DNA of 64,000 nt from positions 1-64,000 of the forward strand of contig NZ_JAIQWW010000009.1 in NCBI RefSeq assembly GCF_020164455.1. Direction: 5' to 3'. Below the pieces are notes generated by a model. The model was not told the origin of the DNA. It worked only from the letters and a program-made list of their open reading frames with translations, and made no database searches. This stretch comes from Phyllobacterium chamaecytisi. Its GTDB lineage: Bacteria; Pseudomonadota; Alphaproteobacteria; Rhizobiales; Rhizobiaceae. Below, in pieces: positions 1 to 64,000 of this stretch (position 1 is the stretch's first letter; each line of letters begins with the position of its first letter). The position numbers and the translations under genes are program-made.

Positions 1-456
1 CGCGACAGCGGCAGCAAAGAGATCAAACTGGCTAATGAAAATGCCGCCTAAATTGAAGGGAATGTCTTCAATGCCGAGATCGAGGCCGTGAACCTGGGTT
101 CCCCATATCAGCTGCGCCGCACCCTCGATGATATAGGAGAGCCCGAGCGTGGCCATAAAGAGCGTCATCGGCGATCTGTTGGTGAGAGGCCGGAGAACAA
201 CGCGCTCGATTGCAATCCCGATGGCGACCATCAATGCAAATGTGATTGCCAGCGCCAAGGCAAATGGGACAGCTCTCTCCACCAGGCTGACGAAGGTGAG
301 TGCTGCAAAAAGGAGCATGGCCCCTTGAGCAAAATTCAATACGCCCGAAGTCTTGTAGATCAGCACAAAACCGATCGCGACGAGTGAATACATGACGCCT
401 GATAGGAGACCGCCAATCAAAACTTCGAAGAAGAAAAGCCAATCGAACTCAAACAT
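1..456 (-). CDS. livH: Branched-chain amino-acid-type ABC transporter permease (LivH family), 3' part cut by window edge
   Basis: Inner-membrane permease subunit of a branched-chain/amide-type ABC importer. The 152 visible residues begin at an ATG at 456 and run off the left edge, so the C-terminal part is missing. They show the family opening, with GGLLSGVMYSLVAIGFVLIY followed by a conserved NFAQGAM stretch, and then alternating hydrophobic segments. The start overlaps the stop of the upstream ATPase gene by one base (TGATG), so the two are co-translated. Because it sits directly downstream of sfnG and an FMN reductase, the importer may bring in a sulfur-containing compound rather than an amino acid; that is inference from context only. 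No substrate-binding protein for it is visible in the window. Confidence 0.85.
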   Translation of the reverse strand, partial: MFEFDWLFFFEVLIGGLLSGVMYSLVAIGFVLIYKTSGVLNFAQGAMLLFAALTFVSLVERAVPFALALAITFALMVAIGIAIERVVLRPLTNRSPMTLFMATLGLSYIIEGAAQLIWGTQVHGLDLGIEDIPFNLGGIFISQFDLFAAAVA

Positions 457-1358
457 CAGATACCCCCGCCATCGATATTTTCGGGAGCGACGCCGAGATA
501 GGCATCAATCACGCCCTGATCCGCTCGGATTTCTTCAGGCGTGCCATCGGCGATCTTGCGACCATAGTCGAGAACGGCAATATGGTCGCAAAGGCCCATG
601 ACCACGCCGATATCATGTTCAATGAGGATAATTGTCGTGCCGTATTGCCGGTTGGCGGCGCGAATGAATTCGCTCATTTCGGTTTTTTCAAAAGTAGTCA
701 TTCCCGCCATCGGCTCATCGAGCAGGAGAATGGCGGGCCCAGCAACCAATGCGCGGGCAAGCTCGACGCGCTTTTGCAACCCGTATGGCAATGTGCCGGC
801 CAAGCGATCACAGCTGTGCGTCAGATCAAGAAATTCCAGTATCTGCATGGCGCGCTCGCGCGCATCCACCGTCTCTCGCCGGGATCGCCCAAGCCTTAAG
901 GTTTGACCGATAAAACTCGAGCGCACTTTGTAAGCGCGCCCCGCGGTGACGTTATTGAGGACGCTCAGGCCCTTGAACAAAGCGAGATTCTGGAATGTGC
1001 GGGCAATCCCCAGAGGAGCCAGTTTTTGGGTTGGTACGCGCCGATAAAAATTCGACCCAATCTGTACGAGGCCACGGTTGGCGCGATAGACACCGCAGAT
1101 AATGTTGATCAGCGAGCTTTTGCCTGCACCATTTGGGCCGATAATTGCCCGTATTTCGCCCGATCGTACAGTGAGGTCGATATTATCGAGCGCAACGACT
1201 CCCCCAAAGGAGAGGCTGATCCCCTCGAGACCGAGAATAGTATCCAGCTGTTGGGGCGGCCACTCGACCTGCCGCACCAGCTCGATTTCTGGGGCTGCCA
1301 CCTGCTCTCGAAAGGCACCGGTGCCAGGGGCCACCTGTAGGTAGTTTATCGAATGCAT
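456..1358 (-). CDS. livG: Branched-chain amino-acid-type ABC transporter ATP-binding protein (LivG family)
   Basis: Cytoplasmic ATPase of the importer whose permease follows. The 300-residue protein has Walker A GPNGAGKS at residues 74-81, an atypical signature LPYGLQKRVELARAL, Walker B AILLLDEP and a switch-region IEHD. I chose the ATG at 1358 because GGAGAG lies about 9 bases upstream; a longer in-frame reading to 1451 has no such site. Even so the protein carries roughly 40 residues ahead of the usual LivG start. Gene order on the minus strand is sfnG, this gene, permease, which suggests uptake of a sulfone, sulfonate or related compound for the monooxygenase. The family assignment is firm; the substrate is unknown. 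Confidence 0.85.
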   Translation of the reverse strand: MHSINYLQVAPGTGAFREQVAAPEIELVRQVEWPPQQLDTILGLEGISLSFGGVVALDNIDLTVRSGEIRAIIGPNGAGKSSLINIICGVYRANRGLVQIGSNFYRRVPTQKLAPLGIARTFQNLALFKGLSVLNNVTAGRAYKVRSSFIGQTLRLGRSRRETVDARERAMQILEFLDLTHSCDRLAGTLPYGLQKRVELARALVAGPAILLLDEPMAGMTTFEKTEMSEFIRAANRQYGTTIILIEHDIGVVMGLCDHIAVLDYGRKIADGTPEEIRADQGVIDAYLGVAPENIDGGGI

Positions 1359-1507
1359 TTTCTGCGTCTCTCCAGGCCCATTTCCCGTTCGATCAAACCG
1401 ATACGACAGAGCGCAAAGTCCCCTTCGCAGACCGGATACGATACGGGCCACGATACAGCGCTTGGTTTGGCTGACAGAACAGGTCTGCCGGCCTTGGTCG
1501 TTGTGGA

Positions 1508-2611
1508 TTATTCCGCCGCCACGGCCGTAACCGTTTCAGCTTCTTCCAGTTTCCGGATCAACGGAATTACATGTTTGCCAAAAAACTCGACCTCTTCCTG
1601 GAAATGCAGGAAGCCGAGCAGGATAAGATCTGCACCAGCATTCTTGAGGTCGATCACGCGTTCGGCAATCTGTTCTGGCGTGCCGATGAGATTGCTGCGG
1701 AAGCCGTCATTATATTGGACCAGATCCTCGAAAGACGACTTGGCCCAGTTCCCCTCGCCTTCCGGCGAGGCCTTACCGGCATTCTTCACCTGATCGGCAA
1801 AACCCTGCACCGCCTCCGGGTTCGCCTTGGCAATGATCTCGTCGAGCACTGTACGGGCTTCCACTTCCGTGTCGCGAGCAATCGCAAAGGCATTCACGCC
1901 AATTTTGACCGAATGGCCGTTAGCGGTAGCCTTGGCTCGGATGTCATCCACCTGCTTCCTGATTTCCACCGGCGTATTGCCGTTGGTGAAATACCAATCG
2001 GAAACACGCGCGGCCATGTCGCGTGCGGCACGCGAGGAACCGCCCTGGAAAATTTCCGGGAGCGGATCGACCGGCTTCGGCTTCATCGAGTACTCGTTAA
2101 ATCGGTAGAAATCACCCTTGAACGTGAAGCTGTCCTCTGTCCAGATTCCACGCAGCGCCCGGATGAACTCCTCCGAGCGCCGATAGCGCTCGTCGTGATC
2201 AAGCCAATGCTCGCCGATCGCTACAAATTCACCACGGAACCACCCGCTGACTATATTGACTGCAACACGGCCGTTGGTGAGATGGTTGATGGTTGCTATC
2301 TGCTTCGCCGCCAACGCCGGATTCCAGGGTCCCGGCAAGAGGGCAGCAATCACTTTCAGTTTCGTCGTCGCCGCCAGCAGCGCGTGGCTGAAAGACACGG
2401 ATTCATGCTGATTGTCAGCACCATAACCGGCCGTGAATCTGATCTGGCTCAGCGCGTAGTCAAAACCGTTGGCTTCGGCGATCTGGGCCAGTTTGCGATT
2501 GTAATCAATATCCCAGCTCGTGCGCTGTTCTATATTGGAAATGACCAGACCACCCGATACGTTCGGGACCCAATAGGCAAATTTAACCGGCTCTCTTTTT
2601 ATCTGTGACAT
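1508..2611 (-). CDS. sfnG: FMNH2-dependent dimethyl sulfone monooxygenase SfnG (LLM family)
   Basis: Predicted two-component flavin monooxygenase of the luciferase-like superfamily. Known SfnG enzymes convert dimethyl sulfone to methanesulfinate with reduced FMN supplied by a partner reductase. The 367-residue protein carries stretches I recognise as typical of SfnG: FAYWVPNVSGGLVISNIEQR near the N-terminus, ALSQIRFTAGYGADNQHES, and EIFQGGSSRAARDMA in the middle. The ATG at 2611 has AAGGGGA upstream; a longer reading to 2701 would overlap the preceding reductase. An NADPH:FMN reductase gene ends 22 bases upstream and probably supplies FMNH2. A LivG/LivH transporter follows. Together they look like a sulfur-starvation unit for C1 organosulfur compounds. 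Pseudomonas homologues depend on sigma-54 and SfnR; I saw no clear -24/-12 element here. Confidence 0.88.
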   Translation of the reverse strand: MSQIKREPVKFAYWVPNVSGGLVISNIEQRTSWDIDYNRKLAQIAEANGFDYALSQIRFTAGYGADNQHESVSFSHALLAATTKLKVIAALLPGPWNPALAAKQIATINHLTNGRVAVNIVSGWFRGEFVAIGEHWLDHDERYRRSEEFIRALRGIWTEDSFTFKGDFYRFNEYSMKPKPVDPLPEIFQGGSSRAARDMAARVSDWYFTNGNTPVEIRKQVDDIRAKATANGHSVKIGVNAFAIARDTEVEARTVLDEIIAKANPEAVQGFADQVKNAGKASPEGEGNWAKSSFEDLVQYNDGFRSNLIGTPEQIAERVIDLKNAGADLILLGFLHFQEEVEFFGKHVIPLIRKLEEAETVTAVAAE

Positions 2612-2633
2612 GTATTTCCCCTTCAAAATGAAT

Positions 2634-3230
2634 TCAGGTTTGCGCGAGGACAATTTCCCGCTGCGGACTTGTGCAGCTGCTACCGGAATTGGCATCGGCA
2701 CGACGAAACAGCTGAGCGAGTTCCGTCACCGCTCGATCGATGCGTTTCGCGACGTCGGGACTGGTCAGCTCGTGTCCAGCAAATTCGGTCTCGGTCGCAT
2801 AGACCGCCGTCGGAATTGTCAGCGCATTGAAAAAGCCGAAGAGCGGACGGAGCTGGTGTTCAGTTATTAATCCATGCAGCTGCGTGCCGCCGGTGGCAGC
2901 AAGGATGACGTGTTTTCCCGTCAATGCGCGGAAGTGTACAAGATCGAACAGATGCTTGAGAGCACCGGTATAGGAGGCTCTATACACAGGCGAGCCGACG
3001 ACGAGGATATCTGCCGCTTCGACGGCATCAATAATATCGCGCCCAGCCTTGTCCAGTTGATCCGCTCGCAGTGCACGGAAAAGGATCGGCGCCGCATCTG
3101 CGAGTTCAATAACATGGCCATCAATATCGAATTGCTTTCCAACTGCCGCGGTAATTGCCCGGACAAGGGATGCCGTGCGCGATGGCCGGCTGACATTGCC
3201 TGACAAACCAAGTATTTTTAAGCTCTGCAC
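2634..3230 (-). CDS. NAD(P)H-dependent FMN reductase (SsuE/MsuE family)
   Basis: Flavodoxin-fold reductase predicted to supply FMNH2 to the adjacent SfnG. The 198-residue protein opens with the phosphate-binding stretch KILGLSGNVSRPSRTASL and contains the family pattern VVGSPVYRASYTGALKHLFD and ATGGTQLHGLITEHQLRPLF. I chose a GTG start at 3230 because AGAGGA lies 9 bases upstream. The TTG at 3239 touches that site, so a three-residue-longer form is less likely. It is transcribed with sfnG (22-base gap). A second close relative lies at 3997-4560, so this locus has two reductases within 2 kb. That may serve several of the LLM monooxygenases in the window. Family call is secure; the choice between SsuE and MsuE is not. 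Confidence 0.85.
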   Translation of the reverse strand: MQSLKILGLSGNVSRPSRTASLVRAITAAVGKQFDIDGHVIELADAAPILFRALRADQLDKAGRDIIDAVEAADILVVGSPVYRASYTGALKHLFDLVHFRALTGKHVILAATGGTQLHGLITEHQLRPLFGFFNALTIPTAVYATETEFAGHELTSPDVAKRIDRAVTELAQLFRRADANSGSSCTSPQREIVLAQT

Positions 3231-3639
3231 GGCGCACAATCCTCTCGACCCATTGGACTAAAGACTAAGGATTTGGCGGCCTCCGTAAAAGAAAGGCATT
3301 CCAAAATGAACGCCCGACGTGAAACGGCTGATGCGTTTATTTGGCAGCGACGATCTAAATGTATGGTTGAGGCTAAACTTGGATGTGGTCCAATTTCCGT
3401 TGGCGCGTCAGTGTAGATGCAATGTGTGGCCGATCGAACCGACGTATGAACCGCGCGAAGGTGCAGGCGCCCAAATTCGGCCCAATGGATCGTGACATCT
3501 CTGTCGACATGGCGGACACAGCACTGGCCTTAGCCCGACCGCAGGGATCCGAATGCTCTCCAGCACCCTGCGAACCACGGTCGCTCTGGGAAATCGGCTG
3601 CGATGAACCCGGCTCAGTAAGACAAGGGGGAAACGCTGA
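3231..3639. other. Intergenic region upstream of the reductase-sfnG genes
   Basis: About 400 bases between the reductase and the DUF982 gene. Short open frames here have no recognisable family and no convincing ribosome site. It presumably holds the promoter of the reductase-sfnG unit. A tandem-like motif GGACTAAAGACTAAGG lies at about 3255-3270 on the plus strand, but I cannot assign it to a regulator. Confidence 0.4.
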
Positions 3640-3897
3640 TCAAGCGCTCTTACTCAGATAGTCGTGGAAGATGTTGGCTTCTTTCGCTGCACCAATAAAG
3701 GCCGAGCGCGCATCTGCAGCGCTCGCTTTCCCGTCGAGGGCGTCAAAGCACAGCTGGCGGGCCATCTTTAATTTGGGTCCGTCATGTATCGGCCATTTCA
3801 TAAGCAGAAACTCGGCTGCTTGCGTGACGGAACAGATATTTATCGGCTTGCCCAAGCGCGCGGCTTCGATGGTCACTGGCGGGAATGAATTGATCAT
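3640..3897 (-). CDS. DUF982 domain-containing small protein
   Basis: An 85-residue protein matching the DUF982 pattern, a small family found mainly in Rhizobiales and of unknown function. Visible hallmarks are the central FLLMKWP segment and the C-terminal SAADARSAFIGAAKEANI. DUF982 proteins are often single-gene units scattered on rhizobial chromosomes and plasmids. Here it sits between two flavin-reductase genes on the same strand, about 100 bases after the first. No function can be inferred. It is one of the stronger taxonomic clues for a rhizobial host. Confidence 0.78.
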   Translation of the reverse strand: MINSFPPVTIEAARLGKPINICSVTQAAEFLLMKWPIHDGPKLKMARQLCFDALDGKASAADARSAFIGAAKEANIFHDYLSKSA

Positions 3898-3996
3898 GCG
3901 CTAAAAACGTTCCTATGACATGCCGGTTTTCACGCCGCTTTGCAAGAGAGTGCTCCAGTTTCTTCACACACATATGACGCGACGGGAGATCGATCT

Positions 3997-4560
3997 TTAT
4001 TCCGCTGCGCTCACGACGATGGACTTCTCTGCTGTCACAAAAGGCCGAACTTCACTTACGGCCTGGGTGATCCGTGCGTTGATGTGCGCGGTTGCAATTT
4101 CATAGTCCAGAAAGTCGCGATCTACAGCAAAAACACCCGTCGGCAATGTGTGTGCCATGAAGAAGCCGAAGAGCGGACGCAACTGGTGCTCGATAATCAA
4201 CGCATGCCGGTCACTGCCTCCCGTGGCGGTCAGGAGAATGGGCTTGCCCTGCAAGGCCAGCGGATCGAGTAAATCGATGAGGTGCTTGAAAAGTCCCGTG
4301 TAGCTGCCCTTGTATGTCGGGGTGCCGACCACAAAAATGTCAGCCGCCAGAATTTTCTCGACAATTTGCGTTGAGGAAGCGTCAAGATCTTTGGTGGAGC
4401 GGGCCGCGCCAAGGCTGTCACCGAAATCAACCAGATCGAAAACTTCAGAAGCAAGCCCATATTGATGACTGATCCGACTGACCACGTTGGCGACAAGTGA
4501 TCTGGTTTTTGATGGGCGCTGGAAATTACCGGAAAGGCCGACGACGGTCGGATTTGCCAT
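3997..4560 (-). CDS. NAD(P)H-dependent FMN reductase (SsuE/MsuE family), second copy
   Basis: A 187-residue flavodoxin-fold reductase closely related to the one at 2634-3230. It shares VVGLSGNFQRPSKTRSL, TPTYKGSYTGLFKHLIDLLD and ATGGSDRHALIIEHQLRPLF. The ATG at 4560 is preceded by AAAGGA. A longer frame to 4593 would begin with an MCAV leader much like that of the other copy, which hints that the duplication includes sequence upstream of the start. Its role should again be supply of reduced FMN to two-component monooxygenases. With only two reductases against eight LLM enzymes in the window, sharing is likely (inference). Confidence 0.85.
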   Translation of the reverse strand: MANPTVVGLSGNFQRPSKTRSLVANVVSRISHQYGLASEVFDLVDFGDSLGAARSTKDLDASSTQIVEKILAADIFVVGTPTYKGSYTGLFKHLIDLLDPLALQGKPILLTATGGSDRHALIIEHQLRPLFGFFMAHTLPTGVFAVDRDFLDYEIATAHINARITQAVSEVRPFVTAEKSIVVSAAE

Positions 4561-4877
4561 GGGGGGATCCTTTTTGAACAAAACAGCGCACATGCCGCCG
4601 CGCAGGAAGACTAGACCAAGAGCCGTGACATGAAGAAGAAAACCAAGCCCGAACTTCGACGCTATCGGGACAAAATATTCTCAATCAGGGCATTCTTGTG
4701 GGACGACATGTGACGAGCGTTACTGATCGCTGGCCTCGAAGCGAGTGGAACCGACGGCACATGACCGGATTGAACGGGAGACCGGTTGTTAGCCGCAACT
4801 TGTCGCCCGTCAATATTGCGCTCTCGACATAAGCAATTGGCTAAGTTTCCGCGCGACTCTCTTTAGAAGGGTTCAGT
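4561..4877. other. Intergenic region, nothing recognised
   Basis: About 317 bases between the second FMN reductase and the broken Shedu-like gene. I see no coding pattern, RNA gene or clear terminator. It presumably contains the reductase promoter, and it marks the change from sulfur genes to a defence-type region. Confidence 0.35.
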
Positions 4878-5530
4878 CTATGGCATGGGCTTCTTCTTCC
4901 TAAGAGGAGGCGACAGTGCCTTATGAATCTCGGTCAACCTGGCACAAAGCTCGTCAAAGGTAATGATAGTGACATAGGTGAATGAGCTGCGAAGGATCTC
5001 AAACGACTTTATTAGATGGATCTCTGTCGGCGATTTTCCGGCAATGACGATGCATTGCACAGCTTGCGCATGAAGGTCGTAGCGCCCGGACTCGTCTTTG
5101 AGGTCTGGCAGGTGGCTATGCAGCTTATTGCACTGATCTAAGATCTGGTAAACTGCGCCACTTGATTCTGCCGATGGATTGAAGACGTCGGTTCCGCGGC
5201 AGGGACTTTTGGCCAGAAGATCTTGCTTGGCTTCTTAATTTCAACTAGGGCGAGATTTTCTGTCGATGCAGTCGCCATCAGAAAGTCGGTGAATTTAATC
5301 CGATGACGCTTAGGGAAGCCAAAACGCTCATGGCAACATGGCTTGAAGCCGTAATCGCCTCAGTGCTCTTGAGGGAGTAATGCCCGGTATTCCGCTACAA
5401 CCAGAGGGCAAATACCGCATGCATACTCGCATAAGGGCGCAAGGACGCAAGGGCGCGGTCCGGAACTCCGTGCTCAAGTGTAGCGAACAGCCTTTTGATC
5501 GAGCCATTGTAGTCGTCGGTCGATCTCGAT
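4878..5530 (-). pseudogene. Shedu-type (SduA/DUF4263) anti-phage nuclease, decayed and truncated
   Basis: Reading the minus strand in three frames gives one continuous protein-like sequence. Segment A (about 5525-5398) reads YNGSIKRLFATLEHGVPDRA. Segment B (about 5401-5222) contains GDYGFKPCCHERFGFP, then FTDFLMAT and LVEIKKPSK, the D and E-x-K core of a PD-(D/E)XK nuclease as in DUF4263. Segment C (5222-4878) contains DVFNPSAESSGAVYQILDQC, QCIVIAGKSP and IITFDEL, then the stop. Frames change near 5400 and near 5222, and segment B has an in-frame TGA at 5362-5360. The product would be cut at least twice and lacks the usual N-terminal region. Shedu proteins are known single-gene phage-defence factors. 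Neighbouring conflict genes make this a plausible remnant of a defence island. Confidence 0.65.
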
Positions 5531-5610
5531 GGATGGGTCCGCGGTCGCCAACCGTGTCGCACGGCACTTAGTTATAAGAATGCATATCAATGATTTCAAT
5601 AGGTTAGGGC

Positions 5611-5710
5611 TGCAGTTAAATTGAGAATTAGCACTTTATTTGATAAGCAAACGTGATTTTCAGCAGTTAATTTGAGAATCCTTGCGCCTTCATTCTCAAA
5701 TTAAATGCAG
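5611..5710. repeat. Three copies of a TTAA(A/T)TTGAGAAT repeat, two direct and one inverted
   Basis: Near-identical units lie at 5611-5628 and 5661-5679 on the plus strand and at 5692-5710 in inverse orientation. Each reads roughly CAGTTAATTTGAGAAT. Multiple short subterminal repeats of this kind are typical of IS ends such as the IS21 type, so this may be a solo IS end left after deletion; that family assignment is inference. A 39-codon open frame follows from an ATG at 5707, but it has no recognised homologue and I do not call it a gene. The cluster separates the broken Shedu gene from the ubiquitin-like operon. Confidence 0.5.
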
Positions 5711-5802
5711 CAGTTGAGCGAAACCGGCCGCATTCTTACAGTAAAGGGCAATGCGAAAATTTACCGTTCGACGTTCCACGAGGGTGTGCTCGAGGACATT
5801 CT

Positions 5803-6699
5803 CTATAAAACTAGCGAAACGTAGTTCGATTCAAAAATCCGTTGATCGCTCTCAATAGCCAATCGTAAATGGCAGTATAGTGACCAATATTTTCGCCAAT
5901 TCGGGTCAGTCAGGGATAAATATTCGACATTTAATCCGATGGTTCGGGCGGCTTCCCAACCAATCATTTGGCCATGCGAGGGGTACCTGCCGATGTCCAT
6001 GAGATCGTGGGCGATCTTAGAAAAGTTTGCACCCCGTCGTTTAAGTAGATTCTCGGCGAATAAGCGGGCACGGTCTTTGACCGCATTGAACTTCCTAACC
6101 ATGGTGGGGTCGAATTTCTCGAAGGTGATGCGGTTTGCCGGATTCTCGGGTTCTTCCCTAAGATCCGCCTTCGCCGCGGCGTAGGCGTTCAAATAGTTTA
6201 ACACCGAATGGTTGGTGTCATGGCCGTTACCATCCTTTAGCGAGACTTGCGGATCGATGGGTCCCAGCTCCGAGGAATCACTCATCACGATCGTGTTAGC
6301 CCCCAACACCATTAGCGTGCCGGCGCTTTTGGCAAAATCTGGCACGATGATCCGGAGTTCCCCGTCCTCGCCCACCATACTCCGCAATAAGGTGATCAGC
6401 TTTTCAGCCGCATCGACATCTCCTCCCGGTGTATGTAGCATTAGATCGATCGGCTCGCCGGGGAGGACATTGTGCAGCATATCGACGAACCCGAGCGTGT
6501 CCATCCGGTCGACAGGTGCCCTGATACCCGCTACGTAACACAAAAGCTTCGGATTCGCGGTCTCGATATCGCGAATGAGAGTCTGCCGTTGATAGCGCGC
6601 GGCATTCATTGCCGTGAACATCGGCGTCTTCTCGATTGCGCGTGGCGGCTGCGGCATTACCGGCTGCGATTGGTTGTCGGCGCTCTTACTGTATGTCAT
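5803..6699 (-). CDS. Clp-fold serine proteinase (SDH/SppA-like, PF01972 family), last gene of the ubiquitin-like operon
   Basis: A 298-residue protein of the serine dehydrogenase proteinase family, which has the ClpP/SppA crotonase fold. Visible elements are the oxyanion segment HTPGGDVDAAEKL (about 89-101), the nucleophile in DFAKSAGT with Ser125, and SELGPIDPQ (143-151). A later SHGQMIGWEAARTIGL may supply further active-site residues. There is no signal peptide or membrane anchor, so it should act in the cytoplasm, unlike SppA. Its ATG overlaps the stop of the DUF6527 gene by four bases (ATGA), tying it to the Ubl cassette. Plausible roles are maturation of the Ubl C-terminus, removal of conjugates or degradation of tagged targets; all are inference. 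Family call is firm. Confidence 0.82.
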   Translation of the reverse strand: MTYSKSADNQSQPVMPQPPRAIEKTPMFTAMNAARYQRQTLIRDIETANPKLLCYVAGIRAPVDRMDTLGFVDMLHNVLPGEPIDLMLHTPGGDVDAAEKLITLLRSMVGEDGELRIIVPDFAKSAGTLMVLGANTIVMSDSSELGPIDPQVSLKDGNGHDTNHSVLNYLNAYAAAKADLREEPENPANRITFEKFDPTMVRKFNAVKDRARLFAENLLKRRGANFSKIAHDLMDIGRYPSHGQMIGWEAARTIGLNVEYLSLTDPNWRKYWSLYCHLRLAIESDQRIFESNYVSLVL

Positions 6700-7028
6700 C
6701 GATCACCTTTGGCCCAAAGGATTCGGCCACCTCGAATAAAATAGTGGCAGCGCTTATTACTGTCATGGAAATCTACACTGGGAGAGATAGTCAGACGCTT
6801 GGACGGTTGTAACGTCCAAAATGGGCGTCGACTCTCGTCGACGTTGAGCATGATCCGGTGACCATATCGGCAGGGACAGTCGAACACGATCCATTTGTTT
6901 CGACCGGACGCTGCGACGAGCGCAACGCCGTTGCGCGGCAGCCGATCCGGGATCTCGTCGGCCGACTCCGCCTCGCCGACAACGCGCCAGCGTTGAAATG
7001 GCAACCATTTCCACCATACAATCTTCAT
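6696..7028 (-). CDS. DUF6527 family protein, putative metal-binding partner in the ubiquitin-like system
   Basis: A 110-residue protein with a Cys/His pattern DCPCRYGHRIMLN, followed near the C-terminus by SVDFHDSNKRCHYFIRGGRI. This fits DUF6527, a family usually found beside multiubiquitin/E1/E2-like genes. The paired Cys-x-Cys-x3-His and Cys-His groups suggest a small zinc site. Its ATG at 7028 overlaps the E1 stop by four bases, and its stop overlaps the proteinase start in the same way. A longer frame to 7079 exists but lies inside the E1 gene. By position it could be an E3-like adaptor or substrate-recognition factor, which is inference. No catalytic motif is evident. Confidence 0.72.
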   Translation of the reverse strand: MKIVWWKWLPFQRWRVVGEAESADEIPDRLPRNGVALVAASGRNKWIVFDCPCRYGHRIMLNVDESRRPFWTLQPSKRLTISPSVDFHDSNKRCHYFIRGGRILWAKGDR

Positions 7029-8410
7029 GGTGTTGGCCAGAGCTGTCCGAGAAACGGCTCCTCCAACCCGGCACCCCATCTTCCCTGCGACGGGTGACAG
7101 TAATGGGTTTCGTGCGGCGTCGCCCGATTCGTCGAGATCTCGCGCTCGTGAAGACGCAGCAGGGTTTCGTTTGATCCGCCTGGCGGCCCATATCCGAGGA
7201 GCCGGTCGAGCAGTTCATTAACCGCGATCGCCGCAACTGCAGTCGTGAAGGCCACGACCGCCGGCTCGGTTTGACCCAGCGCCGGCGCATACCCTTCGTC
7301 GGCCAGCCGCTTGCGTTCTTCCGGGGTCTTCAACTCGGCCGAGGCCCGCCCCAAGTCAATCCGGTTGCGGCAAACGAGGCAGGCGCTGCCGGGGGAAAGC
7401 GCCGTCACTCGGCCATCGATCCCTTTCAGCATGCCCAAGGCGTCGCTACTGAGCAATACACCGACATCGATTATTGGAAGCAGAAAATAGGTCGAAAGGC
7501 GTGACAACACCAACCGCCCCGCATTATCGTCGGTGCAACCGAACACCAAGTCGCGCGCGGCAAGCGCTTGGGCAACCGGCTTCAGCGTAGCCATCCGACC
7601 GATGATCTGGCAATCAAGGTCGGGCGCGATGGCTTGCAAATGATCGCGCAACACCTCGATCTTAGGTCGACCAACGTCGCGTGGTGTCGAACCATAGACC
7701 CGCGTCACATTACTGGCCGACAGATCATCCGCATCGACTAACAACAGGTGACGAACACCCAGACGGACCAATTGCTCTGCGATGGCCGAGCCAGTCCCCC
7801 CTGCGCCCACAATAGCTACACGCAAATCGCCGAGGACGGTCTGGATATCAGCCCCAAACGCGCGCACATGGCGATCGAATATTGCATTGGGTGCAGATCG
7901 CGTCACCGAGTAGCTTGGCGTCAGCCGCCAGCGATCCCCGACTGTCCATATACGATCGATCGCCGAAACGCCGTCCTTTTCATGCTGAAGCGTACCGCTG
8001 AATATAAACCCGTCTCCGCGAGGCGAGGCGATCAACGTCCCGTAGTAGCCCGATCCGCTACGCAACTGGAAGAGATTAGCGATTTCCCGATCCACTTGCT
8101 CGTCATGGCGGCTCGGCATAGGCACGCTTCGGTCGCCGGGATGGGTATGAAACCAAATCGGCACTGCCCCATCTGATTCGGCGCGCCCTAGCGCGGGGAC
8201 ATAGCCGTCTGATCTAATCAACATATGTTGTGCCGACTGTTGAATGTAGGAGGCTGGATCTACCCAATGGATGCTTCTCGCCAGGAGCCGCACATCACCG
8301 CCGAGATCCGCTCGACGGGCGAGCAGGACGGCGGCAAATTCGAGCGGAAGTCGGGCATGATACTTGATTTCGTCAGCAATTTCGGACGGCATTACAAGGG
8401 TCGTGATCAT
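7025..8410 (-). CDS. JAB-family isopeptidase fused to ThiF/E1-like Ubl-activating enzyme
   Basis: A 461-residue two-domain protein. The N-terminal 150 residues are a JAB/MPN metalloprotease: a candidate Glu at residue 24, then His88-Thr-His90-Pro, Ser100 and Asp103, giving a JAMM pattern with nine residues between the second His and Ser. From about residue 200 a ThiF/MoeB/E1 adenylation domain follows, with VAIVGAGGTGSAIAEQLVRL, the acidic strand LLLVDADDL, ASNVTRVYG, GRPKIEVL and a CTDDNAGR stretch. A single C-x-x-C (ACLVC) lies late in the domain; the second pair usual in MoeB zinc sites is not evident. The ATG at 8410 overlaps the E2 gene by four bases. It should adenylate the Ubl from 8809-9090 and, through JAB, process or remove it. 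Confidence 0.85.
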   Translation of the reverse strand: MITTLVMPSEIADEIKYHARLPLEFAAVLLARRADLGGDVRLLARSIHWVDPASYIQQSAQHMLIRSDGYVPALGRAESDGAVPIWFHTHPGDRSVPMPSRHDEQVDREIANLFQLRSGSGYYGTLIASPRGDGFIFSGTLQHEKDGVSAIDRIWTVGDRWRLTPSYSVTRSAPNAIFDRHVRAFGADIQTVLGDLRVAIVGAGGTGSAIAEQLVRLGVRHLLLVDADDLSASNVTRVYGSTPRDVGRPKIEVLRDHLQAIAPDLDCQIIGRMATLKPVAQALAARDLVFGCTDDNAGRLVLSRLSTYFLLPIIDVGVLLSSDALGMLKGIDGRVTALSPGSACLVCRNRIDLGRASAELKTPEERKRLADEGYAPALGQTEPAVVAFTTAVAAIAVNELLDRLLGYGPPGGSNETLLRLHEREISTNRATPHETHYCHPSQGRWGAGLEEPFLGQLWPTP

Positions 8411-8796
8411 ACGACAAGCGCCCCTGCCGCGAGGTCGAGTTCCTTGCGAACAAGTGCGAGGTAGCTTTCGATCGAATCGACGCCGGCGCGCCACTGGCCT
8501 GGATTAAGGTGGCGCGACCAGCGTTGCCAAGTCCGCCCCAAATAGGCCTCATGTGCTTGTGTCGCTGCAATCGGTTGGCCATCCGCCCGCATAACCGCCG
8601 GATGAAACCACCACATGTCAGGCGGCACATCGGGATAGCCGGGCGACAGCCTCAGCAACAGATCGGCCTTGTCTTGAGTGAATCCCGATGACAGGCAGAA
8701 GTCTCGGATCGTAATGCAGATCATTCCGCCATCGACCGTGACAGTGTTACCCGGCGCACGTTCGTCAAGATGGCTTTGGTCAATCGACGGCAACAC
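8407..8796 (-). CDS. E2-like (UBC-fold) protein, prokaryotic E2 family E type
   Basis: A 129-residue protein whose core resembles prokaryotic E2-like proteins: strands around ICITIRDFCL and ADLLLRLSPGYPDVPPDMWW, then FHPAVMRADG, GRTWQRWSRH and a terminal helix near GVDSIESYLALVRKEL. Where classical E2 enzymes have the catalytic Cys shortly after the HP and DG turn, this protein has DGQPIAAT; the only cysteines are residues 27 and 34 in the strands. It may therefore lack thioester chemistry or use another residue such as Ser, Thr or Asp. The start is GTG at 8796 with AAGGA 8 bases upstream. The gene begins 12 bases after the Ubl stop and overlaps the E1-JAB gene by four bases. Fold assignment is by pattern recognition. 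Confidence 0.75.
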   Translation of the reverse strand: MLPSIDQSHLDERAPGNTVTVDGGMICITIRDFCLSSGFTQDKADLLLRLSPGYPDVPPDMWWFHPAVMRADGQPIAATQAHEAYLGRTWQRWSRHLNPGQWRAGVDSIESYLALVRKELDLAAGALVV

Positions 8797-8808
8797 TATC
8801 GGAATCCT

Positions 8809-9090
8809 TCAAACACGACCGGGGTTGATCTGAGCTGGCGCTGTAAAGAAACGCAAACCATTTCGCAGTTCAACTTTGGCGTCCGCCTCGATCTTGAGGT
8901 CGGAGCCGCTCGGCACAACTTCGAACAGGTCGCGATCGAGCCCGACATCAGGTTCGGGCAGTCTGCGCAGCTCCTCACCGGTTAATACCGACTGGGGAAC
9001 CTTGTAGGTTGTTCGATCAATCTTGATCTCGAAGGCCTTCGGCTTCTGGGGATCGCCGCGGTCGTCGTCCTTACGAAGAGAATCACTCAT
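8809..9090 (-). CDS. Single-domain multiubiquitin-family (PF14452-like) ubiquitin-like protein
   Basis: A 93-residue predicted ubiquitin-like modifier, first gene of the cassette. After a charged 17-residue leader comes a beta-grasp-like domain (about 18-83): KAFEIKIDRTTYKVPQSVLT, then GEELRRLP and KVELRNGLRFFTAP. Members of the family often carry several tandem copies; this one has a single copy. The tail after residue 83 is APAQINPGRV: a lone Gly91 followed by Arg-Val and no terminal Gly-Gly. A mature glycine end would need removal of two residues. I chose the ATG at 9090 because GGAGGT lies 4 bases upstream; a longer frame to 9162 would run through the promoter repeats. E2 and E1-JAB genes follow directly. 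Confidence 0.78.
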   Translation of the reverse strand: MSDSLRKDDDRGDPQKPKAFEIKIDRTTYKVPQSVLTGEELRRLPEPDVGLDRDLFEVVPSGSDLKIEADAKVELRNGLRFFTAPAQINPGRV

Positions 9091-9107
9091 TGCTACCTCC
9101 ATGATTT

Positions 9108-9143
9108 GATACCGTGATACCACAACACCACTTGGATTGACAA
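9108..9143 (-). promoter_or_regulatory. Putative promoter of the Ubl operon overlapped by a GATACC direct repeat
   Basis: On the minus strand TTGTCA (9143-9138) and TATCAC (9119-9114) are separated by 18 bases, about 25 bases before the Ubl start at 9090. Two GATACC copies (9108-9113 and 9116-9121, plus strand) overlap the -10 box. Paired short repeats like these suit a ribbon-helix-helix repressor, and one is encoded divergently from 9172. A plus-strand TTGACA at 9137-9142 could serve that gene. Function is inferred from sequence only. Confidence 0.4.
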
Positions 9144-9171
9144 GCACAAAGATTCGGTGCATTAAATTCTA

Positions 9172-9378
9172 ATGAAACAAGCTAAAGCCATGACAGTTCG
9201 CCTCTCGGAGGAGCAGGCTCAGGCGCTCGAAATGGTGGCGAGCGTCGAGAACCTACCGGTTTCCGACGTGATCCGCGCCGCGATTACGAAACACATCGAG
9301 ACCCGCCGCCGCGATCCTGGGTTTCAGGCTGGCCTGAAGGATCGCATCTCTCAGGCAAAAAAACTTCTCGACCGGTGA
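9172..9378 (+). CDS. Ribbon-helix-helix (CopG/Arc-type) DNA-binding protein
   Basis: A 68-residue protein with MTVRLSEEQAQALEMVASVE followed by SDVIRAAITKHIE, the strand-helix-helix pattern of CopG-type repressors. Such proteins are usually antitoxins or autoregulators. It starts divergently from the Ubl operon, 81 bases away, and lies 58 bases before a Fic antitoxin gene on the same strand. No RelE/ParE-like toxin adjoins it, so it may regulate the Ubl cassette, the Fic module or both. The start is uncertain: the ATG at 9172 lacks a clear ribosome site and lies very near the expected transcription start, and an in-frame ATG at 9190 begins exactly at the canonical MTVRLS strand. Confidence 0.7.
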   Translation: MKQAKAMTVRLSEEQAQALEMVASVENLPVSDVIRAAITKHIETRRRDPGFQAGLKDRISQAKKLLDR

Positions 9379-9436
9379 AGCATATGCGGGCTAAACTTCG
9401 ACCCGCTGACCGCGCCGAATTGAACTGTTAGGATAG

Positions 9437-9649
9437 ATGGACATGAAGAAGACCATAAAACGTGTCGTCGGAGCGAGCGATGGACATGTTCTTGGCGATC
9501 GCGCCTTTGCCGCCATAACAGCTGTTGAAGGCATTCGCCTGAGCGAAACGAGCCGCGAGCGGCTGGCCTCAATGAAGACGCGCAAGCTGACGGCCGAGGA
9601 ACAGCGAACGGAAGTCATTCGCGCCTACGTCGAGGCGAAATCGCGCTGA
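9437..9649 (+). CDS. Small Fic antitoxin (VbhA-like)
   Basis: A 70-residue helical protein whose TGA overlaps the ATG of the Fic gene (TGATG), the usual layout of class I Fic toxin-antitoxin pairs. The stretch FAAITAVEGIRLSE places Glu31-Gly32 where VbhA-type antitoxins carry the inhibitory glutamate that blocks ATP binding in the Fic active site. The Ser/Thr expected four residues before Glu is not in register here (Thr28 is three before). The C-terminal RKLTAEEQRTEVIRAYVEAK resembles other small Fic antitoxins. AGGA precedes the ATG at 9437; a second ATG at 9443 is also possible. Role: hold the toxin inactive until stress or invasion. Confidence 0.7.
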   Translation: MDMKKTIKRVVGASDGHVLGDRAFAAITAVEGIRLSETSRERLASMKTRKLTAEEQRTEVIRAYVEAKSR

Positions 9650-10233
9650 TGGTGTTCGAAGGTTACGACGCCTTCGACGATCCTTATTCTTACAAGGGGA
9701 CGACCACTCTCAAGAACAAACTCGGCCTCCGCGATCCTGGGCTGCTCGAATCCTTTGAACTCGAAATGACCGCTCTGCGAGCCAACGAGCCCCTGCCAGA
9801 GGGTAGGTTTGATGCCCGGCATTATTGCCGCGTCCATCATCATCTGTTTCAAGACATCTATACTTGGGCGGGGAAGTATCGAACTGTGCGCACCGCCAAG
9901 GGCGGCAATCTATTCTGCTTCCCAGAGCACATCAAATCGGCCATGGATCGTCTGTTTGTATCCTTGCGTGACAGTCGATGGCTAGAGGCAGAAGAAGCCG
10001 ATGTGTTCATAGAATCGGTCGCCACCTTTCTAGCAGAGCTCAACGCAATCCATCCTTTTCGGGAGGGCAATGGTCGTTCCCAACTGGCCTTCGTCGATTT
10101 GCTTGGCGAAAGAGCGCAATTCCCCTTCGACTTTTCGCGCGTGGAACGGGACTCATTCATGCCCGCGATGGTTGCAAGCTACCACGGTAACGTAAAACCG
10201 CTCATCGCCGAACTTACCCTGTTGCTAGCTTGA
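9649..10233 (+). CDS. Fic-family AMP transferase (toxin)
   Basis: A 194-residue Fic/DOC-fold protein that probably transfers AMP from ATP to a target protein; VbhT-like Fic toxins modify DNA gyrase and topoisomerase IV. The active-site loop HPFREGNGR is at residues 135-143, with catalytic His135, acidic Glu139 and the anion-binding GNGR. The Arg that usually follows three residues after GNGR is Leu here (GRSQL), a variant also met in other Fic proteins. The upstream flap region GKYRTVRTAKGGNLFCFPEH (76-95) fits the family. No N-terminal alpha inhibitory helix is present, in line with the separate antitoxin gene. Part of the same conflict-gene block as the Ubl operon. Confidence 0.85.
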   Translation: MVFEGYDAFDDPYSYKGTTTLKNKLGLRDPGLLESFELEMTALRANEPLPEGRFDARHYCRVHHHLFQDIYTWAGKYRTVRTAKGGNLFCFPEHIKSAMDRLFVSLRDSRWLEAEEADVFIESVATFLAELNAIHPFREGNGRSQLAFVDLLGERAQFPFDFSRVERDSFMPAMVASYHGNVKPLIAELTLLLA

Positions 10234-10919
10234 CGTTTGTGCAAGTCGTACGGTCTCTGCATGCCCCAAAGATTGTCTCATTCGATTTGGTTTGCGGACG
10301 CTCCTTTTTTGGCGTGGCTGTTGTCAACACCCACAACTATGGCACATCGACGCCGTCGAAGGAGCGTCCCACTCCATCAATCAACTACAGTGCGACAGCG
10401 CTGCCAGCATATGCTCGATCATGCGTAGGCCGAGCGGGAACCTAAAATTGAGCCAAACGGCGTGGGCAATCACTTCCGCTGGAAACCGGTGGCGACGATG
10501 GAGAGGTTCACGTGCAAATCTGGTCAGCACCCCCACATTCCACATTTTGATCGATGCTCCGATAAGGTCAAGGGGGTTGCCCAATCATCAGGGTCGCGAT
10601 GCAGAAATTCGGGTTGTGTGGGCTTGCGCAGTCCATGGCCCCGCAAGCTCGCCCCGAAGAACATTCATGTGGCCCACTTCATCATCGACGGCAAAACCGC
10701 TGCCAATGGCGCAAAGCAGGCAGTGTCGTCCGATCCGCCCGATCAGTTGCTATGCCCGGATGCTATGCCTGAGACCTATCTCTCGGTCCATCGACAACAT
10801 CGCAGTGCCTGGTCATGGGAAGTCGAATCCAGGCCGTGGGTCGAGACATTTTAAACATTAGACCCACTGACGAGATCTGGTGCGCGAGACCATCACCGAC
10901 AGCTTTCATTGACAGAAGC
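10234..10919. other. Gene-poor segment with IS remnants
   Basis: About 690 bases between the Fic gene and the oxygenase gene. The only recognisable piece is an IS6-type transposase fragment at about 10381-10530 on the minus strand. Other open frames on both strands read as low-complexity or frame shadows and have no family I know. The segment probably records insertion and decay at the edge of the defence-type block. Confidence 0.5.
10381..10530 (-). pseudogene. IS6-family transposase remnant (N-terminal part)
   Basis: On the minus strand the translation contains EPLHRRHRFPAEVIAHAVWL followed by FRFPLGLRMIEHMLAA. This is the N-terminal signature of rhizobial IS6-type transposases (zinc-finger-like/HTH region before the DDE domain). 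The frame ends shortly after at a stop and no DDE core follows, so only about 50 codons survive. No inverted repeats were identified. It is a dead fragment. Confidence 0.6.
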
Positions 10920-11930
10920 TCACAGCAAATCCGAATGGTGTCGCTGAGCCACATCTGGATGTGAACGCAATCGTCCCTTGAGATAGTTGCGGCCAACCTC
11001 GCGGAACAATGGATTTGTTGCATCAGCGTCGATACCACCGGTCTCGTCAGCCAATTTTTCTGGAAGGTCCAATAAGGGGACGTCGGCATTCAGGTCTGCA
11101 CCGAAGAAGAAGGCGACCGAAAGGCGGTCCTTACCGGATGGAGGCGTCACCACACGGTGCACAGTTGCCTTGAGATATCCATTGGACGCCAATTCCAGGA
11201 TTTCACCAATATTGATGATGAAAGTGCCCGGAACGGGGGTGGCGTCGATCCACCGACCATCTTTCTCAACCTGCAACCCCCCTTGGCTGCCTTGCAAGAG
11301 GAGTGTCAGAAATCCGCTGTCCTTGTGTGCGCCGACGCCCTGGTCGCTGCCAGCCGCCTCGCGGCCCGGGTATCGAATAACTTTCAAATGCTGGTTCGGG
11401 GCGTCTCGATAGATAGGAGCAAAGACATCCTTGTCCTGCCCCAACGCCAAGGCAAATGCTTGCAGAAGCTCGATCGCGATACGCGTCAGCTCGTTTTGCC
11501 ATTCGAGAAGGATGGGTTTGAAATCCGGCAAGGAGCCTGGCCACTGGTTTGGACCCTGCAAGCGCAACCATGGCTTGCCAACTGGAAGATGGGCTACAGC
11601 TTCCCGTTCCGCGCCGATATCGAACTGTTCCCGCCAGTCCGCCTGGCCTTTGGTCCGTTCCCAACCGGCACGGGTGTAGCCTCTAAAGTGCGGGGAGCGC
11701 ACCATCTCCACCGCGAGTTTATCCTTTTCAGGCAACGCGAAGAATCCTCGGGCGATTGTAACGATTTTCTCCTGAAGCGCGGAGGATACTCCGTGATTGC
11801 TCAGGTAGAAAAACCCGAATGTACGCGCAGCCGCCCGCAAATCCTCAAAGAAACCATTTTGCTTCTCCGGGTCGCGGAATCTCGAAAAGTCCAATGTCGG
11901 CAAGGTCGCCTTGGAAGAGTTGTGGTCCAC
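10920..11930 (-). CDS. Isopenicillin N synthase-like Fe(II)/2-oxoglutarate-dependent oxygenase
   Basis: A 336-residue cytoplasmic dioxygenase-fold protein. The iron ligands are visible as His202-x-Asp204 in GAHKDSGFLT and His258 in TVHRVVTPP, with the cosubstrate-binding Arg269-x-Ser in RLSVAFFFG. The N-terminal DIOX_N-type region with GFFYLSNHGV is also present. It lies 59 bases downstream of an oligopeptide-type substrate-binding protein gene on the same strand. The pair may import and oxidise one compound. In this sulfur-rich region a role in oxidative release of sulfite or in amino-acid modification is possible but not shown; the bacterial family has diverse substrates. Confidence 0.85.
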   Translation of the reverse strand: MDHNSSKATLPTLDFSRFRDPEKQNGFFEDLRAAARTFGFFYLSNHGVSSALQEKIVTIARGFFALPEKDKLAVEMVRSPHFRGYTRAGWERTKGQADWREQFDIGAEREAVAHLPVGKPWLRLQGPNQWPGSLPDFKPILLEWQNELTRIAIELLQAFALALGQDKDVFAPIYRDAPNQHLKVIRYPGREAAGSDQGVGAHKDSGFLTLLLQGSQGGLQVEKDGRWIDATPVPGTFIINIGEILELASNGYLKATVHRVVTPPSGKDRLSVAFFFGADLNADVPLLDLPEKLADETGGIDADATNPLFREVGRNYLKGRLRSHPDVAQRHHSDLL

Positions 11931-11989
11931 AAATAATCCTCATCGTCGATTTCTGGAATGACTATCGCATTTCTCCACACGCGATCCGA

Positions 11990-13606
11990 TTATTTTGATA
12001 TGGGCGACAACGGATTGGTACCGAACGCCGCCAGTTCGTAACCATGAACATTTGACCTGTAGGCAGCAACTTCAATCTGCTGGTACAGCCCGACGAAAGG
12101 GCTCGATGCCAACACTTTTCTTTGAAGATCGCGATAGATCTCGGCCCGCTTTACGCTATCGCGCTCCAGCAGCGCTGCCCGGGTTTCCCCGGTCAGCTCC
12201 GGCACATCCCATGTGTTGCGCCAGGCCAGGGTTTTATTCGTGCCTTCATCGGAATTGTCTGGATTATTTGTGAACGTGTCGGCGTTCGAGTTGGGATCCC
12301 AGTAATCTGTCCCCCAAGGTCCGATGAAGATATCGTGGGCGCGTGCGCGGTATTTCGTCAATGTCTGCTTGCCATCGCCGGGGATGATATCCAGCTTGAC
12401 ACCACCTTGCGCAAAAGTCTGCTGTAACGATTCCGCAATACCGGTTACAGGCTGGGTATTGCGAACATCGATGGTGACGGAAAAGCCCGCCGTCAGACCT
12501 GCCTTTGCGAGCAGTTCCTTTGCTCTGGCGACATCGAGCCTGTACGGGTTTTCGTCAAGTTCGCCCAAAATGGCCTTGGGCAGGAAGGTCTGGTGAATTT
12601 CACCGATGCCTTTGATCAGCTTGTCGCCGATCGCAGCGTAGTCAACGAGATATTTCAATGCCTCGCGTACTTCCGGCTTGGCGAGTTCGGTATTCTTCTG
12701 GTTGAGGCCCAGATAATAGATGGTTCCCTTCGGCACGCTGGTTGTGGCGATATCCTTGTCCTTGGCGACCTGTTCCAGATCGTTCGGCTCAAGATTGCGC
12801 GCAACATCGATATCGCCTTTTTCGAGCAGCAATCGCTGCGCGGCGCTTTCCTTGACGTGGCGATAGATCACGCGGTTGAGCGACGATTTCGCGCCGTAGT
12901 AATTGTCGTTGCGCTCCAGCACGACGATCTCGTTGGCGCGCCAATCGCGGACCTTCCAAGCACCTGAACCGGCGTAAGCTGTCCTCAACCAGGCATAGCC
13001 GAAATCATTGTTGACGGCATGTTCGGAGACGAGCTTCTTGTCGACAACCGAAGCGACGGTTGCCGTCAAGCAGTTCAAGACGAAGCTTGGCGCATAAGGC
13101 TGATCGACTGTGAAAACGAAGGTGGAGGAATCAATCGCCCTGGCCTTTTGAGCGACATTTCCCGCGGTCAAGCCGAACTGGGTCAGGATGAATGCCGGGC
13201 TCTTGTCGAGCTTGACGGACCGTTCGAAGGACCAGGCCACGTCATCGGCGGTTATGGGATTGCCGGAGGCGAATTCCAGGCCGGTCTTCAACTTGAACGT
13301 GTAGTTCAATCCGTCATCGGAAACGCTCCAGCTATCGGCAATGTCGGAAATGATTTTCGAAGGATCCGTGTTATCGAGGCGGACCAATCTGTCATAGGTA
13401 TTTCCGGTGATCTCTCCGGACGAAACTTCAAAGGCCTCGGCAGGATCGAGCGTAATAAGCTCATCCAGCGCGAAGGCTTCGACAAGGGTATCGGCTGGCG
13501 TCCCCGCGTGGACGGGTGACTGGAATGCAAGGGCTGCGACAAGCGGCAAGGCAATTCCGGTTACGCTGTGGGATCGCTTGAACAACTGCAGTCGGAATAT
13601 TGTCAT
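11990..13606 (-). CDS. Oligopeptide/dipeptide-type ABC transporter substrate-binding protein (SBP_bac_5)
   Basis: Periplasmic binding protein of 538 residues, typical for family 5. It has a Sec signal (positive start, hydrophobic ALPLVAALAFQ, cleavage near VHAGT) and the family hallmarks ITLDPAEAFE, SDDGLNYTFKLKTGLEFASG and YYLGLNQKN. The ATG at 13606 has GAGGAG just upstream. No cognate permease or ATPase gene adjoins it; the neighbours are the 2OG oxygenase downstream and an Aap-type permease further upstream. It may use the dipeptide-type transporter at 32-36 kb, or be an orphan. Substrate unknown. Confidence 0.88.
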   Translation of the reverse strand: MTIFRLQLFKRSHSVTGIALPLVAALAFQSPVHAGTPADTLVEAFALDELITLDPAEAFEVSSGEITGNTYDRLVRLDNTDPSKIISDIADSWSVSDDGLNYTFKLKTGLEFASGNPITADDVAWSFERSVKLDKSPAFILTQFGLTAGNVAQKARAIDSSTFVFTVDQPYAPSFVLNCLTATVASVVDKKLVSEHAVNNDFGYAWLRTAYAGSGAWKVRDWRANEIVVLERNDNYYGAKSSLNRVIYRHVKESAAQRLLLEKGDIDVARNLEPNDLEQVAKDKDIATTSVPKGTIYYLGLNQKNTELAKPEVREALKYLVDYAAIGDKLIKGIGEIHQTFLPKAILGELDENPYRLDVARAKELLAKAGLTAGFSVTIDVRNTQPVTGIAESLQQTFAQGGVKLDIIPGDGKQTLTKYRARAHDIFIGPWGTDYWDPNSNADTFTNNPDNSDEGTNKTLAWRNTWDVPELTGETRAALLERDSVKRAEIYRDLQRKVLASSPFVGLYQQIEVAAYRSNVHGYELAAFGTNPLSPISK

Positions 13607-13883
13607 CTGGACTCCTCACGTTGACCGAAAATTTTCGGGATATGCCGAGAGAAACCCTACCGCCCTAAAATAACCCTATCGAGAACTGGAAAACCAAATA
13701 GTCATTATGTACAAAAATAGATTTCTATATTGTCACAATAAAGAATGATTTATCATTTAGACTGCACACTTCATCACATCTACATTGGACTGTGTCTAAT
13801 ATTTATTTGAAGGAATCCAAAATGGGACTGGAAGCACCGGTACCGCCGAAGCGAACCTGCTTCTTGTCGGAGGAGCGCATCGC

Positions 13884-14087
13884 CTAAGTGGTCGAACCGG
13901 TGCTATTGCGTAAATTGATGATAGCCTCATGATACAGCGCGATGGTGTGGCGATAGTGGCGGGCCACTTCATCAGAGACATCGACATACCGGCCCATCTC
14001 GATTGCCCCCATGTGCGTCATCCCGCGTTCCAGGGATTCAGCCTTGCCCATAAGATCAATGATTTCTTCAGTGAGTTTCGTTATCAT
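13884..14087 (-). CDS. Small hypothetical protein, 67 residues
   Basis: Not recognised. The predicted protein is mostly helical, with EEIIDLMGKAESLERGMTHM and VARHYRHTIALYHEAIINL. It lies between the Aap-type permease and the oligopeptide-binding protein, on the same strand as both. The ribosome site is weak (GGATG about 8 bases before the ATG). It may be translated, but I have no family evidence. Confidence 0.35.
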   Translation of the reverse strand: MITKLTEEIIDLMGKAESLERGMTHMGAIEMGRYVDVSDEVARHYRHTIALYHEAIINLRNSTGSTT

Positions 14088-14308
14088 TTACGCTGCATCC
14101 ATCATCGGCGTGAACTAATGTGGATCTCCTCCATTCCAACTGGAGTATGACAGCTGGCATCGATCAGCATCAGTCAAAAAGGTTCGATAATACCGGTTTG
14201 AGGAACAATTCTTCCTCTTCCGTCAAGTATCGTGAAAAGCTCTTGCCCCTACCCGCCTCAATCTATTTCAAGGACAAACCAGTGGCGGATTCTGCTCCCA
14301 ATTTTCGG

Positions 14309-15385
14309 TCACTTGGACGCGCGCAGGCGGGCTTCAAGCCAGAGGCTGTAGCGCGAAGCCGAATAGCACAGGGTGAAATAAATCAGCCCGACGAAAATGT
14401 AGCTTTCGTCATAGAAACCGAGCCAGATCGGATCGTTAGCGGCGTTTTTTGCAGCGTTCAGAAGGTCAAAGATGCCTATGACCGCAACAAGCGTCGAATT
14501 GAGCACAATACCGATGGCGAGATTGACCAGAGCTGGAATGACCGCGCGAAGCGCTTGCGGCAATATGATCAGCCGGACAATGCGCCAATAGCCGAATCCT
14601 AACGCGGAGGCCGCTTCCGCCTGCCCATGCGGCACTGACTGCAGTCCCGCCCGCACAACTTCCGCCAGGTAAGCAGCGACGAAAAGAGTAAGTCCGATCT
14701 GCGCGCGGATAAGTGCTTCCGGCGAAAAGCCGAGCGGCAGCATCATTGGCACCAACAACATGGCCACGTAGAGAATGGCGATCATCGGTACCCCGCGGAC
14801 AATCTCGATAAACAGGATGGACAATGTTCGCAGACCGCCCATTTTCGAGCGTCTGGCCAATGCCAGCAGAACTGCGAGCGGAAAAGCGCAGGCGAAGCCC
14901 ACGACCGATATCAGCAATGTCAGCGCCAATCCGCCCCAACGGCCGGTGGGCACCCTTGGGCCGACCAGCGTTCCCGCCATGAGCATCCAGATGAGAACGA
15001 CTGTTCCTATCCATAGATAGACGAGATGTCTGCTCCAGAACTTCGGCGTCCCGGTTATCACCAACAATAAAGCAAGAAGGCAAATCACGAGCGAGGGACG
15101 CCAATCAAGTTCGGGTGGATATAGGGCAAAAAGGATAAATCGCAGTTTCGCACCGATGAACGCCCAGCAAGCGCCTGTGTTCAAGGCGCAGTCCTTGGCG
15201 CTACCCGTCCAAGTGGCGTTTAGAAAGAGCCAACGAAAGAGGGATGGGACGGTCCAGAAGAGCAAGGCAACCACGAACACTGTGATCAACGTGTTGAGGG
15301 GTGTGCCGAACAGCCCATCAAGCCAGTTCTGCCAAATTTGCCGCCATTTCATTTTCGTGGCGAGGGCATCAACCGACGAATTCAT
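14309..15385 (-). CDS. aapM: General L-amino-acid ABC transporter permease AapM-like
   Basis: Inner-membrane permease, 358 residues, of the polar amino-acid family. The second, larger half has the EAA-type motif in PHGQAEAASALGFGYWRIVR followed by LIILPQALRAVIPALVN. The long N-terminal extension with extra membrane spans and a periplasmic loop around DCALNTGACWAF fits AapM/BztC rather than shorter His/Gln permeases. Its ATG overlaps the AapQ-like stop by four bases. In the canonical order J-Q-M-P an ATPase (AapP) should follow, but here the next genes are a small unknown ORF and a binding protein. The system either borrows an ATPase or has lost its own. Confidence 0.88.
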   Translation of the reverse strand: MNSSVDALATKMKWRQIWQNWLDGLFGTPLNTLITVFVVALLFWTVPSLFRWLFLNATWTGSAKDCALNTGACWAFIGAKLRFILFALYPPELDWRPSLVICLLALLLVITGTPKFWSRHLVYLWIGTVVLIWMLMAGTLVGPRVPTGRWGGLALTLLISVVGFACAFPLAVLLALARRSKMGGLRTLSILFIEIVRGVPMIAILYVAMLLVPMMLPLGFSPEALIRAQIGLTLFVAAYLAEVVRAGLQSVPHGQAEAASALGFGYWRIVRLIILPQALRAVIPALVNLAIGIVLNSTLVAVIGIFDLLNAAKNAANDPIWLGFYDESYIFVGLIYFTLCYSASRYSLWLEARLRASK

Positions 15386-16584
15386 CGTAGGGAAAACCCC
15401 CGGCTTTCAATGCGCTGGTTATAGCGATTCATGATTGCTGACACCGCAAGATTGAGCGTGAGGTAGGACACCACGATGATTGCAAGCGCCTCGAGGACCT
15501 GACCGCTCTGGTTGGCAGTGGTGTTGAGTACGCTGACAAGATCGGGAAAACCGATGGCGACGGCGAGGCTGGAGTTCTTTGTGAGGTCGAGATAACTCGA
15601 TGTCATCAAGGGGATGATAACCCTTAGCGCTTGCGGCAAGATCACCAGCCGCATGATCTTCCCCGGCTGCAACCCGAGCGACCGCGCAGACTCCCACTGC
15701 CCTGCGGGCACGGACTGAATCCCGCTCCGGACAATTTCAGCGATCGTCGCGGAAGAATTTACCACCAGTCCGATCAGCAGCGCGGCAAATTCGGGGGTGA
15801 GGTTAAGACCACCGGTTATGTTGAAGCCGTGGAGTGCTGGAACGTCGATGTTCGCCTGCGCCCCGCTGAGGTGGAATACCAGACTGACACCCAGCAATAC
15901 AAAAAAAGAAATGCTCAAAAATCCGATGGCTCCAGTCCGCTTCCCTGCCCGTAGACGTGCAAGGCAGACGACTGTAAGCACGATCGCCATAGACAGCGCG
16001 ATAGCCGATGCCGGAATATCGTGGAGCTGCAGACTCGGGATCGAGATGCCGCGATTGCTCAAGTAGATCACGCCGAACGGATTGATCGCCTGTCGTGGTG
16101 CAGGAAAGGCGTGAGTGACGGCGCTCCAGAAAAACAGCTGCAGCAATAGCGGTGTGTTCCGCACGACCTCCACATACCAGCGCACCAAGCCTGCCAGGAG
16201 AAAATTGCCGGAAAGCCGCGCAATCCCAAGAGAGACGCCCAGAACCGTAGCCAGGACACATCCGGAAAGGGCGATCGCGATGGTGTTCAATAGTCCCGCT
16301 AGCACGGCTCGCGCAAATGTGTCGCTCGGCGCATAGGCGATCAAGCTTTCTCCGATCGCAAAATTGGCGCTTTGATGCAGGAAGCCGAAACCCGGTGTGA
16401 TACCCAAACGATGCATGGTCTCGATCGTGTTCGATCCCATGATCCAGAATATTGCCAGCAGCCCGATAAAAACGACAAACTGTGTGACCGGATAACGGCC
16501 CCACCAGCCTAGAAAAGCGTTGAAACTGCCGGGGCCTTTCGGACCCGGCATTAATTCCTTCAGTGTTGTTGAATCCGCAGACAT
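15382..16584 (-). CDS. aapQ: General L-amino-acid ABC transporter permease AapQ-like
   Basis: Inner-membrane permease of 400 residues, about the usual AapQ/BztB length. It has multiple membrane spans, the periplasmic region around ANIDVPALHGFNITGG, and the EAA loop VPAGQWESARSLGLQPGKIM followed by RLVILPQALRVIIP. It would pair with AapM as a heterodimer. It lies 19 bases after the binding-protein gene and overlaps aapM by four bases, so the three are one operon. Family call is secure; whether this copy imports general amino acids or a sulfur amino acid cannot be told from sequence, although all neighbouring operons lean to organosulfur use. Confidence 0.88.
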   Translation of the reverse strand: MSADSTTLKELMPGPKGPGSFNAFLGWWGRYPVTQFVVFIGLLAIFWIMGSNTIETMHRLGITPGFGFLHQSANFAIGESLIAYAPSDTFARAVLAGLLNTIAIALSGCVLATVLGVSLGIARLSGNFLLAGLVRWYVEVVRNTPLLLQLFFWSAVTHAFPAPRQAINPFGVIYLSNRGISIPSLQLHDIPASAIALSMAIVLTVVCLARLRAGKRTGAIGFLSISFFVLLGVSLVFHLSGAQANIDVPALHGFNITGGLNLTPEFAALLIGLVVNSSATIAEIVRSGIQSVPAGQWESARSLGLQPGKIMRLVILPQALRVIIPLMTSSYLDLTKNSSLAVAIGFPDLVSVLNTTANQSGQVLEALAIIVVSYLTLNLAVSAIMNRYNQRIESRGFSLR

Positions 16585-16603
16585 GCCAGGCCAAGCATCC
16601 GTC

Positions 16604-17647
16604 TCAGCGGAACGGCGGCGAATAAAGCAATCCGCCCTGCGTCCAGGGCTGGTTATAGCCGCGCTCGAAACCTACAGGCGATCCCTTGCCGATGGTGCGA
16701 TCAAAAATCTCGCCGTAATTGCCGAGCGTCTTGACGATATTATAGGCGAACTTGGGATCGAGTCCGATGGCCTGTCCAAGCGAAGGATCGGTGCCCAGGA
16801 ACCGACTGATCGCGGGATCTTCGCTGTTCAGAAATGTGTCGACATTTTCCTTGGTGATGCCGAACTCTTCAGCCTGAATGGTCGCATAAACGGTCCAGTT
16901 GACAATCTCCAGCCAGCGGTCGTCGCCAGCGGCAATTGCCGGAGCCAGCGGTTCTTTCGACAAGCGTTCCGGGAGGAGGACATAGTCATCCGGTTTTGCC
17001 AAGAGCGTGCGTCTCAAAGCGAGGTCGGAGGCGTCTTGGGTCAGGGCGTCAACACGACCAGATTCGAGCGCCTTCAAGAATTCATTGCTGTCCTCGATCG
17101 TTACCGGGGTGAATTTATGTCCAGTCTTGCGGAAGAAGTCTGCGATATTCAGCTCACCCGTTGTTCCGCTTTGCACACCGATCGTTGCCCCATCGAGCTC
17201 ACTGCCCTTGGTAACGCCAAGTGACTTGTTCACCAGCAACCCCTGCCCGTCATAGAAAATAGTCGGACCAAAATGGAAGCCGAGTTTGAAGGCGCGCGTG
17301 ACAGTCTGGGTAACCCCGGAAAGCAGGATATCGAACTCACCCGACTGAAGTGCGGGCAAACGCTGTTGCGGCGACGACGATGTGAATTCAACCTTGTCGG
17401 GGTCGTTGAAGACAGTGATTGCCAGAGCCCTGCCGAACTCGACAAAGAAGCCCTGCCACTTACCGTTGCTGTCGGGTGCAAAAAATCCGGGCGACGTGCC
17501 CACACCGACCTTGATTGTGCCACGCTCCTTAATCTTGTCCAGAGTCGGCCCGGCGTGAGCGGCCCCCGATAACAGGGTTGCAACGGTAATCACTCCCGCG
17601 GCAATCTTCGTCCGCCACGTATGGTGACGCCGATTTTCTATGCGCAT
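16604..17647 (-). CDS. aapJ: General L-amino-acid ABC transporter substrate-binding protein AapJ-like
   Basis: Periplasmic family-3 binding protein, 347 residues. It has a Sec signal (residues 1-32, ending SGAAHA), then LDKIKERGTIKVGVGTSPGF, SGVTQTVTR and GYNQPWTQGGLLYSPPFR at the C-terminus, which is the characteristic AapJ ending. GGAGAG lies 7 bases before the ATG at 17647. It is the first gene of the J-Q-M operon. Rhizobial Aap systems are broad amino-acid importers; this one lacks an adjacent AapP ATPase. Confidence 0.88.
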   Translation of the reverse strand: MRIENRRHHTWRTKIAAGVITVATLLSGAAHAGPTLDKIKERGTIKVGVGTSPGFFAPDSNGKWQGFFVEFGRALAITVFNDPDKVEFTSSSPQQRLPALQSGEFDILLSGVTQTVTRAFKLGFHFGPTIFYDGQGLLVNKSLGVTKGSELDGATIGVQSGTTGELNIADFFRKTGHKFTPVTIEDSNEFLKALESGRVDALTQDASDLALRRTLLAKPDDYVLLPERLSKEPLAPAIAAGDDRWLEIVNWTVYATIQAEEFGITKENVDTFLNSEDPAISRFLGTDPSLGQAIGLDPKFAYNIVKTLGNYGEIFDRTIGKGSPVGFERGYNQPWTQGGLLYSPPFR

Positions 17648-17927
17648 TATCCATCTCTCCTATCGAAATATCGTTGTTGGGTCAGGTAAGACTGGATCGT
17701 GCGATCCCCCGGCTATACCCCTCTTGCTACAGTAATGACTTGCACGCGAAGCAGGAGATATCGTTTTGCAAATAGGTTTATGAGAGCGAAGTAACATGCT
17801 CAAAAAACAAGTTTTTCCAGTTTAATTTCTTGCTTTAAGAAGGATGGTCGTCGGCCAGTTCAGCCGCAAAATCAGGTACCAATAAAGCCCCACTTCAGGT
17901 GACGCAGCACACTGTCCTTAATAAGAA

Positions 17928-17956
17928 AAGCCGCGTCCAAATCTTGGGCGCGGCTT
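17928..17956 (-). terminator. Rho-independent terminator after the amino-acid-type ABC/LLM operon
   Basis: A 13-base stem AAGCCGCGTCCAA / TTGGGCGCGGCTT with one G-T type mismatch and a 3-base loop. On the minus strand it is followed by TTTTCTTATT. It lies 19 bases past the stop of the binding-protein gene that ends at 17975, so it would end the transcript running from 22735. Confidence 0.75.
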
Positions 17957-17974
17957 CTTCCGATCAAACGAAAA

Positions 17975-18910
17975 TCAGCTGTTCGGCAGTCCGGGAGGAT
18001 TGGTTGCAGCTTTGTCAATTGCCTCGGAACCGAGATTCCAGCGGTCGAGAACCTGCTTATATTTCCCGTTGGCGATGAGTTCATTGAGCGCTTCGGTGAT
18101 GCCGTCGGCGGCACCGCTTCCCTTGCGCGTTGTCACGGCGACCTCCGCCGTGATCGGCCAGCCGCCGCTTACCGTGCCGACGAGCCTGGTCTTGCCATTG
18201 ACCTTCGCCTTGTAGGCCTGCGTCGCATTTACGCTGAAAACGGCATCGGCACGTCCGGATTCGATAGCGAGGTATTTGACCGCCTCGTCATCGTAATATT
18301 GCACCTCGATCGGCTTCAGGCCATTGCCGACATTCTGCTTGTCCCAGGCAAGCAGGATTTTCTCCTGGTTTGTGCCCGGATCCGTAATCACTTTCAGACC
18401 AGCGATATCCTTTGGCTCCTTGATTGATTTGATGGGTCCGTCGGCTTTGACGTAGAAGCCAAGCTCATCCTTGCGATAGGTTGAGAAATCGAATTTCTCC
18501 TTGCGCTGCTCGGTGACCGTCACATTGGAAATGACGGCATCGAACTTGCCCGATTGCAAGCCAAGCGGCCAATCGGCCCAGGCGACTGGAACGAGAACAA
18601 GTTCTCGACCGAGGCTATCTGCGACCAGTTGTGCGAGATCGACATCATATCCAACCACCGTCGTGGCATCTGTTGCATAGGTGCTGAGTGGAGGATTCCC
18701 AGGGTTCAGACCAATGGTGAGCTTGCCATCGCTGATAAACTTGAAGTCTTTCGAAACGGCCTCGATCGCCTTTTCGCTTTTCTCCGCCCGGACACGATCC
18801 TTTTGCTGAGGACTTAGGTCGAAATCATCACTTGCCGTGTATCCCAGCCCTGCTGTGGCGGCAATTAAACCGCTGGCGATTGCTGATATCAGTGCTAGTC
18901 TCTTTGTCAT
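17975..18910 (-). CDS. Amino-acid-type ABC transporter substrate-binding protein (cystine-binding-like), paralogue 1
   Basis: Periplasmic family-3 binding protein, 311 residues. A Sec signal (1-25) precedes FDLSPQQKDRVRAEKSEKAI, and then NPGNPPLSTYATDATTVVGY, VAWADWPLGLQSGKFDAVIS and VTEQRKEKFDFSTYRKDELG. The last is the typical TEERKK-FDFS-type segment of this family. It is about two-thirds identical by eye to the paralogue at 19971-20921, and the two flank an LLM monooxygenase gene with four-base overlaps on both sides. Two binding proteins sharing one permease-ATPase would widen the substrate range. A strong hairpin terminator follows the stop. Expected ligand: a cysteine derivative (inference from operon content). 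Confidence 0.87.
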   Translation of the reverse strand: MTKRLALISAIASGLIAATAGLGYTASDDFDLSPQQKDRVRAEKSEKAIEAVSKDFKFISDGKLTIGLNPGNPPLSTYATDATTVVGYDVDLAQLVADSLGRELVLVPVAWADWPLGLQSGKFDAVISNVTVTEQRKEKFDFSTYRKDELGFYVKADGPIKSIKEPKDIAGLKVITDPGTNQEKILLAWDKQNVGNGLKPIEVQYYDDEAVKYLAIESGRADAVFSVNATQAYKAKVNGKTRLVGTVSGGWPITAEVAVTTRKGSGAADGITEALNELIANGKYKQVLDRWNLGSEAIDKAATNPPGLPNS

Positions 18911-19974
18911 GCTTGGCCCCTTTTCAAATGTACCGGGTGTTGATCAACGTGTAGTGGTCGTTTCCAGCCGAGTTCCGGCGCAATACGTTCGACAAAGTCG
19001 GAAAGAATCTGTTGGTATTCGTGCGGCTGGAACTCGTATGGGAGCTCAAGGCGCAACTCCGTAACTGCCGCCAAAACAGGGTCCTCTAGCAGGCGTTCAA
19101 GTATCTGTTCCGACGTGCCAACAAGGTCTTGCGGAAAGAGTATCCGCCGCTCGCCTTGCGGCTTTAGGGTCCGCTCAAAGCGGCTGGCAGCATAAGCCGC
19201 ATATTTACGTCTGGTCGGTGTATCAGCGCTATCCGTCGGAACGATTACCCGGCCAATCGAGACACGTTGTTCCCAAGACAACTCCCGGTTGACGTGGTAG
19301 ATGTCCAACTGACGCAACTGAGCTTCGAAAAAATCGTCCGTATCCTCGCCCGTCGTGACGTTGCTCAGCATCAGGTTGAAGCCGTTCTGGGCTGCCCAAC
19401 GGCTGGAGCGCAATGAACCGCCGCCGTACCACAGGCGATTAACGAGGCCCTTCGCGCGCGGTTGCAGACGCGGGCGATGGCGTCCAAAAGGTGTTACGAT
19501 CAGCGTATCCGGAGCGCCAATGAAGTCGCCGCGCAGATGGCTGGCAAAGCGCTTCACACGTTCATGCGACAGGTCATAATCTTTCCAGTCGCCGTCAAAA
19601 ACCAGCGGCCCGAGAAGATCGGCATGGGCCGGAACCCCTGCGCTGACTCCGACATTCAGGCGGCCCTGCGCCAACACATCGACAGTCGAAAGATCTTCCG
19701 CCAACCGGTAGGGGCTTTCATAGCCGATTTGTATAACCGCCGTGCCTAGCTGGATATGGCGCGTGCGCTGGCTCGCGGCGGCGAGAAAAGCTCCGGCCGA
19801 TGAAATTCCGTGTTCGAGGTGGCGTTGGCGGACCCAAGCACTGTCGAAGCCAAGTTCCTCCCCGAACTCGAGAAGTTTTAGGGTGCTCTCCAGTCCATCG
19901 TAAGGATTGTCATCTTTATAGTTTCCCGGCGTCAGGAAGCCGATATGGCGGATAGCACGGGGAGCCGCTGTCAT
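18907..19974 (-). CDS. LLM-class flavin-dependent monooxygenase (LuxA-like)
   Basis: A 355-residue luciferase-like TIM-barrel oxidoreductase with RHIGFLTPGNYKDDNPYDGL, GFDSAWVRQRHLEHGISSAG and TVDVLAQGRLNVGVSAG. These correspond to the reduced-flavin-binding and strand regions of the family. It has no flavin reductase of its own and should rely on FMNH2 or FADH2 from elsewhere. It is embedded between two binding-protein genes, with ATGA overlaps at both ends, so it is translated with them. The substrate is therefore probably what those proteins bind. It belongs to a different subfamily from the NtaA/DszA-like and MsnO8-like enzymes nearby. Confidence 0.85.
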   Translation of the reverse strand: MTAAPRAIRHIGFLTPGNYKDDNPYDGLESTLKLLEFGEELGFDSAWVRQRHLEHGISSAGAFLAAASQRTRHIQLGTAVIQIGYESPYRLAEDLSTVDVLAQGRLNVGVSAGVPAHADLLGPLVFDGDWKDYDLSHERVKRFASHLRGDFIGAPDTLIVTPFGRHRPRLQPRAKGLVNRLWYGGGSLRSSRWAAQNGFNLMLSNVTTGEDTDDFFEAQLRQLDIYHVNRELSWEQRVSIGRVIVPTDSADTPTRRKYAAYAASRFERTLKPQGERRILFPQDLVGTSEQILERLLEDPVLAAVTELRLELPYEFQPHEYQQILSDFVERIAPELGWKRPLHVDQHPVHLKRGQA

Positions 19975-20921
19975 GATTTTGGCAGTCCGGGAGGATTGGT
20001 GCGCGATTCACCGATTGCTTCCGGCGTCAGCTGCCAGCGTTCGAGCAATTGCTCATATTTTCCGCTGGCTATCAGCTCGTTGATTGCCGCGGTCAGGCTA
20101 TTGGCTATTCCGCTTCCTTTGCGGGTGGTTATGGCAACGTCAGCAATCAAGGGCCAACCGGCGTTGACGATGCCAACCAGCTTTGTCTTTCCCTCCGTAG
20201 CGGCACGATAGGCCTGTGTCGGGTTGGGGTTGAATTCCGCGTCTGCACGACCGGATTGGAGGGCGAGAGAACTGACCGCCTCATCGTCGTAGTATTGCAG
20301 TTCGATGGGTTTCAGCCCCTTGGCGAGATTTTGCTTGTCCCACTCCAAAAGGATTTTCTCCTGGATCGTGCCCGAACTGGTGATGACCCTCAATCCGGCC
20401 ACGTCTTTCGGTTTTTTGATCGAGATTAATGGACTGTCAGATTTGACATAGAAGCCGTGCACGCCCTGCCGGTAGGTCGAAAAATCAAACTTCTCTTTCC
20501 GCTGCTCGGTGACCCCAACGTTCGAGATCACCGCGTCAAATTTTCTTGACTGCAGGCCGAGCGGCCAATCGGCCCAAGCGACCGGAACGAGTTCCAGCTT
20601 CCGGCCGAGGATATCGGCTACCAGAAGAGCAAGGTCCGGATCAAAGCCGACGACCGTCTGTGCATCCGTCGCATATGCTGCGAGTGGCGGGTTGTCGACG
20701 GCAATACCGACGGTAAAGGCGTTGGCCTCCACGAACTCGAACGAGTGCGGTACCGAAGCAATTATCTTTTCCTCTTTTTCGGCGCGAATACGCCGCGGTT
20801 GCTCAGGACTGAGATCGAATGCCCGGGCTGGAACAGCAAATGCCGGAATGGCAATGACAACAGTCAGTACGGCCGCCCGGAACAATTTCCAATTATTTCG
20901 CAAATTCGGATCCTTGCTCAC
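19971..20921 (-). CDS. Amino-acid-type ABC transporter substrate-binding protein (cystine-binding-like), paralogue 2
   Basis: Periplasmic family-3 binding protein of 316 residues with a Sec signal ending near FAVPARA. It is a clear paralogue of 17975-18910, sharing FDLSPEQPRRIRAEKEEKII, PPLAAYATDAQTVVGFD and VAWADWPLGLQSRKFDAVIS. The start overlaps the preceding permease-ATPase gene by four bases, and its stop overlaps the LLM gene by four. Divergence is spread along the protein, suggesting an old duplication with changed ligand preference. The likely ligands are cysteine-type compounds, judged by the flanking acetyltransferase and monooxygenases (inference). Confidence 0.87.
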   Translation of the reverse strand: MSKDPNLRNNWKLFRAAVLTVVIAIPAFAVPARAFDLSPEQPRRIRAEKEEKIIASVPHSFEFVEANAFTVGIAVDNPPLAAYATDAQTVVGFDPDLALLVADILGRKLELVPVAWADWPLGLQSRKFDAVISNVGVTEQRKEKFDFSTYRQGVHGFYVKSDSPLISIKKPKDVAGLRVITSSGTIQEKILLEWDKQNLAKGLKPIELQYYDDEAVSSLALQSGRADAEFNPNPTQAYRAATEGKTKLVGIVNAGWPLIADVAITTRKGSGIANSLTAAINELIASGKYEQLLERWQLTPEAIGESRTNPPGLPKS

Positions 20922-22735
20922 AGAACTTTGGCCAAAAACTCGGCAGTCCGGGCGTTTGCGGGGCGGTTCAGGATCTGATCGGGCGATCCTGTTTCAATGA
21001 TCTTCCCGGCATCCATGAAGATGACAGTGTCGGCAACTTCGCGGGCAAAACCGATTTCATGTGTCACAATGATCAGTGTCGTGCCGGAGCGCGCGAGCTC
21101 CTTGATGACATCCAGAACCTCGCCTACGAGCTCGGGATCGAGTGCCGATGTCGGCTCGTCAAACAACAGGACTTTGGGACGAAGCGCGAGCGCTCGTGCA
21201 ATGGCAACGCGCTGTTGCTGGCCGCCAGAAAGCTGCCGGGGATAGGTGTTGATCTTGTCGCCGAGGCCGACACGGGTGAGCAGGTCGCTTGCTAGGTTGA
21301 TGGCTGCGGGACGGCTCAGCCGCTTCAGCGAAACCGGTGCTTCTATGATATTCTCAAGCACAGTCAGATGAGGAAAGAGGTTGAAACTCTGGAACACCAT
21401 TCCGACTTCGGCGCGGCGCTTCAGGATGTCTTTCTCCTTCAGCTCATAGAGTGTCCTGCCACTCTTGCGGTATCCGACCAGCTCACCGTCGACAGTGATA
21501 AAACCATCATCCACACGCTCAAGATGATTGATGGTACGCAGGAGAGTGGATTTGCCCGAGCCTGATGGACCGAGAATTGCCATGACGCTTCCGGCTTTGA
21601 TATCGAGGCGGATATTGTCCAGAACCTTCAATTGTCCAAAGCTTTTTGACACGCCGTGGATTTTCACCGATCCCGGTGCGCGCCATTGCCCGAATGTCTC
21701 CCTTTGCGCGCCGATCTTCGGTACTGCCGCAAGCTGGCCGTGCGAACTGATCGGGGAGGCAAGCGCGATTTGCGGCCGCGCCAGGATCGGTGCACCGAAC
21801 AGACGGCGCAGCGTAGGGCCAAACTGCGAGACCGGCGCATTGCGCAGCGCGCCTTTGGCAAAATAGCGCTCGATATAATATTGCCCGACGGAAAGGACCG
21901 TCATGATGATCAGGTACCAGACGGTCGCGACCATGAGCAACGGCACAACCTCAAGGTTGCGGCGATAGATCACTTGCACCGTATAGAAGAGTTCCGGCAG
22001 AGCGAGCACGTAGACCATAGACGTGCCCTTGGCCAAACTGATGATCTCGTTGAACCCTGTCGGCAGAATCGTGCGCATCGCCTGAGGAAGGACGATCCGG
22101 AAGGCCTGCCGCCTGCGTGGGAGACCGAGAGCCGCCGCTGCCTCGAGCTGACCCGGGTCGACCGACAGGATCCCACCCCGGATGATTTCCGAAGAAAAGG
22201 CTGCCTGGTTAAGGCTGAGTCCTATCAGGGCTGCCGCAAAGGGGCTCAAGATCGAAATCGTCGGATATTCGGCGAAGAGAATATCCGTGTAGGGAACACC
22301 GATCCGGACGGTCGCGTAAAGGTAGCCGAGGTTATTGAGTATCAATAGCAGGACGATAAGCGGGATGGAGCGAAGCAGCCAGATATAGGCCCAGGAAAGC
22401 CCGCCCAGCAGCGGCGATTTCGAAACCCGGGCCAGAGCCAGAGCCGTGCCAAGCGCGAAGCCAAGCACGGTCGCCAAAGCGGTCAGAAGGAGGGTTCGGG
22501 CGAGGCCAGCCAAGACGGGCGCGGCAAAAAACCACTCGGCAAAAACGCTCCAGCCCCACTTCGGGTTAGTGAGTATAGACTGCAACGTGACGACAATGAC
22601 GAATGCTGCAAAAAGTGTTCCAAAGAAACGCGCGGGGTACTTTGCCTTGACGATCCTGTGGTGCGTGTAGTCCTCACCTCCGCTGGAAGATTGCGGCAGA
22701 GAACGAACATCGGAATAATCTGTCGCAATCGCCAT
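20918..22735 (-). CDS. Fused permease-ATPase of an amino-acid-type ABC importer
   Basis: A 605-residue fusion of a His/Gln-type permease and its ATPase, normally two proteins. Residues about 40-320 form the permease, with the EAA loop DPGQLEAAAALGLPRRRQAF and RIVLPQAMRTILPTG. After a linker, residues about 355-605 are a GlnQ-type ATPase: Walker A GPSGSGKST, signature LSGGQQQRVAIARALALRP, Walker B VLLFDEPTSALD and the switch His in VTHEIG. The ATG at 22735 has GAAGAGGA nine bases upstream; a TTG seven codons earlier is less likely. It leads a four-gene overlapping operon (fusion, binding protein, LLM, binding protein). This layout gives one transporter for two binding proteins. Confidence 0.88.
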   Translation of the reverse strand: MAIATDYSDVRSLPQSSSGGEDYTHHRIVKAKYPARFFGTLFAAFVIVVTLQSILTNPKWGWSVFAEWFFAAPVLAGLARTLLLTALATVLGFALGTALALARVSKSPLLGGLSWAYIWLLRSIPLIVLLLILNNLGYLYATVRIGVPYTDILFAEYPTISILSPFAAALIGLSLNQAAFSSEIIRGGILSVDPGQLEAAAALGLPRRRQAFRIVLPQAMRTILPTGFNEIISLAKGTSMVYVLALPELFYTVQVIYRRNLEVVPLLMVATVWYLIIMTVLSVGQYYIERYFAKGALRNAPVSQFGPTLRRLFGAPILARPQIALASPISSHGQLAAVPKIGAQRETFGQWRAPGSVKIHGVSKSFGQLKVLDNIRLDIKAGSVMAILGPSGSGKSTLLRTINHLERVDDGFITVDGELVGYRKSGRTLYELKEKDILKRRAEVGMVFQSFNLFPHLTVLENIIEAPVSLKRLSRPAAINLASDLLTRVGLGDKINTYPRQLSGGQQQRVAIARALALRPKVLLFDEPTSALDPELVGEVLDVIKELARSGTTLIIVTHEIGFAREVADTVIFMDAGKIIETGSPDQILNRPANARTAEFLAKVL

Positions 22736-22962
22736 GTTGTTGGATCCTCTTCGCAATACCTGTCATCGAGCTACCCCGAATGGTTTGATACTCTCAGGGA
22801 TGTAATTTTACTCGACTGATTTAGTAGTGTTTAGACGAAACAGTCAAAGATGGATGCTGCGTATCAAGGGGTTTATCGGAAGCATTGTTGCAAAAATTAC
22901 TGTTTCTTGAGTATTAAATCCCATGGCGTGTTTGGCGCCAGGATTGCGGTATTTTGCTCCGT

Positions 22963-23508
22963 TCAAGCCGCATGGGTTGAAAGCTTACCGGCTTCTCCGG
23001 CCTGCGAAGGAGTTTGGGCTGCAAGGTGGCTGATGTCTTTTTCGAAGGCCAGATGGCCATAGACTTCCGGATCAACATTGACGTCAAAGAGCGCGGTATA
23101 CCCCGAACGCAAATAGAGCTGGGTCGCCTCCGGCTGCCTGAATCCGGTGGTCAGATATATGCGGGAATATCCTTGGCGTGCTGCCTGCGCCTCCAGCTCA
23201 TAAACAACCTTCCGCGCCAGTCCCTGCTGGCGCAAATCAGCATGGGTCCAGATGCGCTTCAGTTCGGCTGTTCGCTCATCATAGCGCTTGAACGCGCCGC
23301 CGCCGATGGTCAATCCGTCACGCAACAGCAGGAGGAATGAGCCGTGTGGCGGCGCAAAATATTCGGCTGGATAACGGCTCAGTTCATTGCGTGCCGGTTC
23401 GCCGAAGTAGTTGCCGTAACGACTGTCATATTCTTCAATCAGCGCTTCGATAAGGGGGCTTGCCCTTTTGTCATGGGAAGTGGTGTAGACGAAAACATCA
23501 GTCATCAT
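22963..23508 (-). CDS. GNAT-family N-acetyltransferase
   Basis: A 181-residue GNAT protein. The acetyl-CoA pyrophosphate loop reads LRQQGLARKVVYELE, after the strand ELKRIWTH, and the C-terminal GFRQPEATQLYLRSGY matches motif B. AAGGA precedes the chosen ATG at 23508. It lies 21 bases downstream of an M20 deacylase gene and in one run with two LLM monooxygenases. In B. subtilis the SnaA acetyltransferase, SndA deacylase and Cmo monooxygenases act together to salvage sulfur from S-alkyl-cysteines, and the same three activities are gathered here. The specific substrate is inferred from this arrangement, not from the protein itself. Confidence 0.82.
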   Translation of the reverse strand: MMTDVFVYTTSHDKRASPLIEALIEEYDSRYGNYFGEPARNELSRYPAEYFAPPHGSFLLLLRDGLTIGGGAFKRYDERTAELKRIWTHADLRQQGLARKVVYELEAQAARQGYSRIYLTTGFRQPEATQLYLRSGYTALFDVNVDPEVYGHLAFEKDISHLAAQTPSQAGEAGKLSTHAA

Positions 23509-23529
23509 TGTCTCGTTTCCTTTCACAAG

Positions 23530-24711
23530 TCAGGATGGATTCTTGGCAAGATATTCTTCTGCCAGCTTGACCCAGTAGCGGGACGCCGGGGCGATGATCT
23601 CGTCATTGAAGTCATAGCGCGAGCTGTGCAGTGGGGCGCTGTCGCCATTGCCTATGAAGAGATAACTGCCAGGCAACGCTTCCAGCATGAAGGCGAAATC
23701 CTCACTTGCGGAAATCGGCCGGAAATTGTTCTCAACTCTCTCCTCGCCAAAGTGGGTGACGGCGACCTGACGTGCGAATTCCGTCTCTCCGGGGTGGTTG
23801 ACGAGCACCGGATATCCTCTCGGATAGTCGATTTCGGCGGTCGCTCCATAGCTCTGCGCCTGTGCCTTGGCCAGGTTCGTGATGCGTTGTTTGATCTTTT
23901 CACGTACGTTGGCGCGAAAGGACCGGACCGTCAGTTCGAGTTCGACACTATCGGGAATGACGTTCGGTGCGATGCCCGCATGAATGGTGCCAACAGTGAT
24001 GACGGCCGCATCCAGCGGATCGATGTTGCGTGCCACGATGCTCTGCAGCGCCATGATCAGGGAAGCACTGGCGACAACCGGATCGACCGTTTCCTGCGGA
24101 CGCGCTCCGTGACCACCCTTGCCCACGATACGGATCGTCACCTTGTCAACAGAGGCCATGGCGGGACCTGAAATAAAGCCGAATTGCCCCGTTGCTACGC
24201 CAGGCCAGTTGTGCAGGCCAAAGACTGCGTCGCAGGGGAAACGCTCGAACAGGCCATCCCTGATCATGCGGCGAGCACCAGCGCCGCCCTCTTCCGCCGG
24301 CTGGAAGATGAGATTGAGAGTGCCGGTGAAATCTCGCGTGTCGGCGAGATAGCGGGCGCTGTTCAGAAGGATGGTGGTATGGCCGTCATGGCCGCAGGCG
24401 TGCATCTGTCCCGGGGTGCCGCTGGCATAAGACAGGCCAGTCGTCTCAGTTATCGGCAGAGCGTCCATATCAGCCCGAATGCCAAGGCGTTTCTGGCCTT
24501 TTCCGTTCTGCATCGTACCAACCACGCCAGTACCGCCTATGCCTGTGGCAACCTCATATCCCCAGGAGCTGAGCTTGTCGGCAACGATCCGGCTGGTCCG
24601 ATGTTCATTATAGCCGAGCTCCGGGTGGACATGAAGATCGCGTCGAAGTGCGATCGCCTCATCGAGAAATCGGTCTAGGCCCGCCGCGACTTTGTCCGGA
24701 TGATGCGTCAT
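23530..24711 (-). CDS. M20-family amidohydrolase / N-acyl amino-acid deacylase
   Basis: A 393-residue zinc amidohydrolase of the hippurate hydrolase/IAA-amino-acid hydrolase group. Metal-binding motifs are visible: GIRADMDALPITE, QMHACGHDGHTTILL and IFQPAEEGGAGARRMI, with a dimerisation insert around VGKGGHGARPQETVDP. It has no signal peptide, so it is cytoplasmic. Its start lies 2 bases beyond the end of the NtaA-type LLM gene, and the GNAT gene follows. In the Bacillus S-alkyl-cysteine pathway the corresponding enzyme (SndA) removes the acetyl group after S-dealkylation, which is the role I infer. A general N-acyl amino-acid hydrolase is the alternative. Confidence 0.87.
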   Translation of the reverse strand: MTHHPDKVAAGLDRFLDEAIALRRDLHVHPELGYNEHRTSRIVADKLSSWGYEVATGIGGTGVVGTMQNGKGQKRLGIRADMDALPITETTGLSYASGTPGQMHACGHDGHTTILLNSARYLADTRDFTGTLNLIFQPAEEGGAGARRMIRDGLFERFPCDAVFGLHNWPGVATGQFGFISGPAMASVDKVTIRIVGKGGHGARPQETVDPVVASASLIMALQSIVARNIDPLDAAVITVGTIHAGIAPNVIPDSVELELTVRSFRANVREKIKQRITNLAKAQAQSYGATAEIDYPRGYPVLVNHPGETEFARQVAVTHFGEERVENNFRPISASEDFAFMLEALPGSYLFIGNGDSAPLHSSRYDFNDEIIAPASRYWVKLAEEYLAKNPS

Positions 24712-24713
24712 CG

Positions 24714-26069
24714 CTAAACAGTTTCCTTTTGAGCAATAGGCTTGGTGGCCGACGCGCTCTTTTCGGCATAGCGACTTTCGCGGAACGGAAGTCCCAGATT
24801 TTCACGCAAGGTCGCGCCCGGCAGGACAGAACGGTGATAACCGCGGCTTTCGAGAATGGGCAGCACGTCACGCACGAAATCGTCGAGCCCTGCCGCGAGA
24901 ATCTGGAAACCGAGGATGAAGCCATCCGCAGCGTTATTGTCGATCCAGCGGATCAGTTCCTCGGCGATCTTTTCCGGCGTCCCGGTGAAGGAATTGCGGG
25001 GTGTCGTGACCTCAAGCGCCACCTCGCGCAAGGTCTGCCCCTTCGCCTTCGCGTCACGTTTTATGCGATCGGTAGTTGAGCGGAAATTGTTTTTGCCTAT
25101 GTCGCCAAGTTCGGGAAACGGGGTGTCGAGCGAATAGGCACTGAAATCATGATGATCGAAGAAACGCCCCAGATAAGCCAGCGCCTCGTCGATCGTAACC
25201 AGATCGCGGATTTCGCGGTATTTCGCATCGGCCTCTTCTTCCGTTGCGCCAACGATGGGCGAGATACCCGGGAAAATCAGAACTTCAGCGGGATTGCGGC
25301 CATGCGCCTTCGCGCTTTCCTTGATGCGGCGGTAGAAGATCTGTGCGTCCTCTATCGGCACATGATTGGTGAAGACCCCATCGGCGTGCTTGCCGGCCAG
25401 ATCAATGCCATCATCCGAAGATCCAGCCTGGAAAACCACCGGCTGGCCCTGCGCCGAGCGGCCAATGTTGAGCGGTCCTTCTGAATTGAAGAACCGGCCG
25501 TGGTGGTTCAGCTTGTGCAGTTTGGACTTGTCGAAGAATTGACCGGTGGCGCGGTCGCGAATGAAGGCGTCGTCGTCCCATGAGTCCCAAAGGCCCTTGA
25601 CCACGTCGAGATGCTCTTCCGCAATCTCGTAGCGAAGGGCATGGTCGGGATGGTCGCGACCGTAGTTTTTACCTGATCCTTCGAGCGGAGATGTAACGGC
25701 ATTCCACCCAGCGCGTCCGTTGCTGATCTTGTCGATCGATCCGAACTGCCGTGCGACAGTGAACGGATCGCTGTAGGAAGTAGACAACGTGCCGACCAGG
25801 CCGAGTTTCGACGTCGTGGCGGCGAGCGCTGACAGGATTGCGATGGGTTCGAAACGGTTGAGAAAATGTGGGATGGACTTTTCATTGATATAGAGCCCAT
25901 CCGCAATGAAGGCGAAGGCAATGCCGGCAGCTTCAGCCTTTTTGGCCTGTTCGACATAGAAGTTGAAATTGACGCTCGCATCCGGCGGCGAACTCGGATG
26001 CTTCCATGAGTTCATATGACCGCCAGGGCCCTGCAGCATCACCCCGAACCGAACAGGTTTCTTGCTCAT
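24714..26069 (-). CDS. NtaA/SnaA/DszA-family LLM monooxygenase
   Basis: A 451-residue flavin-dependent monooxygenase of the NtaA/SnaA/DszA group, known to act on nitrilotriacetate, sulfones and S-alkyl-cysteine derivatives using external reduced flavin. Family stretches are [58 protein letters not shown] and [19 protein letters not shown]. It is very similar to the enzyme at 30707-32068. Located between an MsnO8-type LLM gene and the M20 gene, it matches the place of CmoJ in the Bacillus ytmI operon (inference). No reductase is encoded in this operon. Confidence 0.87.
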
Positions 26070-26083
26070 CTGATTTCTCCATT

Positions 26084-27088
26084 TTACGCGGCGACCGCAT
26101 ATCGGGCCTGCGCCAGAAGTTCGATCGACGCGAGACGTTGCGCCGCATCGTTGATTGGTGTGTCGATGATGAATTCACTGATGCCGTAGCGCTCGTGCAG
26201 GTGGTCAAGGTCAGCAATGACTTTGCGTGCAGAACCGCGAATGACGTTGGGAATCTTCTTCTCAATGCGGTAATCGCGCGCTCCGGCCTGCCGGGCATAT
26301 TCCTTGGCCTGCTCGACGCTGCCAACTGTCACGCTCTGCCCACCATTCACATGAACCTTGAAATGCTCAAGATTGCCTGCAAGCCGTTCTGCCTCAGTGT
26401 CCGTTTCCGCGGCCACCACACCGACAGCAAGAATGGGTCTGCGGTCAGGTGCTTTCTTTCTGTAGGCATCCAGTGTCTGCCTTAAGACTTCTTCATCACC
26501 GTTGAGATGGCTGGCGAACACGAAGGCCCATCCCTGTGCCGCGGCAAGTTCAGCACTGTCGACACTCGCTCCAAGCAGGAAACGCTGGGTCGAAACAGCA
26601 GGCACTGGGGTAGCTTTCACGCCGGCGAGCGGATGAACCGATGGCAGGGTATCGTCCAGAAATGCACTAAGCTGCGCAAGCTGGGCGGCAAAATCCGGCT
26701 TTTCCGGGCGTGCGAGCAGTCCTTGCAGAGCACGGGTCGAAAATGGCAAGCCGCCAGGTGCTTTCCCGACACCGAGATCAATCCGGTCAGGGGCAAGAGC
26801 TGCCAGAACATTGAAATTTTCCGCGACTTTGTAGGGGCTATAATGCTGCAGCATCACCCCGCCAGATCCAATACGGATGCGCGATGTATTTGCCGCCAGA
26901 AAAGCGATCAACACCTCAGGTGACGAACTCGCAACGCCTGATGTATCGTGGTGCTCGGCTACCCAGAACCGGTGAAAACCCCATTTTTCGGCCTGTTTAG
27001 CGAGTGCCACCGTGCGCTTTAACGCAACACCCGCTGTTTCGCCGTCAAAAATCGGACTCTTGTCGAGCAGACTGAGTGCATAACCCAT
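26084..27088 (-). CDS. MsnO8-type LLM flavin-dependent oxidoreductase
   Basis: A 334-residue LLM enzyme of the short MsnO8 group (about 330 residues, YtmO/CmoO-like). It opens with [13 protein letters not shown], a characteristic start of the group, followed by [20 protein letters not shown] and [20 protein letters not shown], then [11 protein letters not shown] chose the ATG at 27088, at the conserved MGYALS, preceded by GGAGG 12 bases away; a longer frame to 27124 is not supported. First gene of the run LLM, LLM, M20, GNAT. A paralogue with the same opening is at 39807-40802. The role is probably an oxidative step in organosulfur salvage; substrate unproven. Confidence 0.86.
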
Positions 27089-27459
27089 TTTGAGAAATCG
27101 CCTCCGTAAAATGAAAGCGCTCAATCGCGATGGGATGAACGCCTCGTGTCAGAGGCACCCAGATTTTCCCGTATTGGGCTTATCGTCAAAGAAAGCCTTG
27201 CTAAAATTCTGACGAACCTCAGAAATATATCACTCAAAGATCTTCCTGCTGCTTTGCAGCGTCAGTCAAATCCGAAAACGGGGCGCTACCGCAAGCATCT
27301 AGCGTTGTACCATCCGGATTCCAGAATGTAAGGCTAACGGCTTCCCTGCGCGCCCTTTATTATGTAACGTTTTGGGTGATCGCCATGTATCTGAATACAG
27401 TTGCAACTAAGATATTCCAAGCGGATCTGTCTTGGATCTAGAACGCGAGCAGACTCGCC
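27089..27459. other. Upstream region of the LLM-M20-GNAT operon
   Basis: About 370 bases without a recognisable gene. It should hold the promoter of the minus-strand operon. A possible TTGACG element lies about 85 bases before the start, with a poor -10 partner. A plus-strand open frame of 61 codons here has no known relatives and I do not call it. No riboswitch was identified by eye. Confidence 0.35.
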
Positions 27460-27744
27460 TTATCCATACTGACGCTTCGGCGGCAACGTCGCTTGATAGT
27501 CCTCAGACCTTGCCTTGTTGCGGATAATTCGTTTCAGTTCGGCCTTGCCGGCGAATGACGCCCTGTTTCTTAGAGAAGCGAATTGAAGCCAGAAGGCAGC
27601 TCGCTCTTGCTGCGTTTCAATGCCGGCCAGGCGCTCCAGCTGGCCTAGGGTTCTTGCCTTGCGCAAGGCAATTTCGACCGGGTGATCAGGATCCTGCTCA
27701 AGTACCTCCCGCAGTTGCTGCTTATGGGTATTTGTTTTCGACAT
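27460..27744 (-). CDS. Small hypothetical protein, 94 residues
   Basis: Not recognised as a named family. The ATG at 27744 has GAAGGA eight bases upstream, a good ribosome site, and the protein is compositionally normal: QLREVLEQDPDHPVEIALRK, then a helical centre LERLAGIETQQERAAFWLQF and a basic tail. It appears to be a stand-alone gene between the LLM operon promoter and a region with no clear genes. Probably a real soluble helical protein of unknown role. Confidence 0.55.
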   Translation of the reverse strand: MSKTNTHKQQLREVLEQDPDHPVEIALRKARTLGQLERLAGIETQQERAAFWLQFASLRNRASFAGKAELKRIIRNKARSEDYQATLPPKRQYG

Positions 27745-28391
27745 CCGGATCATCCTTCTTTCGCGGGCCGGTAGCTAACCTGGCCCAACTCAGTTCAATC
27801 TTGCGCCCGTCGCGTTCCTCCCCAGCGCGGCCCGCCGAAATTCCCAATCATTCAATTCTAAGGGGATCTGACTGGTGGAAAACATGCCACCCGAATCTGT
27901 AGCAGTGGATGCGCAAAGCTGTCCAACCACAAGCAGCTGCTCTAAGTGTCTAAATTGCAAAGATATTTTATCTACATGTTCAACATTGAAAGTATTTCGC
28001 TCGTCACAACCATCTTGCGACCTGATGATTGACGCCGGATTTAGAGGCAACTTCCCCACAGCAACGGAACCGGCGCATGAACCACTTCTCCGCGTACGAC
28101 GATCTGAGTGAAGATGATGATGCAGCTTGGTCATGTCACTCGTGCCCCATCAAATATTTAATTGTCCTGACTATCGGATTTGGGTTTGCCGTATTGATGG
28201 CCAATGTACTGGTTTAAGTATTGGATGCATGCTTTGGGATGCTTCTTCGAGAAATTGAATGCGGCGCAAATTTGACAATCTATCTCAATGTGCCTAGGCA
28301 AGCCCATGTCGATGTTGGTATCGGATATAGGCGATATGAAAGCGCCTTCAATGATCACAACCCTTGCATCATCCGAATTTGACCTGCTCCT
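27745..28391. other. Gene-poor region ahead of the kinase gene
   Basis: About 650 bases with only one weak coding candidate (28077-28217). A Cys-rich plus-strand frame around 27875-28100 has no known family. No RNA gene or repeat was seen. Confidence 0.35.
28077..28217 (+). CDS. Possible small single-span membrane protein, 46 residues
   Basis: A short frame with an acidic N-terminus (SAYDDLSEDDDAAW), a Cys-x-x-Cys (CHSC) and one hydrophobic span IKYLIVLTIGFGFAVLMANV. The layout is like that of small membrane proteins, and the ATG has only a weak GGAA upstream. No relative is recognised. It may be chance. Confidence 0.28.
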   Translation: MNHFSAYDDLSEDDDAAWSCHSCPIKYLIVLTIGFGFAVLMANVLV

Positions 28392-29060
28392 GTGAAGCAG
28401 GCTGTCGTGAGAGACCGGCTTCTGGAACAGATAGCATGCAAGGCAATGGTGCTTGGGAACGATCGCATCGTTGTGGCGATCGATGGTGTCGATGGCGCCG
28501 GAAAGACGACATTTGCAGACGAACTGGCTACAGTTATTAGAGCGCTTGGACAGCCCGTTATTCAGGCAAGCATAGACGGGTTCCACCATCCGAAGGACAT
28601 CCGGTATTTGCGAGGCAGAAATAGTCCAGAGGGCTATTTTCTTGACTCCTACGACTACGACATGTTCAGGCGTGATTTGCTTATACCGTTTCGAACAGGG
28701 GCGCACATTGTTCAGACCGCTGGCTTTAACCATAGGACAAACCAAAAAGTATCCGCCGTGGCGAAACCGTACCAACGATCCATATTGCTCGTCGACGGAA
28801 TATTTCTTCATCGTAACGAACTCATCGATTGCTGGGATTTGAGCCTTTTTCTCGATGTTCCTTTTGTCATTTCCTATAGTCGAATGGCGGCTAGGGATGG
28901 TTCGAATGTCGATCCTTTTGCTCCCGAGAATGCCCGCTATTTAGAAGGACAACGGATGTATCTGCGGCAGTGCAACCCCCGTGATCGCGCCACAATTCTG
29001 ATCGACAACGCCGATTTCAAAGCCCCTCGGATTTTACCCCAGCGGCTCTCTGCAAGCTAA
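28392..29060 (+). CDS. Uridine-kinase-like P-loop NTP-binding protein
   Basis: A 222-residue protein of the nucleoside/phosphoribulokinase-like P-loop group. Walker A GVDGAGKTT is at 32-40, then SIDGFHHPKDIRYLRGRNSP and GYFLDSYDYDMFRRDLL, the typical acceptor-binding part of uridine-kinase-like proteins. SILLVDGIFLHRNEL corresponds to Walker B. The start is a GTG at 28392; ribosome-site evidence is weak, and another GTG a few codons on is possible. It stands alone on the plus strand between two minus-strand sulfur operons. It may phosphorylate a nucleoside or related small molecule. I do not see features that would make it a flavin kinase. Confidence 0.78.
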   Translation: MKQAVVRDRLLEQIACKAMVLGNDRIVVAIDGVDGAGKTTFADELATVIRALGQPVIQASIDGFHHPKDIRYLRGRNSPEGYFLDSYDYDMFRRDLLIPFRTGAHIVQTAGFNHRTNQKVSAVAKPYQRSILLVDGIFLHRNELIDCWDLSLFLDVPFVISYSRMAARDGSNVDPFAPENARYLEGQRMYLRQCNPRDRATILIDNADFKAPRILPQRLSAS

Positions 29061-29333
29061 TCAGCCGTCCGATAAGGTTCCGCTTTTGCTACTCGATCTG
29101 GGGTGACGAAACCTATTCCCAATCACGATATGCTTGCGTCGCCAGCGCCGGTGCGCCCGTGCCTTGGTGCGGACGGCGATAGCGATCATCATAAACTCAG
29201 AGTGCCACGAAATTGCCTTAAGTGCGGCGTCATCCCCACCTACGTCGTTCGATGTCACTTTGATTGGCTCCGCATTGATCGTCAGGATGGACATACCGGT
29301 CAAAGCTCATCGCTTTCCACTTTACACAAATGC

Positions 29334-30659
29334 TCACCCAACCCCGGACTGGCGTTCCTGACTGAGGCAAGCGAGGCTGGGCAAGCCGAGATTGGCCCGG
29401 AAGCCGCCTTCGAGGTATTCCTCATCGATGAGCGAGCGCTTGCGCAACTCGGGAAGAAGACCGTTCAATAGCAAGCCTTCTTGGTCCGGATTGCCGAGCC
29501 CGTGTAGAGAAATGACATCCAGTGCGTCGGCACGAAATCGTTCTTCGAGAGCGTCTGCCAGCTGCACCGGTGTGCCGGCGATTGACCAATGGCCGGTTTC
29601 CTGAGCCTGGATGATCAGTTCGCGAAGGCTCAGGCCGCTTTTTGCATAGCGCCGGAATATCTCGACCCGGCCGCGGCGGCGATTAACGCTGTCGACCTCA
29701 GGAACCAATCCTTCCGGCAGGCGCTTATCGAGTGGCAGATCCGACAGATCAATATCTCCGCCAAGCATGTCAGCAAGCTTTAGACGGCCCTGTTCATAGT
29801 CGATCTTTTCATGCTTTTCCCGAAGCCGTCGCGCGACATCGGCCTCCGTCTCGCCGATGAGGGCGTGGAAGGAATTCATCACCAGCGGAAGATTGTTACC
29901 GCGACCAAAGCTGCGTGCCTGACGGCGCAGTTCCCCGACGAAGCTGACGGCGGCTTCAAGTGTGGGTTGCGACGTATAGACCACCTCAGCATAGCGTGCA
30001 CCCAACGTAACACCTTCTGTGGACTGGCCCGCCTGAAATTGCACCGGCCTGCCCTGCGGTGGCGGCGGGACGTTCAGCGGACCCTGAACCTGGAAATGCT
30101 CGCCGCGATAATCAATGCGGTGCAGCTTGGCCGGATCGACACCAATCGATCCGCTCGAACCTCTAAAGGCGGCGTGATCATCATTGGCCTCAAAAAGCGC
30201 ATTGATCACCTCGATGAATTCAGCGGCTCGTGCATAGCGCTTCGCAGGATCAGGCAGTGCGTCACCACCAAAGTTCTCCTCGCCGACGGAAGACGTTACC
30301 GCGTTCCATGCCGCACGGCCGCCACTTGCATGATCCAGTGTTCCAATCAGGCGAGCCAGGTTGTATGGATGATGATAGGTGGTCGATACAGTCGCCACGA
30401 GGCCTATGTGCGAGGTTACCTGGCTCAGCGCGGCAAGGGCAACAATCGGCTCCTGCGTGCCGGTTGTCCCCGCCAGGCCTGCCGGGTCGGCCTGCAGCAA
30501 GTCGGCGGTAAATAGACCGGTTATCTTTTCCGCTTCGGCCCTGCGTGCGAGCTCTACCGCACGGCGCGGACCGGTTGTTTGATCGGGGTCGTTGGAGGCG
30601 AACACGAAGTTGCCGGCGCCGACCAATGTTTTCAAGCGGCGTGGGCGGGGAATGGTCAT
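29334..30659 (-). CDS. NtaA/SnaA/DszA-family LLM monooxygenase
   Basis: A 441-residue two-component flavin monooxygenase. Family stretches are VATVSTTYHHPYNLARLIGT, GRAAWNAVTSSVGEENFGGD and PQGRPVQFQAGQSTEGVTLG. The ATG at 30659 follows AAGGAG; a frame extending to 30710 is discounted. It is the last gene of a long minus-strand operon that begins near 40802 and includes a dipeptide-type ABC transporter. It differs clearly from its upstream neighbour at 30707-32068, so the two LLM enzymes probably act on different substrates or successive oxidation states. Needs reduced flavin from another locus. Confidence 0.86.
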   Translation of the reverse strand: MTIPRPRRLKTLVGAGNFVFASNDPDQTTGPRRAVELARRAEAEKITGLFTADLLQADPAGLAGTTGTQEPIVALAALSQVTSHIGLVATVSTTYHHPYNLARLIGTLDHASGGRAAWNAVTSSVGEENFGGDALPDPAKRYARAAEFIEVINALFEANDDHAAFRGSSGSIGVDPAKLHRIDYRGEHFQVQGPLNVPPPPQGRPVQFQAGQSTEGVTLGARYAEVVYTSQPTLEAAVSFVGELRRQARSFGRGNNLPLVMNSFHALIGETEADVARRLREKHEKIDYEQGRLKLADMLGGDIDLSDLPLDKRLPEGLVPEVDSVNRRRGRVEIFRRYAKSGLSLRELIIQAQETGHWSIAGTPVQLADALEERFRADALDVISLHGLGNPDQEGLLLNGLLPELRKRSLIDEEYLEGGFRANLGLPSLACLSQERQSGVG

Positions 30660-30706
30660 GGCTAAACTCCTTGTTTCATTATGATGGTTTGGATTTCGCC
30701 AATCTC

Positions 30707-32068
30707 TCAACCCGCACGCGCGAGCGCTTCTGCGCCCGATGCTGCATAACGATTAATGGGGAATGGTAATCCGAGATGGTCGCGCAGGGTTTTTCCGTCG
30801 TAATCGTCGCGGAATAAATGACGTGCCTGCAAGATCGGGATCACCTCGTCGACGAAGTCGTCAAAGGCAGTTGGCGTACCGCCCCTCAAAATGAAGCCGT
30901 CGGCAGCGCCGGCTTCAAACCATTGTTGCAACCCGTCAGCAACGGTCTCGGCAGTACCCAGGAACGTCGGAAGCGGCGTTGTCGCCTGCAGAGCAACCTG
31001 ACGCAGCGTGAGGCCCAGTTCCCGGGCATTGTGCTTGATCGTATCCGTCGTACTGCGGAAACTGTTCTGTCCCAGATCGCCAATATCCGGAAAAGGCTCG
31101 TCCAGCGGATGCTGCGAGAAATCGTAGTGCTCGAAATACCGCCCGAGGTAGTCGAGAGCGTTCTCGATCGTCACCAGTTCCGCCGTTTCCCAGTATTTGC
31201 GTTCCGCATCCTCCTGGCTATCACCGATGATGACACTGATGCCCTGAAAGAGAAGCAGGTCGTCCTCGCGGCGGCCGTTTTCGCGCAGCCGCTTTTTTAC
31301 ATCCTGATAGAATTCGCACGCCAGTTCGATCGTCTCCTGGCGGGTATAGATCGCGTCAGCCTCTGCCGATGCGAGCCACTTGCCATCTTCTGATGCACCG
31401 GCCTGGAAGACGATGGGGCGGCCCTGCGCTGAGCGGCCAACATTCAAAGGACCTTCGACGGAAAAGTATTCGCCGCGGTGATGAAGCGTATGCAGCTTTT
31501 CCGGGTCGAAGAAGACGCCGGAATCCTTGTCCCGCACAAAGGCGTCGTCTTCCCAGGAATCCCACAGGCCCTTGGTGACCTCAAGGAATTCCTTGGCAAT
31601 ACGATAACGTTTGCCGTGTTCGGGATGTTCGGCGCGCGAAAAATTCTTCGCCGAGCCTTCGAGTGGAGAGGTAACGACGTTCCACCCTGCTCTTCCCTCG
31701 CTGACATGATCCAGGCTCGAAAACTGACGTGCAACGGTGAAGGGATCGCTATAGGAAGTCGAAAGCGTGGCAACCAACCCTATATGCGAGGTTACTGCCG
31801 CCAGTCCTGACAGGAGCGTCAATGGCTCGAAACGGTTGAGGAAATGTGGAATGGACTTGTGGTTGATATAAAGGCCATCCGCGACGAACAGAAAGTCGAA
31901 CTTTCCGTCCTCGGCCTTCCTAGCGAGCGCCTTGCAATAGCCGAAATTGATACTCGCATCGGCTACAGCATCTTTGTGACGCCACGCCGCCATGTTGCCG
32001 GACGGCCCTTGAATAATTGCGCCGAGCTTGATCTGCCGGTTGCCCGTTGTGTTTTTCCAATTGCTCAT
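30707..32068 (-). CDS. NtaA/SnaA/DszA-family LLM monooxygenase
   Basis: A 453-residue enzyme closely similar to that at 24714-26069, sharing [39 protein letters not shown] and [20 protein letters not shown]. The ATG at 32068 has AGGAG seven bases upstream. It lies 47 bases before the next LLM gene and 66 bases after the dipeptide-type ATPase gene. Transport and oxidation genes are thus in one operon. The near-duplicate in the amino-acid-type operon suggests that both operons process related compounds delivered by different transporters, for example free versus peptide-bound or conjugated forms (inference). Confidence 0.86.
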
Positions 32069-32134
32069 CCATGAACTCCTGTGATCATCATAAATGTCAT
32101 GCCGGATGCCCGACCTCTTGCGATGCAACACGCA

Positions 32135-33811
32135 TCAGGCAAGGGTGGGAATGGCCTCCAGAAGGGCCTGCGTGTAACTATGGCGCGGCGCCGCAAAGAC
32201 CGCGCTGACATTTCCGGTCTCAACGATCCGCCCCTCCTTCATCACCACGACGCGGTCGGTAAGGTGGTGGACCACGCCGAGATCATGCGAGATGAAAAGG
32301 AGTGATGTGCCGGACGCTGCCTGAAGCTCTGCGAGCAGATCAAGCACTTGCGCCTGTATGGAAACGTCAAGTGCGCTCACAGGCTCGTCGGCAACGAGTA
32401 ATTTCGGACGCGGTGCAAAGGCACGGGCGATAGCGATCCTTTGCCTTTGCCCACCTGAAAGCTCGCGCGGATGGCGGGTCAGAAATGCAGGACCAAGGCG
32501 CACCGCGTCGAGGACCTCTAAAACCCTGCGCTTGCGCTCTGCACCAAAGATAGCGACCGAGTCCAAACTTTCACCGACGATCCTTTCGACCGTGTATCTG
32601 GGATCAAAAGAACTTAGCGCATCTTGGGCAATCAGCTGGATCCCGGCACGATGTGTTCGTCGTTGCGCCTCGGTCAGTTGGCTCCAGGGTCGCCCGTCTA
32701 TAAGCACCCTGCCCGCGTCGGGCGCGACGAGGCCAAGCACGATTCTCGCAACTGTTGTCTTCCCAGACCCCGACTCACCGACAATTCCAAGGGATTCGCC
32801 CGCGGCCAGTTTGAACGAAACATCGTTGACGACCAGTGACGATGCGGCGCCACTGCCATAGCGCTTGAACAGATGGTCGACCGTGAGCACTTTCCGCTGC
32901 GGATCGATCGATTTTGGCGGCAGGAGAAGTCTCCGCCGTTCAGCACTCTTTGCCGTTGCTGGAACTTGTGTAGTGGCAGCCGTTATCCGCGCCTCGTGAC
33001 CCGCTGGCGACAACCGATAACCCCGGGAGCTTGCCGAGGGGATCGCGTCCAGTAATTGACGTGTATAGGGATGGCTTGGCGCCGAAAGGATTTCAGCCGT
33101 AGGGCCCTGCTCAACAACTTGGCCATTTCGCATCACCAGCACGCGATCCGCCAGCCGAGAGACGATGGCGAGGTCATGGCTGATCAGCAGCAACGTGTTT
33201 CCGGCGCGCCGCCGCTCCGCCAACAAATCGAGAATTTGTTTCTGTACGGTTGCATCGAGCGCTGTCGTCGGCTCGTCAGCAATAACAAGTGCCGGCCCCC
33301 GGGCAATCGCTGTCGCGATGAGCGCGCGCTGACGCAAGCCCCCCGAAAGCTGATGGGGGTATTGCGTCAGGCGGCGTGCAGGATCAGGAATGCCGACCGA
33401 ATTCAGCAACGTCAGGCTTTCACCGTGCCGGTCCTGACGCCTGAAGAAGCTTCCGTCCCCAAGCGCATCCGACAATTGCTGACTGATGCGCCGCAGCGGG
33501 TCCAGCGAAACCAGCGCGTCCTGCAGCACGAAGCCGATCTTGTTACCTCGCAGCTGCCGCCAGCTCCGCTCGTGGAAATCGAGTGCATTTTCTCCATCGA
33601 TATCGAAAACATCGGCGGTCAGTTTTGCGCCGGTCCCAGTTAGTCCGACAAGCGAGCGGGCCGTTACCGACTTGCCGGAACCGGATTCGCCAACCAGTGC
33701 AACCGACTCACCACGATGAATGGTAAGATCAAGGCCGCGGACTACGGTGTTGGGCTCGCCAGCCTTCGGGAAACCGATGGCGAGGTTGCGGATATGAATG
33801 AGTGGTGTCAT
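32135..33811 (-). CDS. Dipeptide-type ABC transporter ATPase with two nucleotide-binding domains (DppD-DppF fusion)
   Basis: A 558-residue protein with two complete ATPase domains in tandem. Domain 1 has GESGSGKSVTARSL, LSGGLRQRALIATAIA and LVIADEPTTALD. Domain 2 has GESGSGKTTVARIV, LSGGQRQRIAIARAFA and LLVADEPVSALD. Each ends with an HPYT- or HSYT-type oligopeptide ATPase C-terminal motif (SHPYTRQLLDAIP, RHSYTQALLEAIP). The ATG at 33811 has GGAGG just upstream and overlaps the permease stop by four bases. A much longer open frame to 34474 only reflects an overlapping frame in that permease. Energises the importer formed by the two permeases at 33808-35689. Confidence 0.9.
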   Translation of the reverse strand: MTPLIHIRNLAIGFPKAGEPNTVVRGLDLTIHRGESVALVGESGSGKSVTARSLVGLTGTGAKLTADVFDIDGENALDFHERSWRQLRGNKIGFVLQDALVSLDPLRRISQQLSDALGDGSFFRRQDRHGESLTLLNSVGIPDPARRLTQYPHQLSGGLRQRALIATAIARGPALVIADEPTTALDATVQKQILDLLAERRRAGNTLLLISHDLAIVSRLADRVLVMRNGQVVEQGPTAEILSAPSHPYTRQLLDAIPSASSRGYRLSPAGHEARITAATTQVPATAKSAERRRLLLPPKSIDPQRKVLTVDHLFKRYGSGAASSLVVNDVSFKLAAGESLGIVGESGSGKTTVARIVLGLVAPDAGRVLIDGRPWSQLTEAQRRTHRAGIQLIAQDALSSFDPRYTVERIVGESLDSVAIFGAERKRRVLEVLDAVRLGPAFLTRHPRELSGGQRQRIAIARAFAPRPKLLVADEPVSALDVSIQAQVLDLLAELQAASGTSLLFISHDLGVVHHLTDRVVVMKEGRIVETGNVSAVFAAPRHSYTQALLEAIPTLA

Positions 33812-34674
33812 CCTTGCCTCCTGCCTTCGAATGAGGCCTGCCAATGGCGACCAAGCACGCTCACGGAAATCACCGTCAACGTGATGGCGACGCCGGGCCA
33901 GACCCCAATCCACCAGGCGACACGCAGATAATTCCGGCCCTCTGCCAGCATGGCGCCCCATTCCGGGATGGGTGGTTGTGGGCCCATGCCCAGAAAACTC
34001 AGACCCGCAGCGCCGATGATGGCGGTGCCGAGGCCGATGGTGGCGAGAATCGGCACCTGTGCCATCGCATGAGGCAGGATATGGCGCAGCACGAGAACTG
34101 CCTTCGTAAGGCCGAACGTCTTTGCTTGCTCGACATAGCCCGACTCGGCGATTACGAAAGTCTGGGCGCGCACCACCCTTGCAAACCGTGGAATGGACGC
34201 GACGCCGAGCGCAAAAATCAAGTTGACGGTTCCCGGACCCGTGAAGGAAATCAGCACCAGCGCCAGCAGCAGGTCGGGAAAAGCGGAAACGACATCGAGA
34301 AACCGCGTGATCGCCTCGTCGATGACTCCGCGGGCGAGCCCGGCGAACAGGCCAAGAATCGAACCCACGACCGCCGCGATCACCACGGCGCTGACACCGA
34401 TCAGGATCGAATAGCGGGCGCCATGGACGACACGCGAAAAGACATCGCGGCCGAGTTGATCGGTGCCGAACCAATGCGCGGCGCCGGGAGGCAACTGAGC
34501 CTGCAAAGGGTCGGCTGCGATTGGATCGTAGGCGCTCAGGAACTGCGGCCAGGCCGTTCCGATCGCGACGGCCAGAAGGAAGGCTACAGCAGCCAGCAGG
34601 CCCGGACGGCGAAAGGCCATGAGAAGGAGATGCCGGATGCCCGACGCGCGTGAAACTGTCGGCGAGACACTCAT
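33808..34674 (-). CDS. Dipeptide-type ABC transporter permease (DppC family)
   Basis: Inner-membrane permease, 288 residues, the usual DppC length. An N-terminal span is followed by the family segment HWFGTDQLGRDVFSRVVHGA and the EAA-type loop ESGYVEQAKTFGLTKAVLVL with RHILPHAM. Ends with GMGPQPPIPEWGAMLAEGRN, another DppC hallmark. It starts 13 bases after the DppB-like gene and overlaps the ATPase gene by four bases. Partner of the DppB-like subunit. Confidence 0.9.
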   Translation of the reverse strand: MSVSPTVSRASGIRHLLLMAFRRPGLLAAVAFLLAVAIGTAWPQFLSAYDPIAADPLQAQLPPGAAHWFGTDQLGRDVFSRVVHGARYSILIGVSAVVIAAVVGSILGLFAGLARGVIDEAITRFLDVVSAFPDLLLALVLISFTGPGTVNLIFALGVASIPRFARVVRAQTFVIAESGYVEQAKTFGLTKAVLVLRHILPHAMAQVPILATIGLGTAIIGAAGLSFLGMGPQPPIPEWGAMLAEGRNYLRVAWWIGVWPGVAITLTVISVSVLGRHWQASFEGRRQG

Positions 34675-34687
34675 GTCAGCTTCCTTC

Positions 34688-35689
34688 TTATGTCCGCGCG
34701 CGCAGGCGCGGATCGATCAGAAGATAGAGAATGTCCACCAATGTGCTGAGCACGACGTAGATGAACGCCGAAAGGATCGCCACCGCCAGAACGACCGGCA
34801 AATCCTTGCCGAGCACGGCATCGACGGTGATCTTTCCAAGACCCGGCCGGCCAAAGACCTGTTCAGTAATGACGGCGCCGGACAATAGATTGCCGATCAG
34901 CCAGCCGGTCAGCGTCACGGCCGGGAGTGCCGCATGACGCAAGCCGTGACGCAGCCGCAGTGTCAATCCGTTAGCGCCCCAACTTCGAACGGTGAGCGCA
35001 AAAGGTTCTTCGAGCGCTCGCTCCAGCCCTTCGCGCAGGACCTGCCCGATGACGGCACCGAGCGAAAGTCCGAGAGACAGCGCAGGGAGAACGAGGGCCG
35101 AGAACGTTCTGTCTCCGGCCACCGGAAATAACTTCAGCGTGAAGGAAAAGATGAAAAGCAGGACGATGCCGAGCCAGAAAGACGGCGTCGAGACGAGCAC
35201 CAGTTCCATTGCGCCTGCGATACGCCTTGGCCAGCGCAGCCCGGCAGTGGCCACTGCGCTGATCACCGCAAAGACGACAGCGACAACTAGAGCCGCTGCC
35301 GTTAGCTTGAGTGTTGGCAATATCTGGGACAGGATCAGCGTCGCTACATCGGTTTGCAGAATATAAGAGCGGCCGAAATCTCCGTGCAGGACCCGCCAGA
35401 GATAGGAGAGATATTGCGAAAAAAGCGGCTCGTCGAGCCCCCATTCGGCGCGGATCGCCGCCTCGATCACCGGCGTGCGAAGCTGCTCTCCGATCAGCAG
35501 GCTGACAATGTCACCCGGCGCGACATGCAGGCTAATGAAGCTTAGCGTGATGGCGGCCCATAGCACCAGGATACCGGAACCGACGCGTCCGAGAACCTGC
35601 GAGAGCAAAGTGGCACGCATCAGCGAAAAATGCCGCGAGGCCGGGGAGACAGGCACCTGACGGAGCGCGGTTACATTCTCAACATCCAT
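34688..35689 (-). CDS. Dipeptide-type ABC transporter permease (DppB family)
   Basis: Inner-membrane permease, 333 residues. It shows the conserved N-terminal FISLHVAPGDIVSLLIGEQ, AAIRAEWGLDEPLFSQYLSY and the EAA region EEPFALTVRSWGANGLTLRL with HGLRHAALPAVTL. The C-terminal part GNLLSGAVITEQVFGRPGLG is typical of DppB. It is the first of the three core transporter genes and follows two tandem binding-protein genes. Together they form a complete import system within an operon that also carries three LLM enzymes and a GNAT. Confidence 0.9.
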   Translation of the reverse strand: MDVENVTALRQVPVSPASRHFSLMRATLLSQVLGRVGSGILVLWAAITLSFISLHVAPGDIVSLLIGEQLRTPVIEAAIRAEWGLDEPLFSQYLSYLWRVLHGDFGRSYILQTDVATLILSQILPTLKLTAAALVVAVVFAVISAVATAGLRWPRRIAGAMELVLVSTPSFWLGIVLLFIFSFTLKLFPVAGDRTFSALVLPALSLGLSLGAVIGQVLREGLERALEEPFALTVRSWGANGLTLRLRHGLRHAALPAVTLTGWLIGNLLSGAVITEQVFGRPGLGKITVDAVLGKDLPVVLAVAILSAFIYVVLSTLVDILYLLIDPRLRART

Positions 35690-35745
35690 TCTCTCTGTCT
35701 CCTCTATCCTTCCACACGCCAGGCGGAAGGGGCCGGTTCGGTCAG

Positions 35746-37371
35746 TTATTCGCTGCGCCAGATGTCGTACGCGCTTTCCGGCAGTTGCTTGAATGGCCGA
35801 AAATTGATGCCCTTGACGTAGGACGCGGCGGCGATCTGGTCTTCCGGCTCATAGAGCGGCAGCGCGTAAGCCTGATCGAGAATGGCGAAGCGCTGCAGCT
35901 TTGCGTATAGAGTGAAGCGCTCTTTGGTATCGAGCGTCGAGGCAGCGGCTTCTAGCCAGGCCAGGAGGTCCGGCGCGGCGGCGCGGCTGTAATTGATCGA
36001 TCCGCCCCGATCGATCGGCAGATAGTGATTTTCAATATCGATTGCATCTGTCGGCGTGTTGGAATTCGCGATGGAGCCGAACTGGCCGCTCTTGCGCCGG
36101 TCCGTGTAGGTGCCCGCGTCTACATAGGAGATTGTAAGATCGATGCCCGCGCTCTGCCGCGCTTGCGCTTGCACGGATTCCAGCAGCACGTTGCGTTGGT
36201 CGCGGACAGTTGCCTGCGCCTGAACTATCTCGACAGAAAGCCGCTTACCGTCCTTGACACGGAAACCTGCGGCATCGCGTCCGCTCCATCCCGCTTCATC
36301 GAGCAACTGGTTGGCCAGCTTCGGATCGTTACCATAGGTGCCTTCGATGCTCTTGTCGTAGAACTGGGAGTCGATCGGCGACGTGATGCCCCACGCCCTC
36401 GTGCGCTCGCCGCGATAGACGGATTTAAGCACTGCGTCGACATCAACAGCAGCAAGCAGCGCCTTGCGCACTTTGACATCTTGTGTCGGGCCGAAGGTGG
36501 TATTCAGAAACAGCGAATAGGGTGTCCCGGTATTCAGCGCGTTCTGATAGGTGAAATCAGGATTGTCCTTGAAGAGACCGGCGTCGTTGCCCGAGATGCC
36601 TTCGATCACATCAACCTGTCCCGAGCTCAATGCGCCTGTTCTGACCGAGGATTCCGGCAGAAACCGATATGTAATTTCATCCAGATAAGCGGGACCCTGA
36701 TGAGCTGCGGTCTTTGGTGCCCAGTTATAGGCTGGGTTTTTGACGAAATGGATGTCCTGACCCTTCACGTAGCGCTTCAAAATGAATGGACCTGTACCGG
36801 CGATTTCGGGGCCGCCCGATTTGAGCTGCCCGGAATTAAAAGCCTTGGGCGAGAGGATTTCGAGGCTTGCCGCGAAATCGAGAAATGGCGCATAGACCTC
36901 GCTGAGTTTAAGCTCAACGGTATGCGCATCCAGAGCCGTGGCGTCGGCCACCCGGGATACGGGCCCGGCGCTGGCACTACCGGAATAGGCGGCATCCTTG
37001 AGCCTGGTGAAATTGGTCACGATGGCAGCGGCATCGAGCTTCTCGCCATCGGTGAAAGTCACGCCGTCACGCAAAGTGAAGGTGTAAGTCGTTCCGTCAT
37101 CGGAGATCCGGTACTCATTCGCCAGCCACGGCACATAGCCGCCGTCCGCCGTGCGTGCGAGCAGAGATTCGTAAGTATTGCGCAGCAGCAGCTTGGTCTT
37201 GTCCTGTCCGTTGAGTTGCGGATTGAGCGTTGCCGGATCGGTTTCCACACCCCAGACCAGGGTCCCGCCCGCAATTGGAGTCGTGTCGGCAGCATGTGCG
37301 CCGGCTGCGAAAAGGGCGGCGGTGAATGCCGCGGCGAGCCCTAGAGAATATCGGCGGAAAAGCATGTTCAT
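35746..37371 (-). CDS. Dipeptide-type ABC transporter substrate-binding protein (SBP_bac_5), Sec-exported paralogue
   Basis: Periplasmic family-5 binding protein of 541 residues with a Sec signal ending near AAGAHAAD. Core hallmarks are GGTLVWGVETDPATLNPQLN, SDDGTTYTFTLRDGVTFTDG and PYSLFLNTTFGP. It is highly similar along its whole length to the protein encoded next to it (37436-39067), which indicates a tandem duplication. The C-terminus LPESAYDIWRSE is nearly shared too. The pair probably serve the one DppBC/ATPase importer with different ligand preferences. No obvious lipobox. Confidence 0.9.
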   Translation of the reverse strand: MNMLFRRYSLGLAAAFTAALFAAGAHAADTTPIAGGTLVWGVETDPATLNPQLNGQDKTKLLLRNTYESLLARTADGGYVPWLANEYRISDDGTTYTFTLRDGVTFTDGEKLDAAAIVTNFTRLKDAAYSGSASAGPVSRVADATALDAHTVELKLSEVYAPFLDFAASLEILSPKAFNSGQLKSGGPEIAGTGPFILKRYVKGQDIHFVKNPAYNWAPKTAAHQGPAYLDEITYRFLPESSVRTGALSSGQVDVIEGISGNDAGLFKDNPDFTYQNALNTGTPYSLFLNTTFGPTQDVKVRKALLAAVDVDAVLKSVYRGERTRAWGITSPIDSQFYDKSIEGTYGNDPKLANQLLDEAGWSGRDAAGFRVKDGKRLSVEIVQAQATVRDQRNVLLESVQAQARQSAGIDLTISYVDAGTYTDRRKSGQFGSIANSNTPTDAIDIENHYLPIDRGGSINYSRAAAPDLLAWLEAAASTLDTKERFTLYAKLQRFAILDQAYALPLYEPEDQIAAASYVKGINFRPFKQLPESAYDIWRSE

Positions 37372-37435
37372 AATTAACCCCCATGATTACTGATGTTGAA
37401 TTGATGGCCAGCCCAGGAAACGGCGCATCTGCCGG

Positions 37436-39067
37436 TTATCGCTCCACCCAAATGTTGTAGGCATTTTCCGGCAGATGTTTGAACGGGCGGAACCTCACCC
37501 CATGTACGTTTGCCGCAGCTGCGACCTGGTCTTCCGGCACATAGAGCGGCAGGCCATAGGCCTGCTCAAGAATGGCAAAGCGCTGAAGGTTGCTGTAGAT
37601 GTCGAAGCGCTCCTTGTGATCCAAAGTAGACGCTGCGCCCCTCAGCCACGCCAGCACCTCGGGAGCTTCCGTCCGGCTGTAGTTGATCGACCCCCCCAAA
37701 TCCCTTGGCAGATAGTGAAAGTAGATCGTTACCGCGTTTTCCTGGGTGGTGGTCGAATTGGGAATGGCGCCATATTGACCGCTCTTCTGGCGATCGGCAT
37801 AGGTTCCCGCATCAACATAATTCAGAGCGAGATCGATGCCGGCGTTCTGCCTTGCCTGTGCTTGCAACGCTTGAAGGAGCACGTCACGCTGGTCGCGCAA
37901 GGTGGCCTGAGATTGCACGATCTCTATAGATAACCGTTGACCATCTTTGCTCCGCAAGCCGTCGGCATCTCGCGCTGTCCAGCCAGCTTCGTCCAATAAA
38001 CGGTTGGCAAGCTTCGCATCGAAACCATAGCTTCCTTCGATGCTCTTATCGTAGAAATCCGTGTCTGCCGGTGTCAGAACTCCCCAGGCACGCGTGCGTT
38101 CGCCGCGGTAGACGGATTCAATCACCCTGGCGACATCGATTGCAGCCAGAACCGCCTTGCGAACCTTCACATCTACGGTCGGACCGTGCGTGACATTGAG
38201 ATAAAGCGTGTAAGGCGTGCCAGTGTTGATGGCACTTTGGTAGGTGAAGTCCGGATTTTCCTTAAAAAGAGCCGCATCATTACCGGAAATGCCTTCGATC
38301 ACGTCAACCTGACCCGAAGTCAACGCACCGGTACGAACGGCGGATTCCGGCAGGAAGCGATAGGTGATCTCATCAAGATAGGCCGGGCCCTGGTGGCCTG
38401 CATTTGGGGGTGCCCAGTTGTAGGCCGGGTTCTTGACGAAGCGAATTTCCTGTCCCTTTACGTACCGCTCGAGGATGAACGGCCCTGTACCCGCGATTTC
38501 TGAGCCTCCCGATTTCAACTGTTGCGAGGCGAAGGCTTTTGGCGAAATGATCTCGATACCAGCCGCGCCATCCAGGAACGGCGAATAGATGGTGTCGAGC
38601 TTGAGAACGACAGTGCGCGGATCGGGTGCCAGAGCCTCAACTACATGGGACACGTGCCCAGCACTGATGCTGCCGGAATAGGTCGCCTCCTTGAGTTTCC
38701 TGAAGTTCAGGGCGACTGCAGCGGCATCGAGCTTTTCGCCGTCGCTGAACGCTACTCCATCGCGCAGCGTGAAAGTATAAGTCTTCCCCTCGTCGGATAT
38801 CGTGTAATCGGTCGCAAGCCAGGGCACATATCCGCCATCTGCGGTTCGCGCGAGCAGGGATTCATAGACGTTACGCAGGATGAGCTTGGCCTTTGCCTGC
38901 CCATTCAAATGAGGATTGAGCGTGCTCGGCTCCGTCTCCACACCCCAAGCCAGCGACCCTCCCGAGACGGGCGATAGACTGTCCTGCGCGCGTGCGCTTC
39001 GCACACCGATGACGGCGGATATTGCCAGGACACTCGCACCGCCGATAAAGCCTCTTCTGGTCACCAC
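37436..39067 (-). CDS. Dipeptide-type ABC transporter substrate-binding protein (SBP_bac_5), Tat-like signal paralogue
   Basis: A 543-residue paralogue of 35746-37371, sharing GGSLAWGVETEPSTLNPHLN, YEGKTYTFTLRDGVAFSDG-like core and LPENAYNIWVER. Its N-terminus differs in kind: TRRGFIGGASVLAISAVIGV has twin arginines and a mild hydrophobic stretch, as in Tat signals, ending near SARAQ, whereas its sister has an ordinary Sec signal. The start is a GTG at 39067 with GGAG eight bases upstream. If the Tat reading is right, this copy is exported folded, possibly with a bound ligand or cofactor. That is inference. Confidence 0.88.
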   Translation of the reverse strand: MVTRRGFIGGASVLAISAVIGVRSARAQDSLSPVSGGSLAWGVETEPSTLNPHLNGQAKAKLILRNVYESLLARTADGGYVPWLATDYTISDEGKTYTFTLRDGVAFSDGEKLDAAAVALNFRKLKEATYSGSISAGHVSHVVEALAPDPRTVVLKLDTIYSPFLDGAAGIEIISPKAFASQQLKSGGSEIAGTGPFILERYVKGQEIRFVKNPAYNWAPPNAGHQGPAYLDEITYRFLPESAVRTGALTSGQVDVIEGISGNDAALFKENPDFTYQSAINTGTPYTLYLNVTHGPTVDVKVRKAVLAAIDVARVIESVYRGERTRAWGVLTPADTDFYDKSIEGSYGFDAKLANRLLDEAGWTARDADGLRSKDGQRLSIEIVQSQATLRDQRDVLLQALQAQARQNAGIDLALNYVDAGTYADRQKSGQYGAIPNSTTTQENAVTIYFHYLPRDLGGSINYSRTEAPEVLAWLRGAASTLDHKERFDIYSNLQRFAILEQAYGLPLYVPEDQVAAAANVHGVRFRPFKHLPENAYNIWVER

Positions 39068-39143
39068 TTCCCAGTCTCCTGAATCTCATGATCGGCCTGA
39101 TGGGCAGTCTTCTGGCGGGAGGATGTTTGGGGGACTGGCCTCA

Positions 39144-39701
39144 TCATTGCGCTTGCGCCAGATGAGGCTCGAAGCGCTGGTATTCAGCCACTTCAAGCGT
39201 TTCGTAAATGCGCGGATTGAGGATCTTTCGGAGCAGGACCATCTCATCGCCGTCCTTGTTGCGCTTGTAGAAACCCTCATATCCCCGGCGCTCGTAGATA
39301 CCCATCAGCCAGGGATGACGTGTCGCGGTCGCCAGATAAACGGCGGGAGCCTTGATCTGATCGCGCAAGAAATTCATTTCAACATGATCGAGCAGAGCAC
39401 TGCCAATCGATTGCCGCTTGAGTTCGGGCGCAACTGCGAACCAATGGAGGAACGGATAGCTTGGCAGATGGTTTTCACCCATCGGCCAGGGAAAGCGTAC
39501 GGAGACAGTGGCTATGATGATTGCATCTCGCTCGACCACGAAGGTCGTGTGCCGGTCGATTTTCTCGCGAACCAGATCGACACTGGCCGTGATCGCGGTG
39601 AAGCGGATGTTCATCTCGCGTAGCGGCTGATATGCCGCTTGCAATAGCCTGTGCAGGTCCGGGGCATCTGCGGCCGTCGCGATACGAATGGAACCACTCA
39701 T
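39144..39701 (-). CDS. GNAT-family N-acetyltransferase
   Basis: A 185-residue acetyltransferase with IRIATAADAPDLHRLLQAAY at the N-terminus, the acetyl-CoA-binding PELKRQSIGSALLDHVEMNF and TATRHPWLMGIYERRGYEGF. It lies between an MsnO8-type LLM gene and the tandem binding-protein genes, in the same place in its operon logic as the GNAT at 22963-23508. Here no M20 deacylase accompanies it. N-acetylation of an imported amine or amino acid before oxidation is the likely role, inferred from context. Confidence 0.82.
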   Translation of the reverse strand: MSGSIRIATAADAPDLHRLLQAAYQPLREMNIRFTAITASVDLVREKIDRHTTFVVERDAIIIATVSVRFPWPMGENHLPSYPFLHWFAVAPELKRQSIGSALLDHVEMNFLRDQIKAPAVYLATATRHPWLMGIYERRGYEGFYKRNKDGDEMVLLRKILNPRIYETLEVAEYQRFEPHLAQAQ

Positions 39702-39806
39702 TAAGACCAGTCTCCGTCATTGTAGTGGGGCGCTTTACAATCAGGCAGCGAGAGCGTTGGGTGTCGAAGGCCGCTGACATGAATATTCTTCGTTGTTTCA
39801 GTCATG

Positions 39807-40802
39807 TCAGGCCGCGAGGGAGAAATGCGCATTAGCCAGAAGCTCGATCGACGCGAGGCGCGCGTTTCTCTCTGTAGCGGGGCAATCAAGGATAAATTCG
39901 CTAATGCCGTAACGACGGTGCAGGCGATGCAATTCCTGTTGAACCCGCGCGGACGTCCCGCGCAGAACGCCAGGCATGCGTTCCTCTATACGGTATTCGG
40001 AAAGCCCCGCTTGCCGGACATATTCCTCCGCCTGTTCAAGGCTGCCGACGGTAACACCCTGCCCGTGTTCAACACTCACTTTGAATCGCCGTAAGTCACC
40101 AGCAAGGCGTTCCGCTTGCGCGTGCGTCTCTGCGACGATCACGCCAATCGCGAGGAGCGGTACATTTCCACCGCTCGCATCGTGGTAGGCTGTAAAGACC
40201 TGATCCAGAAGAGCCTCGTCGCCGTTGAGATGGCTGGCATAGACGAAGTCCCAACCGTAAGCAGCGGCAAGCTGGGCGCTTTCGACACTGGCGCCCAGCA
40301 AAAAGCGTTGCACCGGGATCGCCGGAATAGGGTTGGCCTTCAGTGCGATCTCCGGACCGGATTTTACAGAGAGGAAGCCGTCGAGTTCCGCGAGCTGCTG
40401 GCCAAATCCCGGCTTACGGATTGGGTCACAGGCGCCCTGCAAGGCATGCGTTGACAACGGAAGACCGCCTGGTGCCTTTCCAACGCCAAGGTCAACGCGG
40501 CCCGGTGCCAAGGTTGCAAGAAGGTTGAAATTTTCAGCAACCTTATAGGCGCTGTAATGCTGCAGCATAACGCCCCCAGACCCTATGCGAATGCGCGACG
40601 TGTGAGCTAAAAGATGGGCGATCAACACCTCTGGTGATGAGCTTGCCAACCTGTCATTGTTATGATGTTCCGCGACCCAGAAACGATGAAAGCCCCACCG
40701 TTCGCTTTTTTGCACAAGCGTAACCGTGCGGTCCAAAGCTGCGGCAGCGGTCTCATTCTCGTCGATTGGGCTCTTGTCGAGCAAGCTCAGTGCGTAGGTC
40801 AT
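39807..40802 (-). CDS. MsnO8-type LLM flavin-dependent oxidoreductase, second copy
   Basis: A 331-residue paralogue of 26084-27088. It opens with [20 protein letters not shown] and shares [40 protein letters not shown] and [13 protein letters not shown] chose the ATG at 40802, where the conserved MTYALS begins; a GTG at 40823 would add seven residues. It appears to be the first gene of the 29.3-40.8 kb operon (LLM, GNAT, two binding proteins, DppB, DppC, ATPase, two LLM). Confidence 0.86.
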   Translation of the reverse strand: MTYALSLLDKSPIDENETAAAALDRTVTLVQKSERWGFHRFWVAEHHNNDRLASSSPEVLIAHLLAHTSRIRIGSGGVMLQHYSAYKVAENFNLLATLAPGRVDLGVGKAPGGLPLSTHALQGACDPIRKPGFGQQLAELDGFLSVKSGPEIALKANPIPAIPVQRFLLGASVESAQLAAAYGWDFVYASHLNGDEALLDQVFTAYHDASGGNVPLLAIGVIVAETHAQAERLAGDLRRFKVSVEHGQGVTVGSLEQAEEYVRQAGLSEYRIEERMPGVLRGTSARVQQELHRLHRRYGISEFILDCPATERNARLASIELLANAHFSLAA

Positions 40803-41074
40803 AGGTTTTCCCAAAGTCAGCACCCTCTAGGGGCCGACCTGCATCCGATACAAAATCCGTGGATTTACATAGGTATGGATTACTAAAATCCCTGCAGGAG
40901 AAGAAAAGTGTTTTTTCGTTTGTCCAGACGTTCAACGACAGCCCCCGGGGCTTTGACGATTTTGTAGACAACGTAATTCCCTATCTTTTATGTGGGGCTC
41001 GAAGACGGAACGATGTGCTTGGCGAGATTAATGATGCCTTCGGAAGGGTTCGCAGCAGTATATCTGGATCTTTC

Positions 41075-41320
41075 TCAATCTGTGTGGTGACTGGATGCGT
41101 GGAGCGGCTGCATTCTTGCACGTAGAAGTTCAGTACTTGCGCGACCGTACATTGCACGTTTGAGGGTCTTCAACCTGTTGACCTGCCCGCCAGTCTGGCC
41201 GTTGCTCCAAGGGTGCTCAACTGCATTCCTGACGCATCGAGATCTCGGTTCAGCGTTCGGACGAAGCGCTGCATGGCATCGATGCCCGTCTCGAATGCAT
41301 CGCGGTCGGTCAGTCGTCAA
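41075..41320 (-). pseudogene. ISL3-family transposase C-terminal remnant
   Basis: On the minus strand the translation contains NAVEHPWSNGQTGGQVNRLK followed by TLKRAMYGRASTELLRARMQ. This is the C-terminal signature of ISL3-type transposases (WSSGQTEGQ...LK..KRQMYGRA). The preceding DDE core is absent, and the other strand carries a different IS fragment in the adjacent bases. It is a dead fragment in a mosaic of insertions. Confidence 0.6.
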
Positions 41321-41517
41321 TGCACTTTGTACCGCCGAAGTCCGCGGATCAATTGGCGGTGCAAGCGGTCCATCGCATTCGCCAGCGTTTGATCGCCGAC
41401 CGGGTCAGGCTCGTCAATCAGATCCGCGGTCTTCTTTGCGAGCATGGGATTGTCATTGCCCGGGAACATCTCGCAGTTGCGACGCGGTCTTGCTGGTATT
41501 GTCTGGGACAGCGATGA
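41295..41517 (+). pseudogene. IS110-family transposase remnant
   Basis: The plus-strand translation reads FVPPKSADQLAVQAVHRIRQ followed by RLIADRVRLVNQIRGLLCEH and GIVIARE. This matches the middle of IS110-type transposases (VPVKS..QQ......R..L...R..L.NQIRG.L.E.GI). Neither the RuvC-like N-terminal catalytic part nor the C-terminal serine domain is present. Only about 70 codons survive, next to the ISL3 fragment. Confidence 0.6.
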
Positions 41518-41560
41518 CGGCCTCGGCTGCTCTCATAAATTCGACCATTGCGCCCTCCCC

Positions 41561-41851
41561 TCACAAGCCCGCCTCTTTTTGGTGGCGAAAGGCCAACATA
41601 GCGACCGTCTCGCCGTCAACGCGGTACAGGGCGACGTAGCCGCTGTTTCCGAAGTGGATCAACCATTCCCGAAATTCTGGGTCCATCTCCTCTACAGGGC
41701 GACCGAGGTGCGGTTGATGGGCCAGAACCTTGACGCCCGAGCGGATGGCGTTTATGGCGCGCTGCGCTGCGTCGGCATCCTTCGGTGCAAGAAGTCGGTA
41801 GAGCCGTTGAACGTCAGCCAGTGCCGGCGGCGTCCAAATCAGACGTGACAC
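41561..41851 (-). CDS. ParE/RelE-family toxin
   Basis: A 96-residue toxin of the RelE/ParE superfamily: MSRLIWTPPALADVQRLYRL, then AINAIRSGVKVLAHQPHLGR and a C-terminal GYVALYRVDGETVAMLAFRH, the fold's last strands. The translation start is a GTG at 41851 that lies inside the end of the antitoxin gene (13-base overlap), so the two are coupled. ParE-type toxins poison DNA gyrase, while RelE types cut mRNA; by sequence this fits ParE better, but I cannot prove the target. It probably stabilises a plasmid or island. Confidence 0.83.
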   Translation of the reverse strand: MSRLIWTPPALADVQRLYRLLAPKDADAAQRAINAIRSGVKVLAHQPHLGRPVEEMDPEFREWLIHFGNSGYVALYRVDGETVAMLAFRHQKEAGL

Positions 41852-42117
41852 TTAGGCAGCTCCGCATCCTCGCCAGCTTCGAGTTTCGCCAGCCAGGCGT
41901 CGGCTTCCTCAAGCGTCAGATGCAGGCCCGACTGCTGATAGCCTTCCCAAGCGCGTAGTGCATCCTGTTTGAACGCCTCCCGTTTTTCCTCGCGCTCGAT
42001 GTACTGCGCGATGGCCTCCCGCATAATCCAGTGCGAGGTACGCCGGCGCGCGTCGGCTAGGTCCTGCACTCGCCTTTTCAGCTCGTCATCGAGCTTGATG
42101 GATGTTGCCGTTGCCAT
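41839..42117 (-). CDS. Ribbon-helix-helix antitoxin (ParD/CopG-like)
   Basis: A 92-residue antitoxin with an N-terminal ribbon-helix-helix ATATSIKLDDELKRRVQDLA and RTSHWIMREAIAQYIEREE, followed by a toxin-binding tail ending in ALRAWEGYQQSGLHLTLEEA and DAWLAKLEAG. Its end overlaps the toxin start by 13 bases. It should neutralise the toxin and repress the pair by binding upstream, where two short palindromes lie at 42138-42155. Confidence 0.85.
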   Translation of the reverse strand: MATATSIKLDDELKRRVQDLADARRRTSHWIMREAIAQYIEREEKREAFKQDALRAWEGYQQSGLHLTLEEADAWLAKLEAGEDAELPKCHV

Positions 42118-42137
42118 GTTGCGGTCTTCGTAGCAAA

Positions 42138-42155
42138 AGGTAATACCTAGCGCTA
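42138..42155 (-). promoter_or_regulatory. Candidate operator of the ParDE-like pair
   Basis: Two adjoining palindromes, AGGTAATACCT (42138-42148) and TAGCGCTA (42148-42155), lie about 20-40 bases ahead of the antitoxin ATG at 42117. Ribbon-helix-helix antitoxins bind such sites to autoregulate. Inferred from position and symmetry only. Confidence 0.35.
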
Positions 42156-42599
42156 CTTTATTCCTTCCTTATCCTGTTGTCCATGCGCACTACACTCTAC
42201 CCTGCCTTTCTACATTTTTCTCCAATAGCAGTGGCCAAATTAGGCTATTTTTAGCCATTGCGTCGTGCCAGCACCTCAGAACGTAATGCTGCTGCAATTC
42301 GCAGCACCGAAGTCGATTTCAAAATTTCAGGTAAAGGTGGTGGCTATGCGACTGTCCTCCATCTTGGTATGCGCACTATTGCTCGGTGTGCGCAAAATGC
42401 TTCAGCGGTGATGAGGCAACCGTCGGCGAGCGATGAGCGCTACCTCTCAATTCAACACCGATATGATCCTGCACGGACGGGCGTTTCAGCGACGGGCCAC
42501 CCGCGAACCTGTCGCGAAATCATGGATCGGCTGAGATCAGGATACTGATTTGCCGCTGATTTCAATCGAGCTTCCACAAACGGACAACATGAAGAGATT

Positions 42600-42992
42600 T
42601 TTTGCCCATCACTCTTGGCGCTTTGTCTTTTTCTCGGGCTTCCCCGGAGTCTAATTTCGCGTTCTTGAGCAATCATCCGATGATTGCATTTTCGGGCAGC
42701 TATGGGGTCGAGGTGTTTTTGCTGTTCCTTTTCGAACGCTACATCCCCTATGAGAGGCCGGCTTTTGCCGGACAGTGAGACGACCAGTGATATCGCCCAC
42801 ACGATTCGGACTACGGGGCTTGTCCAAGTTATCGCTCAGATCGCGGCAGTATTCCCGATGCTTGTGGCCACCGTGCTGAAGCCGGACGCGAACCTCAAAG
42901 TGGAAATTCTGGCCGACATCATAGCCGATGTTTTTCAGGTGACGATGGCACTCGTGCTTGCAGAGTTCGCAAAAAATTCCAACGCTCCTTAA
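42600..42992 (+). pseudogene. Sterol-desaturase/fatty-acid-hydroxylase-like gene remnant
   Basis: Two plus-strand frames join into one membrane-protein-like sequence. The first ends ...YGVEVFLLFLFERYIPYERP and stops at a TGA near 42778; the second continues as SETTSDIAHTIRTTGLVQVI, then FPMLVATVLKP and ALVLAEF. The order FER-x-x-P followed by D-x-A-H-T and a hydrophobic stretch resembles the N-terminal third of sterol-desaturase-family proteins. The histidine motifs that bind iron should follow but are missing. So the gene is frameshifted and truncated. Family assignment is tentative. Confidence 0.4.
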
Positions 42993-43249
42993 GACCTTGG
43001 TCCCGCTCTTTCACAACGAGGGGATGATGCGATTTATGAGCAACGACGGTCACTGACCCGCGCTCAACCAGGGCCAGTTGTCAAAATTCAATTCTAACAA
43101 TCATGACAAAACAGGCGAAACCTACTCCGATCGAAGGCGAGTTTAGGACAGCTGGCCTCGTTTCTAATAGCGAGCGGCGAATAGACTGCTTCCTCCGACC
43201 CGCTGCAAGTTGCGCGGCCCAATTCCATGGTTCAGGAGCCGACCACACG

Positions 43250-44170
43250 ATGACCATTGATGTCGTTCTCCGGGAGGACGTATCCCGGAGAACTCAAGGG
43301 GAGAGTGATTCTGTGTCTCCTCGTTTGGATGGACAGGGGTTCAACCTCGTCCAACATTCATCACGGACCCCTGCAAATCGGCGGTCGGTTCCAGGCGTCC
43401 TTTATGGCCGAACTGTTCTACCTTGGGTGCTGCCGGCGATGGCGGTACTCCTATGGTATAGCGTTACCGTGTCTGGGTACGTTTCTCCGAATATTTTGCC
43501 CTCCCCCTTAACGGTGCTGACGACCGCTCAAGCGCTGTGGTCGGCAGGTACCCTCCAGCGCGACATATTGGTCAGTCTAGGTCGCATCGCATTTGGCTTC
43601 GCACTGGGCGCGTCAACGGGCTTTGTTTTAGGAATTGCCGTCGGCATATCGAGCGTCGCGAGACTGGTGTTTGATCGTTCGGTTCAGATGATCCGAACCA
43701 TTCCGCATCTTGCGCTGGTCCCTTTGATGATCCTTTGGTTCGGGATCGGCGAACAGCCGAAGGTTCTCCTGGTCGCCCTGGGGGCGCTTTTCCCGGTCTA
43801 TATCAACACCGCCAGCGGCATCCGCAATGTCGATCCGAAGCTTATCGAAGTGGGGCGGGCCTATGGCCTGTCACAGCGCGAGATTATCACGCAGATCGTT
43901 CTTCCCGCGGCACTGCAGCCTATTCTGGTCGGGGTGCGATACGCACTTGGTGTTGCATGGCTGACACTGGTCGTCGCCGAGACGATCGCTTCGCGGGAAG
44001 GTATCGGCTATCTGGTGCAGAACGCACGCGAATTGCTGCGAACCGACATCATTATCCTTGCGATCATACTGTATTCAATTGCCGGCTGGTTGGCAGACTG
44101 GCTCATACGGATCCTGGAATCGCGCCTGTTGCGGTGGCATCCCAATTATGCACCGGGAGCAAATAAATGA
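43250..44170 (+). CDS. ssuC: Aliphatic-sulfonate-type ABC transporter permease (SsuC family)
   Basis: Inner-membrane permease, 306 residues, of the nitrate/sulfonate/taurine group. It shows NILPSPLTVLTTAQALWSAG, QMIRTIPHLALVPLMILWFG and the EAA loop VDPKLIEVGRAYGLSQREII, then QIVLPAALQPILVGVRYALG, all typical of SsuC/TauC. I chose the ATG at 43250, which has AGGAG about 11 bases upstream; an upstream frame to 43103 would add an unlikely 49 residues. Its stop overlaps the ATPase start by four bases. First gene of a plus-strand operon permease, ATPase, binding protein, LLM enzyme, OsmC-like protein. Confidence 0.87.
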   Translation: MTIDVVLREDVSRRTQGESDSVSPRLDGQGFNLVQHSSRTPANRRSVPGVLYGRTVLPWVLPAMAVLLWYSVTVSGYVSPNILPSPLTVLTTAQALWSAGTLQRDILVSLGRIAFGFALGASTGFVLGIAVGISSVARLVFDRSVQMIRTIPHLALVPLMILWFGIGEQPKVLLVALGALFPVYINTASGIRNVDPKLIEVGRAYGLSQREIITQIVLPAALQPILVGVRYALGVAWLTLVVAETIASREGIGYLVQNARELLRTDIIILAIILYSIAGWLADWLIRILESRLLRWHPNYAPGANK

Positions 44171-44898
44171 TCAGCGGTGCAGACATTAGCATACGCGGAT
44201 TGTCGCGAAGCTATGAAGGCCGCAAGGTCCTTCAAGACATCAATCTCGATATACCGGCTGGTCAGTTCGTCTCGATTTTGGGCACGAGCGGCGTTGGCAA
44301 GTCGACATTGCTGAAGATACTCGCAGGAGTTGAAACTCCAACGTGTGGGGACGCCTGGGCAAGTGGAACGAAGACCAAGCCCACGGTCCGGATCATGTTT
44401 CAGGAGGATCGGTTGCTCGCATGGCGCACCGTACTTGGTAACGTGACACTTGGATTGCGGCACGGCGAACCGAATGCAATGCGCATGCTTGATGCGGTCG
44501 GTCTCGCAGGTAGAGAACATGCGTTTCCGGTCGTTCTCTCGGGTGGCCAGCGGCAGCGGGTGGCTCTTGCGCGCGCCTTGGTGCACGAACCCAATGTCCT
44601 TCTCTTGGATGAGCCGTTTGGGGCGCTCGATGCGATCACGCGGTCATCGATGCACATTCTGTTGCAGGGACTGCTGGATCATGCGCCGCGAACGGTCCTT
44701 CTGGTCACGCATGATGTCGACGAGGCTCTCATATTATCCGATCGCGTTCTCGTGCTTACTGCCAGCGGCATTGCGGCTGATATCACTGTCGACGTCGCCC
44801 GCCCCCGCCATCATTCGCAGCTCGCGGAGAAGAAGGACTACCTTCTCGGGCTGCTCTCCGGAACCGGAACAACAGCACAGTTTGCGCAATCTCACTGA
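44167..44898 (+). CDS. ssuB: Aliphatic-sulfonate-type ABC transporter ATPase (SsuB family)
   Basis: A 243-residue ATPase. Walker A is GTSGVGKST, the Q-loop region is MFQEDRLLAWRTVLGNV (typical of SsuB/TauB), the signature is LSGGQRQRVALARALVHEPN, Walker B is VLLLDEPFGALD, and the switch is VTHDVDEAL. Four-base ATGA overlap with the permease gene. It energises uptake of sulfonates or a similar sulfur source. Confidence 0.88.
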   Translation: MISGADISIRGLSRSYEGRKVLQDINLDIPAGQFVSILGTSGVGKSTLLKILAGVETPTCGDAWASGTKTKPTVRIMFQEDRLLAWRTVLGNVTLGLRHGEPNAMRMLDAVGLAGREHAFPVVLSGGQRQRVALARALVHEPNVLLLDEPFGALDAITRSSMHILLQGLLDHAPRTVLLVTHDVDEALILSDRVLVLTASGIAADITVDVARPRHHSQLAEKKDYLLGLLSGTGTTAQFAQSH

Positions 44899-44906
44899 GG
44901 TTAATC

Positions 44907-45977
44907 ATGCCAATAAGAGTTCTAGACGACGAGATAAGTCGCCGCACATTGTTGAAGAGCGGCGTTGCTCTAACGGGGATGGCGGCATTGTCCGCCAGCG
45001 GAATAGGCCCCGCATTGGCGGATCAACCGCAGGTTACGGTCGCGGTGATCGGCGACGGGCGGTCGGGTATCTGGGCGTCCTTGCGGGAAGAAGCGGTAAC
45101 CAAACAGGTCGAAAAGGATGCTGGCGCAAAGATCATCTGGCAGCCGGGTTTCACCGCCTCTCTTCCTGTGATGGAAGCAATTCGCGCAGGGGGTATCGAC
45201 TTCAGTTTCGCCACCGCAACAGCGATCGTCAACGCGGTCGCGGCGGGCGTGCCCATCGTACCGCTCGCTGCCTATCCCCTACCCTCCGATACCGTTGATA
45301 TTCTGGTCGCCTCGGCCTCGTCTATCAAGGGGCCAGCAGACCTGCGCGGCAAACGCATTGCCCATCAGAATGGCACTACGGGAACCTACAGCCTGATAAA
45401 ATATCTCGAAGAGGGAGGCTTGCGTCTGACCGATGTGGAGGCTGTGAGCCTCAGTGGTGCTGACGCATTCACTGCCCTGGCTCAAGGAAGCGTTGATGCC
45501 TGGATCCATTGGCAACCGGCCACCAGTCTCGGTTTGGCAAGACTTGGTGACAAGTTTCGCCGTCTTGATGGCGTTAAGACCTATGATCATGCCTTCTACG
45601 TCGCGCGAGAGGATTTCTATAAGGAAAATCCCGATGTTGCAGTCAGCCTGGTGAAGAGCATTCGAGATACGCAGGCTCGCGTGAACGCCGATCCGAAGGC
45701 TGCGGTCAAGGTTTGGGAATCCCTAGGCGGCTTTGATTCGACGGGCTTCGAACCCGCAGTCTACGAGAAACTCATTGCCGACAAAAGGCTGTCAGAGTCG
45801 CTCGTCGACACCGTGAAGCCCATCGACGAAGCGGCGGCGCGCTCAACACAGGAAATGGCAGATAGTTTCCAGGAACTTGGAGTCCTGCCCACGAAGACCG
45901 ACGTAGCGGGCTTTTTGCTCTTGCCGAAATTCGACGAGATCAAGGATCGTCTGCAGAAAAAGCTTGGAGTAGCATGA
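44907..45977 (+). CDS. ssuA: Sulfonate/nitrate/taurine-type substrate-binding protein (SsuA-like)
   Basis: Periplasmic binding protein, 356 residues. The N-terminus SRRTLLKSGVALTGMAALSA has twin arginines and a hydrophobic stretch ending near PALADQ, so Tat export is possible. The mature part shows GFTASLPVMEAIRAGGIDFS, LRGKRIAHQNGTTGTYSL and GSVDAWIHWQPATSLGL, as in SsuA relatives. It starts 8 bases after the ATPase stop and ends 1 base before the LLM gene. Ligand: an alkanesulfonate or related compound, by family and neighbours. Confidence 0.86.
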   Translation: MPIRVLDDEISRRTLLKSGVALTGMAALSASGIGPALADQPQVTVAVIGDGRSGIWASLREEAVTKQVEKDAGAKIIWQPGFTASLPVMEAIRAGGIDFSFATATAIVNAVAAGVPIVPLAAYPLPSDTVDILVASASSIKGPADLRGKRIAHQNGTTGTYSLIKYLEEGGLRLTDVEAVSLSGADAFTALAQGSVDAWIHWQPATSLGLARLGDKFRRLDGVKTYDHAFYVAREDFYKENPDVAVSLVKSIRDTQARVNADPKAAVKVWESLGGFDSTGFEPAVYEKLIADKRLSESLVDTVKPIDEAAARSTQEMADSFQELGVLPTKTDVAGFLLLPKFDEIKDRLQKKLGVA

Positions 45978-45978
45978 T

Positions 45979-47352
45979 ATGGCAAAGCCCAAAACCCAAC
46001 GCCAACTGCATCTCGCCGCATTTGTAACGGCAGGACCGGGACGTCCCGGTGGGTGGCGGTTTCCGAGCTCGGAGAACGGTTGGCTGGACGGTGACTATTA
46101 TCGCCGCATCGCTCAAACGCTTGAGCGCGGGCGTTTCGATATGGCGTTCTTCGCCGATATTCTCGCCGTTCCGGACCGGTTTGAAGGCAGCAATGACAGT
46201 CAGCTTCGATACGGATCGCTTGGATCGCTGCGGCTTGATCCGTTGCAGGTGCTGCAGTTGATGGGCGCAGCAACTAGCCGCTTGGGCTTGGCTGCGACGC
46301 GCTCAACCAGTTACTATCAGCCTTTCGAGGTCGCTCGTTCCTTTGCGACACTTGATCATCTTTCGGCGGGGCGCGCCGCATGGAATGTGGTCACCTCCTT
46401 TCAGGATGCAGAAGCCAGAAACTTTTCATTGAACGAGCAGTTTCCGCGCAACCGGCGATATGACCGGGCGGACGAATTCCTCGAGGTCACCACGAAGCTC
46501 TGGGACAGCTGGGAAGATGATGCATTGCAGTTCGACCGGGAAACACCCCTGTTCGCCGAACCGGCAAAAGTGCATTATATCGACTACAAGGGCCAGTGGT
46601 TCAATGTACGCGGACCATTGAACGTACCACGACCACCACAGGGATATCCCGTCATCATTCAGGCCGGAGCATCGGACCGCGGAAGAGACTTTGCCGCGCG
46701 CTGGGCCGACGTCATTTTTGTCAGCCACGATTCCATCGACAGCGCCATCGCATTCTACAAAGAAATGAAAGAACGCGTGGTGCGTTTCGGGCGCAGTCCG
46801 GACAGCCTCAAAATCCTCCCCTCCATCACGCCGGTTGTTGCCGAAACGACATCGCTTGCCGAAGAAAAGGCAACCGTGCTTCGCGATCTCGTCGAGCCGC
46901 GAGCCGGCCTGACAACGCTTTCATACCATCTCGATGTGGACCTCAGCGCCTTTCCGCTCGACAAGCCTTTACCCGACGTTGAAGTCCCCGGCGTCCAAGG
47001 CCATTACGATGAAGTCCGTGAAGCGACCGCACGCGATGGACTGACGCTTCGTGATCTCGGCAAACGTTATGGCAGCCGTTATGAAGGCGACATGATCGGG
47101 GATGCGCAGCACGTCTCCGACAAGCTGGTCGAATGGTTTGAACGGGGTGCTGCGGATGGTTTCACTGTAAGCGCGCCCTACCAGCCCGGTGGCTTTGACG
47201 ATTTCGTGCGGCTGGTCGTGCCGGAATTGCAAAAGCGTGGTGTATTCCGCACGGACTACACAGGCTCGACCCTGCGGGATCATCTTGGCCTCGAACGCCC
47301 GGACATCGGTGGTTGGGATTCGCGTAGTGACGTTCGCAGAAAGGTCGCGTGA
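45979..47352 (+). CDS. NtaA/SnaA/DszA-family LLM monooxygenase in the ssu-type operon
   Basis: A 457-residue flavin-dependent monooxygenase with LHLAAFVTAGPGRPGGWRFP, ATRSTSYYQPFEVARSFATL, GRAAWNVVTSFQDAEARNFS and PQGYPVIIQAGASDRGRDFA. The ssuCBA genes would usually be joined by the alkanesulfonate monooxygenase SsuD (about 380 residues); this enzyme belongs instead to the larger NtaA/DszA group. So the imported compound may be a sulfone, sulfinate or thioether rather than a simple sulfonate (inference). Its TGA overlaps the OsmC-like gene start (TGATG). Confidence 0.86.
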   Translation: MAKPKTQRQLHLAAFVTAGPGRPGGWRFPSSENGWLDGDYYRRIAQTLERGRFDMAFFADILAVPDRFEGSNDSQLRYGSLGSLRLDPLQVLQLMGAATSRLGLAATRSTSYYQPFEVARSFATLDHLSAGRAAWNVVTSFQDAEARNFSLNEQFPRNRRYDRADEFLEVTTKLWDSWEDDALQFDRETPLFAEPAKVHYIDYKGQWFNVRGPLNVPRPPQGYPVIIQAGASDRGRDFAARWADVIFVSHDSIDSAIAFYKEMKERVVRFGRSPDSLKILPSITPVVAETTSLAEEKATVLRDLVEPRAGLTTLSYHLDVDLSAFPLDKPLPDVEVPGVQGHYDEVREATARDGLTLRDLGKRYGSRYEGDMIGDAQHVSDKLVEWFERGAADGFTVSAPYQPGGFDDFVRLVVPELQKRGVFRTDYTGSTLRDHLGLERPDIGGWDSRSDVRRKVA

Positions 47353-47792
47353 TGAGTATTTCTGAACAGCTTGCCGATATTGTTACGGTCTCTGCGGTTT
47401 CGGTGGGAACGCAGGGCCGCCAGATCGTCACGGCAGGAAGTAATCACTTCGTGGCTGACCGCAAATCGTCCGCAGGTGGACTGGGCGAAGCCGTTCAGGC
47501 GGGCGAACTCCTGCTCGCTGCTCTGGCGTCCTGCGCCATAGCGGTAATCGAAAGCAATGCCGCTGAACGAAACATCCCTATTGGCAATCCAGACGTATCG
47601 GCATCGTTCGAGCGAGACCCGGAGGACGTGACACGATATCGCTGGATCCGTTTGGAAATCTCTGTGCCGAATGTTGATGCAATAGAACAGGAAGCACTTG
47701 TTGAAGCGTTTCGCTCGACCTGCCCGATCTTCAATACCTTGAAGCGCGGAGGCACGATCGAGGCAGTCGCTGCGTTGGCCTCCGAGTCATAG
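47352..47792 (+). CDS. OsmC-family protein
   Basis: A 146-residue OsmC/Ohr-like protein with the two family cysteines at 61 (ALASCAIAVIE) and 124 (STCPIFNTL). OsmC-like proteins reduce organic hydroperoxides with thiol help, and some are tied to sulfur metabolism. As the last gene of a sulfonate-type operon, co-translated with a monooxygenase, it may deal with peroxides leaking from the flavin chemistry or with a persulfide product (inference). I take the ATG at 47352, which overlaps the LLM stop; a GTG one codon earlier is also possible. Confidence 0.8.
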   Translation: MSISEQLADIVTVSAVSVGTQGRQIVTAGSNHFVADRKSSAGGLGEAVQAGELLLAALASCAIAVIESNAAERNIPIGNPDVSASFERDPEDVTRYRWIRLEISVPNVDAIEQEALVEAFRSTCPIFNTLKRGGTIEAVAALASES

Positions 47793-47863
47793 GACAACTA
47801 TTATATGTTGCCCTGTTACGTTGCTTAGCGCAGAAACCTTGAGGTGCCCCCTTTATCGCCCGT

Positions 47864-48187
47864 ATGAAGCATACACTCTCTAAACTGCGACCCGCCACCA
47901 ATTGCTTCCCTTCTGCCATGAACGCCCAAATCTGGAACGATTGGCAAAAGGCAAACAAGCGCTTTGCTTCTTTGATTCTAAGCGCTGCCAATGGTCATGG
48001 CTCAAAGGAAATGCAGGCTTTTGAGGCGTCTTTGCGAGGGCAGTTCGATGCACAGTCTCCCATGGTCCAGTGTGAACGTGTCAGCTTCTTCGCCCTCATC
48101 GGACTTATTCCTGCCGACCTGCTCAATCTCGTCGAACTGCCTGGAGATGAGGCAGCAGAATTCACCTTGCTATCCAGATGGTGGTGA
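47864..48187 (+). CDS. Hypothetical protein, 107 residues
   Basis: Not recognised. The predicted protein has a normal composition and possible helices (NAQIWNDWQKANKRFASLIL, then CERVSFFALIGLIPADLLNL). No convincing ribosome site precedes the ATG at 47864 or the internal ATG at 47918. It lies between the ssu-type operon and a decayed recombinase, so it may belong to the mobile-element debris. Confidence 0.33.
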   Translation: MKHTLSKLRPATNCFPSAMNAQIWNDWQKANKRFASLILSAANGHGSKEMQAFEASLRGQFDAQSPMVQCERVSFFALIGLIPADLLNLVELPGDEAAEFTLLSRWW

Positions 48188-48199
48188 ACAATTGCTAAG

Positions 48200-48441
48200 A
48201 GTCCGGCTCATATCGACGTTTCCGCCTTTGCGGAGCTCGATCGGGACCTCATCAGTGAGCGTGTTAAATCCGGCACCGCAGCCGCGAATGCGAGAAGCAA
48301 GAAACTCGGCCGCTAAACTGTCGAGCGCCCTAAGTCGGATCGGCTTGCATCCGAAAGTTTTGATATTGATTGACGAAGGCCGAAGCTACCGCGGGATCGC
48401 TTTGCACCATTATTGGTGCGGGGACAAGGTCAAACGCCGGG
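48200..48441 (+). pseudogene. Serine recombinase (resolvase/invertase) C-terminal remnant
   Basis: One frame reads FAELDRDLISERVKSGTAAA followed by NARSKKLGR and a TAA at 48314, then VERPKSDRLASESFD. A shifted frame continues KVLILIDEGRSYRGIALHHY. Together they match the end of the catalytic domain helix E and the HTH region of resolvase-type serine recombinases (E-x-x-LI-x-ERV-x-AG...A-x-ARG-x-x-LGRP). The N-terminal catalytic Ser region is absent. It is a dead fragment that overlaps the end of the TetR gene by a few bases. Confidence 0.65.
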
Positions 48442-49116
48442 ACGATTTTCAGGCCTTTTTCCATAGGCAGCCAGGAAGACGTGGATGCCTCCGTCAATCT
48501 GGGCATCTAATCCGCTTTTTGAAAGCGGATCAAGCGAGAGAGCCCAATTCAAAGGGAGATCTCCTCGTACGAGGCTGAGGAATTGGGTTGCTGCTAGCGC
48601 AGTGTCAGGCACGGCCAAGAATCCCTCAGCAATGGCAGCCTCTAGGAAGGCACCCACTTCAGCATGAAGCTTCTTGGGACCCGCTTCATAGAAAGCTCGT
48701 CCGATCTCTGGAAAGCGAGACGCCTGGGCGATTATCAGTCGGTGCAAAGCCAGACCCTTGTCCGTCAGGAAGAATGCGGTGAAACTATCGGCGATGTGGC
48801 GAAGGGTTTTTTCTACGTCCAGGGGTCCTGATCCTGGTTTCCACATCGGACCGGGACCTAGGGCCTGGATCTCGTGCTCGACCAGAGCAAGGAGTAGCGC
48901 TTCCTTGCTTTGAAAATACACATACAGGGTCGCCTTCGACACACCAGCTGTACGGGCAACCATGTCCATACTGGACGTGTCATAACCCTGTTCCAGGAAT
49001 AACTTGCGCGCCGTAGTTAGAATCAGCCCGAATTTACTGTTCTGAGTGTGGGCTATCGAGGCCGCAGGCTCCACGGATTGCGGGTTTTGTCGCCTTTTTT
49101 CCCTCAAGACCGCCAT
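48430..49116 (-). CDS. TetR-family transcriptional repressor of the RND operon
   Basis: A 228-residue TetR/AcrR-type regulator. The N-terminal HTH is FGLILTTARKLFLEQGYDTS followed by MVARTAGVSKATLYVYFQSK; the remainder is the helical ligand-binding domain. The ATG at 49116 has GGAG four bases upstream. It is divergent from the RND efflux genes, with a 109-base gap holding two matching imperfect palindromes that it probably binds. The expected role is repression of the pump until a toxic ligand binds. Its 3' end overlaps a decayed recombinase, so the C-terminal residues may have been altered by the insertion. Confidence 0.88.
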   Translation of the reverse strand: MAVLREKRRQNPQSVEPAASIAHTQNSKFGLILTTARKLFLEQGYDTSSMDMVARTAGVSKATLYVYFQSKEALLLALVEHEIQALGPGPMWKPGSGPLDVEKTLRHIADSFTAFFLTDKGLALHRLIIAQASRFPEIGRAFYEAGPKKLHAEVGAFLEAAIAEGFLAVPDTALAATQFLSLVRGDLPLNWALSLDPLSKSGLDAQIDGGIHVFLAAYGKRPENRPGV

Positions 49117-49133
49117 CAGACTCCATCCTCCAA

Positions 49134-49213
49134 AAACCAAACGGTTCAGTTTTCTCTTGACACTAGCCTACCACATCGCGCATTGGTATGCAAAAAACTG
49201 AACCGTTTAGTTT
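49134..49213 (+). promoter_or_regulatory. Twin TetR operators and promoter between the repressor and RND genes
   Basis: Two 19-base imperfect palindromes, AAACCAAACGGTTCAGTTT (49134-49152) and AAACTGAACCGTTTAGTTT (49195-49213), flank a TTGACA at 49157-49162. A 15-base core is an exact inverted copy between the sites (49139-49153 against 49194-49208). One site lies just upstream of the repressor start and the other 12 bases before the RND start at 49226. Binding at both would silence both directions. No clear -10 hexamer was found. Confidence 0.65.
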
Positions 49214-49225
49214 TGTGAGATACAC

Positions 49226-50854
49226 ATGGACCGGAATCGAGAAATGGCAGCCAGAGCCGCACCTGCACAGCCACGATACTGGCTCGCGATGGTGATTTTG
49301 AAGGGTCGATCACTGTCCCGTATCGGCGTGCTCGCTGTGTCGAGTGCTCTTGTCCATGGTTGTATAGCTGGTCCAGACTATGTAGTTCCGTCGGCGCCTC
49401 GGGTTACAGGCTATACTGTTGAAAGGCATCTGACGGCGACGAGCAAAACGGCTCTTGCAGGCGGCGCGTCCCAATCCTTTGCGGGCGGACAGGATATTCC
49501 CGGTGAGTGGTGGTTACTGTTTCGCTCGAGGCGGATTAACGCCTTCGTCGCGGAAGCAATCCGCAATCACCCGGATGTTCAAGCGGCGCAGTTCGCCTTG
49601 CGATCCGCACGCGAGAAAGCTCTTGCGGAACAAGGTGGTCTGTTTCCTCAGGCGGATGGTAGCGCCTCAGTGACCCGAGAAAAAACCACGCCGACAACGC
49701 CTCCAACGACTTCACCATATACGCTCTACAACGCATCGGTCAGCGTGAACTATGCCTTGGACGTTTTCGGCGGTACGCGACGCCAGATCGAGTCACTCCG
49801 GGCGCAGGCCGATTATCAGCGGTTTCAGCTTGAGGCGACATTTCTTGCCCTGACCGCAAATGTCGTCACGGCGGCGATCACGGATGCTTCGCTGCGGGCA
49901 CAGATGGCGGCGACGCAAGACATCATCAAGTCTGAAACCGAGCAGCTCACGCGTGTTCGCGGCCAGTTTTTGCTCGGAGCCGTTCCGCAGTCGGATGTTT
50001 TGTCCCAGCAGGCGACACTGGCCGAAACACAAGCCACCTTGCCGCCCCTGCAAAAGCAGCTTGCGCAGCAGCGCAACCAACTGATGGCTTATCTCGGACG
50101 TCTGCCCAGTGAGGATCGCGGAGAGAGCGTTGATTTGTCCGACCTGCATCTGCCGCGGGCACTACCTGTCGGTCTTCCCTCCCTGATCGTCCGCCAACGT
50201 CCTGACATTCGCTTGGCGGAGGCGACATTGCATCAGGCTACCGCCAATGTCGGGGTAGCTGTCGCGAACATGCTGCCGCAGATCACTTTATCAGGAAGCT
50301 ACGGCAGCAACGCGAGCAGTCAACTGTTCTCGGCAGATACGATCGCCTGGAACGTGGCTGCGAGCGTCACCCAGAAAATTTTCGATGGCGGGACGCTCTA
50401 CCATACCAAGGAGGCAGAGGTCGCCACTTACCAGCAGAACCTGGCGAAGTACAAAAGCGCTGTCATCACGGCTTTCCAGAATGTGGCGGACGGTCTCCGC
50501 GCTGTTCAGTTCGACGCCGATGCGCTTAAGGCGCAGGCAGCCTCCGAAAAGGCCTCGCTCGACAGTCTCAAAATCGCGCAGGAACAGTACAAATCCGGCG
50601 CGGTGGCCTATGTGACAGTCGTCAACGCACAGCAGACCTATCAGAACGCCCGCATTTCACGCGTGAAGGCTCAGGCAATGCGTTTCACCGATACAGCGGC
50701 CCTGTTCCAGGCATTGGGCGGAGGTTGGTGGAACCGCGTCGATGAAACGCCGGATGCAGCACCACGTGTGCAGGTTGGTTATCTCGCCGGACCCAACCAA
50801 TCACAGCCACTGAGCGCCCCTCAATATTTGAATGCTAAGGAGACTGCGCGATGA
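49226..50854 (+). CDS. RND efflux outer-membrane lipoprotein (NodT/OprM family)
   Basis: Outer-membrane channel of a tripartite efflux pump, 542 residues. The N-terminus holds a lipobox VHGCIAGPDY, then YVVPSAPRVTGY, and the two OEP repeats: AIRNHPDVQAAQFALRSARE and RQRPDIRLAEATLHQATANV. Typical TolC-family helices follow, and YKSGAVAYVTVVNAQQTYQN near the end. The start at 49226 gives an unusually long leader of about 45 residues before the lipid-modified Cys; a later start is possible. It overlaps the adaptor gene by four bases. In many RND operons this gene is last; here it is first. Confidence 0.87.
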   Translation: MDRNREMAARAAPAQPRYWLAMVILKGRSLSRIGVLAVSSALVHGCIAGPDYVVPSAPRVTGYTVERHLTATSKTALAGGASQSFAGGQDIPGEWWLLFRSRRINAFVAEAIRNHPDVQAAQFALRSAREKALAEQGGLFPQADGSASVTREKTTPTTPPTTSPYTLYNASVSVNYALDVFGGTRRQIESLRAQADYQRFQLEATFLALTANVVTAAITDASLRAQMAATQDIIKSETEQLTRVRGQFLLGAVPQSDVLSQQATLAETQATLPPLQKQLAQQRNQLMAYLGRLPSEDRGESVDLSDLHLPRALPVGLPSLIVRQRPDIRLAEATLHQATANVGVAVANMLPQITLSGSYGSNASSQLFSADTIAWNVAASVTQKIFDGGTLYHTKEAEVATYQQNLAKYKSAVITAFQNVADGLRAVQFDADALKAQAASEKASLDSLKIAQEQYKSGAVAYVTVVNAQQTYQNARISRVKAQAMRFTDTAALFQALGGGWWNRVDETPDAAPRVQVGYLAGPNQSQPLSAPQYLNAKETAR

Positions 50855-51966
50855 TCAAGCGGATGGCAATCATGCTGGTGGCTGTGGGAATCGTTTTCGG
50901 GGGCCTCTATGGATTCCAGATATTTAAGGCCGGGATGATTAAGGAGGTTATGGCGGGATTGGCTAATCCGCCTCAAACGGTTTCCACTGTCGTGGCAACG
51001 AAAGATACCTGGCAGCCCAAGATCGAGGCGGTCGGTGCTTTCAAGGCGGTCAACGGCGCTGATCTGGCGCTCCAGGTCTCCGGCATTGTCAAGGATATCG
51101 CCTTCCAATCGGGTGACATGGTCACCGCCGGCCAGACACTCCTGCAACTCGTCGCGGATGACGATGCTGCGAAACTGGACTCCCTCCAAGCCACCGCCGA
51201 TCTTTATGCCCTGACTCTCAAGCGCGACCAGGAGCAGTTCAAAATACGTGCCGTCAGCCAGGCGACACTCGATACCGACCTTGCCAATCTTAAGAATGCG
51301 CGTTCCCTAGTGGCGCAACAGAAGGCGCTTGTCGAACAAAAGACCCTTAAAGCGCCATTCGCCGGCCGTCTTGGCATCCGCTCGGCCGACATCGGTCAAT
51401 TCCTCAGTGTCGGCACAACCATCGTGACGTTGCAGGCGCTCGATCCGATCTTCGTTGATCTGTTTCTGCCACAGCAGGCGTTGAGCCAGATCAAGGTCGG
51501 TCAGTCTGTGCTTACAATGATAGACACCTATCCCGGGGAAACATTCGCTGGCGAAATCTCCGCGATCAATCCCAAGGTCGACTCCGGCAGCCGCAACGTG
51601 CAAGTGCGCGTGACGATGCAAAATCCGGACGGGCGGCTCCTGCCCGGTATGTTCGCCAAAGTTTCCATTTCTGTGGGCCAGCCTGAGCCGCTGATCACGC
51701 TGGCGCAGACGGCTATCGTCAACAACCCCTATGGCGACAGCGTCTTCATCGTCGACAAGACAAGTGACGGCAAGCTCCTGGCGCGAGAGGCCTTCGTCAA
51801 GACGGGTCTCGTCCGTGGCGATCAGATCGCGGTGACGGAAGGGATCAAAGAAGGTGAGACCGTGGTGATTGCCGGTCAAATCAAGCTGCATAACGGAAGT
51901 CCTGTCGTAGTTGACAATACCCATGTCCCGGTCGCCGAGGCCTCCCCATCTATAGTCGACCGGTAA
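50851..51966 (+). CDS. RND efflux periplasmic adaptor subunit (membrane fusion protein)
   Basis: A 371-residue adaptor. An N-terminal anchor IMLVAVGIVFGGLYGFQIF is followed by the lipoyl half-motif GIVKDIAFQSGDMVTAGQTL, a coiled hairpin (SQATLDTDLANLKNARSLVA) and the return lipoyl part LKAPFAGRLGIRSADIGQFL. Beta-barrel and membrane-proximal parts follow (RLLPGMFAKVSISVGQPEPL). It links the inner-membrane pump to the outer-membrane channel. Four-base overlap upstream and a 14-base gap to the pump gene downstream. Confidence 0.88.
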   Translation: MIKRMAIMLVAVGIVFGGLYGFQIFKAGMIKEVMAGLANPPQTVSTVVATKDTWQPKIEAVGAFKAVNGADLALQVSGIVKDIAFQSGDMVTAGQTLLQLVADDDAAKLDSLQATADLYALTLKRDQEQFKIRAVSQATLDTDLANLKNARSLVAQQKALVEQKTLKAPFAGRLGIRSADIGQFLSVGTTIVTLQALDPIFVDLFLPQQALSQIKVGQSVLTMIDTYPGETFAGEISAINPKVDSGSRNVQVRVTMQNPDGRLLPGMFAKVSISVGQPEPLITLAQTAIVNNPYGDSVFIVDKTSDGKLLAREAFVKTGLVRGDQIAVTEGIKEGETVVIAGQIKLHNGSPVVVDNTHVPVAEASPSIVDR

Positions 51967-51980
51967 GAAAGTTCTCCGCC

Positions 51981-54900
51981 ATGCGTTTCACCGATATCTT
52001 CGTCCGCCGTCCGGTTCTTGCCCTCGTCGTCAGCGCCCTCATTCTCGTGCTCGGCTTTCGATCGATGACTTCCCTGCCGATCCTGCAATATCCCCGTACC
52101 CAGAACGCGATCGTCACCGTCACGACCACGTATGCCGGAGCGGACTCCGACATCATCGCGGGTTTCATCACCACGCCATTGGAGAATGCTATAGCCCAGG
52201 CCAATGGCATCGATTACATGACCTCGACGAGCAAGACGGGGACCAGCACGATCACCATTAATCTTCGGCTCAACTATGATTCCGGCAAGGCGCTCACTGA
52301 GATCAATACCAAGGTCAATTCGGTCATCAACCAGTTGCCCTCAGGTGCCCAGCAGCCCACTCTGACTCTCAAGGTCGGTCAGACCGTTGACGCCATGTAT
52401 ATCGGTTTTGCTAGTGACGTTCTCGCAACAAACCAGGTGACGGACTATTTGACCCGCGTCGTGCAGCCGAAGTTGCAATCCGTGCAAGGTGTGCAGACAG
52501 CGGAGTTGCTGGGAGCCAAGAGATTCGCACTGCGCGCGTGGCTCGACCCTGTCAAGCTCGCCGCCTATGGATTGACCGCGACAGACGCCAGCCAGGCCCT
52601 GAGCAACAACGACTACATCTCAGGTCTCGGCACTACCAAAGGACAGTTGGTTCAGGTCAATCTTTCGGCGTCGACGAACCTTCACTCGCTAACGGACTAC
52701 AAAAACCTCGTCATCAAGCAGAGCTCCGGGGCAGTCATCCGGCTCCAGGATGTTGCGAATGTCACGCTCGGCAGCGATGACTATGACTCGGCGACAAGCT
52801 TCAACGGCAAATCCGCGGTCTATATCGGTATTCAGGTGGCACCAGCAGCCAACCTGCTTGACGTCATCAAAGGAGTTCGCGCCGCGCTGCCGGATATACA
52901 GGCGCAACTTCCGAACGGTTTGACCAGTGAAGTGCTCTACGATTCGACGGACTTCGTGAACAGCGCAATCGACGAGGTGATTCATACTCTCATCGAGGCG
53001 GGTGCCATCGTCACACTTGTGGTGTTTCTGTTCCTCGGCTCATGGCGTTCTGTTCTCATCCCGGTCGTGGCTATTCCGCTGTCTCTGATCGGTACATTCG
53101 GCCTGATGCTGCTTTTCGGCTTTTCGATCAATCTCCTGACCTTGCTGGCCCTGGTTCTTGCCATCGGGTTGGTGGTGGACGACGCCATCATCGTAGTGGA
53201 GAGCGTCAACCGCCACCTTGAAAGGGGCATGAAGCCTATTGATGCTGCGATCCAATCCGCGCGCGAGCTGGCCAGCCCGATCATCGCCATGACGGTCGTG
53301 CTGGTCGCAGTCTATGTGCCGATCGGTTTTCAGGGCGGACTGACGGGTGCGTTGTTCACGGAGTTTGCCTTCACACTGGTCGGCGCAGTGACGGTCTCGG
53401 CGATCATCGCCTTGACCCTTTCCCCGATGAATTGTGCTTACCTGCTCAAGGCCCACGATCGCGATGCCACCACCATCGAAGCGCGCTTAGTCCGGTTCAT
53501 CGACCGTACCATGGACCGTTTGACGAGGGGCTATCGCCGCGGGCTCGAAAGCACGCTCGATTTTTTGCCAGTGGTACTTGTCTTCGGCGTGCTGGTGCTG
53601 TCGAGCATCTACTGGCTCTATACGAGCGCGACGAGTGAACTCGCGCCCGACGAGGATCAGGGCATCATCCTGAACCTGACGACAGCAGCACCCAATTCCA
53701 CGCTCCATCAACGCCAGTTTTATGGGTCGCAGGCCTATGAGATGTTCACGAAGCATTCCGAAACGCAAAGCGTGTTCCAGATCGATGCACCGGGGCAGGC
53801 GCTCACCGGTTGGGTGCTGAAGCCGTGGGATCAAAGGGGAACCACCACCAAAACTCTCCAGCCCCTTATCCAGAATGAGTTAGCAAGTATCGCCGGCACA
53901 CGAACCGTGGCCTTCCAACCCGCGCCACTTCCAGGCAGTAACGGGCTTCCGGTCCAATTCGTCCTCGCCACCACCAATTCCTTTACTCAACTCAATACCG
54001 TCGCCCAGCAATTCATCCTGGATGCAATGAAGACGGGACAGTTCATCTTCCTCGACAACGATCTCAAGATCGATCAGCCGCAATCAACCGTCGTGATCGA
54101 CCGTGACAAAGCAGCCGAACTCGGCCTCAAGATGAGCGATATCGGTGGTGCGCTCGCGACCATGCTGGGAGGCAACTACACGGGGTACTTCAGCCTTGAT
54201 GGACGGTCCTATAAGGTCATTCCGCAAGTCCAGCAAAATCTACGTCTAAACGCCACTCAAGTGCTGGATTACTATATTCGCACCAGTGACGGTTCGACGG
54301 TGGCACTTTCTACAGTTGCGCATATCGAGACCAGGACCGTACCGCAGTCGCTCAATCATTTTCAGCAAATCAATGCCGCCACGATCTCAGGCGTCGCCAT
54401 GCCTGGCGTCGCCATGGGCGATGCACTCGCAACGCTGAAGAGGCTCGCGGCTGACACGCTGCCATCCGGCTATTCAGTCGACTTCGGCGGGGCGTCGCGG
54501 CAACTTGAGTTAGGATCGGGTGGCTTTGTCACCACTTTCGCCTTCGCGCTGATCATTGTCTTCCTGTCATTGGCTGCTCTCTTCAACAGCTTTCGCGATC
54601 CGATCATAATCCTCGTCTCCGTGCCGATGTCGCTTGCCGGTGCCCTGATCTTCATTAGTATCGGCCTCGGGGGCGCCAGCCTCAATATCTACACGCAAGT
54701 CGGGCTTGTCACGTTGATGGGACTCGTCAGCAAACACGGCATCCTTATGGTGGAAGTCGCGAACGAGCAGCGCGCGCTAGGCAAATCGAAGCGCGATGCC
54801 ATTGTCGAAGCGGCGTCAGTGCGGTTACGGCCAATCCTGATGACGACGGCTGCCATGGTGCTTGGGGTTGTACCGCTGATCATAGCCAGTGGGGCTGGCG

Positions 54901-55061
54901 CGGCCTCGCGTTACAATATGGGGCTGGTCATCGCCAGCGGGCTCTCGATTGGCACACTGTTCACGCTCTTCGTCGTGCCGGCTGCATATGTGCTGATTGC
55001 CAAAAGCTCCAAAGAGGACGTTGCTACCGGAGAACTATCCGCAGCAAATAGTTCGGTTTGA
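51981..55061 (+). CDS. RND multidrug efflux pump, inner-membrane permease (AcrB/MdtB-like)
   Basis: A 1026-residue proton-driven exporter, normal length for hydrophobe/amphiphile RND pumps. It starts MRFTDIFVRRPVLALVVSAL. The proton-relay Asp pair appears in IGLVVDDAIIVVESVNRHLE, and a second half repeats the fold (LMGLVSKHGILMVEVANEQR). Large periplasmic loops are intact, including the porter domain stretch around ATTYAGADSDIIAGFITTPL. The stop at 55061 lies directly at the edge of a decayed IS481-type element, so the last residues may have been shaped by that junction. Probable substrates are antibiotics, dyes or plant phenolics; not determinable here. Confidence 0.9.
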   Translation: MRFTDIFVRRPVLALVVSALILVLGFRSMTSLPILQYPRTQNAIVTVTTTYAGADSDIIAGFITTPLENAIAQANGIDYMTSTSKTGTSTITINLRLNYDSGKALTEINTKVNSVINQLPSGAQQPTLTLKVGQTVDAMYIGFASDVLATNQVTDYLTRVVQPKLQSVQGVQTAELLGAKRFALRAWLDPVKLAAYGLTATDASQALSNNDYISGLGTTKGQLVQVNLSASTNLHSLTDYKNLVIKQSSGAVIRLQDVANVTLGSDDYDSATSFNGKSAVYIGIQVAPAANLLDVIKGVRAALPDIQAQLPNGLTSEVLYDSTDFVNSAIDEVIHTLIEAGAIVTLVVFLFLGSWRSVLIPVVAIPLSLIGTFGLMLLFGFSINLLTLLALVLAIGLVVDDAIIVVESVNRHLERGMKPIDAAIQSARELASPIIAMTVVLVAVYVPIGFQGGLTGALFTEFAFTLVGAVTVSAIIALTLSPMNCAYLLKAHDRDATTIEARLVRFIDRTMDRLTRGYRRGLESTLDFLPVVLVFGVLVLSSIYWLYTSATSELAPDEDQGIILNLTTAAPNSTLHQRQFYGSQAYEMFTKHSETQSVFQIDAPGQALTGWVLKPWDQRGTTTKTLQPLIQNELASIAGTRTVAFQPAPLPGSNGLPVQFVLATTNSFTQLNTVAQQFILDAMKTGQFIFLDNDLKIDQPQSTVVIDRDKAAELGLKMSDIGGALATMLGGNYTGYFSLDGRSYKVIPQVQQNLRLNATQVLDYYIRTSDGSTVALSTVAHIETRTVPQSLNHFQQINAATISGVAMPGVAMGDALATLKRLAADTLPSGYSVDFGGASRQLELGSGGFVTTFAFALIIVFLSLAALFNSFRDPIIILVSVPMSLAGALIFISIGLGGASLNIYTQVGLVTLMGLVSKHGILMVEVANEQRALGKSKRDAIVEAASVRLRPILMTTAAMVLGVVPLIIASGAGAASRYNMGLVIASGLSIGTLFTLFVVPAAYVLIAKSSKEDVATGELSAANSSV

Positions 55062-55064
55062 AAT

Positions 55065-56085
55065 TGACCGCACAAAAACCTGGCTGAGGTTGATCTTCTT
55101 GCGGTTGTAGCAGATGCGCCCGCAAGTGGTGACGGTGACGGCCTGGTCATGGAAGGGGTAGTCGATCTCCGCCAGCCCGCGGTAGTGGCGCGGTGAGGCG
55201 CTATAGCGTCCGGCTGGGCAGGCCATATCGAGGCCTTGGTGGGGCCGCTCGGTATTGAATTCGTCGACGAAGTTGTCGAGCGGGCCTGCTATTGCAGGAA
55301 ATTGGCACCGGCCGGCTTGGTTGTCTCCAGCTTTAACGTCAAATGCATGCGCTCATGCCGGCCGTTCTGCGTTCAATGGCGATGCCGAGTCTGAGCGACC
55401 ACACCGATAACCGGGAAAGATAGAAAAGCGCATTGGGGCTGGCGGAGGGCACGCCATTGTCGGTTCTGATCGCCCGGGGCAAGCCGAACTCCTTGAACAC
55501 GCGCTTGAATACGGTGAAGGCGTAAGTCTCCTTGGTGGTGTGGAGCGCCTCGCAGAACTCGCCCTTGTAATCGGCGTTCGGCTGGCAAGGTTGGGAGAGC
55601 GCTGTTGCCTGCGCCCTGTTGCGCTGCCGCTTGCGGCGCTTGACCATCCCGTGACGGTCGAGGACTGCGTGCACCTTCGAGATCGCCGGCGACGTCCGGG
55701 TAAAGCCGCGCCAGTCGTTCTCTGATCTTCGGCGCGCCCCAGTTCGGCTTGTCCTGCTTGGCACGCACAATCAGCTTCTCGATTTGGCAAGGAAGCTGAT
55801 TGGCGTGCCGGCAAGGACGTCGCGAGCGATCCGTCAGTCCCTCCAGCCCACTGTCATTGTAGCGGCTGATGATCTTGTGGCCGGTCCTGCGGGAGATGCC
55901 GAACTCGCGGCACAGCGCCGCGGTCTTCTCGCCATCCAGAACCCGCGTAACGAATTTGAGACGCTCGTCCATACGGTTGCACTCCTGCCAAGGCACCTTT
56001 GCTCTGCTTGGAAAGGCCAAAAAATGTAACCCATGTCTCCGGAATGAAGTGTCACCCATCTCTCGGGAAGGGCATGAAACAGTCA
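55065..56085 (-). mobile_element. Decayed IS481-family insertion sequence
   Basis: Read on the minus strand from a GTG at about 55996, the transposase opens with PWQECNRMDERLKFVTRVLD, CREFGISRRTGHKIISRYND and GLEGLTDRSRRP, the HTH of IS481-type proteins. It then shifts frame to KVHAVLDRHGMVKRRKRQRN, TKETYAFTVFKRVFKEFGLP and RAIRTDNGVPSASPNALFYL (DDE core), and again to YRGLAEIDYPFHDQAVTVTT and NRKKINLSQVF. At least two frameshifts and an internal deletion of roughly 25 codons around the first catalytic Asp have killed it. The upstream end (56030-56085) carries the usual GAGAGATGGGTGACACTT / GGAGACATGGGTTACA spacer repeats. The C-terminal end is cut at the RND stop. Confidence 0.75.
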
Positions 56086-56179
56086 ACACCTACGCGCTCC
56101 GGTTGTTGTTATCGAAGCGCGGCGCGCGACAGGCGGCATTCCATGCCGGCGCGGGAACACCGCCTGTCCTGTAGACCGG

Positions 56180-57163
56180 CTACTTTATTGCGAGCGCATT
56201 GGGAGGCGAGCCGACGCCGCCAACTAGATTGAGCGGCTTGGCTGTCAGGAAGAACTCGTAGCTCCTGTCCTGTGCGCAATCCGCGGCCAGCTCATCAAGC
56301 TTCCACATCTCTCCGAGACACATTCCCATAAGGGCGATCAGATCCGGATGCATCAAGCGCCCGACATTGATCTCGAATGGCGAGTCGGGGATACTTGGCA
56401 TCACTTCCACGACCACGGTGTCGCTGGCGAAGACCGCAAAATGATTATCCCAGATCCATGCAAGCATCTCACGCGATTGTTCGATTCCGCAGAAGGTGCG
56501 TTCCTTTATGATGCGGGCCTGATCATCGGGGGAAAGCTGCTTAAGGAAGTGGTTGGCCCAACCGGTGTGCATCAGCAGGATATCGCCCTTCCGGAAGCTG
56601 ATATCCTGCGCCTCCGCTGCGCCCTCAAGATCCGCAAGCGTGATGACAGTGTTGGTGGAGAGGTCCAGCGGGCGGCCCTGGGCTTCGCGGTAGCGCTGGA
56701 TGTCGAGCAGCACACCGCGACCAACGATGCCCTTCTGCGCAATGTGCTGCACCCCCAACGCGGGCGAATCGGCCTCCACTTCTTCGTTCTGCACGCGGTT
56801 GTAGAACCCATGGATCTTGTGGCGATGGTGGCGCAGCCCGTCGATCTGGGAACTGCCCTGCAGAAAGAAATCGTTGACGAAATCGTCATAAACTTGCCCA
56901 TCGTGACGGGTTACCATGTTGTGCTGGATCTCCCGCCGATAGGGCGACACGGGCTGCGCGAAGGCATTGAGCTCATAGTCGAGATTGAAAGTCACACCGC
57001 GCTTGACCAGTGCCGCCGCATCAACTACGGCCTCCGTCGAGAGAAGGTTGATGGTGCCGGTATTGTCGTCAGCCCCGAACAGCCCCCAACCGGAGCCCGG
57101 CGGGGCGTCGGTCCGCTCCAGGAGTTCGGCGTAGCTGGGCAGATCTTTTTTCGATTCGGTCAT
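56180..57163 (-). CDS. Cyclase-family (kynurenine-formamidase-like) hydrolase
   Basis: A 327-residue member of the cyclase family PF04199, metal-dependent hydrolases that include kynurenine formamidase and isatin hydrolase. The metal-site region reads QGSSQIDGLRHHRHK, a variant of the H-x-G-T-H-x-D-x-x-x-H motif in which the first two His are replaced (SSQ-x-D-x-x-x-H). Further hallmarks are KGDILLMHTGWANHFL and a late FAVFASDTVVVEVMP. It is the last gene of the minus-strand catabolic operon. Amide or ring-opening hydrolysis is likely; the substrate is unknown. Codon and base usage appear higher in GC than the 10-50 kb region. Confidence 0.8.
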   Translation of the reverse strand: MTESKKDLPSYAELLERTDAPPGSGWGLFGADDNTGTINLLSTEAVVDAAALVKRGVTFNLDYELNAFAQPVSPYRREIQHNMVTRHDGQVYDDFVNDFFLQGSSQIDGLRHHRHKIHGFYNRVQNEEVEADSPALGVQHIAQKGIVGRGVLLDIQRYREAQGRPLDLSTNTVITLADLEGAAEAQDISFRKGDILLMHTGWANHFLKQLSPDDQARIIKERTFCGIEQSREMLAWIWDNHFAVFASDTVVVEVMPSIPDSPFEINVGRLMHPDLIALMGMCLGEMWKLDELAADCAQDRSYEFFLTAKPLNLVGGVGSPPNALAIK

Positions 57164-57345
57164 GTATCCTGCTCCACTTCGTGGCCCGCTTCCAAGGCCA
57201 CCCTTTTATCTAATAGAAACGAGAGCGCCGCGCGATTCTCGGGCGAGACGCGCAGCAGGACGGGATAGTTCAGGCTCGCTCCACCATCAATACCGCCGGC
57301 GCCGGTGGTCTCGCGCGTGCCGCCTTACGCTTGGCACTTTCTGGA

Positions 57346-57570
57346 TCAGAGGGCGCATAGCTCCTCAAGCGTGACATTCACCCGTATGATCACGTAGCCT
57401 TCGCTGTCGACGAGCGTCCTTCCGCCCTCCGAGAGGTGATCGGCGGGGCGCGTCTTTACAAGAGTCCACGCGTCTGCAGTCGTGCCCAAGGGCATCGTGG
57501 CGCCGGTTGGAATAACCATCCAGTATTGAGGATGACGGATATTCATATAGTCGGAATAGCTCTCAGCCAT
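57346..57570 (-). CDS. Small unknown protein, 74 residues, paralogue of its neighbour
   Basis: No named family recognised. The core QYWMVIPTGATMPLGTTADA followed by WTLVKTRPADHLSEGG and a terminal EGYVIIRVNVTLEE parallels the protein encoded at 57606-57827. Shared points are VIP-x-G, P-x-G-x-x-A-x-x-W-x-L, an Asp-containing middle and a late glycine. No signal peptide or membrane span. It is encoded between the amidohydrolase and cyclase genes of the catabolic operon and may be a small accessory subunit. That is inference from position only. Confidence 0.6.
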   Translation of the reverse strand: MAESYSDYMNIRHPQYWMVIPTGATMPLGTTADAWTLVKTRPADHLSEGGRTLVDSEGYVIIRVNVTLEELCAL

Positions 57571-57605
57571 TTTTCCTCACAGCTTTGGTCTTGGAAAGCC
57601 TGGCC

Positions 57606-57827
57606 TCAGCCAGCCGGGATCTGCGCGGGGTGGATATCCTGTTGATACGAACCGAAGCCGTTGCGCTCGATATCCTTCATCACTTCCTTGTGGACGCGGT
57701 CATGGGATCTCTCCTCCTGCAGCGCCCAGTCCGAGGCATCCAGACCGGGTGGAAAATCGCGGCCACGTGGGATGACCAATCGGTAATCCGATCTCTTCAC
57801 GTGATAAAAGTACCTGTATTTAGACAT
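57606..57827 (-). CDS. Small unknown protein, 73 residues, paralogue of its neighbour
   Basis: No named family recognised. It begins MSKYRYFYHVKRSDYRLVIP and continues RGRDFPPGLDASDWALQEER, then a helical EVMKDIERNGFGSYQ. The ATG at 57827 has AAGGAG six bases upstream and lies inside the end of the amidohydrolase gene (8-base overlap), showing coupling. Its pattern of VIP-x-G, P-x-G-x-x-A-S-x-W-x-L matches the next gene, so the two are a small paralogous pair. A structural or electron-transfer accessory role cannot be judged; no Cys clusters are present. Confidence 0.65.
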   Translation of the reverse strand: MSKYRYFYHVKRSDYRLVIPRGRDFPPGLDASDWALQEERSHDRVHKEVMKDIERNGFGSYQQDIHPAQIPAG

Positions 57828-59289
57828 CTCCTGCTCCTTCATGCTTCGGCGGCCGGCTAGGGACAATCAGCTGATCGAGCCCGCAGGAAGCCAGCCCTTT
57901 TTGAACAGCTGGCCCCAGTTCGGCACCACCCTTCGTGATTAGCCAGTCGCGGCTTCGCACAAGATCATCGACCACCCTGCCCTGATCAAATTGAACGAGT
58001 TTCCCTTCGCGCTTGACTACATTGCCCGCGACCAAAACCGTTTCAACATCTGCCGGTGTCGCCAGAAGCGCGATGGTCGCAATCGGGTTGTTCAGTGGCG
58101 AAAGCCGGACAGAACGGGTGTTCAGTATGACAATGTCGGCCGCCTTGCCAACCTCAAGCGTCCCAACCCGATCGGCCAGCCCCAACGCCTCGGCTCCGCG
58201 CGCGGTTGCCATTTCAAAGATGTCCGCGCTTGTAATCTCCCACGGGCCAACGCCTTCTTCCTGCGCAGTTGCCTTGTAGCCCAGCATGCCCCTAAGAGAG
58301 GTGAGCGTGGAACGCATGGTGCCGAACATGTCGCCTGCGACAAACGTCACTGAGTCCGTTGACAGGGCGGGACGGATCCCATGGGCCAGCGCATCGAGCG
58401 TTGCCGGCATACCGAAGCCCACATACATCTCTGCGCATGGCGAGGCCGAAATGTAACCCCCACTCTCCCTGATCAACGCGTATTCGTCCGGGGCCAAGTT
58501 GTTACAATGCACATAGACAGTCCCCGGCCAGAGCAAACCGTCCTGTTGGAGCAAGCGGATAGGATAGGTTCGACCCGCCCATAGCCCGCCTCCGATCCCC
58601 CCATCCGTGACGATCCTCAGATCGAGTTCGCGGGCAAGGTGCCAGTCGTGGTTGCGGACCTCGCGCTGAACGAGGTGAGGCGCTCGGGCGCCAAAGGCCA
58701 TGGTAACGAGCGCATCTTTATCCGACAGCTCTTCGCGCACTCGGCGCACATCCGCGGGATGCTTGCGCTCGCTGTTGGACCACCAGAGCGACGCCTCCAT
58801 GTCGTTCGGCGCGCTGTGGGCAAATATTGCACGCATCCCCGAGGTCCGAAGCGCTGCGATCGAGGCGTCCGCATGTTGCGGGCTGTTAAGGATATGCACC
58901 CAGTCAAGGACCGTGGTTATCCCGCAGTCAATTAGTTCGAGCGCGCCAGCCAGCGTCGCGGCATAAACATCCTCCGGCCGGAAGAAAGGAACCAGTGCTT
59001 CACGAAGCTGATGCCGGTATTCGGGGGCGATCATGTCCGAACACATGCCGCGCAAAGTCGTCTGCCAAAGGTGCCGATGACTATCGATCAGGCCAGGCAT
59101 CACGATGGCGTGCCGAGCGTCGATGACCTCACATTGCTCGGGCACATCGTGCTCACCCGAAGGCGTGATGGCCGAGATAGTGTCACCGCTCAGCCAAACA
59201 TCATGGTCGGGCAGAACAGGATGACCAGTCTGGCCCGTGACCACTGTCCCCCCGACAAGCACCTTGGCGATTATGGATTGCCTCGACAT
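57820..59289 (-). CDS. Amidohydrolase-superfamily deaminase/hydrolase (AtzA/TrzN/SsnA-like)
   Basis: A 489-residue metal-dependent hydrolase of amidohydrolase type. The first metal motif is VMPGLIDSHRHLWQTTLRGM (D-x-H-x-H form), then VHCNNL for the third His and PALSTDSVTFVAGDMFGTMR for the catalytic Asp. The C-terminal GTLEVGKAADIVILNTRSVR is the standard composite-domain ending. The group includes chlorohydrolases, guanine deaminase and other amidine or ring hydrolases. It lies 51 bases after the TRAP permease gene and overlaps a small unknown gene. A ring-containing N-heterocycle delivered by the TRAP system is a reasonable guess. Confidence 0.86.
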   Translation of the reverse strand: MSRQSIIAKVLVGGTVVTGQTGHPVLPDHDVWLSGDTISAITPSGEHDVPEQCEVIDARHAIVMPGLIDSHRHLWQTTLRGMCSDMIAPEYRHQLREALVPFFRPEDVYAATLAGALELIDCGITTVLDWVHILNSPQHADASIAALRTSGMRAIFAHSAPNDMEASLWWSNSERKHPADVRRVREELSDKDALVTMAFGARAPHLVQREVRNHDWHLARELDLRIVTDGGIGGGLWAGRTYPIRLLQQDGLLWPGTVYVHCNNLAPDEYALIRESGGYISASPCAEMYVGFGMPATLDALAHGIRPALSTDSVTFVAGDMFGTMRSTLTSLRGMLGYKATAQEEGVGPWEITSADIFEMATARGAEALGLADRVGTLEVGKAADIVILNTRSVRLSPLNNPIATIALLATPADVETVLVAGNVVKREGKLVQFDQGRVVDDLVRSRDWLITKGGAELGPAVQKGLASCGLDQLIVPSRPPKHEGAGDV

Positions 59290-59340
59290 CCGCGCCTTCT
59301 CTTTCTTTCGCTGGAAGTCCGCTTTCGGACGGCCAATTTA

Positions 59341-61245
59341 CTACATTAGGCCGATATGTGCCGCGAGGACGGGACCCAGGGCAATGATGATGATACCGAC
59401 GAGTATCACGCCCAAGTAAGACCAGATCGCCTTCATCACTGCGACGGGCTCCACACCGCAAATCGCACAAGCCGTATAGAAGCCAACGCCGAACGGTGGC
59501 GCAAAGAGGCCGAGTCCCATCGCCATGACGGCTATCAATGCAAAATGCACCTCCGAGAGGCCAAAGTTCCCAGCCACGGGGAACAGCAGCGGGCCGAAAA
59601 GCACGACCGCGGGTATGCCTTCAAGGACGCTACCCAACACCATGAACACCATGATCGAGATTAAAAGGAAGCCATATGCACCGCCCGGAAGCCTCTCCGC
59701 CATGTCTGCCAGTGTGTCCGAGAAGCCAGACTGCACGAACCCCCAGGCCATCGCGTTCGCCGCGGCAAGGATGATGAAGATCACCCCCGTTAGTGTGGAT
59801 GCATCCTTCATCGAAACGTAAAGCTTCTTCCAGTCGAATCGACGCTCGATCACCAGGGTTAGGACCAGGATATAAGCGATCCCGATCGTAGCCACCTCGG
59901 TCGCAGTTGCGATCCCCTCGACCACCGCGCCACGGATGAGGAACGGCAGGACCAAGACAGGCACGGCCACCACCGCGAGCTTGCGCACGGTCCTCCAACT
60001 TGCCCTCTCGGTGGGAACGTCACCCGATTTCATGGCCCGGAAGCGCGACAGCACGCAGAGAAGAAACGCGAGCGCGAGCGCCGCGTACCAGCCCGCCGCG
60101 AAGAGCGCGCCGATGGAAACTCCGGTAACGGCTCCGGTCATGATCAGTATCAGGCTGGGCGGAATCGTCTCGGACATGGCGCAAGAAGCGGCCAGAAGGC
60201 CCACGATCTCACCATCCTGAGCGCCGCGCTTGCGCATTTCGGGCATAAGCACGGGTGCAATCGCGGCCATATCGGCGGCCTTGGAGCCGGAGATCCCAGA
60301 TACCAGGGCCATGGCCCCGACGAGAGCGTAGGACAGTCCGCCTTTGACGTGGCCGATCAACGCGACCAGCAGCTTGACCATATTATTAGCCATCCCCGAA
60401 ATTACGAGCATTGAGCCTAGTACGATGAAGAGCGGCGCCGACAGCAGCAGAATATGCGCCATGCCGGTCTCCATCCGCGCCGGCACTATTTCGAGGGGCG
60501 CATATGCAGCGAAGAGCACATACGCGGTAGCGGCAATGGCAAAGCAGAATGCGATAGGTACACCGATCGCGATACAGATACCGCCCAGGCCGAGGAAGAA
60601 GATCAGCAGGTTGTAATTGCCGAGATCGAGGAACGCGTTGCGCAGGAGCCACGCGGCTATCAGGACCACAGCCATTGTTCCGAAAGCCGCGATTGTCGGC
60701 CCCCAAGCCCATTCAGCGATCTTATCGATCAGCGAGCCTGCGGCTAGAAGGGCAATCAGCGCAAGCCCCACCACCAGCGCGCTCATTCTCCAGGCGGGCG
60801 AGATTTCGAGCGCGGGCGTCAGCAGTCCGAGATTCGCATGAGCTTCCTTGAACGCGAAATAGGCAAGCGGAGCCGAAATCAGCACGATCAGGATGAGACA
60901 GAGCGTCTCAAGATAAGCACGACCCGCGCGGGGCAGCATCTTGGCCAGAAAATCCAGTTTCAGGTGCTGCCCCGCATGAAAGGCCACGACCGAGCCGAGC
61001 ATGGCCTGCCAGATCAGGATCAGTTCGGCGAGCTCGTCCGACCAGACGAGGGGCGCGTGCAGGACATATCTGAAAAATACCGCTGCTGAGAGCAATACGA
61101 TCTCGGCGATCAGCATAACGGCCCCAATATGCCCGGCGACCGCGGCCAAGGCACCAAGTGCCATGGCCATTTGGGTCACCGGAGCGTGGCCAGCGATCCC
61201 GTGGTCGATACCCGTACCTTCAGAGTTGTGCGCGTTAACGGACAT
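59341..61245 (-). CDS. TRAP transporter small and large permease fusion (DctQ-DctM)
   Basis: A 634-residue inner-membrane protein. The first ~190 residues are a DctQ-type four-span domain with FRYVLHAPLVWSDELAELIL and QAMLGSVVAFHAGQHLKLDF. The rest is a DctM-type transporter with GSKAADMAAIAPVLMPEMRK, SETIPPSLILIMTGAVTGVS and a final HFALIAVMAMGLGLFAPPFG. Fusion of Q and M subunits is known in some TRAP systems. It starts 4 bases after the DctP stop, with GAGG as ribosome site. It uses the sodium gradient with the binding protein to import an organic acid or similar compound. Confidence 0.88.
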   Translation of the reverse strand: MSVNAHNSEGTGIDHGIAGHAPVTQMAMALGALAAVAGHIGAVMLIAEIVLLSAAVFFRYVLHAPLVWSDELAELILIWQAMLGSVVAFHAGQHLKLDFLAKMLPRAGRAYLETLCLILIVLISAPLAYFAFKEAHANLGLLTPALEISPAWRMSALVVGLALIALLAAGSLIDKIAEWAWGPTIAAFGTMAVVLIAAWLLRNAFLDLGNYNLLIFFLGLGGICIAIGVPIAFCFAIAATAYVLFAAYAPLEIVPARMETGMAHILLLSAPLFIVLGSMLVISGMANNMVKLLVALIGHVKGGLSYALVGAMALVSGISGSKAADMAAIAPVLMPEMRKRGAQDGEIVGLLAASCAMSETIPPSLILIMTGAVTGVSIGALFAAGWYAALALAFLLCVLSRFRAMKSGDVPTERASWRTVRKLAVVAVPVLVLPFLIRGAVVEGIATATEVATIGIAYILVLTLVIERRFDWKKLYVSMKDASTLTGVIFIILAAANAMAWGFVQSGFSDTLADMAERLPGGAYGFLLISIMVFMVLGSVLEGIPAVVLFGPLLFPVAGNFGLSEVHFALIAVMAMGLGLFAPPFGVGFYTACAICGVEPVAVMKAIWSYLGVILVGIIIIALGPVLAAHIGLM

Positions 61246-61249
61246 ATGT

Positions 61250-62266
61250 TTACCTCAGCGACTTTCCGAGTGAGGATTGAAGCACCTCCCAGGCCTCGGG
61301 GCCAACATTGCTTGCCCAGTTGGAATAGAAACCGGTGGCCTGCAGCGCACGTTGATAGACGCCGGCTGCGGGAGTTCCAAACTTCATGCCCAGCTTTTGG
61401 AGGTTTGTCTCCGACGCGCTAATGTGAGCGACGATATCCTCGCGCTGCTTGAGCGCGCTCTTCCGGAAGTTGCGAGCGACCACTTGCTGAATATTCTCGG
61501 GCAGACGGCTCCAGGCGCGTTGGTTCGCGATAGGCACCCAGCCGTCCCAGGTATGACCGGTCAGCGTGCAGTAATGTTGGACCTCGTAGTATTTGTAGCT
61601 CTCTATCACCGCCAGCGGATTCTCTTGCGCATCGACCGTCCCGGTCTGAAGCGCGGTGTAGAGGTCACCAAAGGCCATGGGCGTGGGTGAGGCGCCGAGT
61701 GCACTGAAGAGCGTCGTCAGGAATGGCGTGGGAGGGGTCCGAATGCGCACCCCCTTGAGGCTCGCCGGTTCGTTGAAGACGCCCAAGTTTGAGGTGACGT
61801 GTCGGAATCCGATGTCATGAATCGCGTCGATGACGACGAGCTCGCCCCGGGCTGCAATTTTGGCGGCGATATATTGCCCGAGCTTGCCGTCGATCGTCTG
61901 CCAGACCGTGTCGTAATCGTCGAAAACGAAGCCCAGCGTCGGAAGACCAAAAGTCCGGTCCAGCGTCGAAAGAATACCGAAAGACGAGGTCAGGAATTCT
62001 AGAGCACCCGATCGCACCTGGTTGAGCGTCTCGACCGGATTGCCCAGCGCACCGTTCGGGAATGCGCGGATCTTGAGACGGCCATCGGTTTCCTCCTCGA
62101 TAGTGGCCACTGCCTCGAGCATTCGCGCAGGCAAAGGTTCGTCCTTGCGCAGCTCTAGCCCAAGCTTGAAGTTGTACTCGGCCGCGCTTGCCTTGCCGCA
62201 AATAAATGGCATGGCAATCGTCGCGCTTGCCATCGCAAGGGCAGCTCGTCGCGTAATCACTGTCAT
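61250..62266 (-). CDS. TRAP transporter solute-binding protein (DctP family)
   Basis: Periplasmic binding protein, 338 residues. The N-terminus TRRAALAMASATIAMPFICG has twin arginines and a hydrophobic stretch, ending near KASAAEY. Hallmarks are IRTPPTPFLTTLFSALGASP, whose Arg usually binds the ligand carboxylate, and ALQTGTVDAQENPLAVIESY. A strong ribosome site GGAGG precedes the ATG at 62266, and a good promoter candidate lies at 62420-62448. It delivers the ligand to the fused permease encoded next. Confidence 0.88.
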   Translation of the reverse strand: MTVITRRAALAMASATIAMPFICGKASAAEYNFKLGLELRKDEPLPARMLEAVATIEEETDGRLKIRAFPNGALGNPVETLNQVRSGALEFLTSSFGILSTLDRTFGLPTLGFVFDDYDTVWQTIDGKLGQYIAAKIAARGELVVIDAIHDIGFRHVTSNLGVFNEPASLKGVRIRTPPTPFLTTLFSALGASPTPMAFGDLYTALQTGTVDAQENPLAVIESYKYYEVQHYCTLTGHTWDGWVPIANQRAWSRLPENIQQVVARNFRKSALKQREDIVAHISASETNLQKLGMKFGTPAAGVYQRALQATGFYSNWASNVGPEAWEVLQSSLGKSLR

Positions 62267-62419
62267 GATGTCTCCTCCCAGAGTCGGTCGGGAAGCCGCC
62301 CTCCCCTTGCTTTTAAGAACGGACTGTCGACCCCGCCGAAATCGGCCCTTCCTTGGCGACGACCGTCTTGCGTCAGTTTTAAGTTAATTCCTCCGTCCCA
62401 TATGTCGGGACAATGACCC

Positions 62420-62448
62420 ACATTACCGCCGCATGATCAATTAGTCAA
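62420..62448 (-). promoter_or_regulatory. Putative sigma-70-type promoter of the TRAP/amidohydrolase operon
   Basis: On the minus strand TTGACT (62448-62443) and TAATGT (62425-62420) are spaced by 17 bases, about 150 bases before the DctP start. TGATCAATTAGTCA covers the -35 region and is partly symmetric, so it could be a regulator site. The 291-base gap 62267-62557 holds nothing else I recognise. It suggests dctP onward is a separate transcript from the PRISE-type reductase gene. Confidence 0.5.
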
Positions 62449-62557
62449 TATACTTCAGGGGCCAAATGCCGCTCGCAAAGTATTGGACGTGGCATTGTTC
62501 GATCAAATGCAGCCTCGAAACGAAGTCTCCGGTTTGGCCGCGGTTGCATCGAGCTGA

Positions 62558-63637
62558 TCAGCGCGGCAGGATGCCCTGCTCCTGGAAACGACTAAGCCAG
62601 TGGAGGATCGCGTCCTCTGTATCCAGGCAATCCTCGAACCCAGCCTGACGCAACTTTATTGGGCTCATCAACCTGTCGAAGGGGCGGTCCTTTCCATAGC
62701 CCCAAGTCAGATCAGCCGTCTGCCAAGAGGCGCCTACCACCTGTTGCATCGAGAGCGCCTGCAGCCCCTCCCGGCGCACGATTTCTTCCCAGCGGCCAGA
62801 AAACTTCGGCATCTCGTCGCTGAGCTTCATCTGGACGTCTGCACCCACCTCCATTCGGAAATGCGCGGCAAAAGCCGGCCAGATGTCCCGCCAGACTGTC
62901 GCATCTCCGTTGACCACGTTAAAGGTCTCGCCAGCTGCATCTGGATGGGTGAAGCAGAATTCAGCCGCATGCGCGATTAGCCGGCTGTCGGCGCAAGCGG
63001 TCACGTAATTGCCCCCTCCGGGAAAGCACAGAGGTCGGCCAAGGTCGCGCATAACGCTGGCATAGACGCCGAGCGCCGCGCAGATATTCATCGGGCTGCC
63101 CAGCGCATCGCCAAGGATTAGCTGCGGTCGCAGGATAGAGAAGGACCAACCCTTCTCAGCCGAGTGTTGCCTCAGATAGTCCTCCTGCTGCCAGTAGAAG
63201 ATGTCATGCGACATCCGCGGCCAGCGCTCTTTCGCCGGGACTGGCACGCGGCCAAGATGCGAGCCATAGGCCTTGCCTCCCTGCAGGACGGTGAGATGTC
63301 TCAGATCCGCGGCTTCTTCGACCCCTTCCACAACATTGCGCAGCATCTTGAGATTGATCCCGGCCTGAGTATTGCTGCGCCATCCGGTCGCCAGATCCTC
63401 CTCTTCGTAAAGAGCGGCATAAAGTATGTGTGTCACTGGGGGCGCCTGCCGGAAGGCGGCGCGACAGTCTCCTTCATCGGTGAGATCCACCGATATGTGG
63501 TGCACGGGACGGCCATGACGCGGTGGGCGCCGCGACAACGTCACCACCTCCCAACCCGGAAGGTTCGAGAAATACTCCGATGCTGCTGCCCCAACCAGTC
63601 CGGTTGCCCCGACGATTAATATCCGATTCTCAGTCAT
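62558..63637 (-). CDS. PRISE-type short-chain dehydrogenase/reductase (progesterone 5-beta-reductase/iridoid synthase-like)
   Basis: A 359-residue NAD(P)-dependent reductase with an extended-SDR Rossmann start RILIVGATGLVGAAASEYF, YAALYEEEDLATGWRSN and the key stretch SHDIFYWQQEDYLRQH. In that stretch the PRISE enzymes carry a catalytic Tyr in NxxYYxxED-type form; the matching catalytic Lys lies in LTVLQGGKAYGSHLG. The family reduces enones (1,4-reduction) and is known from plants and bacteria. It precedes the TRAP operon on the same strand. It suggests metabolism of a terpenoid or other enone-containing compound (inference). Confidence 0.8.
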   Translation of the reverse strand: MTENRILIVGATGLVGAAASEYFSNLPGWEVVTLSRRPPRHGRPVHHISVDLTDEGDCRAAFRQAPPVTHILYAALYEEEDLATGWRSNTQAGINLKMLRNVVEGVEEAADLRHLTVLQGGKAYGSHLGRVPVPAKERWPRMSHDIFYWQQEDYLRQHSAEKGWSFSILRPQLILGDALGSPMNICAALGVYASVMRDLGRPLCFPGGGNYVTACADSRLIAHAAEFCFTHPDAAGETFNVVNGDATVWRDIWPAFAAHFRMEVGADVQMKLSDEMPKFSGRWEEIVRREGLQALSMQQVVGASWQTADLTWGYGKDRPFDRLMSPIKLRQAGFEDCLDTEDAILHWLSRFQEQGILPR

Positions 63638-63668
63638 CCTCTCTGCTCCCTGAAGCCTCTCATCCGGT

Positions 63669-64000
63669 TCAGAATGAGGCTCCGTCTTCAGTCTCGACGA
63701 TCTTGACGAGATCGCGGAACCGCTCAGGCACGATATTGGGATGTCCCACGGTGATCACCGACTGGAACAGCACCTCGAGTACTTCGCGCGGCGAAGCGCC
63801 TTGTTTAATGGCCGTGCGCATATGATGTCTGGTCTGTACGATCTCGCCAATCGCGAGGGTGTTGCCGACCATGCACAGAAGGCGGGTGCGGTTGTCGAGA
63901 ACTCGGCGACCATACATATCACTGTAGCCGAACTCGTAGAATGCCTTGGCGAAGTCCTCGTCAAGTGAACCGATGAAGGTCGCGTTGTCTAGCGTGTGCT
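63669..64000 (-). CDS. Carboxymuconolactone-decarboxylase-family protein, 5' end outside the window
   Basis: About 110 C-terminal residues are visible. HTLDNATFIGSLDEDFAKAF begins at the right edge, followed by LDNRTRLLCMVGNTLAIGEI and TRHHMRTAIKQGASPREVLE, then SVITVGHPNIVPERFRDL. The R-x-x-L-x-x-x...A-x-x-x-G-A-S-x-x-E-V-x-E pattern is that of the CMD family. The CxxC of the AhpD-like peroxidase branch is absent here, so a decarboxylase- or lactonase-like role is more likely. It ends 32 bases before the PRISE-type reductase and is probably in its transcript. Confidence 0.8.
   Translation of the reverse strand, partial: HTLDNATFIGSLDEDFAKAFYEFGYSDMYGRRVLDNRTRLLCMVGNTLAIGEIVQTRHHMRTAIKQGASPREVLEVLFQSVITVGHPNIVPERFRDLVKIVETEDGASF

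Follow-up and report, generated by a model that had tools for sequence, protein, structure and literature searches.

The window analysed here, a stretch of 64,000 nucleotides, contains a run of minus-strand genes that raises the question of which conjugation system the locus encodes, where it ends and what its additional genes contribute. An earlier note had singled out 5803..9090 as a complete ubiquitin-like (Ubl) cassette of five open reading frames. All five are present, with the junctions described: as read from the sequence, 12 bases lie between the Ubl and E2-like genes, and each of the three remaining junctions is an ATGA overlap. This extent takes in only half of the locus; the divergent ribbon-helix-helix (RHH), 70-aa and Fic genes (9172-10233) had been overlooked and are part of the same unit. 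The true unit has eight genes, at 5803-10233, and lies on a plasmid-like contig with a RepC gene elsewhere, at 197087. It is a distinct branch of the bacterial ubiquitination-like (Bub) operon, a type already described, and consists of the following features:

5803..6699, minus strand: SDH-type ClpP-like serine protease, 298 aa (Pfam SDH_protease 3.6e-15; triad conserved)
6696..7028, minus strand: DUF6527 protein, 110 aa (Pfam DUF6527 8.3e-19; conservation; model)
7025..8410, minus strand: JAB (JAMM)-E1 fusion, BubCD-like, 461 aa (ThiF 2.6e-36; Citrobacter BubCD 6e-26)
8407..8796, minus strand: E2-like protein, BubB-like, 129 aa (Pfam Prok-E2_E 8.6e-35; Citrobacter BubB 2e-12; conservation)
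8809..9090, minus strand: Ubl, BubA-like, single beta-grasp domain, 93 aa (Pfam Multi_ubiq 1.4e-8; model pLDDT 86.9; Foldseek)
9107..9130, minus-strand reading: tandem octads TGGTGTTG-TGGTATCA-CGGTATCA, probable operator for RHH, lying between the two divergent gene starts (9107-9122 by search; third, degenerate octad read from the sequence)
9172..9378, plus strand: RHH protein, CopG-type, divergent from Ubl (Pfam DUF6290 3.3e-7; RHH_1 8e-4, just below cut-off)
9437..9649, plus strand: 70-aa protein, putative Fic antitoxin (14 aligned copies; final base shared with the Fic start)
9649..10233, plus strand: Fic protein, motif HPFREGNGRSQL (Pfam Fic 2.2e-17; profile match to VbhT 8.2e-38; PADLOC PDC-S04 6e-66)

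Relationship to known systems

Bub operons have reportedly been described by Ye et al. in 2026 (NSMB 33:71) and by Gong et al. in 2025 (Structure 33:1016). Like the cassette here, they contain a Ubl, an E2 without Cys, a JAB-E1 fusion and a DUF6527 gene, and the two share sequence (BubB 2e-12, BubCD 6e-26) and fold (BubA). Homologues of BubA, BubB and BubCD stand together in one operon, and the E2-like protein has an invariant Ser and His and no conserved Cys, which places the locus among them. The cassette differs from Bub operons in adding an SDH protease and a Fic pair and in having a single-domain Ubl. Pfam bore out most of the family names proposed earlier, as Multi_ubiq, Prok-E2_E, ThiF, DUF6527 and SDH_protease all exceeded curated cut-offs; the Prok-JAB match in the fusion did not (22.2 versus 25 bits). 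The content proposed, a complete Ubl, E2, JAB-E1 and DUF6527 cassette with a ClpP-fold (SDH) protease, is supported by Pfam and by the recurrence of its order in other genomes. Doubts that the Ubl might not be a beta-grasp protein, or the E2-like protein not of UBC fold, did not materialise: the Ubl model resembles multi-ubiquitin, and the E2-like protein has a homologue of solved structure among Bub E2-like proteins.

The core is not under-described, as had been supposed, since it has solved relatives (BubB, BubCD) and was predicted in 2006. In the part of that paper available (Iyer, Burroughs and Aravind, PMC1779556), operon 6e has the layout seen here, with a PolyUbl, an E2/RWD-like protein read as inactive, a JAB-E1 fusion and a metal-binding protein (sll6052); the available operon 6e text mentions neither ClpP nor Fic, nor a serine protease, whereas such genes are present here. 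Synechocystis pSYSX also has a toxin-antitoxin-like pair beside a Bub-type cassette. According to the available sections of PMC4963859, its multiubiquitin cassette adjoins the slr6057-slr6056 toxin-antitoxin locus, proposed to be a stabiliser, and 70% of PF14452 proteins are found beside such loci; that pair is HTH-Xre with COG2856/DUF955, unlike the Fic, RHH and SDH genes here. In the open-licence literature covered, which excludes preprints and the primary Bub papers, we found neither Fic nor RHH described in association with Bub. The Bub core is already known, and the SDH protease, the likely RHH repressor and the toxin-antitoxin-like Fic pair are what is new in this branch.

The locus had also been placed in a defence-type block, a description that its surroundings do not bear out. 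By eye, flanking open reading frames at 1-16 kb have the appearance of transporter and metabolic genes. PADLOC matches among 43 flanking window proteins at 1e-10 were to mad3 (four, best 2.7e-52), mad8 (two), AriA (two) and ATPase-Toprim (one), and we read these four families as ABC-type ATPase matches.

Active sites of the conjugation proteins and proteases

The best PDB match of the Ubl model in Foldseek was 9d59, a Citrobacter multi-ubiquitin filament (E 3.3e-5), and alignment with BubA 9ea8_B gave a TMt of 0.77. The C-terminal tail of the Ubl reads ...FFTAPAQINPG-RV. The E2 of Bil (bacterial ISG15-like) systems, to which the earlier note had linked the cassette, is Cys-based. Among 91-93 aligned E2-like proteins no Cys column reaches 85% conservation; Q91, S94, R95 and H96 of the WQRWSRH motif form the invariant set instead (91/91 aligned). 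The Bil E1 has a Cys domain, according to the available text of PMC11354881; in the E1 here C344, C347 and C438, with H/C436, look from the alignment like a metal site. Bil membership was rejected on these two grounds. Across 92 aligned relatives the JAMM ligands of the fusion do not vary (E24 in 91/91, with one gap; H88, H90, S100 and D103 in 92/92).

The DUF6527 protein was searched and modelled with the 109-residue translation of 6696-7025, without the start Met, so that residue numbers are one higher in the full protein. In this numbering Cys50, Ser83 and His94 are invariant, with S83 and H94 found in 94/94 sequences. The model is all-beta (pLDDT 85.8), and its assignment to a known fold was rejected, the best PDB match reaching only E 0.82. 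According to Ye et al. (2026), the Bub operon is said to encode a Ser-His protease of a new family. Two DUF6527-like phage models were present in a viral library (E 8.3e-4 and 2.3e-3); tblastn searches of phages gave a single match, at 7e-3, and otherwise none.

The SDH protease has a conserved triad, Ser125, Asp149 and His242 (S125 and D149 in 50/50, H242 in 46/46). Extensions of the Ubl tail occur both with and without SDH, and one locus (L058) has SDH without an extension; SDH is therefore not simply a tail trimmer, and an obligatory role of this kind was rejected.

The divergent genes and their linkage to the operon

Tandem 8-bp repeats (TGGTATCA) were counted beside RHH genes, for a motif chosen by eye from the same regions; the 48 loci contained 91 cores, when 2.6 would be expected. 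At least one core was present in 46/48 of these loci and at least two direct copies in 28, and the gap between direct copies was 8 bp in 31/35; the 43 loci without RHH had 2 octads. No promoter was detected when 8900-9300 was scanned. The RHH protein is the likely repressor of this Bub branch. In the omega-epsilon-zeta plasmid system an RHH regulator is followed by an antitoxin and then a toxin, and the promoter has short repeats in tandem. A corresponding order and tandem short repeats are seen here, with a different putative toxin, 8-bp rather than 7-bp repeats and a divergent Ubl operon.

Fic antitoxins carry a conserved Glu-Gly helix motif and are encoded by a small gene preceding the toxin gene. 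The 70-aa protein has an invariant E31-G32 in 14/14 aligned copies, with Ser/Thr at -3 rather than -4; a Pfam search at E 1 was negative, its PDB matches were not convincing, and it corresponds to no known antitoxin family. The small gene directly before the Fic gene recalls VbhA-VbhT, and VbhT is the best solved match of the Fic protein. AMPylating Fic toxins of the VbhT type have the motif HPFx[D/E]GNGRxxR. Compared with VbhT the Fic protein here is short and its second motif Arg is absent: Leu or Met takes this place in 19/25 Fic ORFs, those of window type with a readable motif. Of the others, three sphingomonad Fics have the Arg and three ORFs gave no motif. Because the 70-aa protein matches no antitoxin family and the Fic protein lacks the second Arg, both Fic activity and its neutralisation by the 70-aa protein are uncertain. 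At the same place in the three sphingomonad loci stands a distant second Fic of 306 aa, preceded by a separate small ORF in the two loci shown, and a fused antitoxin-Fic was rejected as an explanation of these.

Linkage was scored, after removal of the window copies (L001 and L095), in the best 80 of 197 relatives, so that the frequencies apply to this selection and not to all Bub operons. The five-gene order, for which a neighbourhood survey had been proposed, recurs in at least 32/80 of these genome loci and at least 4/13 plasmid regions under a strict contiguity rule; both are lower bounds, as the rule misses loci in which the Ubl profile matches part of a longer ORF. SDH and the divergent RHH occurred together in 42 of the best 80, SDH alone in 2, RHH alone in 0 and neither in 36. 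Fic adjoins RHH in 19 of the 42 loci with both.

The window-type Bub-linked Fics form one clade (19 versus 19 others, support 100/98.9; broken and sphingomonad Fics left out), found beside RHH in two orientations, and the Fic-Bub linkage spans phyla. Distances between Fic proteins track those between E1 proteins (r 0.90; 0/999 permutations as high), as do those between 70-aa proteins (r 0.94). The distance test omitted near-copies (L021, L027), L090, two broken Fics (L016, L022) and the three sphingomonad Fics, and the E1 tree omitted L006, L051, L058 and L090, which were too short. DNA matches to three different plasmids cover 5813-10170, 5796-10215 and 5816-10215, each running from SDH through to Fic, and the flanks of the unit differ among the three. 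The SDH protease, the likely RHH repressor and the Fic pair move together with the Bub operon between plasmids. Carriage by IMG/VR viruses was rejected, there being no relative among 47 pattern matches.

Proposed working and competing explanations

The unit most likely carries out Ubl tagging through Ser oxyesters under RHH control, with the Fic pair as a linked addiction or guard cassette. The Ubl tail would be trimmed to ...INPG and the trimmed Ubl adenylated by the E1 half of JAB-E1; the E2-like protein would then accept it on Ser94 of WQRWSRH, in oxyester linkage, and transfer it to its targets. Precursor trimming, tag removal or both may fall to the JAMM domain, DUF6527 and SDH. RHH, bound to the TGGTATCA octads that lie in tandem between the two divergent promoters, would hold the Ubl operon down until a signal arrives and, in the present orientation, also repress its own RHH-70aa-Fic operon. 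The Fic pair would be a toxin-antitoxin cassette acquired and then kept by the lineage, most likely since a unit that carries it is not easily lost. Taken whole, from the Bub branch and its eight-gene unit through Ser-oxyester tagging and RHH repression to the Fic pair as stabiliser, this is the explanation that we consider probable. The enzymes of Bub operons are known, and a 2026 paper (PMC13373217) describes phage protection by Bub as not demonstrated; any defence role of the present unit would be putative. Handles on the branch are its likely repressor, the exact sequence of the putative operator, the Fic cassette bound to it and an additional serine protease. The putative octad operator would mark where to switch the Bub unit on, and a toxin needing neutralisation, if that is what Fic is, would allow cross-talk between the Ubl pathway and the toxin to be read simply from growth.

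On the conjugation side, the E2-like protein could instead be an inactive RWD-like Ubl binder, with E1 conjugating directly. Its lack of a conserved Cys would fit, but Ser94 and His96, invariant in 91/91, look catalytic in the alignment, and the abstract of Ye et al. (2026) reportedly has the Bub E1 and E2 acting through oxyesters, so we give this reading little credence. It is the view put forward for operon 6e in 2006, as far as the available text goes (PMC1779556). The earlier note leaned towards SDH degrading Ubl-tagged proteins, as a small proteasome-like arm. SDH does have a ClpP-type fold by Pfam and a conserved triad, and comes in addition to the JAMM domain and DUF6527; however, the eight-gene unit contains no unfoldase gene and the nearest named solved relatives are the site-specific NfeD/1510-N proteases (E 7e-4), which makes degradation rather improbable.

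For the Fic pair, the main alternative to a stabilising cassette is an effector wired to Bub, in which Ubl tagging or SDH cleavage controls the antitoxin or Fic, and activated or blocked Bub frees Fic. Several observations favour such wiring: Fics of a Bub-only clade are kept next to RHH in either of two orientations, three sphingomonad loci have another, distant Fic in the corresponding position, the distances of Fic and the 70-aa protein track those of E1, and the divergent control region is shared. It is nevertheless unlikely, as 23 of the 42 SDH and RHH loci (in the best 80 of 197) are without Fic and most of the linkage is explained by one linked uptake followed by co-transfer. We are similarly doubtful that the branch guards itself with Fic. 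In that scheme Fic would be released, to modify a host target and stop growth, when conjugation is lost or inhibited (a phage deconjugase could do this) or when SDH cleaves, and RHH on the shared octads would couple the expression of the two systems. Plasmids are rich in toxin-antitoxin pairs, and the Fic pair might adjoin the operon by chance; related Fic genes do occur on plasmids without Bub, in four neighbourhoods viewed from 1992 lower-identity Fic plasmid records. This is very improbable and already disfavoured by the linkage across phyla, the single Bub-linked clade and the agreeing distances. It is also opposed by a single draw of 397 genomes of the order, among which the Bub branch is itself rare: E1 was found in 15 (1e-25) and Fic in 16 (1e-35), and both only in the window's own genome.

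We rejected the idea that loci without Fic have a general slot for toxins next to RHH, with 3/20 proteins there (Zeta, Abi_2, RES) against 1/20 (PIN) on the other side. One such Fic-less locus (L042) has a weak TIR match, by PADLOC only.

The Bub core and the extent of the unit

The earlier note had described five minus-strand genes as a complete ubiquitin-like conjugation cassette: Ubl, E2-like, JAB-E1 fusion, DUF6527 and a ClpP-like serine protease (SDH). Their coordinates and junctions, read from the sequence as one 12-base gap and three ATGA overlaps, were borne out, and all five proteins scored above the cut-offs in an HMM check against Pfam; the JAB half of the fusion fell under its own cut-off (22.2 of 25 bits), with the JAMM ligands nonetheless present. 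In sequence searches of solved structures, JAB-E1 matched Citrobacter BubCD (6e-26) and the E2 matched Citrobacter BubB (2e-12); the Ubl sequence alone gave no match among solved structures. A Ubl model built from 49 aligned sequences (pLDDT 86.9) resembled Citrobacter multi-ubiquitin (E 3.3e-5) and the BubA of the BubCD complex (E 0.017, TMt 0.77) in structure comparisons. Because of these BubCD, BubB and BubA relatives, and of a layout foreseen in 2006 as operon 6e (excerpts of PMC1779556), the window system is a bacterial ubiquitination-like (Bub) operon. Its core is already known, and the suggestion that it was under-described did not hold for that part. A 2026 paper, in its available portion, counts 544 Bub operons, of which 219 lie next to CapW or CapH+CapP and 59 next to CapK+CapS, and states that phage protection by Bub has so far not been demonstrated. 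The window unit may have a role in defence.

A blastn search of plasmids with window 5000-11000 gave matches on plasmids of Methylocystis bryophila (5813-10170), Rhizobium sp. CCGE531 (5796-10215) and M. iwaonis (5816-10215). All three matches reach from SDH to Fic, and the annotated flanks differ from plasmid to plasmid. The cassette is therefore real in its five genes but only half of an eight-gene unit, in which the ribbon-helix-helix (RHH), 70-aa protein and Fic genes lie divergent from Ubl. Features used below are:

7028, minus strand: start of the DUF6527 gene (the DUF6527 query used lacked the first Met)
9107-9122: octads (8-bp repeats) TGGTATCA-CGGTATCA, found by search
9123-9130: third octad, degenerate, read from the sequence
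9172-9378, plus strand: RHH gene
9437-9649, plus strand: gene for the 70-aa protein, putative Fic antitoxin
9649-10233, plus strand: Fic gene

A RepC gene lies at 197087 on the contig, which is therefore plasmid-like; the whole genome holds four RepC matches. Just past the SDH stop, window 5612-5708 repeats GCAGTTAATTTGAGAAT almost unchanged, twice in direct and once in inverted orientation (three versus 0.11 expected in the window), and places without annotation on plasmids of Phyllobacterium, Mesorhizobium and others resemble this stretch. Past the Fic gene, at about 10396-10588, lies a dispersed repeat of ~170 bases, of which a rhizobial plasmid can carry as many as 8 copies, and the eight-gene unit seems to be flanked by plasmid repeats.

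Distribution of SDH and RHH, and the probable octad operator

JAB-E1 proteins from five closely related loci served as queries in a single scan of genome contigs, and profiles of the eight proteins (four iterations) were mapped onto the best 80 of 197 relatives. Within these 80 loci, SDH, RHH and Fic occurred together in 19, SDH and RHH without Fic in 23, SDH only in 2, and none of the three in 35; one locus (L090), whose E1 is in pieces, had a Fic piece only. The E1 tree had 92 rows, with 4 short ones excluded, and required 5 changes for SDH, 7 for RHH and 4 for Fic. A single large branch, 53 rows in size, is characterised by SDH and RHH, which some of its members have lost, and Fic lies within part of it, on a 27-row branch (support 89) though not in every row. 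By record titles, many of them metagenome-assembled bins, the Fic form includes Pseudomonadota and Acidobacteriota, and the SDH+RHH form also Actinomycetota, Chloroflexota and Spirochaetota. Profile mapping found no SDH or RHH in three plasmid-borne Bub operons, from Synechocystis, Bradyrhizobium and Celeribacter (L010, L012, L013). The one enterobacterial plasmid operon viewed, on an IncHI2A plasmid of Salmonella enterica (L139), encodes a multiubiquitin protein, ThiF and DUF6527 with a winged-HTH gene upstream; SDH and RHH are absent from its annotation. Genes in pieces were also seen for E1 (L006, L058 and the relative G409, L102/L115) and SDH (L016 and L006). Nothing on the SDH, RHH-octad or Fic additions turned up in the literature searched, which did not cover the two primary Bub papers, and these additions appear to be what is new here.

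The 130 bp before RHH were analysed in 48 loci (42 scan loci, five plasmid regions and the window). Exact GGTATC/GATACC cores, a motif picked by eye out of the same regions where it was counted, numbered 91; dinucleotide shuffles predict 2.6, and the density within the same loci about 3. At least one core was present in 46/48 loci and two or more direct copies in 28/48, with direct gaps of 8 bp in 31/35 cases and 16 in 4/35. Around the Ubl ORF start of 43 loci without RHH, 2 cores were found. RHH proteins are known to use tandem direct repeats, and repression by RHH at the octads is likely. No consensus promoter turned up when 8900-9300 was scanned.

The Fic gene and its link to Bub

Fics of Bub loci that resemble that of the window (window-type) formed one clade, 19 rows versus 19 Fics from elsewhere (100/98.9). 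Plasmid Fics of at least 60% identity came from six records only, the same six as the closest E1, and no Bub gene was seen in the four lower-identity plasmid Fic neighbourhoods viewed. Among 397 genomes of the order, E1 (1e-25) was found in 15 and Fic (1e-35) in 16, both only in the window's genome; among 398 genomes of the phylum, the Fic profile at 1e-60 found 3, the window's and two known to be without E1. Fic adjoins RHH in 19/19 scan loci with both, in two orientations, the codirectional form being one clade (10 rows, 96/96). E1 distances correlated with those of Fic (r 0.90, 17 loci, 0/999 permutations as high), the 70-aa protein (r 0.94) and RHH (r 0.92). Fic may have a role beside Bub, with caution advised by the 23/42 SDH+RHH loci that lack it.

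The nearest solved Fic is VbhT. The window motif is HPFREGNGRSQL, and in window-type Fics the usual second (last) Arg is replaced by Leu, or Met in one. Leu is also found in the four non-Bub plasmid relatives displayed, and the whole subfamily may therefore differ in activity. The Fic gene is split in two pieces in L016 and L022. In three sphingomonad loci (L023, L026, L029) the Fic next to RHH is not of the window type but a distant one of 306 aa that has the usual Arg; in the two loci displayed, a 67- or 64-aa ORF precedes it. The 70-aa protein gave no family match and is a candidate antitoxin.

Other toxins next to RHH (3/20) were not clearly more frequent than on the control side (1/20). 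Toxin-like genes adjoining RHH in loci without Fic were a Zeta toxin (L047, 5898-6632), Abi_2/AbiD (L055, 5564-6700) and RES (L058, 6392-6997). A toxin-antitoxin locus of another kind was proposed earlier as stabiliser of a multiubiquitin cassette (available sections of PMC4963859).

Active sites and phage-encoded relatives

Residues bearing on the presumed tagging chemistry of the window unit were aligned. In E2, Q91, S94, R95 and H96 were invariant (91/91), with no Cys column at 85% in the alignment. In E1, a metal site is suggested by C344, C347, H/C436 and C438; residue 436 was His in 47/47 rows with SDH and Cys in 37/45 rows without it. In SDH, S125 and D149 were conserved in 50/50 and H242 in 46/46. 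DUF6527 retained C50, P51, P82, S83 and H94 in 94/94 and C52 in 81/94 (109-residue query numbering). Oxyester intermediates are reportedly described in a 2026 Bub abstract, along with a protease family that is new and has a Ser-His dyad; given S83 and H94, DUF6527 would fit as a candidate for that family. The DUF6527 model was confident and all-beta (pLDDT 85.8) and found no PDB match (best E 0.82). The presence of Ubl tail extensions does not track SDH.

Two small phage proteins with BFVD models, A0A8E7FZU2 (TMt 0.78, E 8.3e-4) and A0A7S5UXZ9 (TMt 0.72, E 2.3e-3), have a predicted fold similar to the DUF6527 model and could be phage deconjugases or decoys. SDH protease relatives occur in 7 phage records (BK068108-BK068112, MZ568827, MW601219), of five Porphyromonas phages, one Shewanella and one Gordonia phage, and PHROG 11747 is similar to the SDH protease (2.1e-41).
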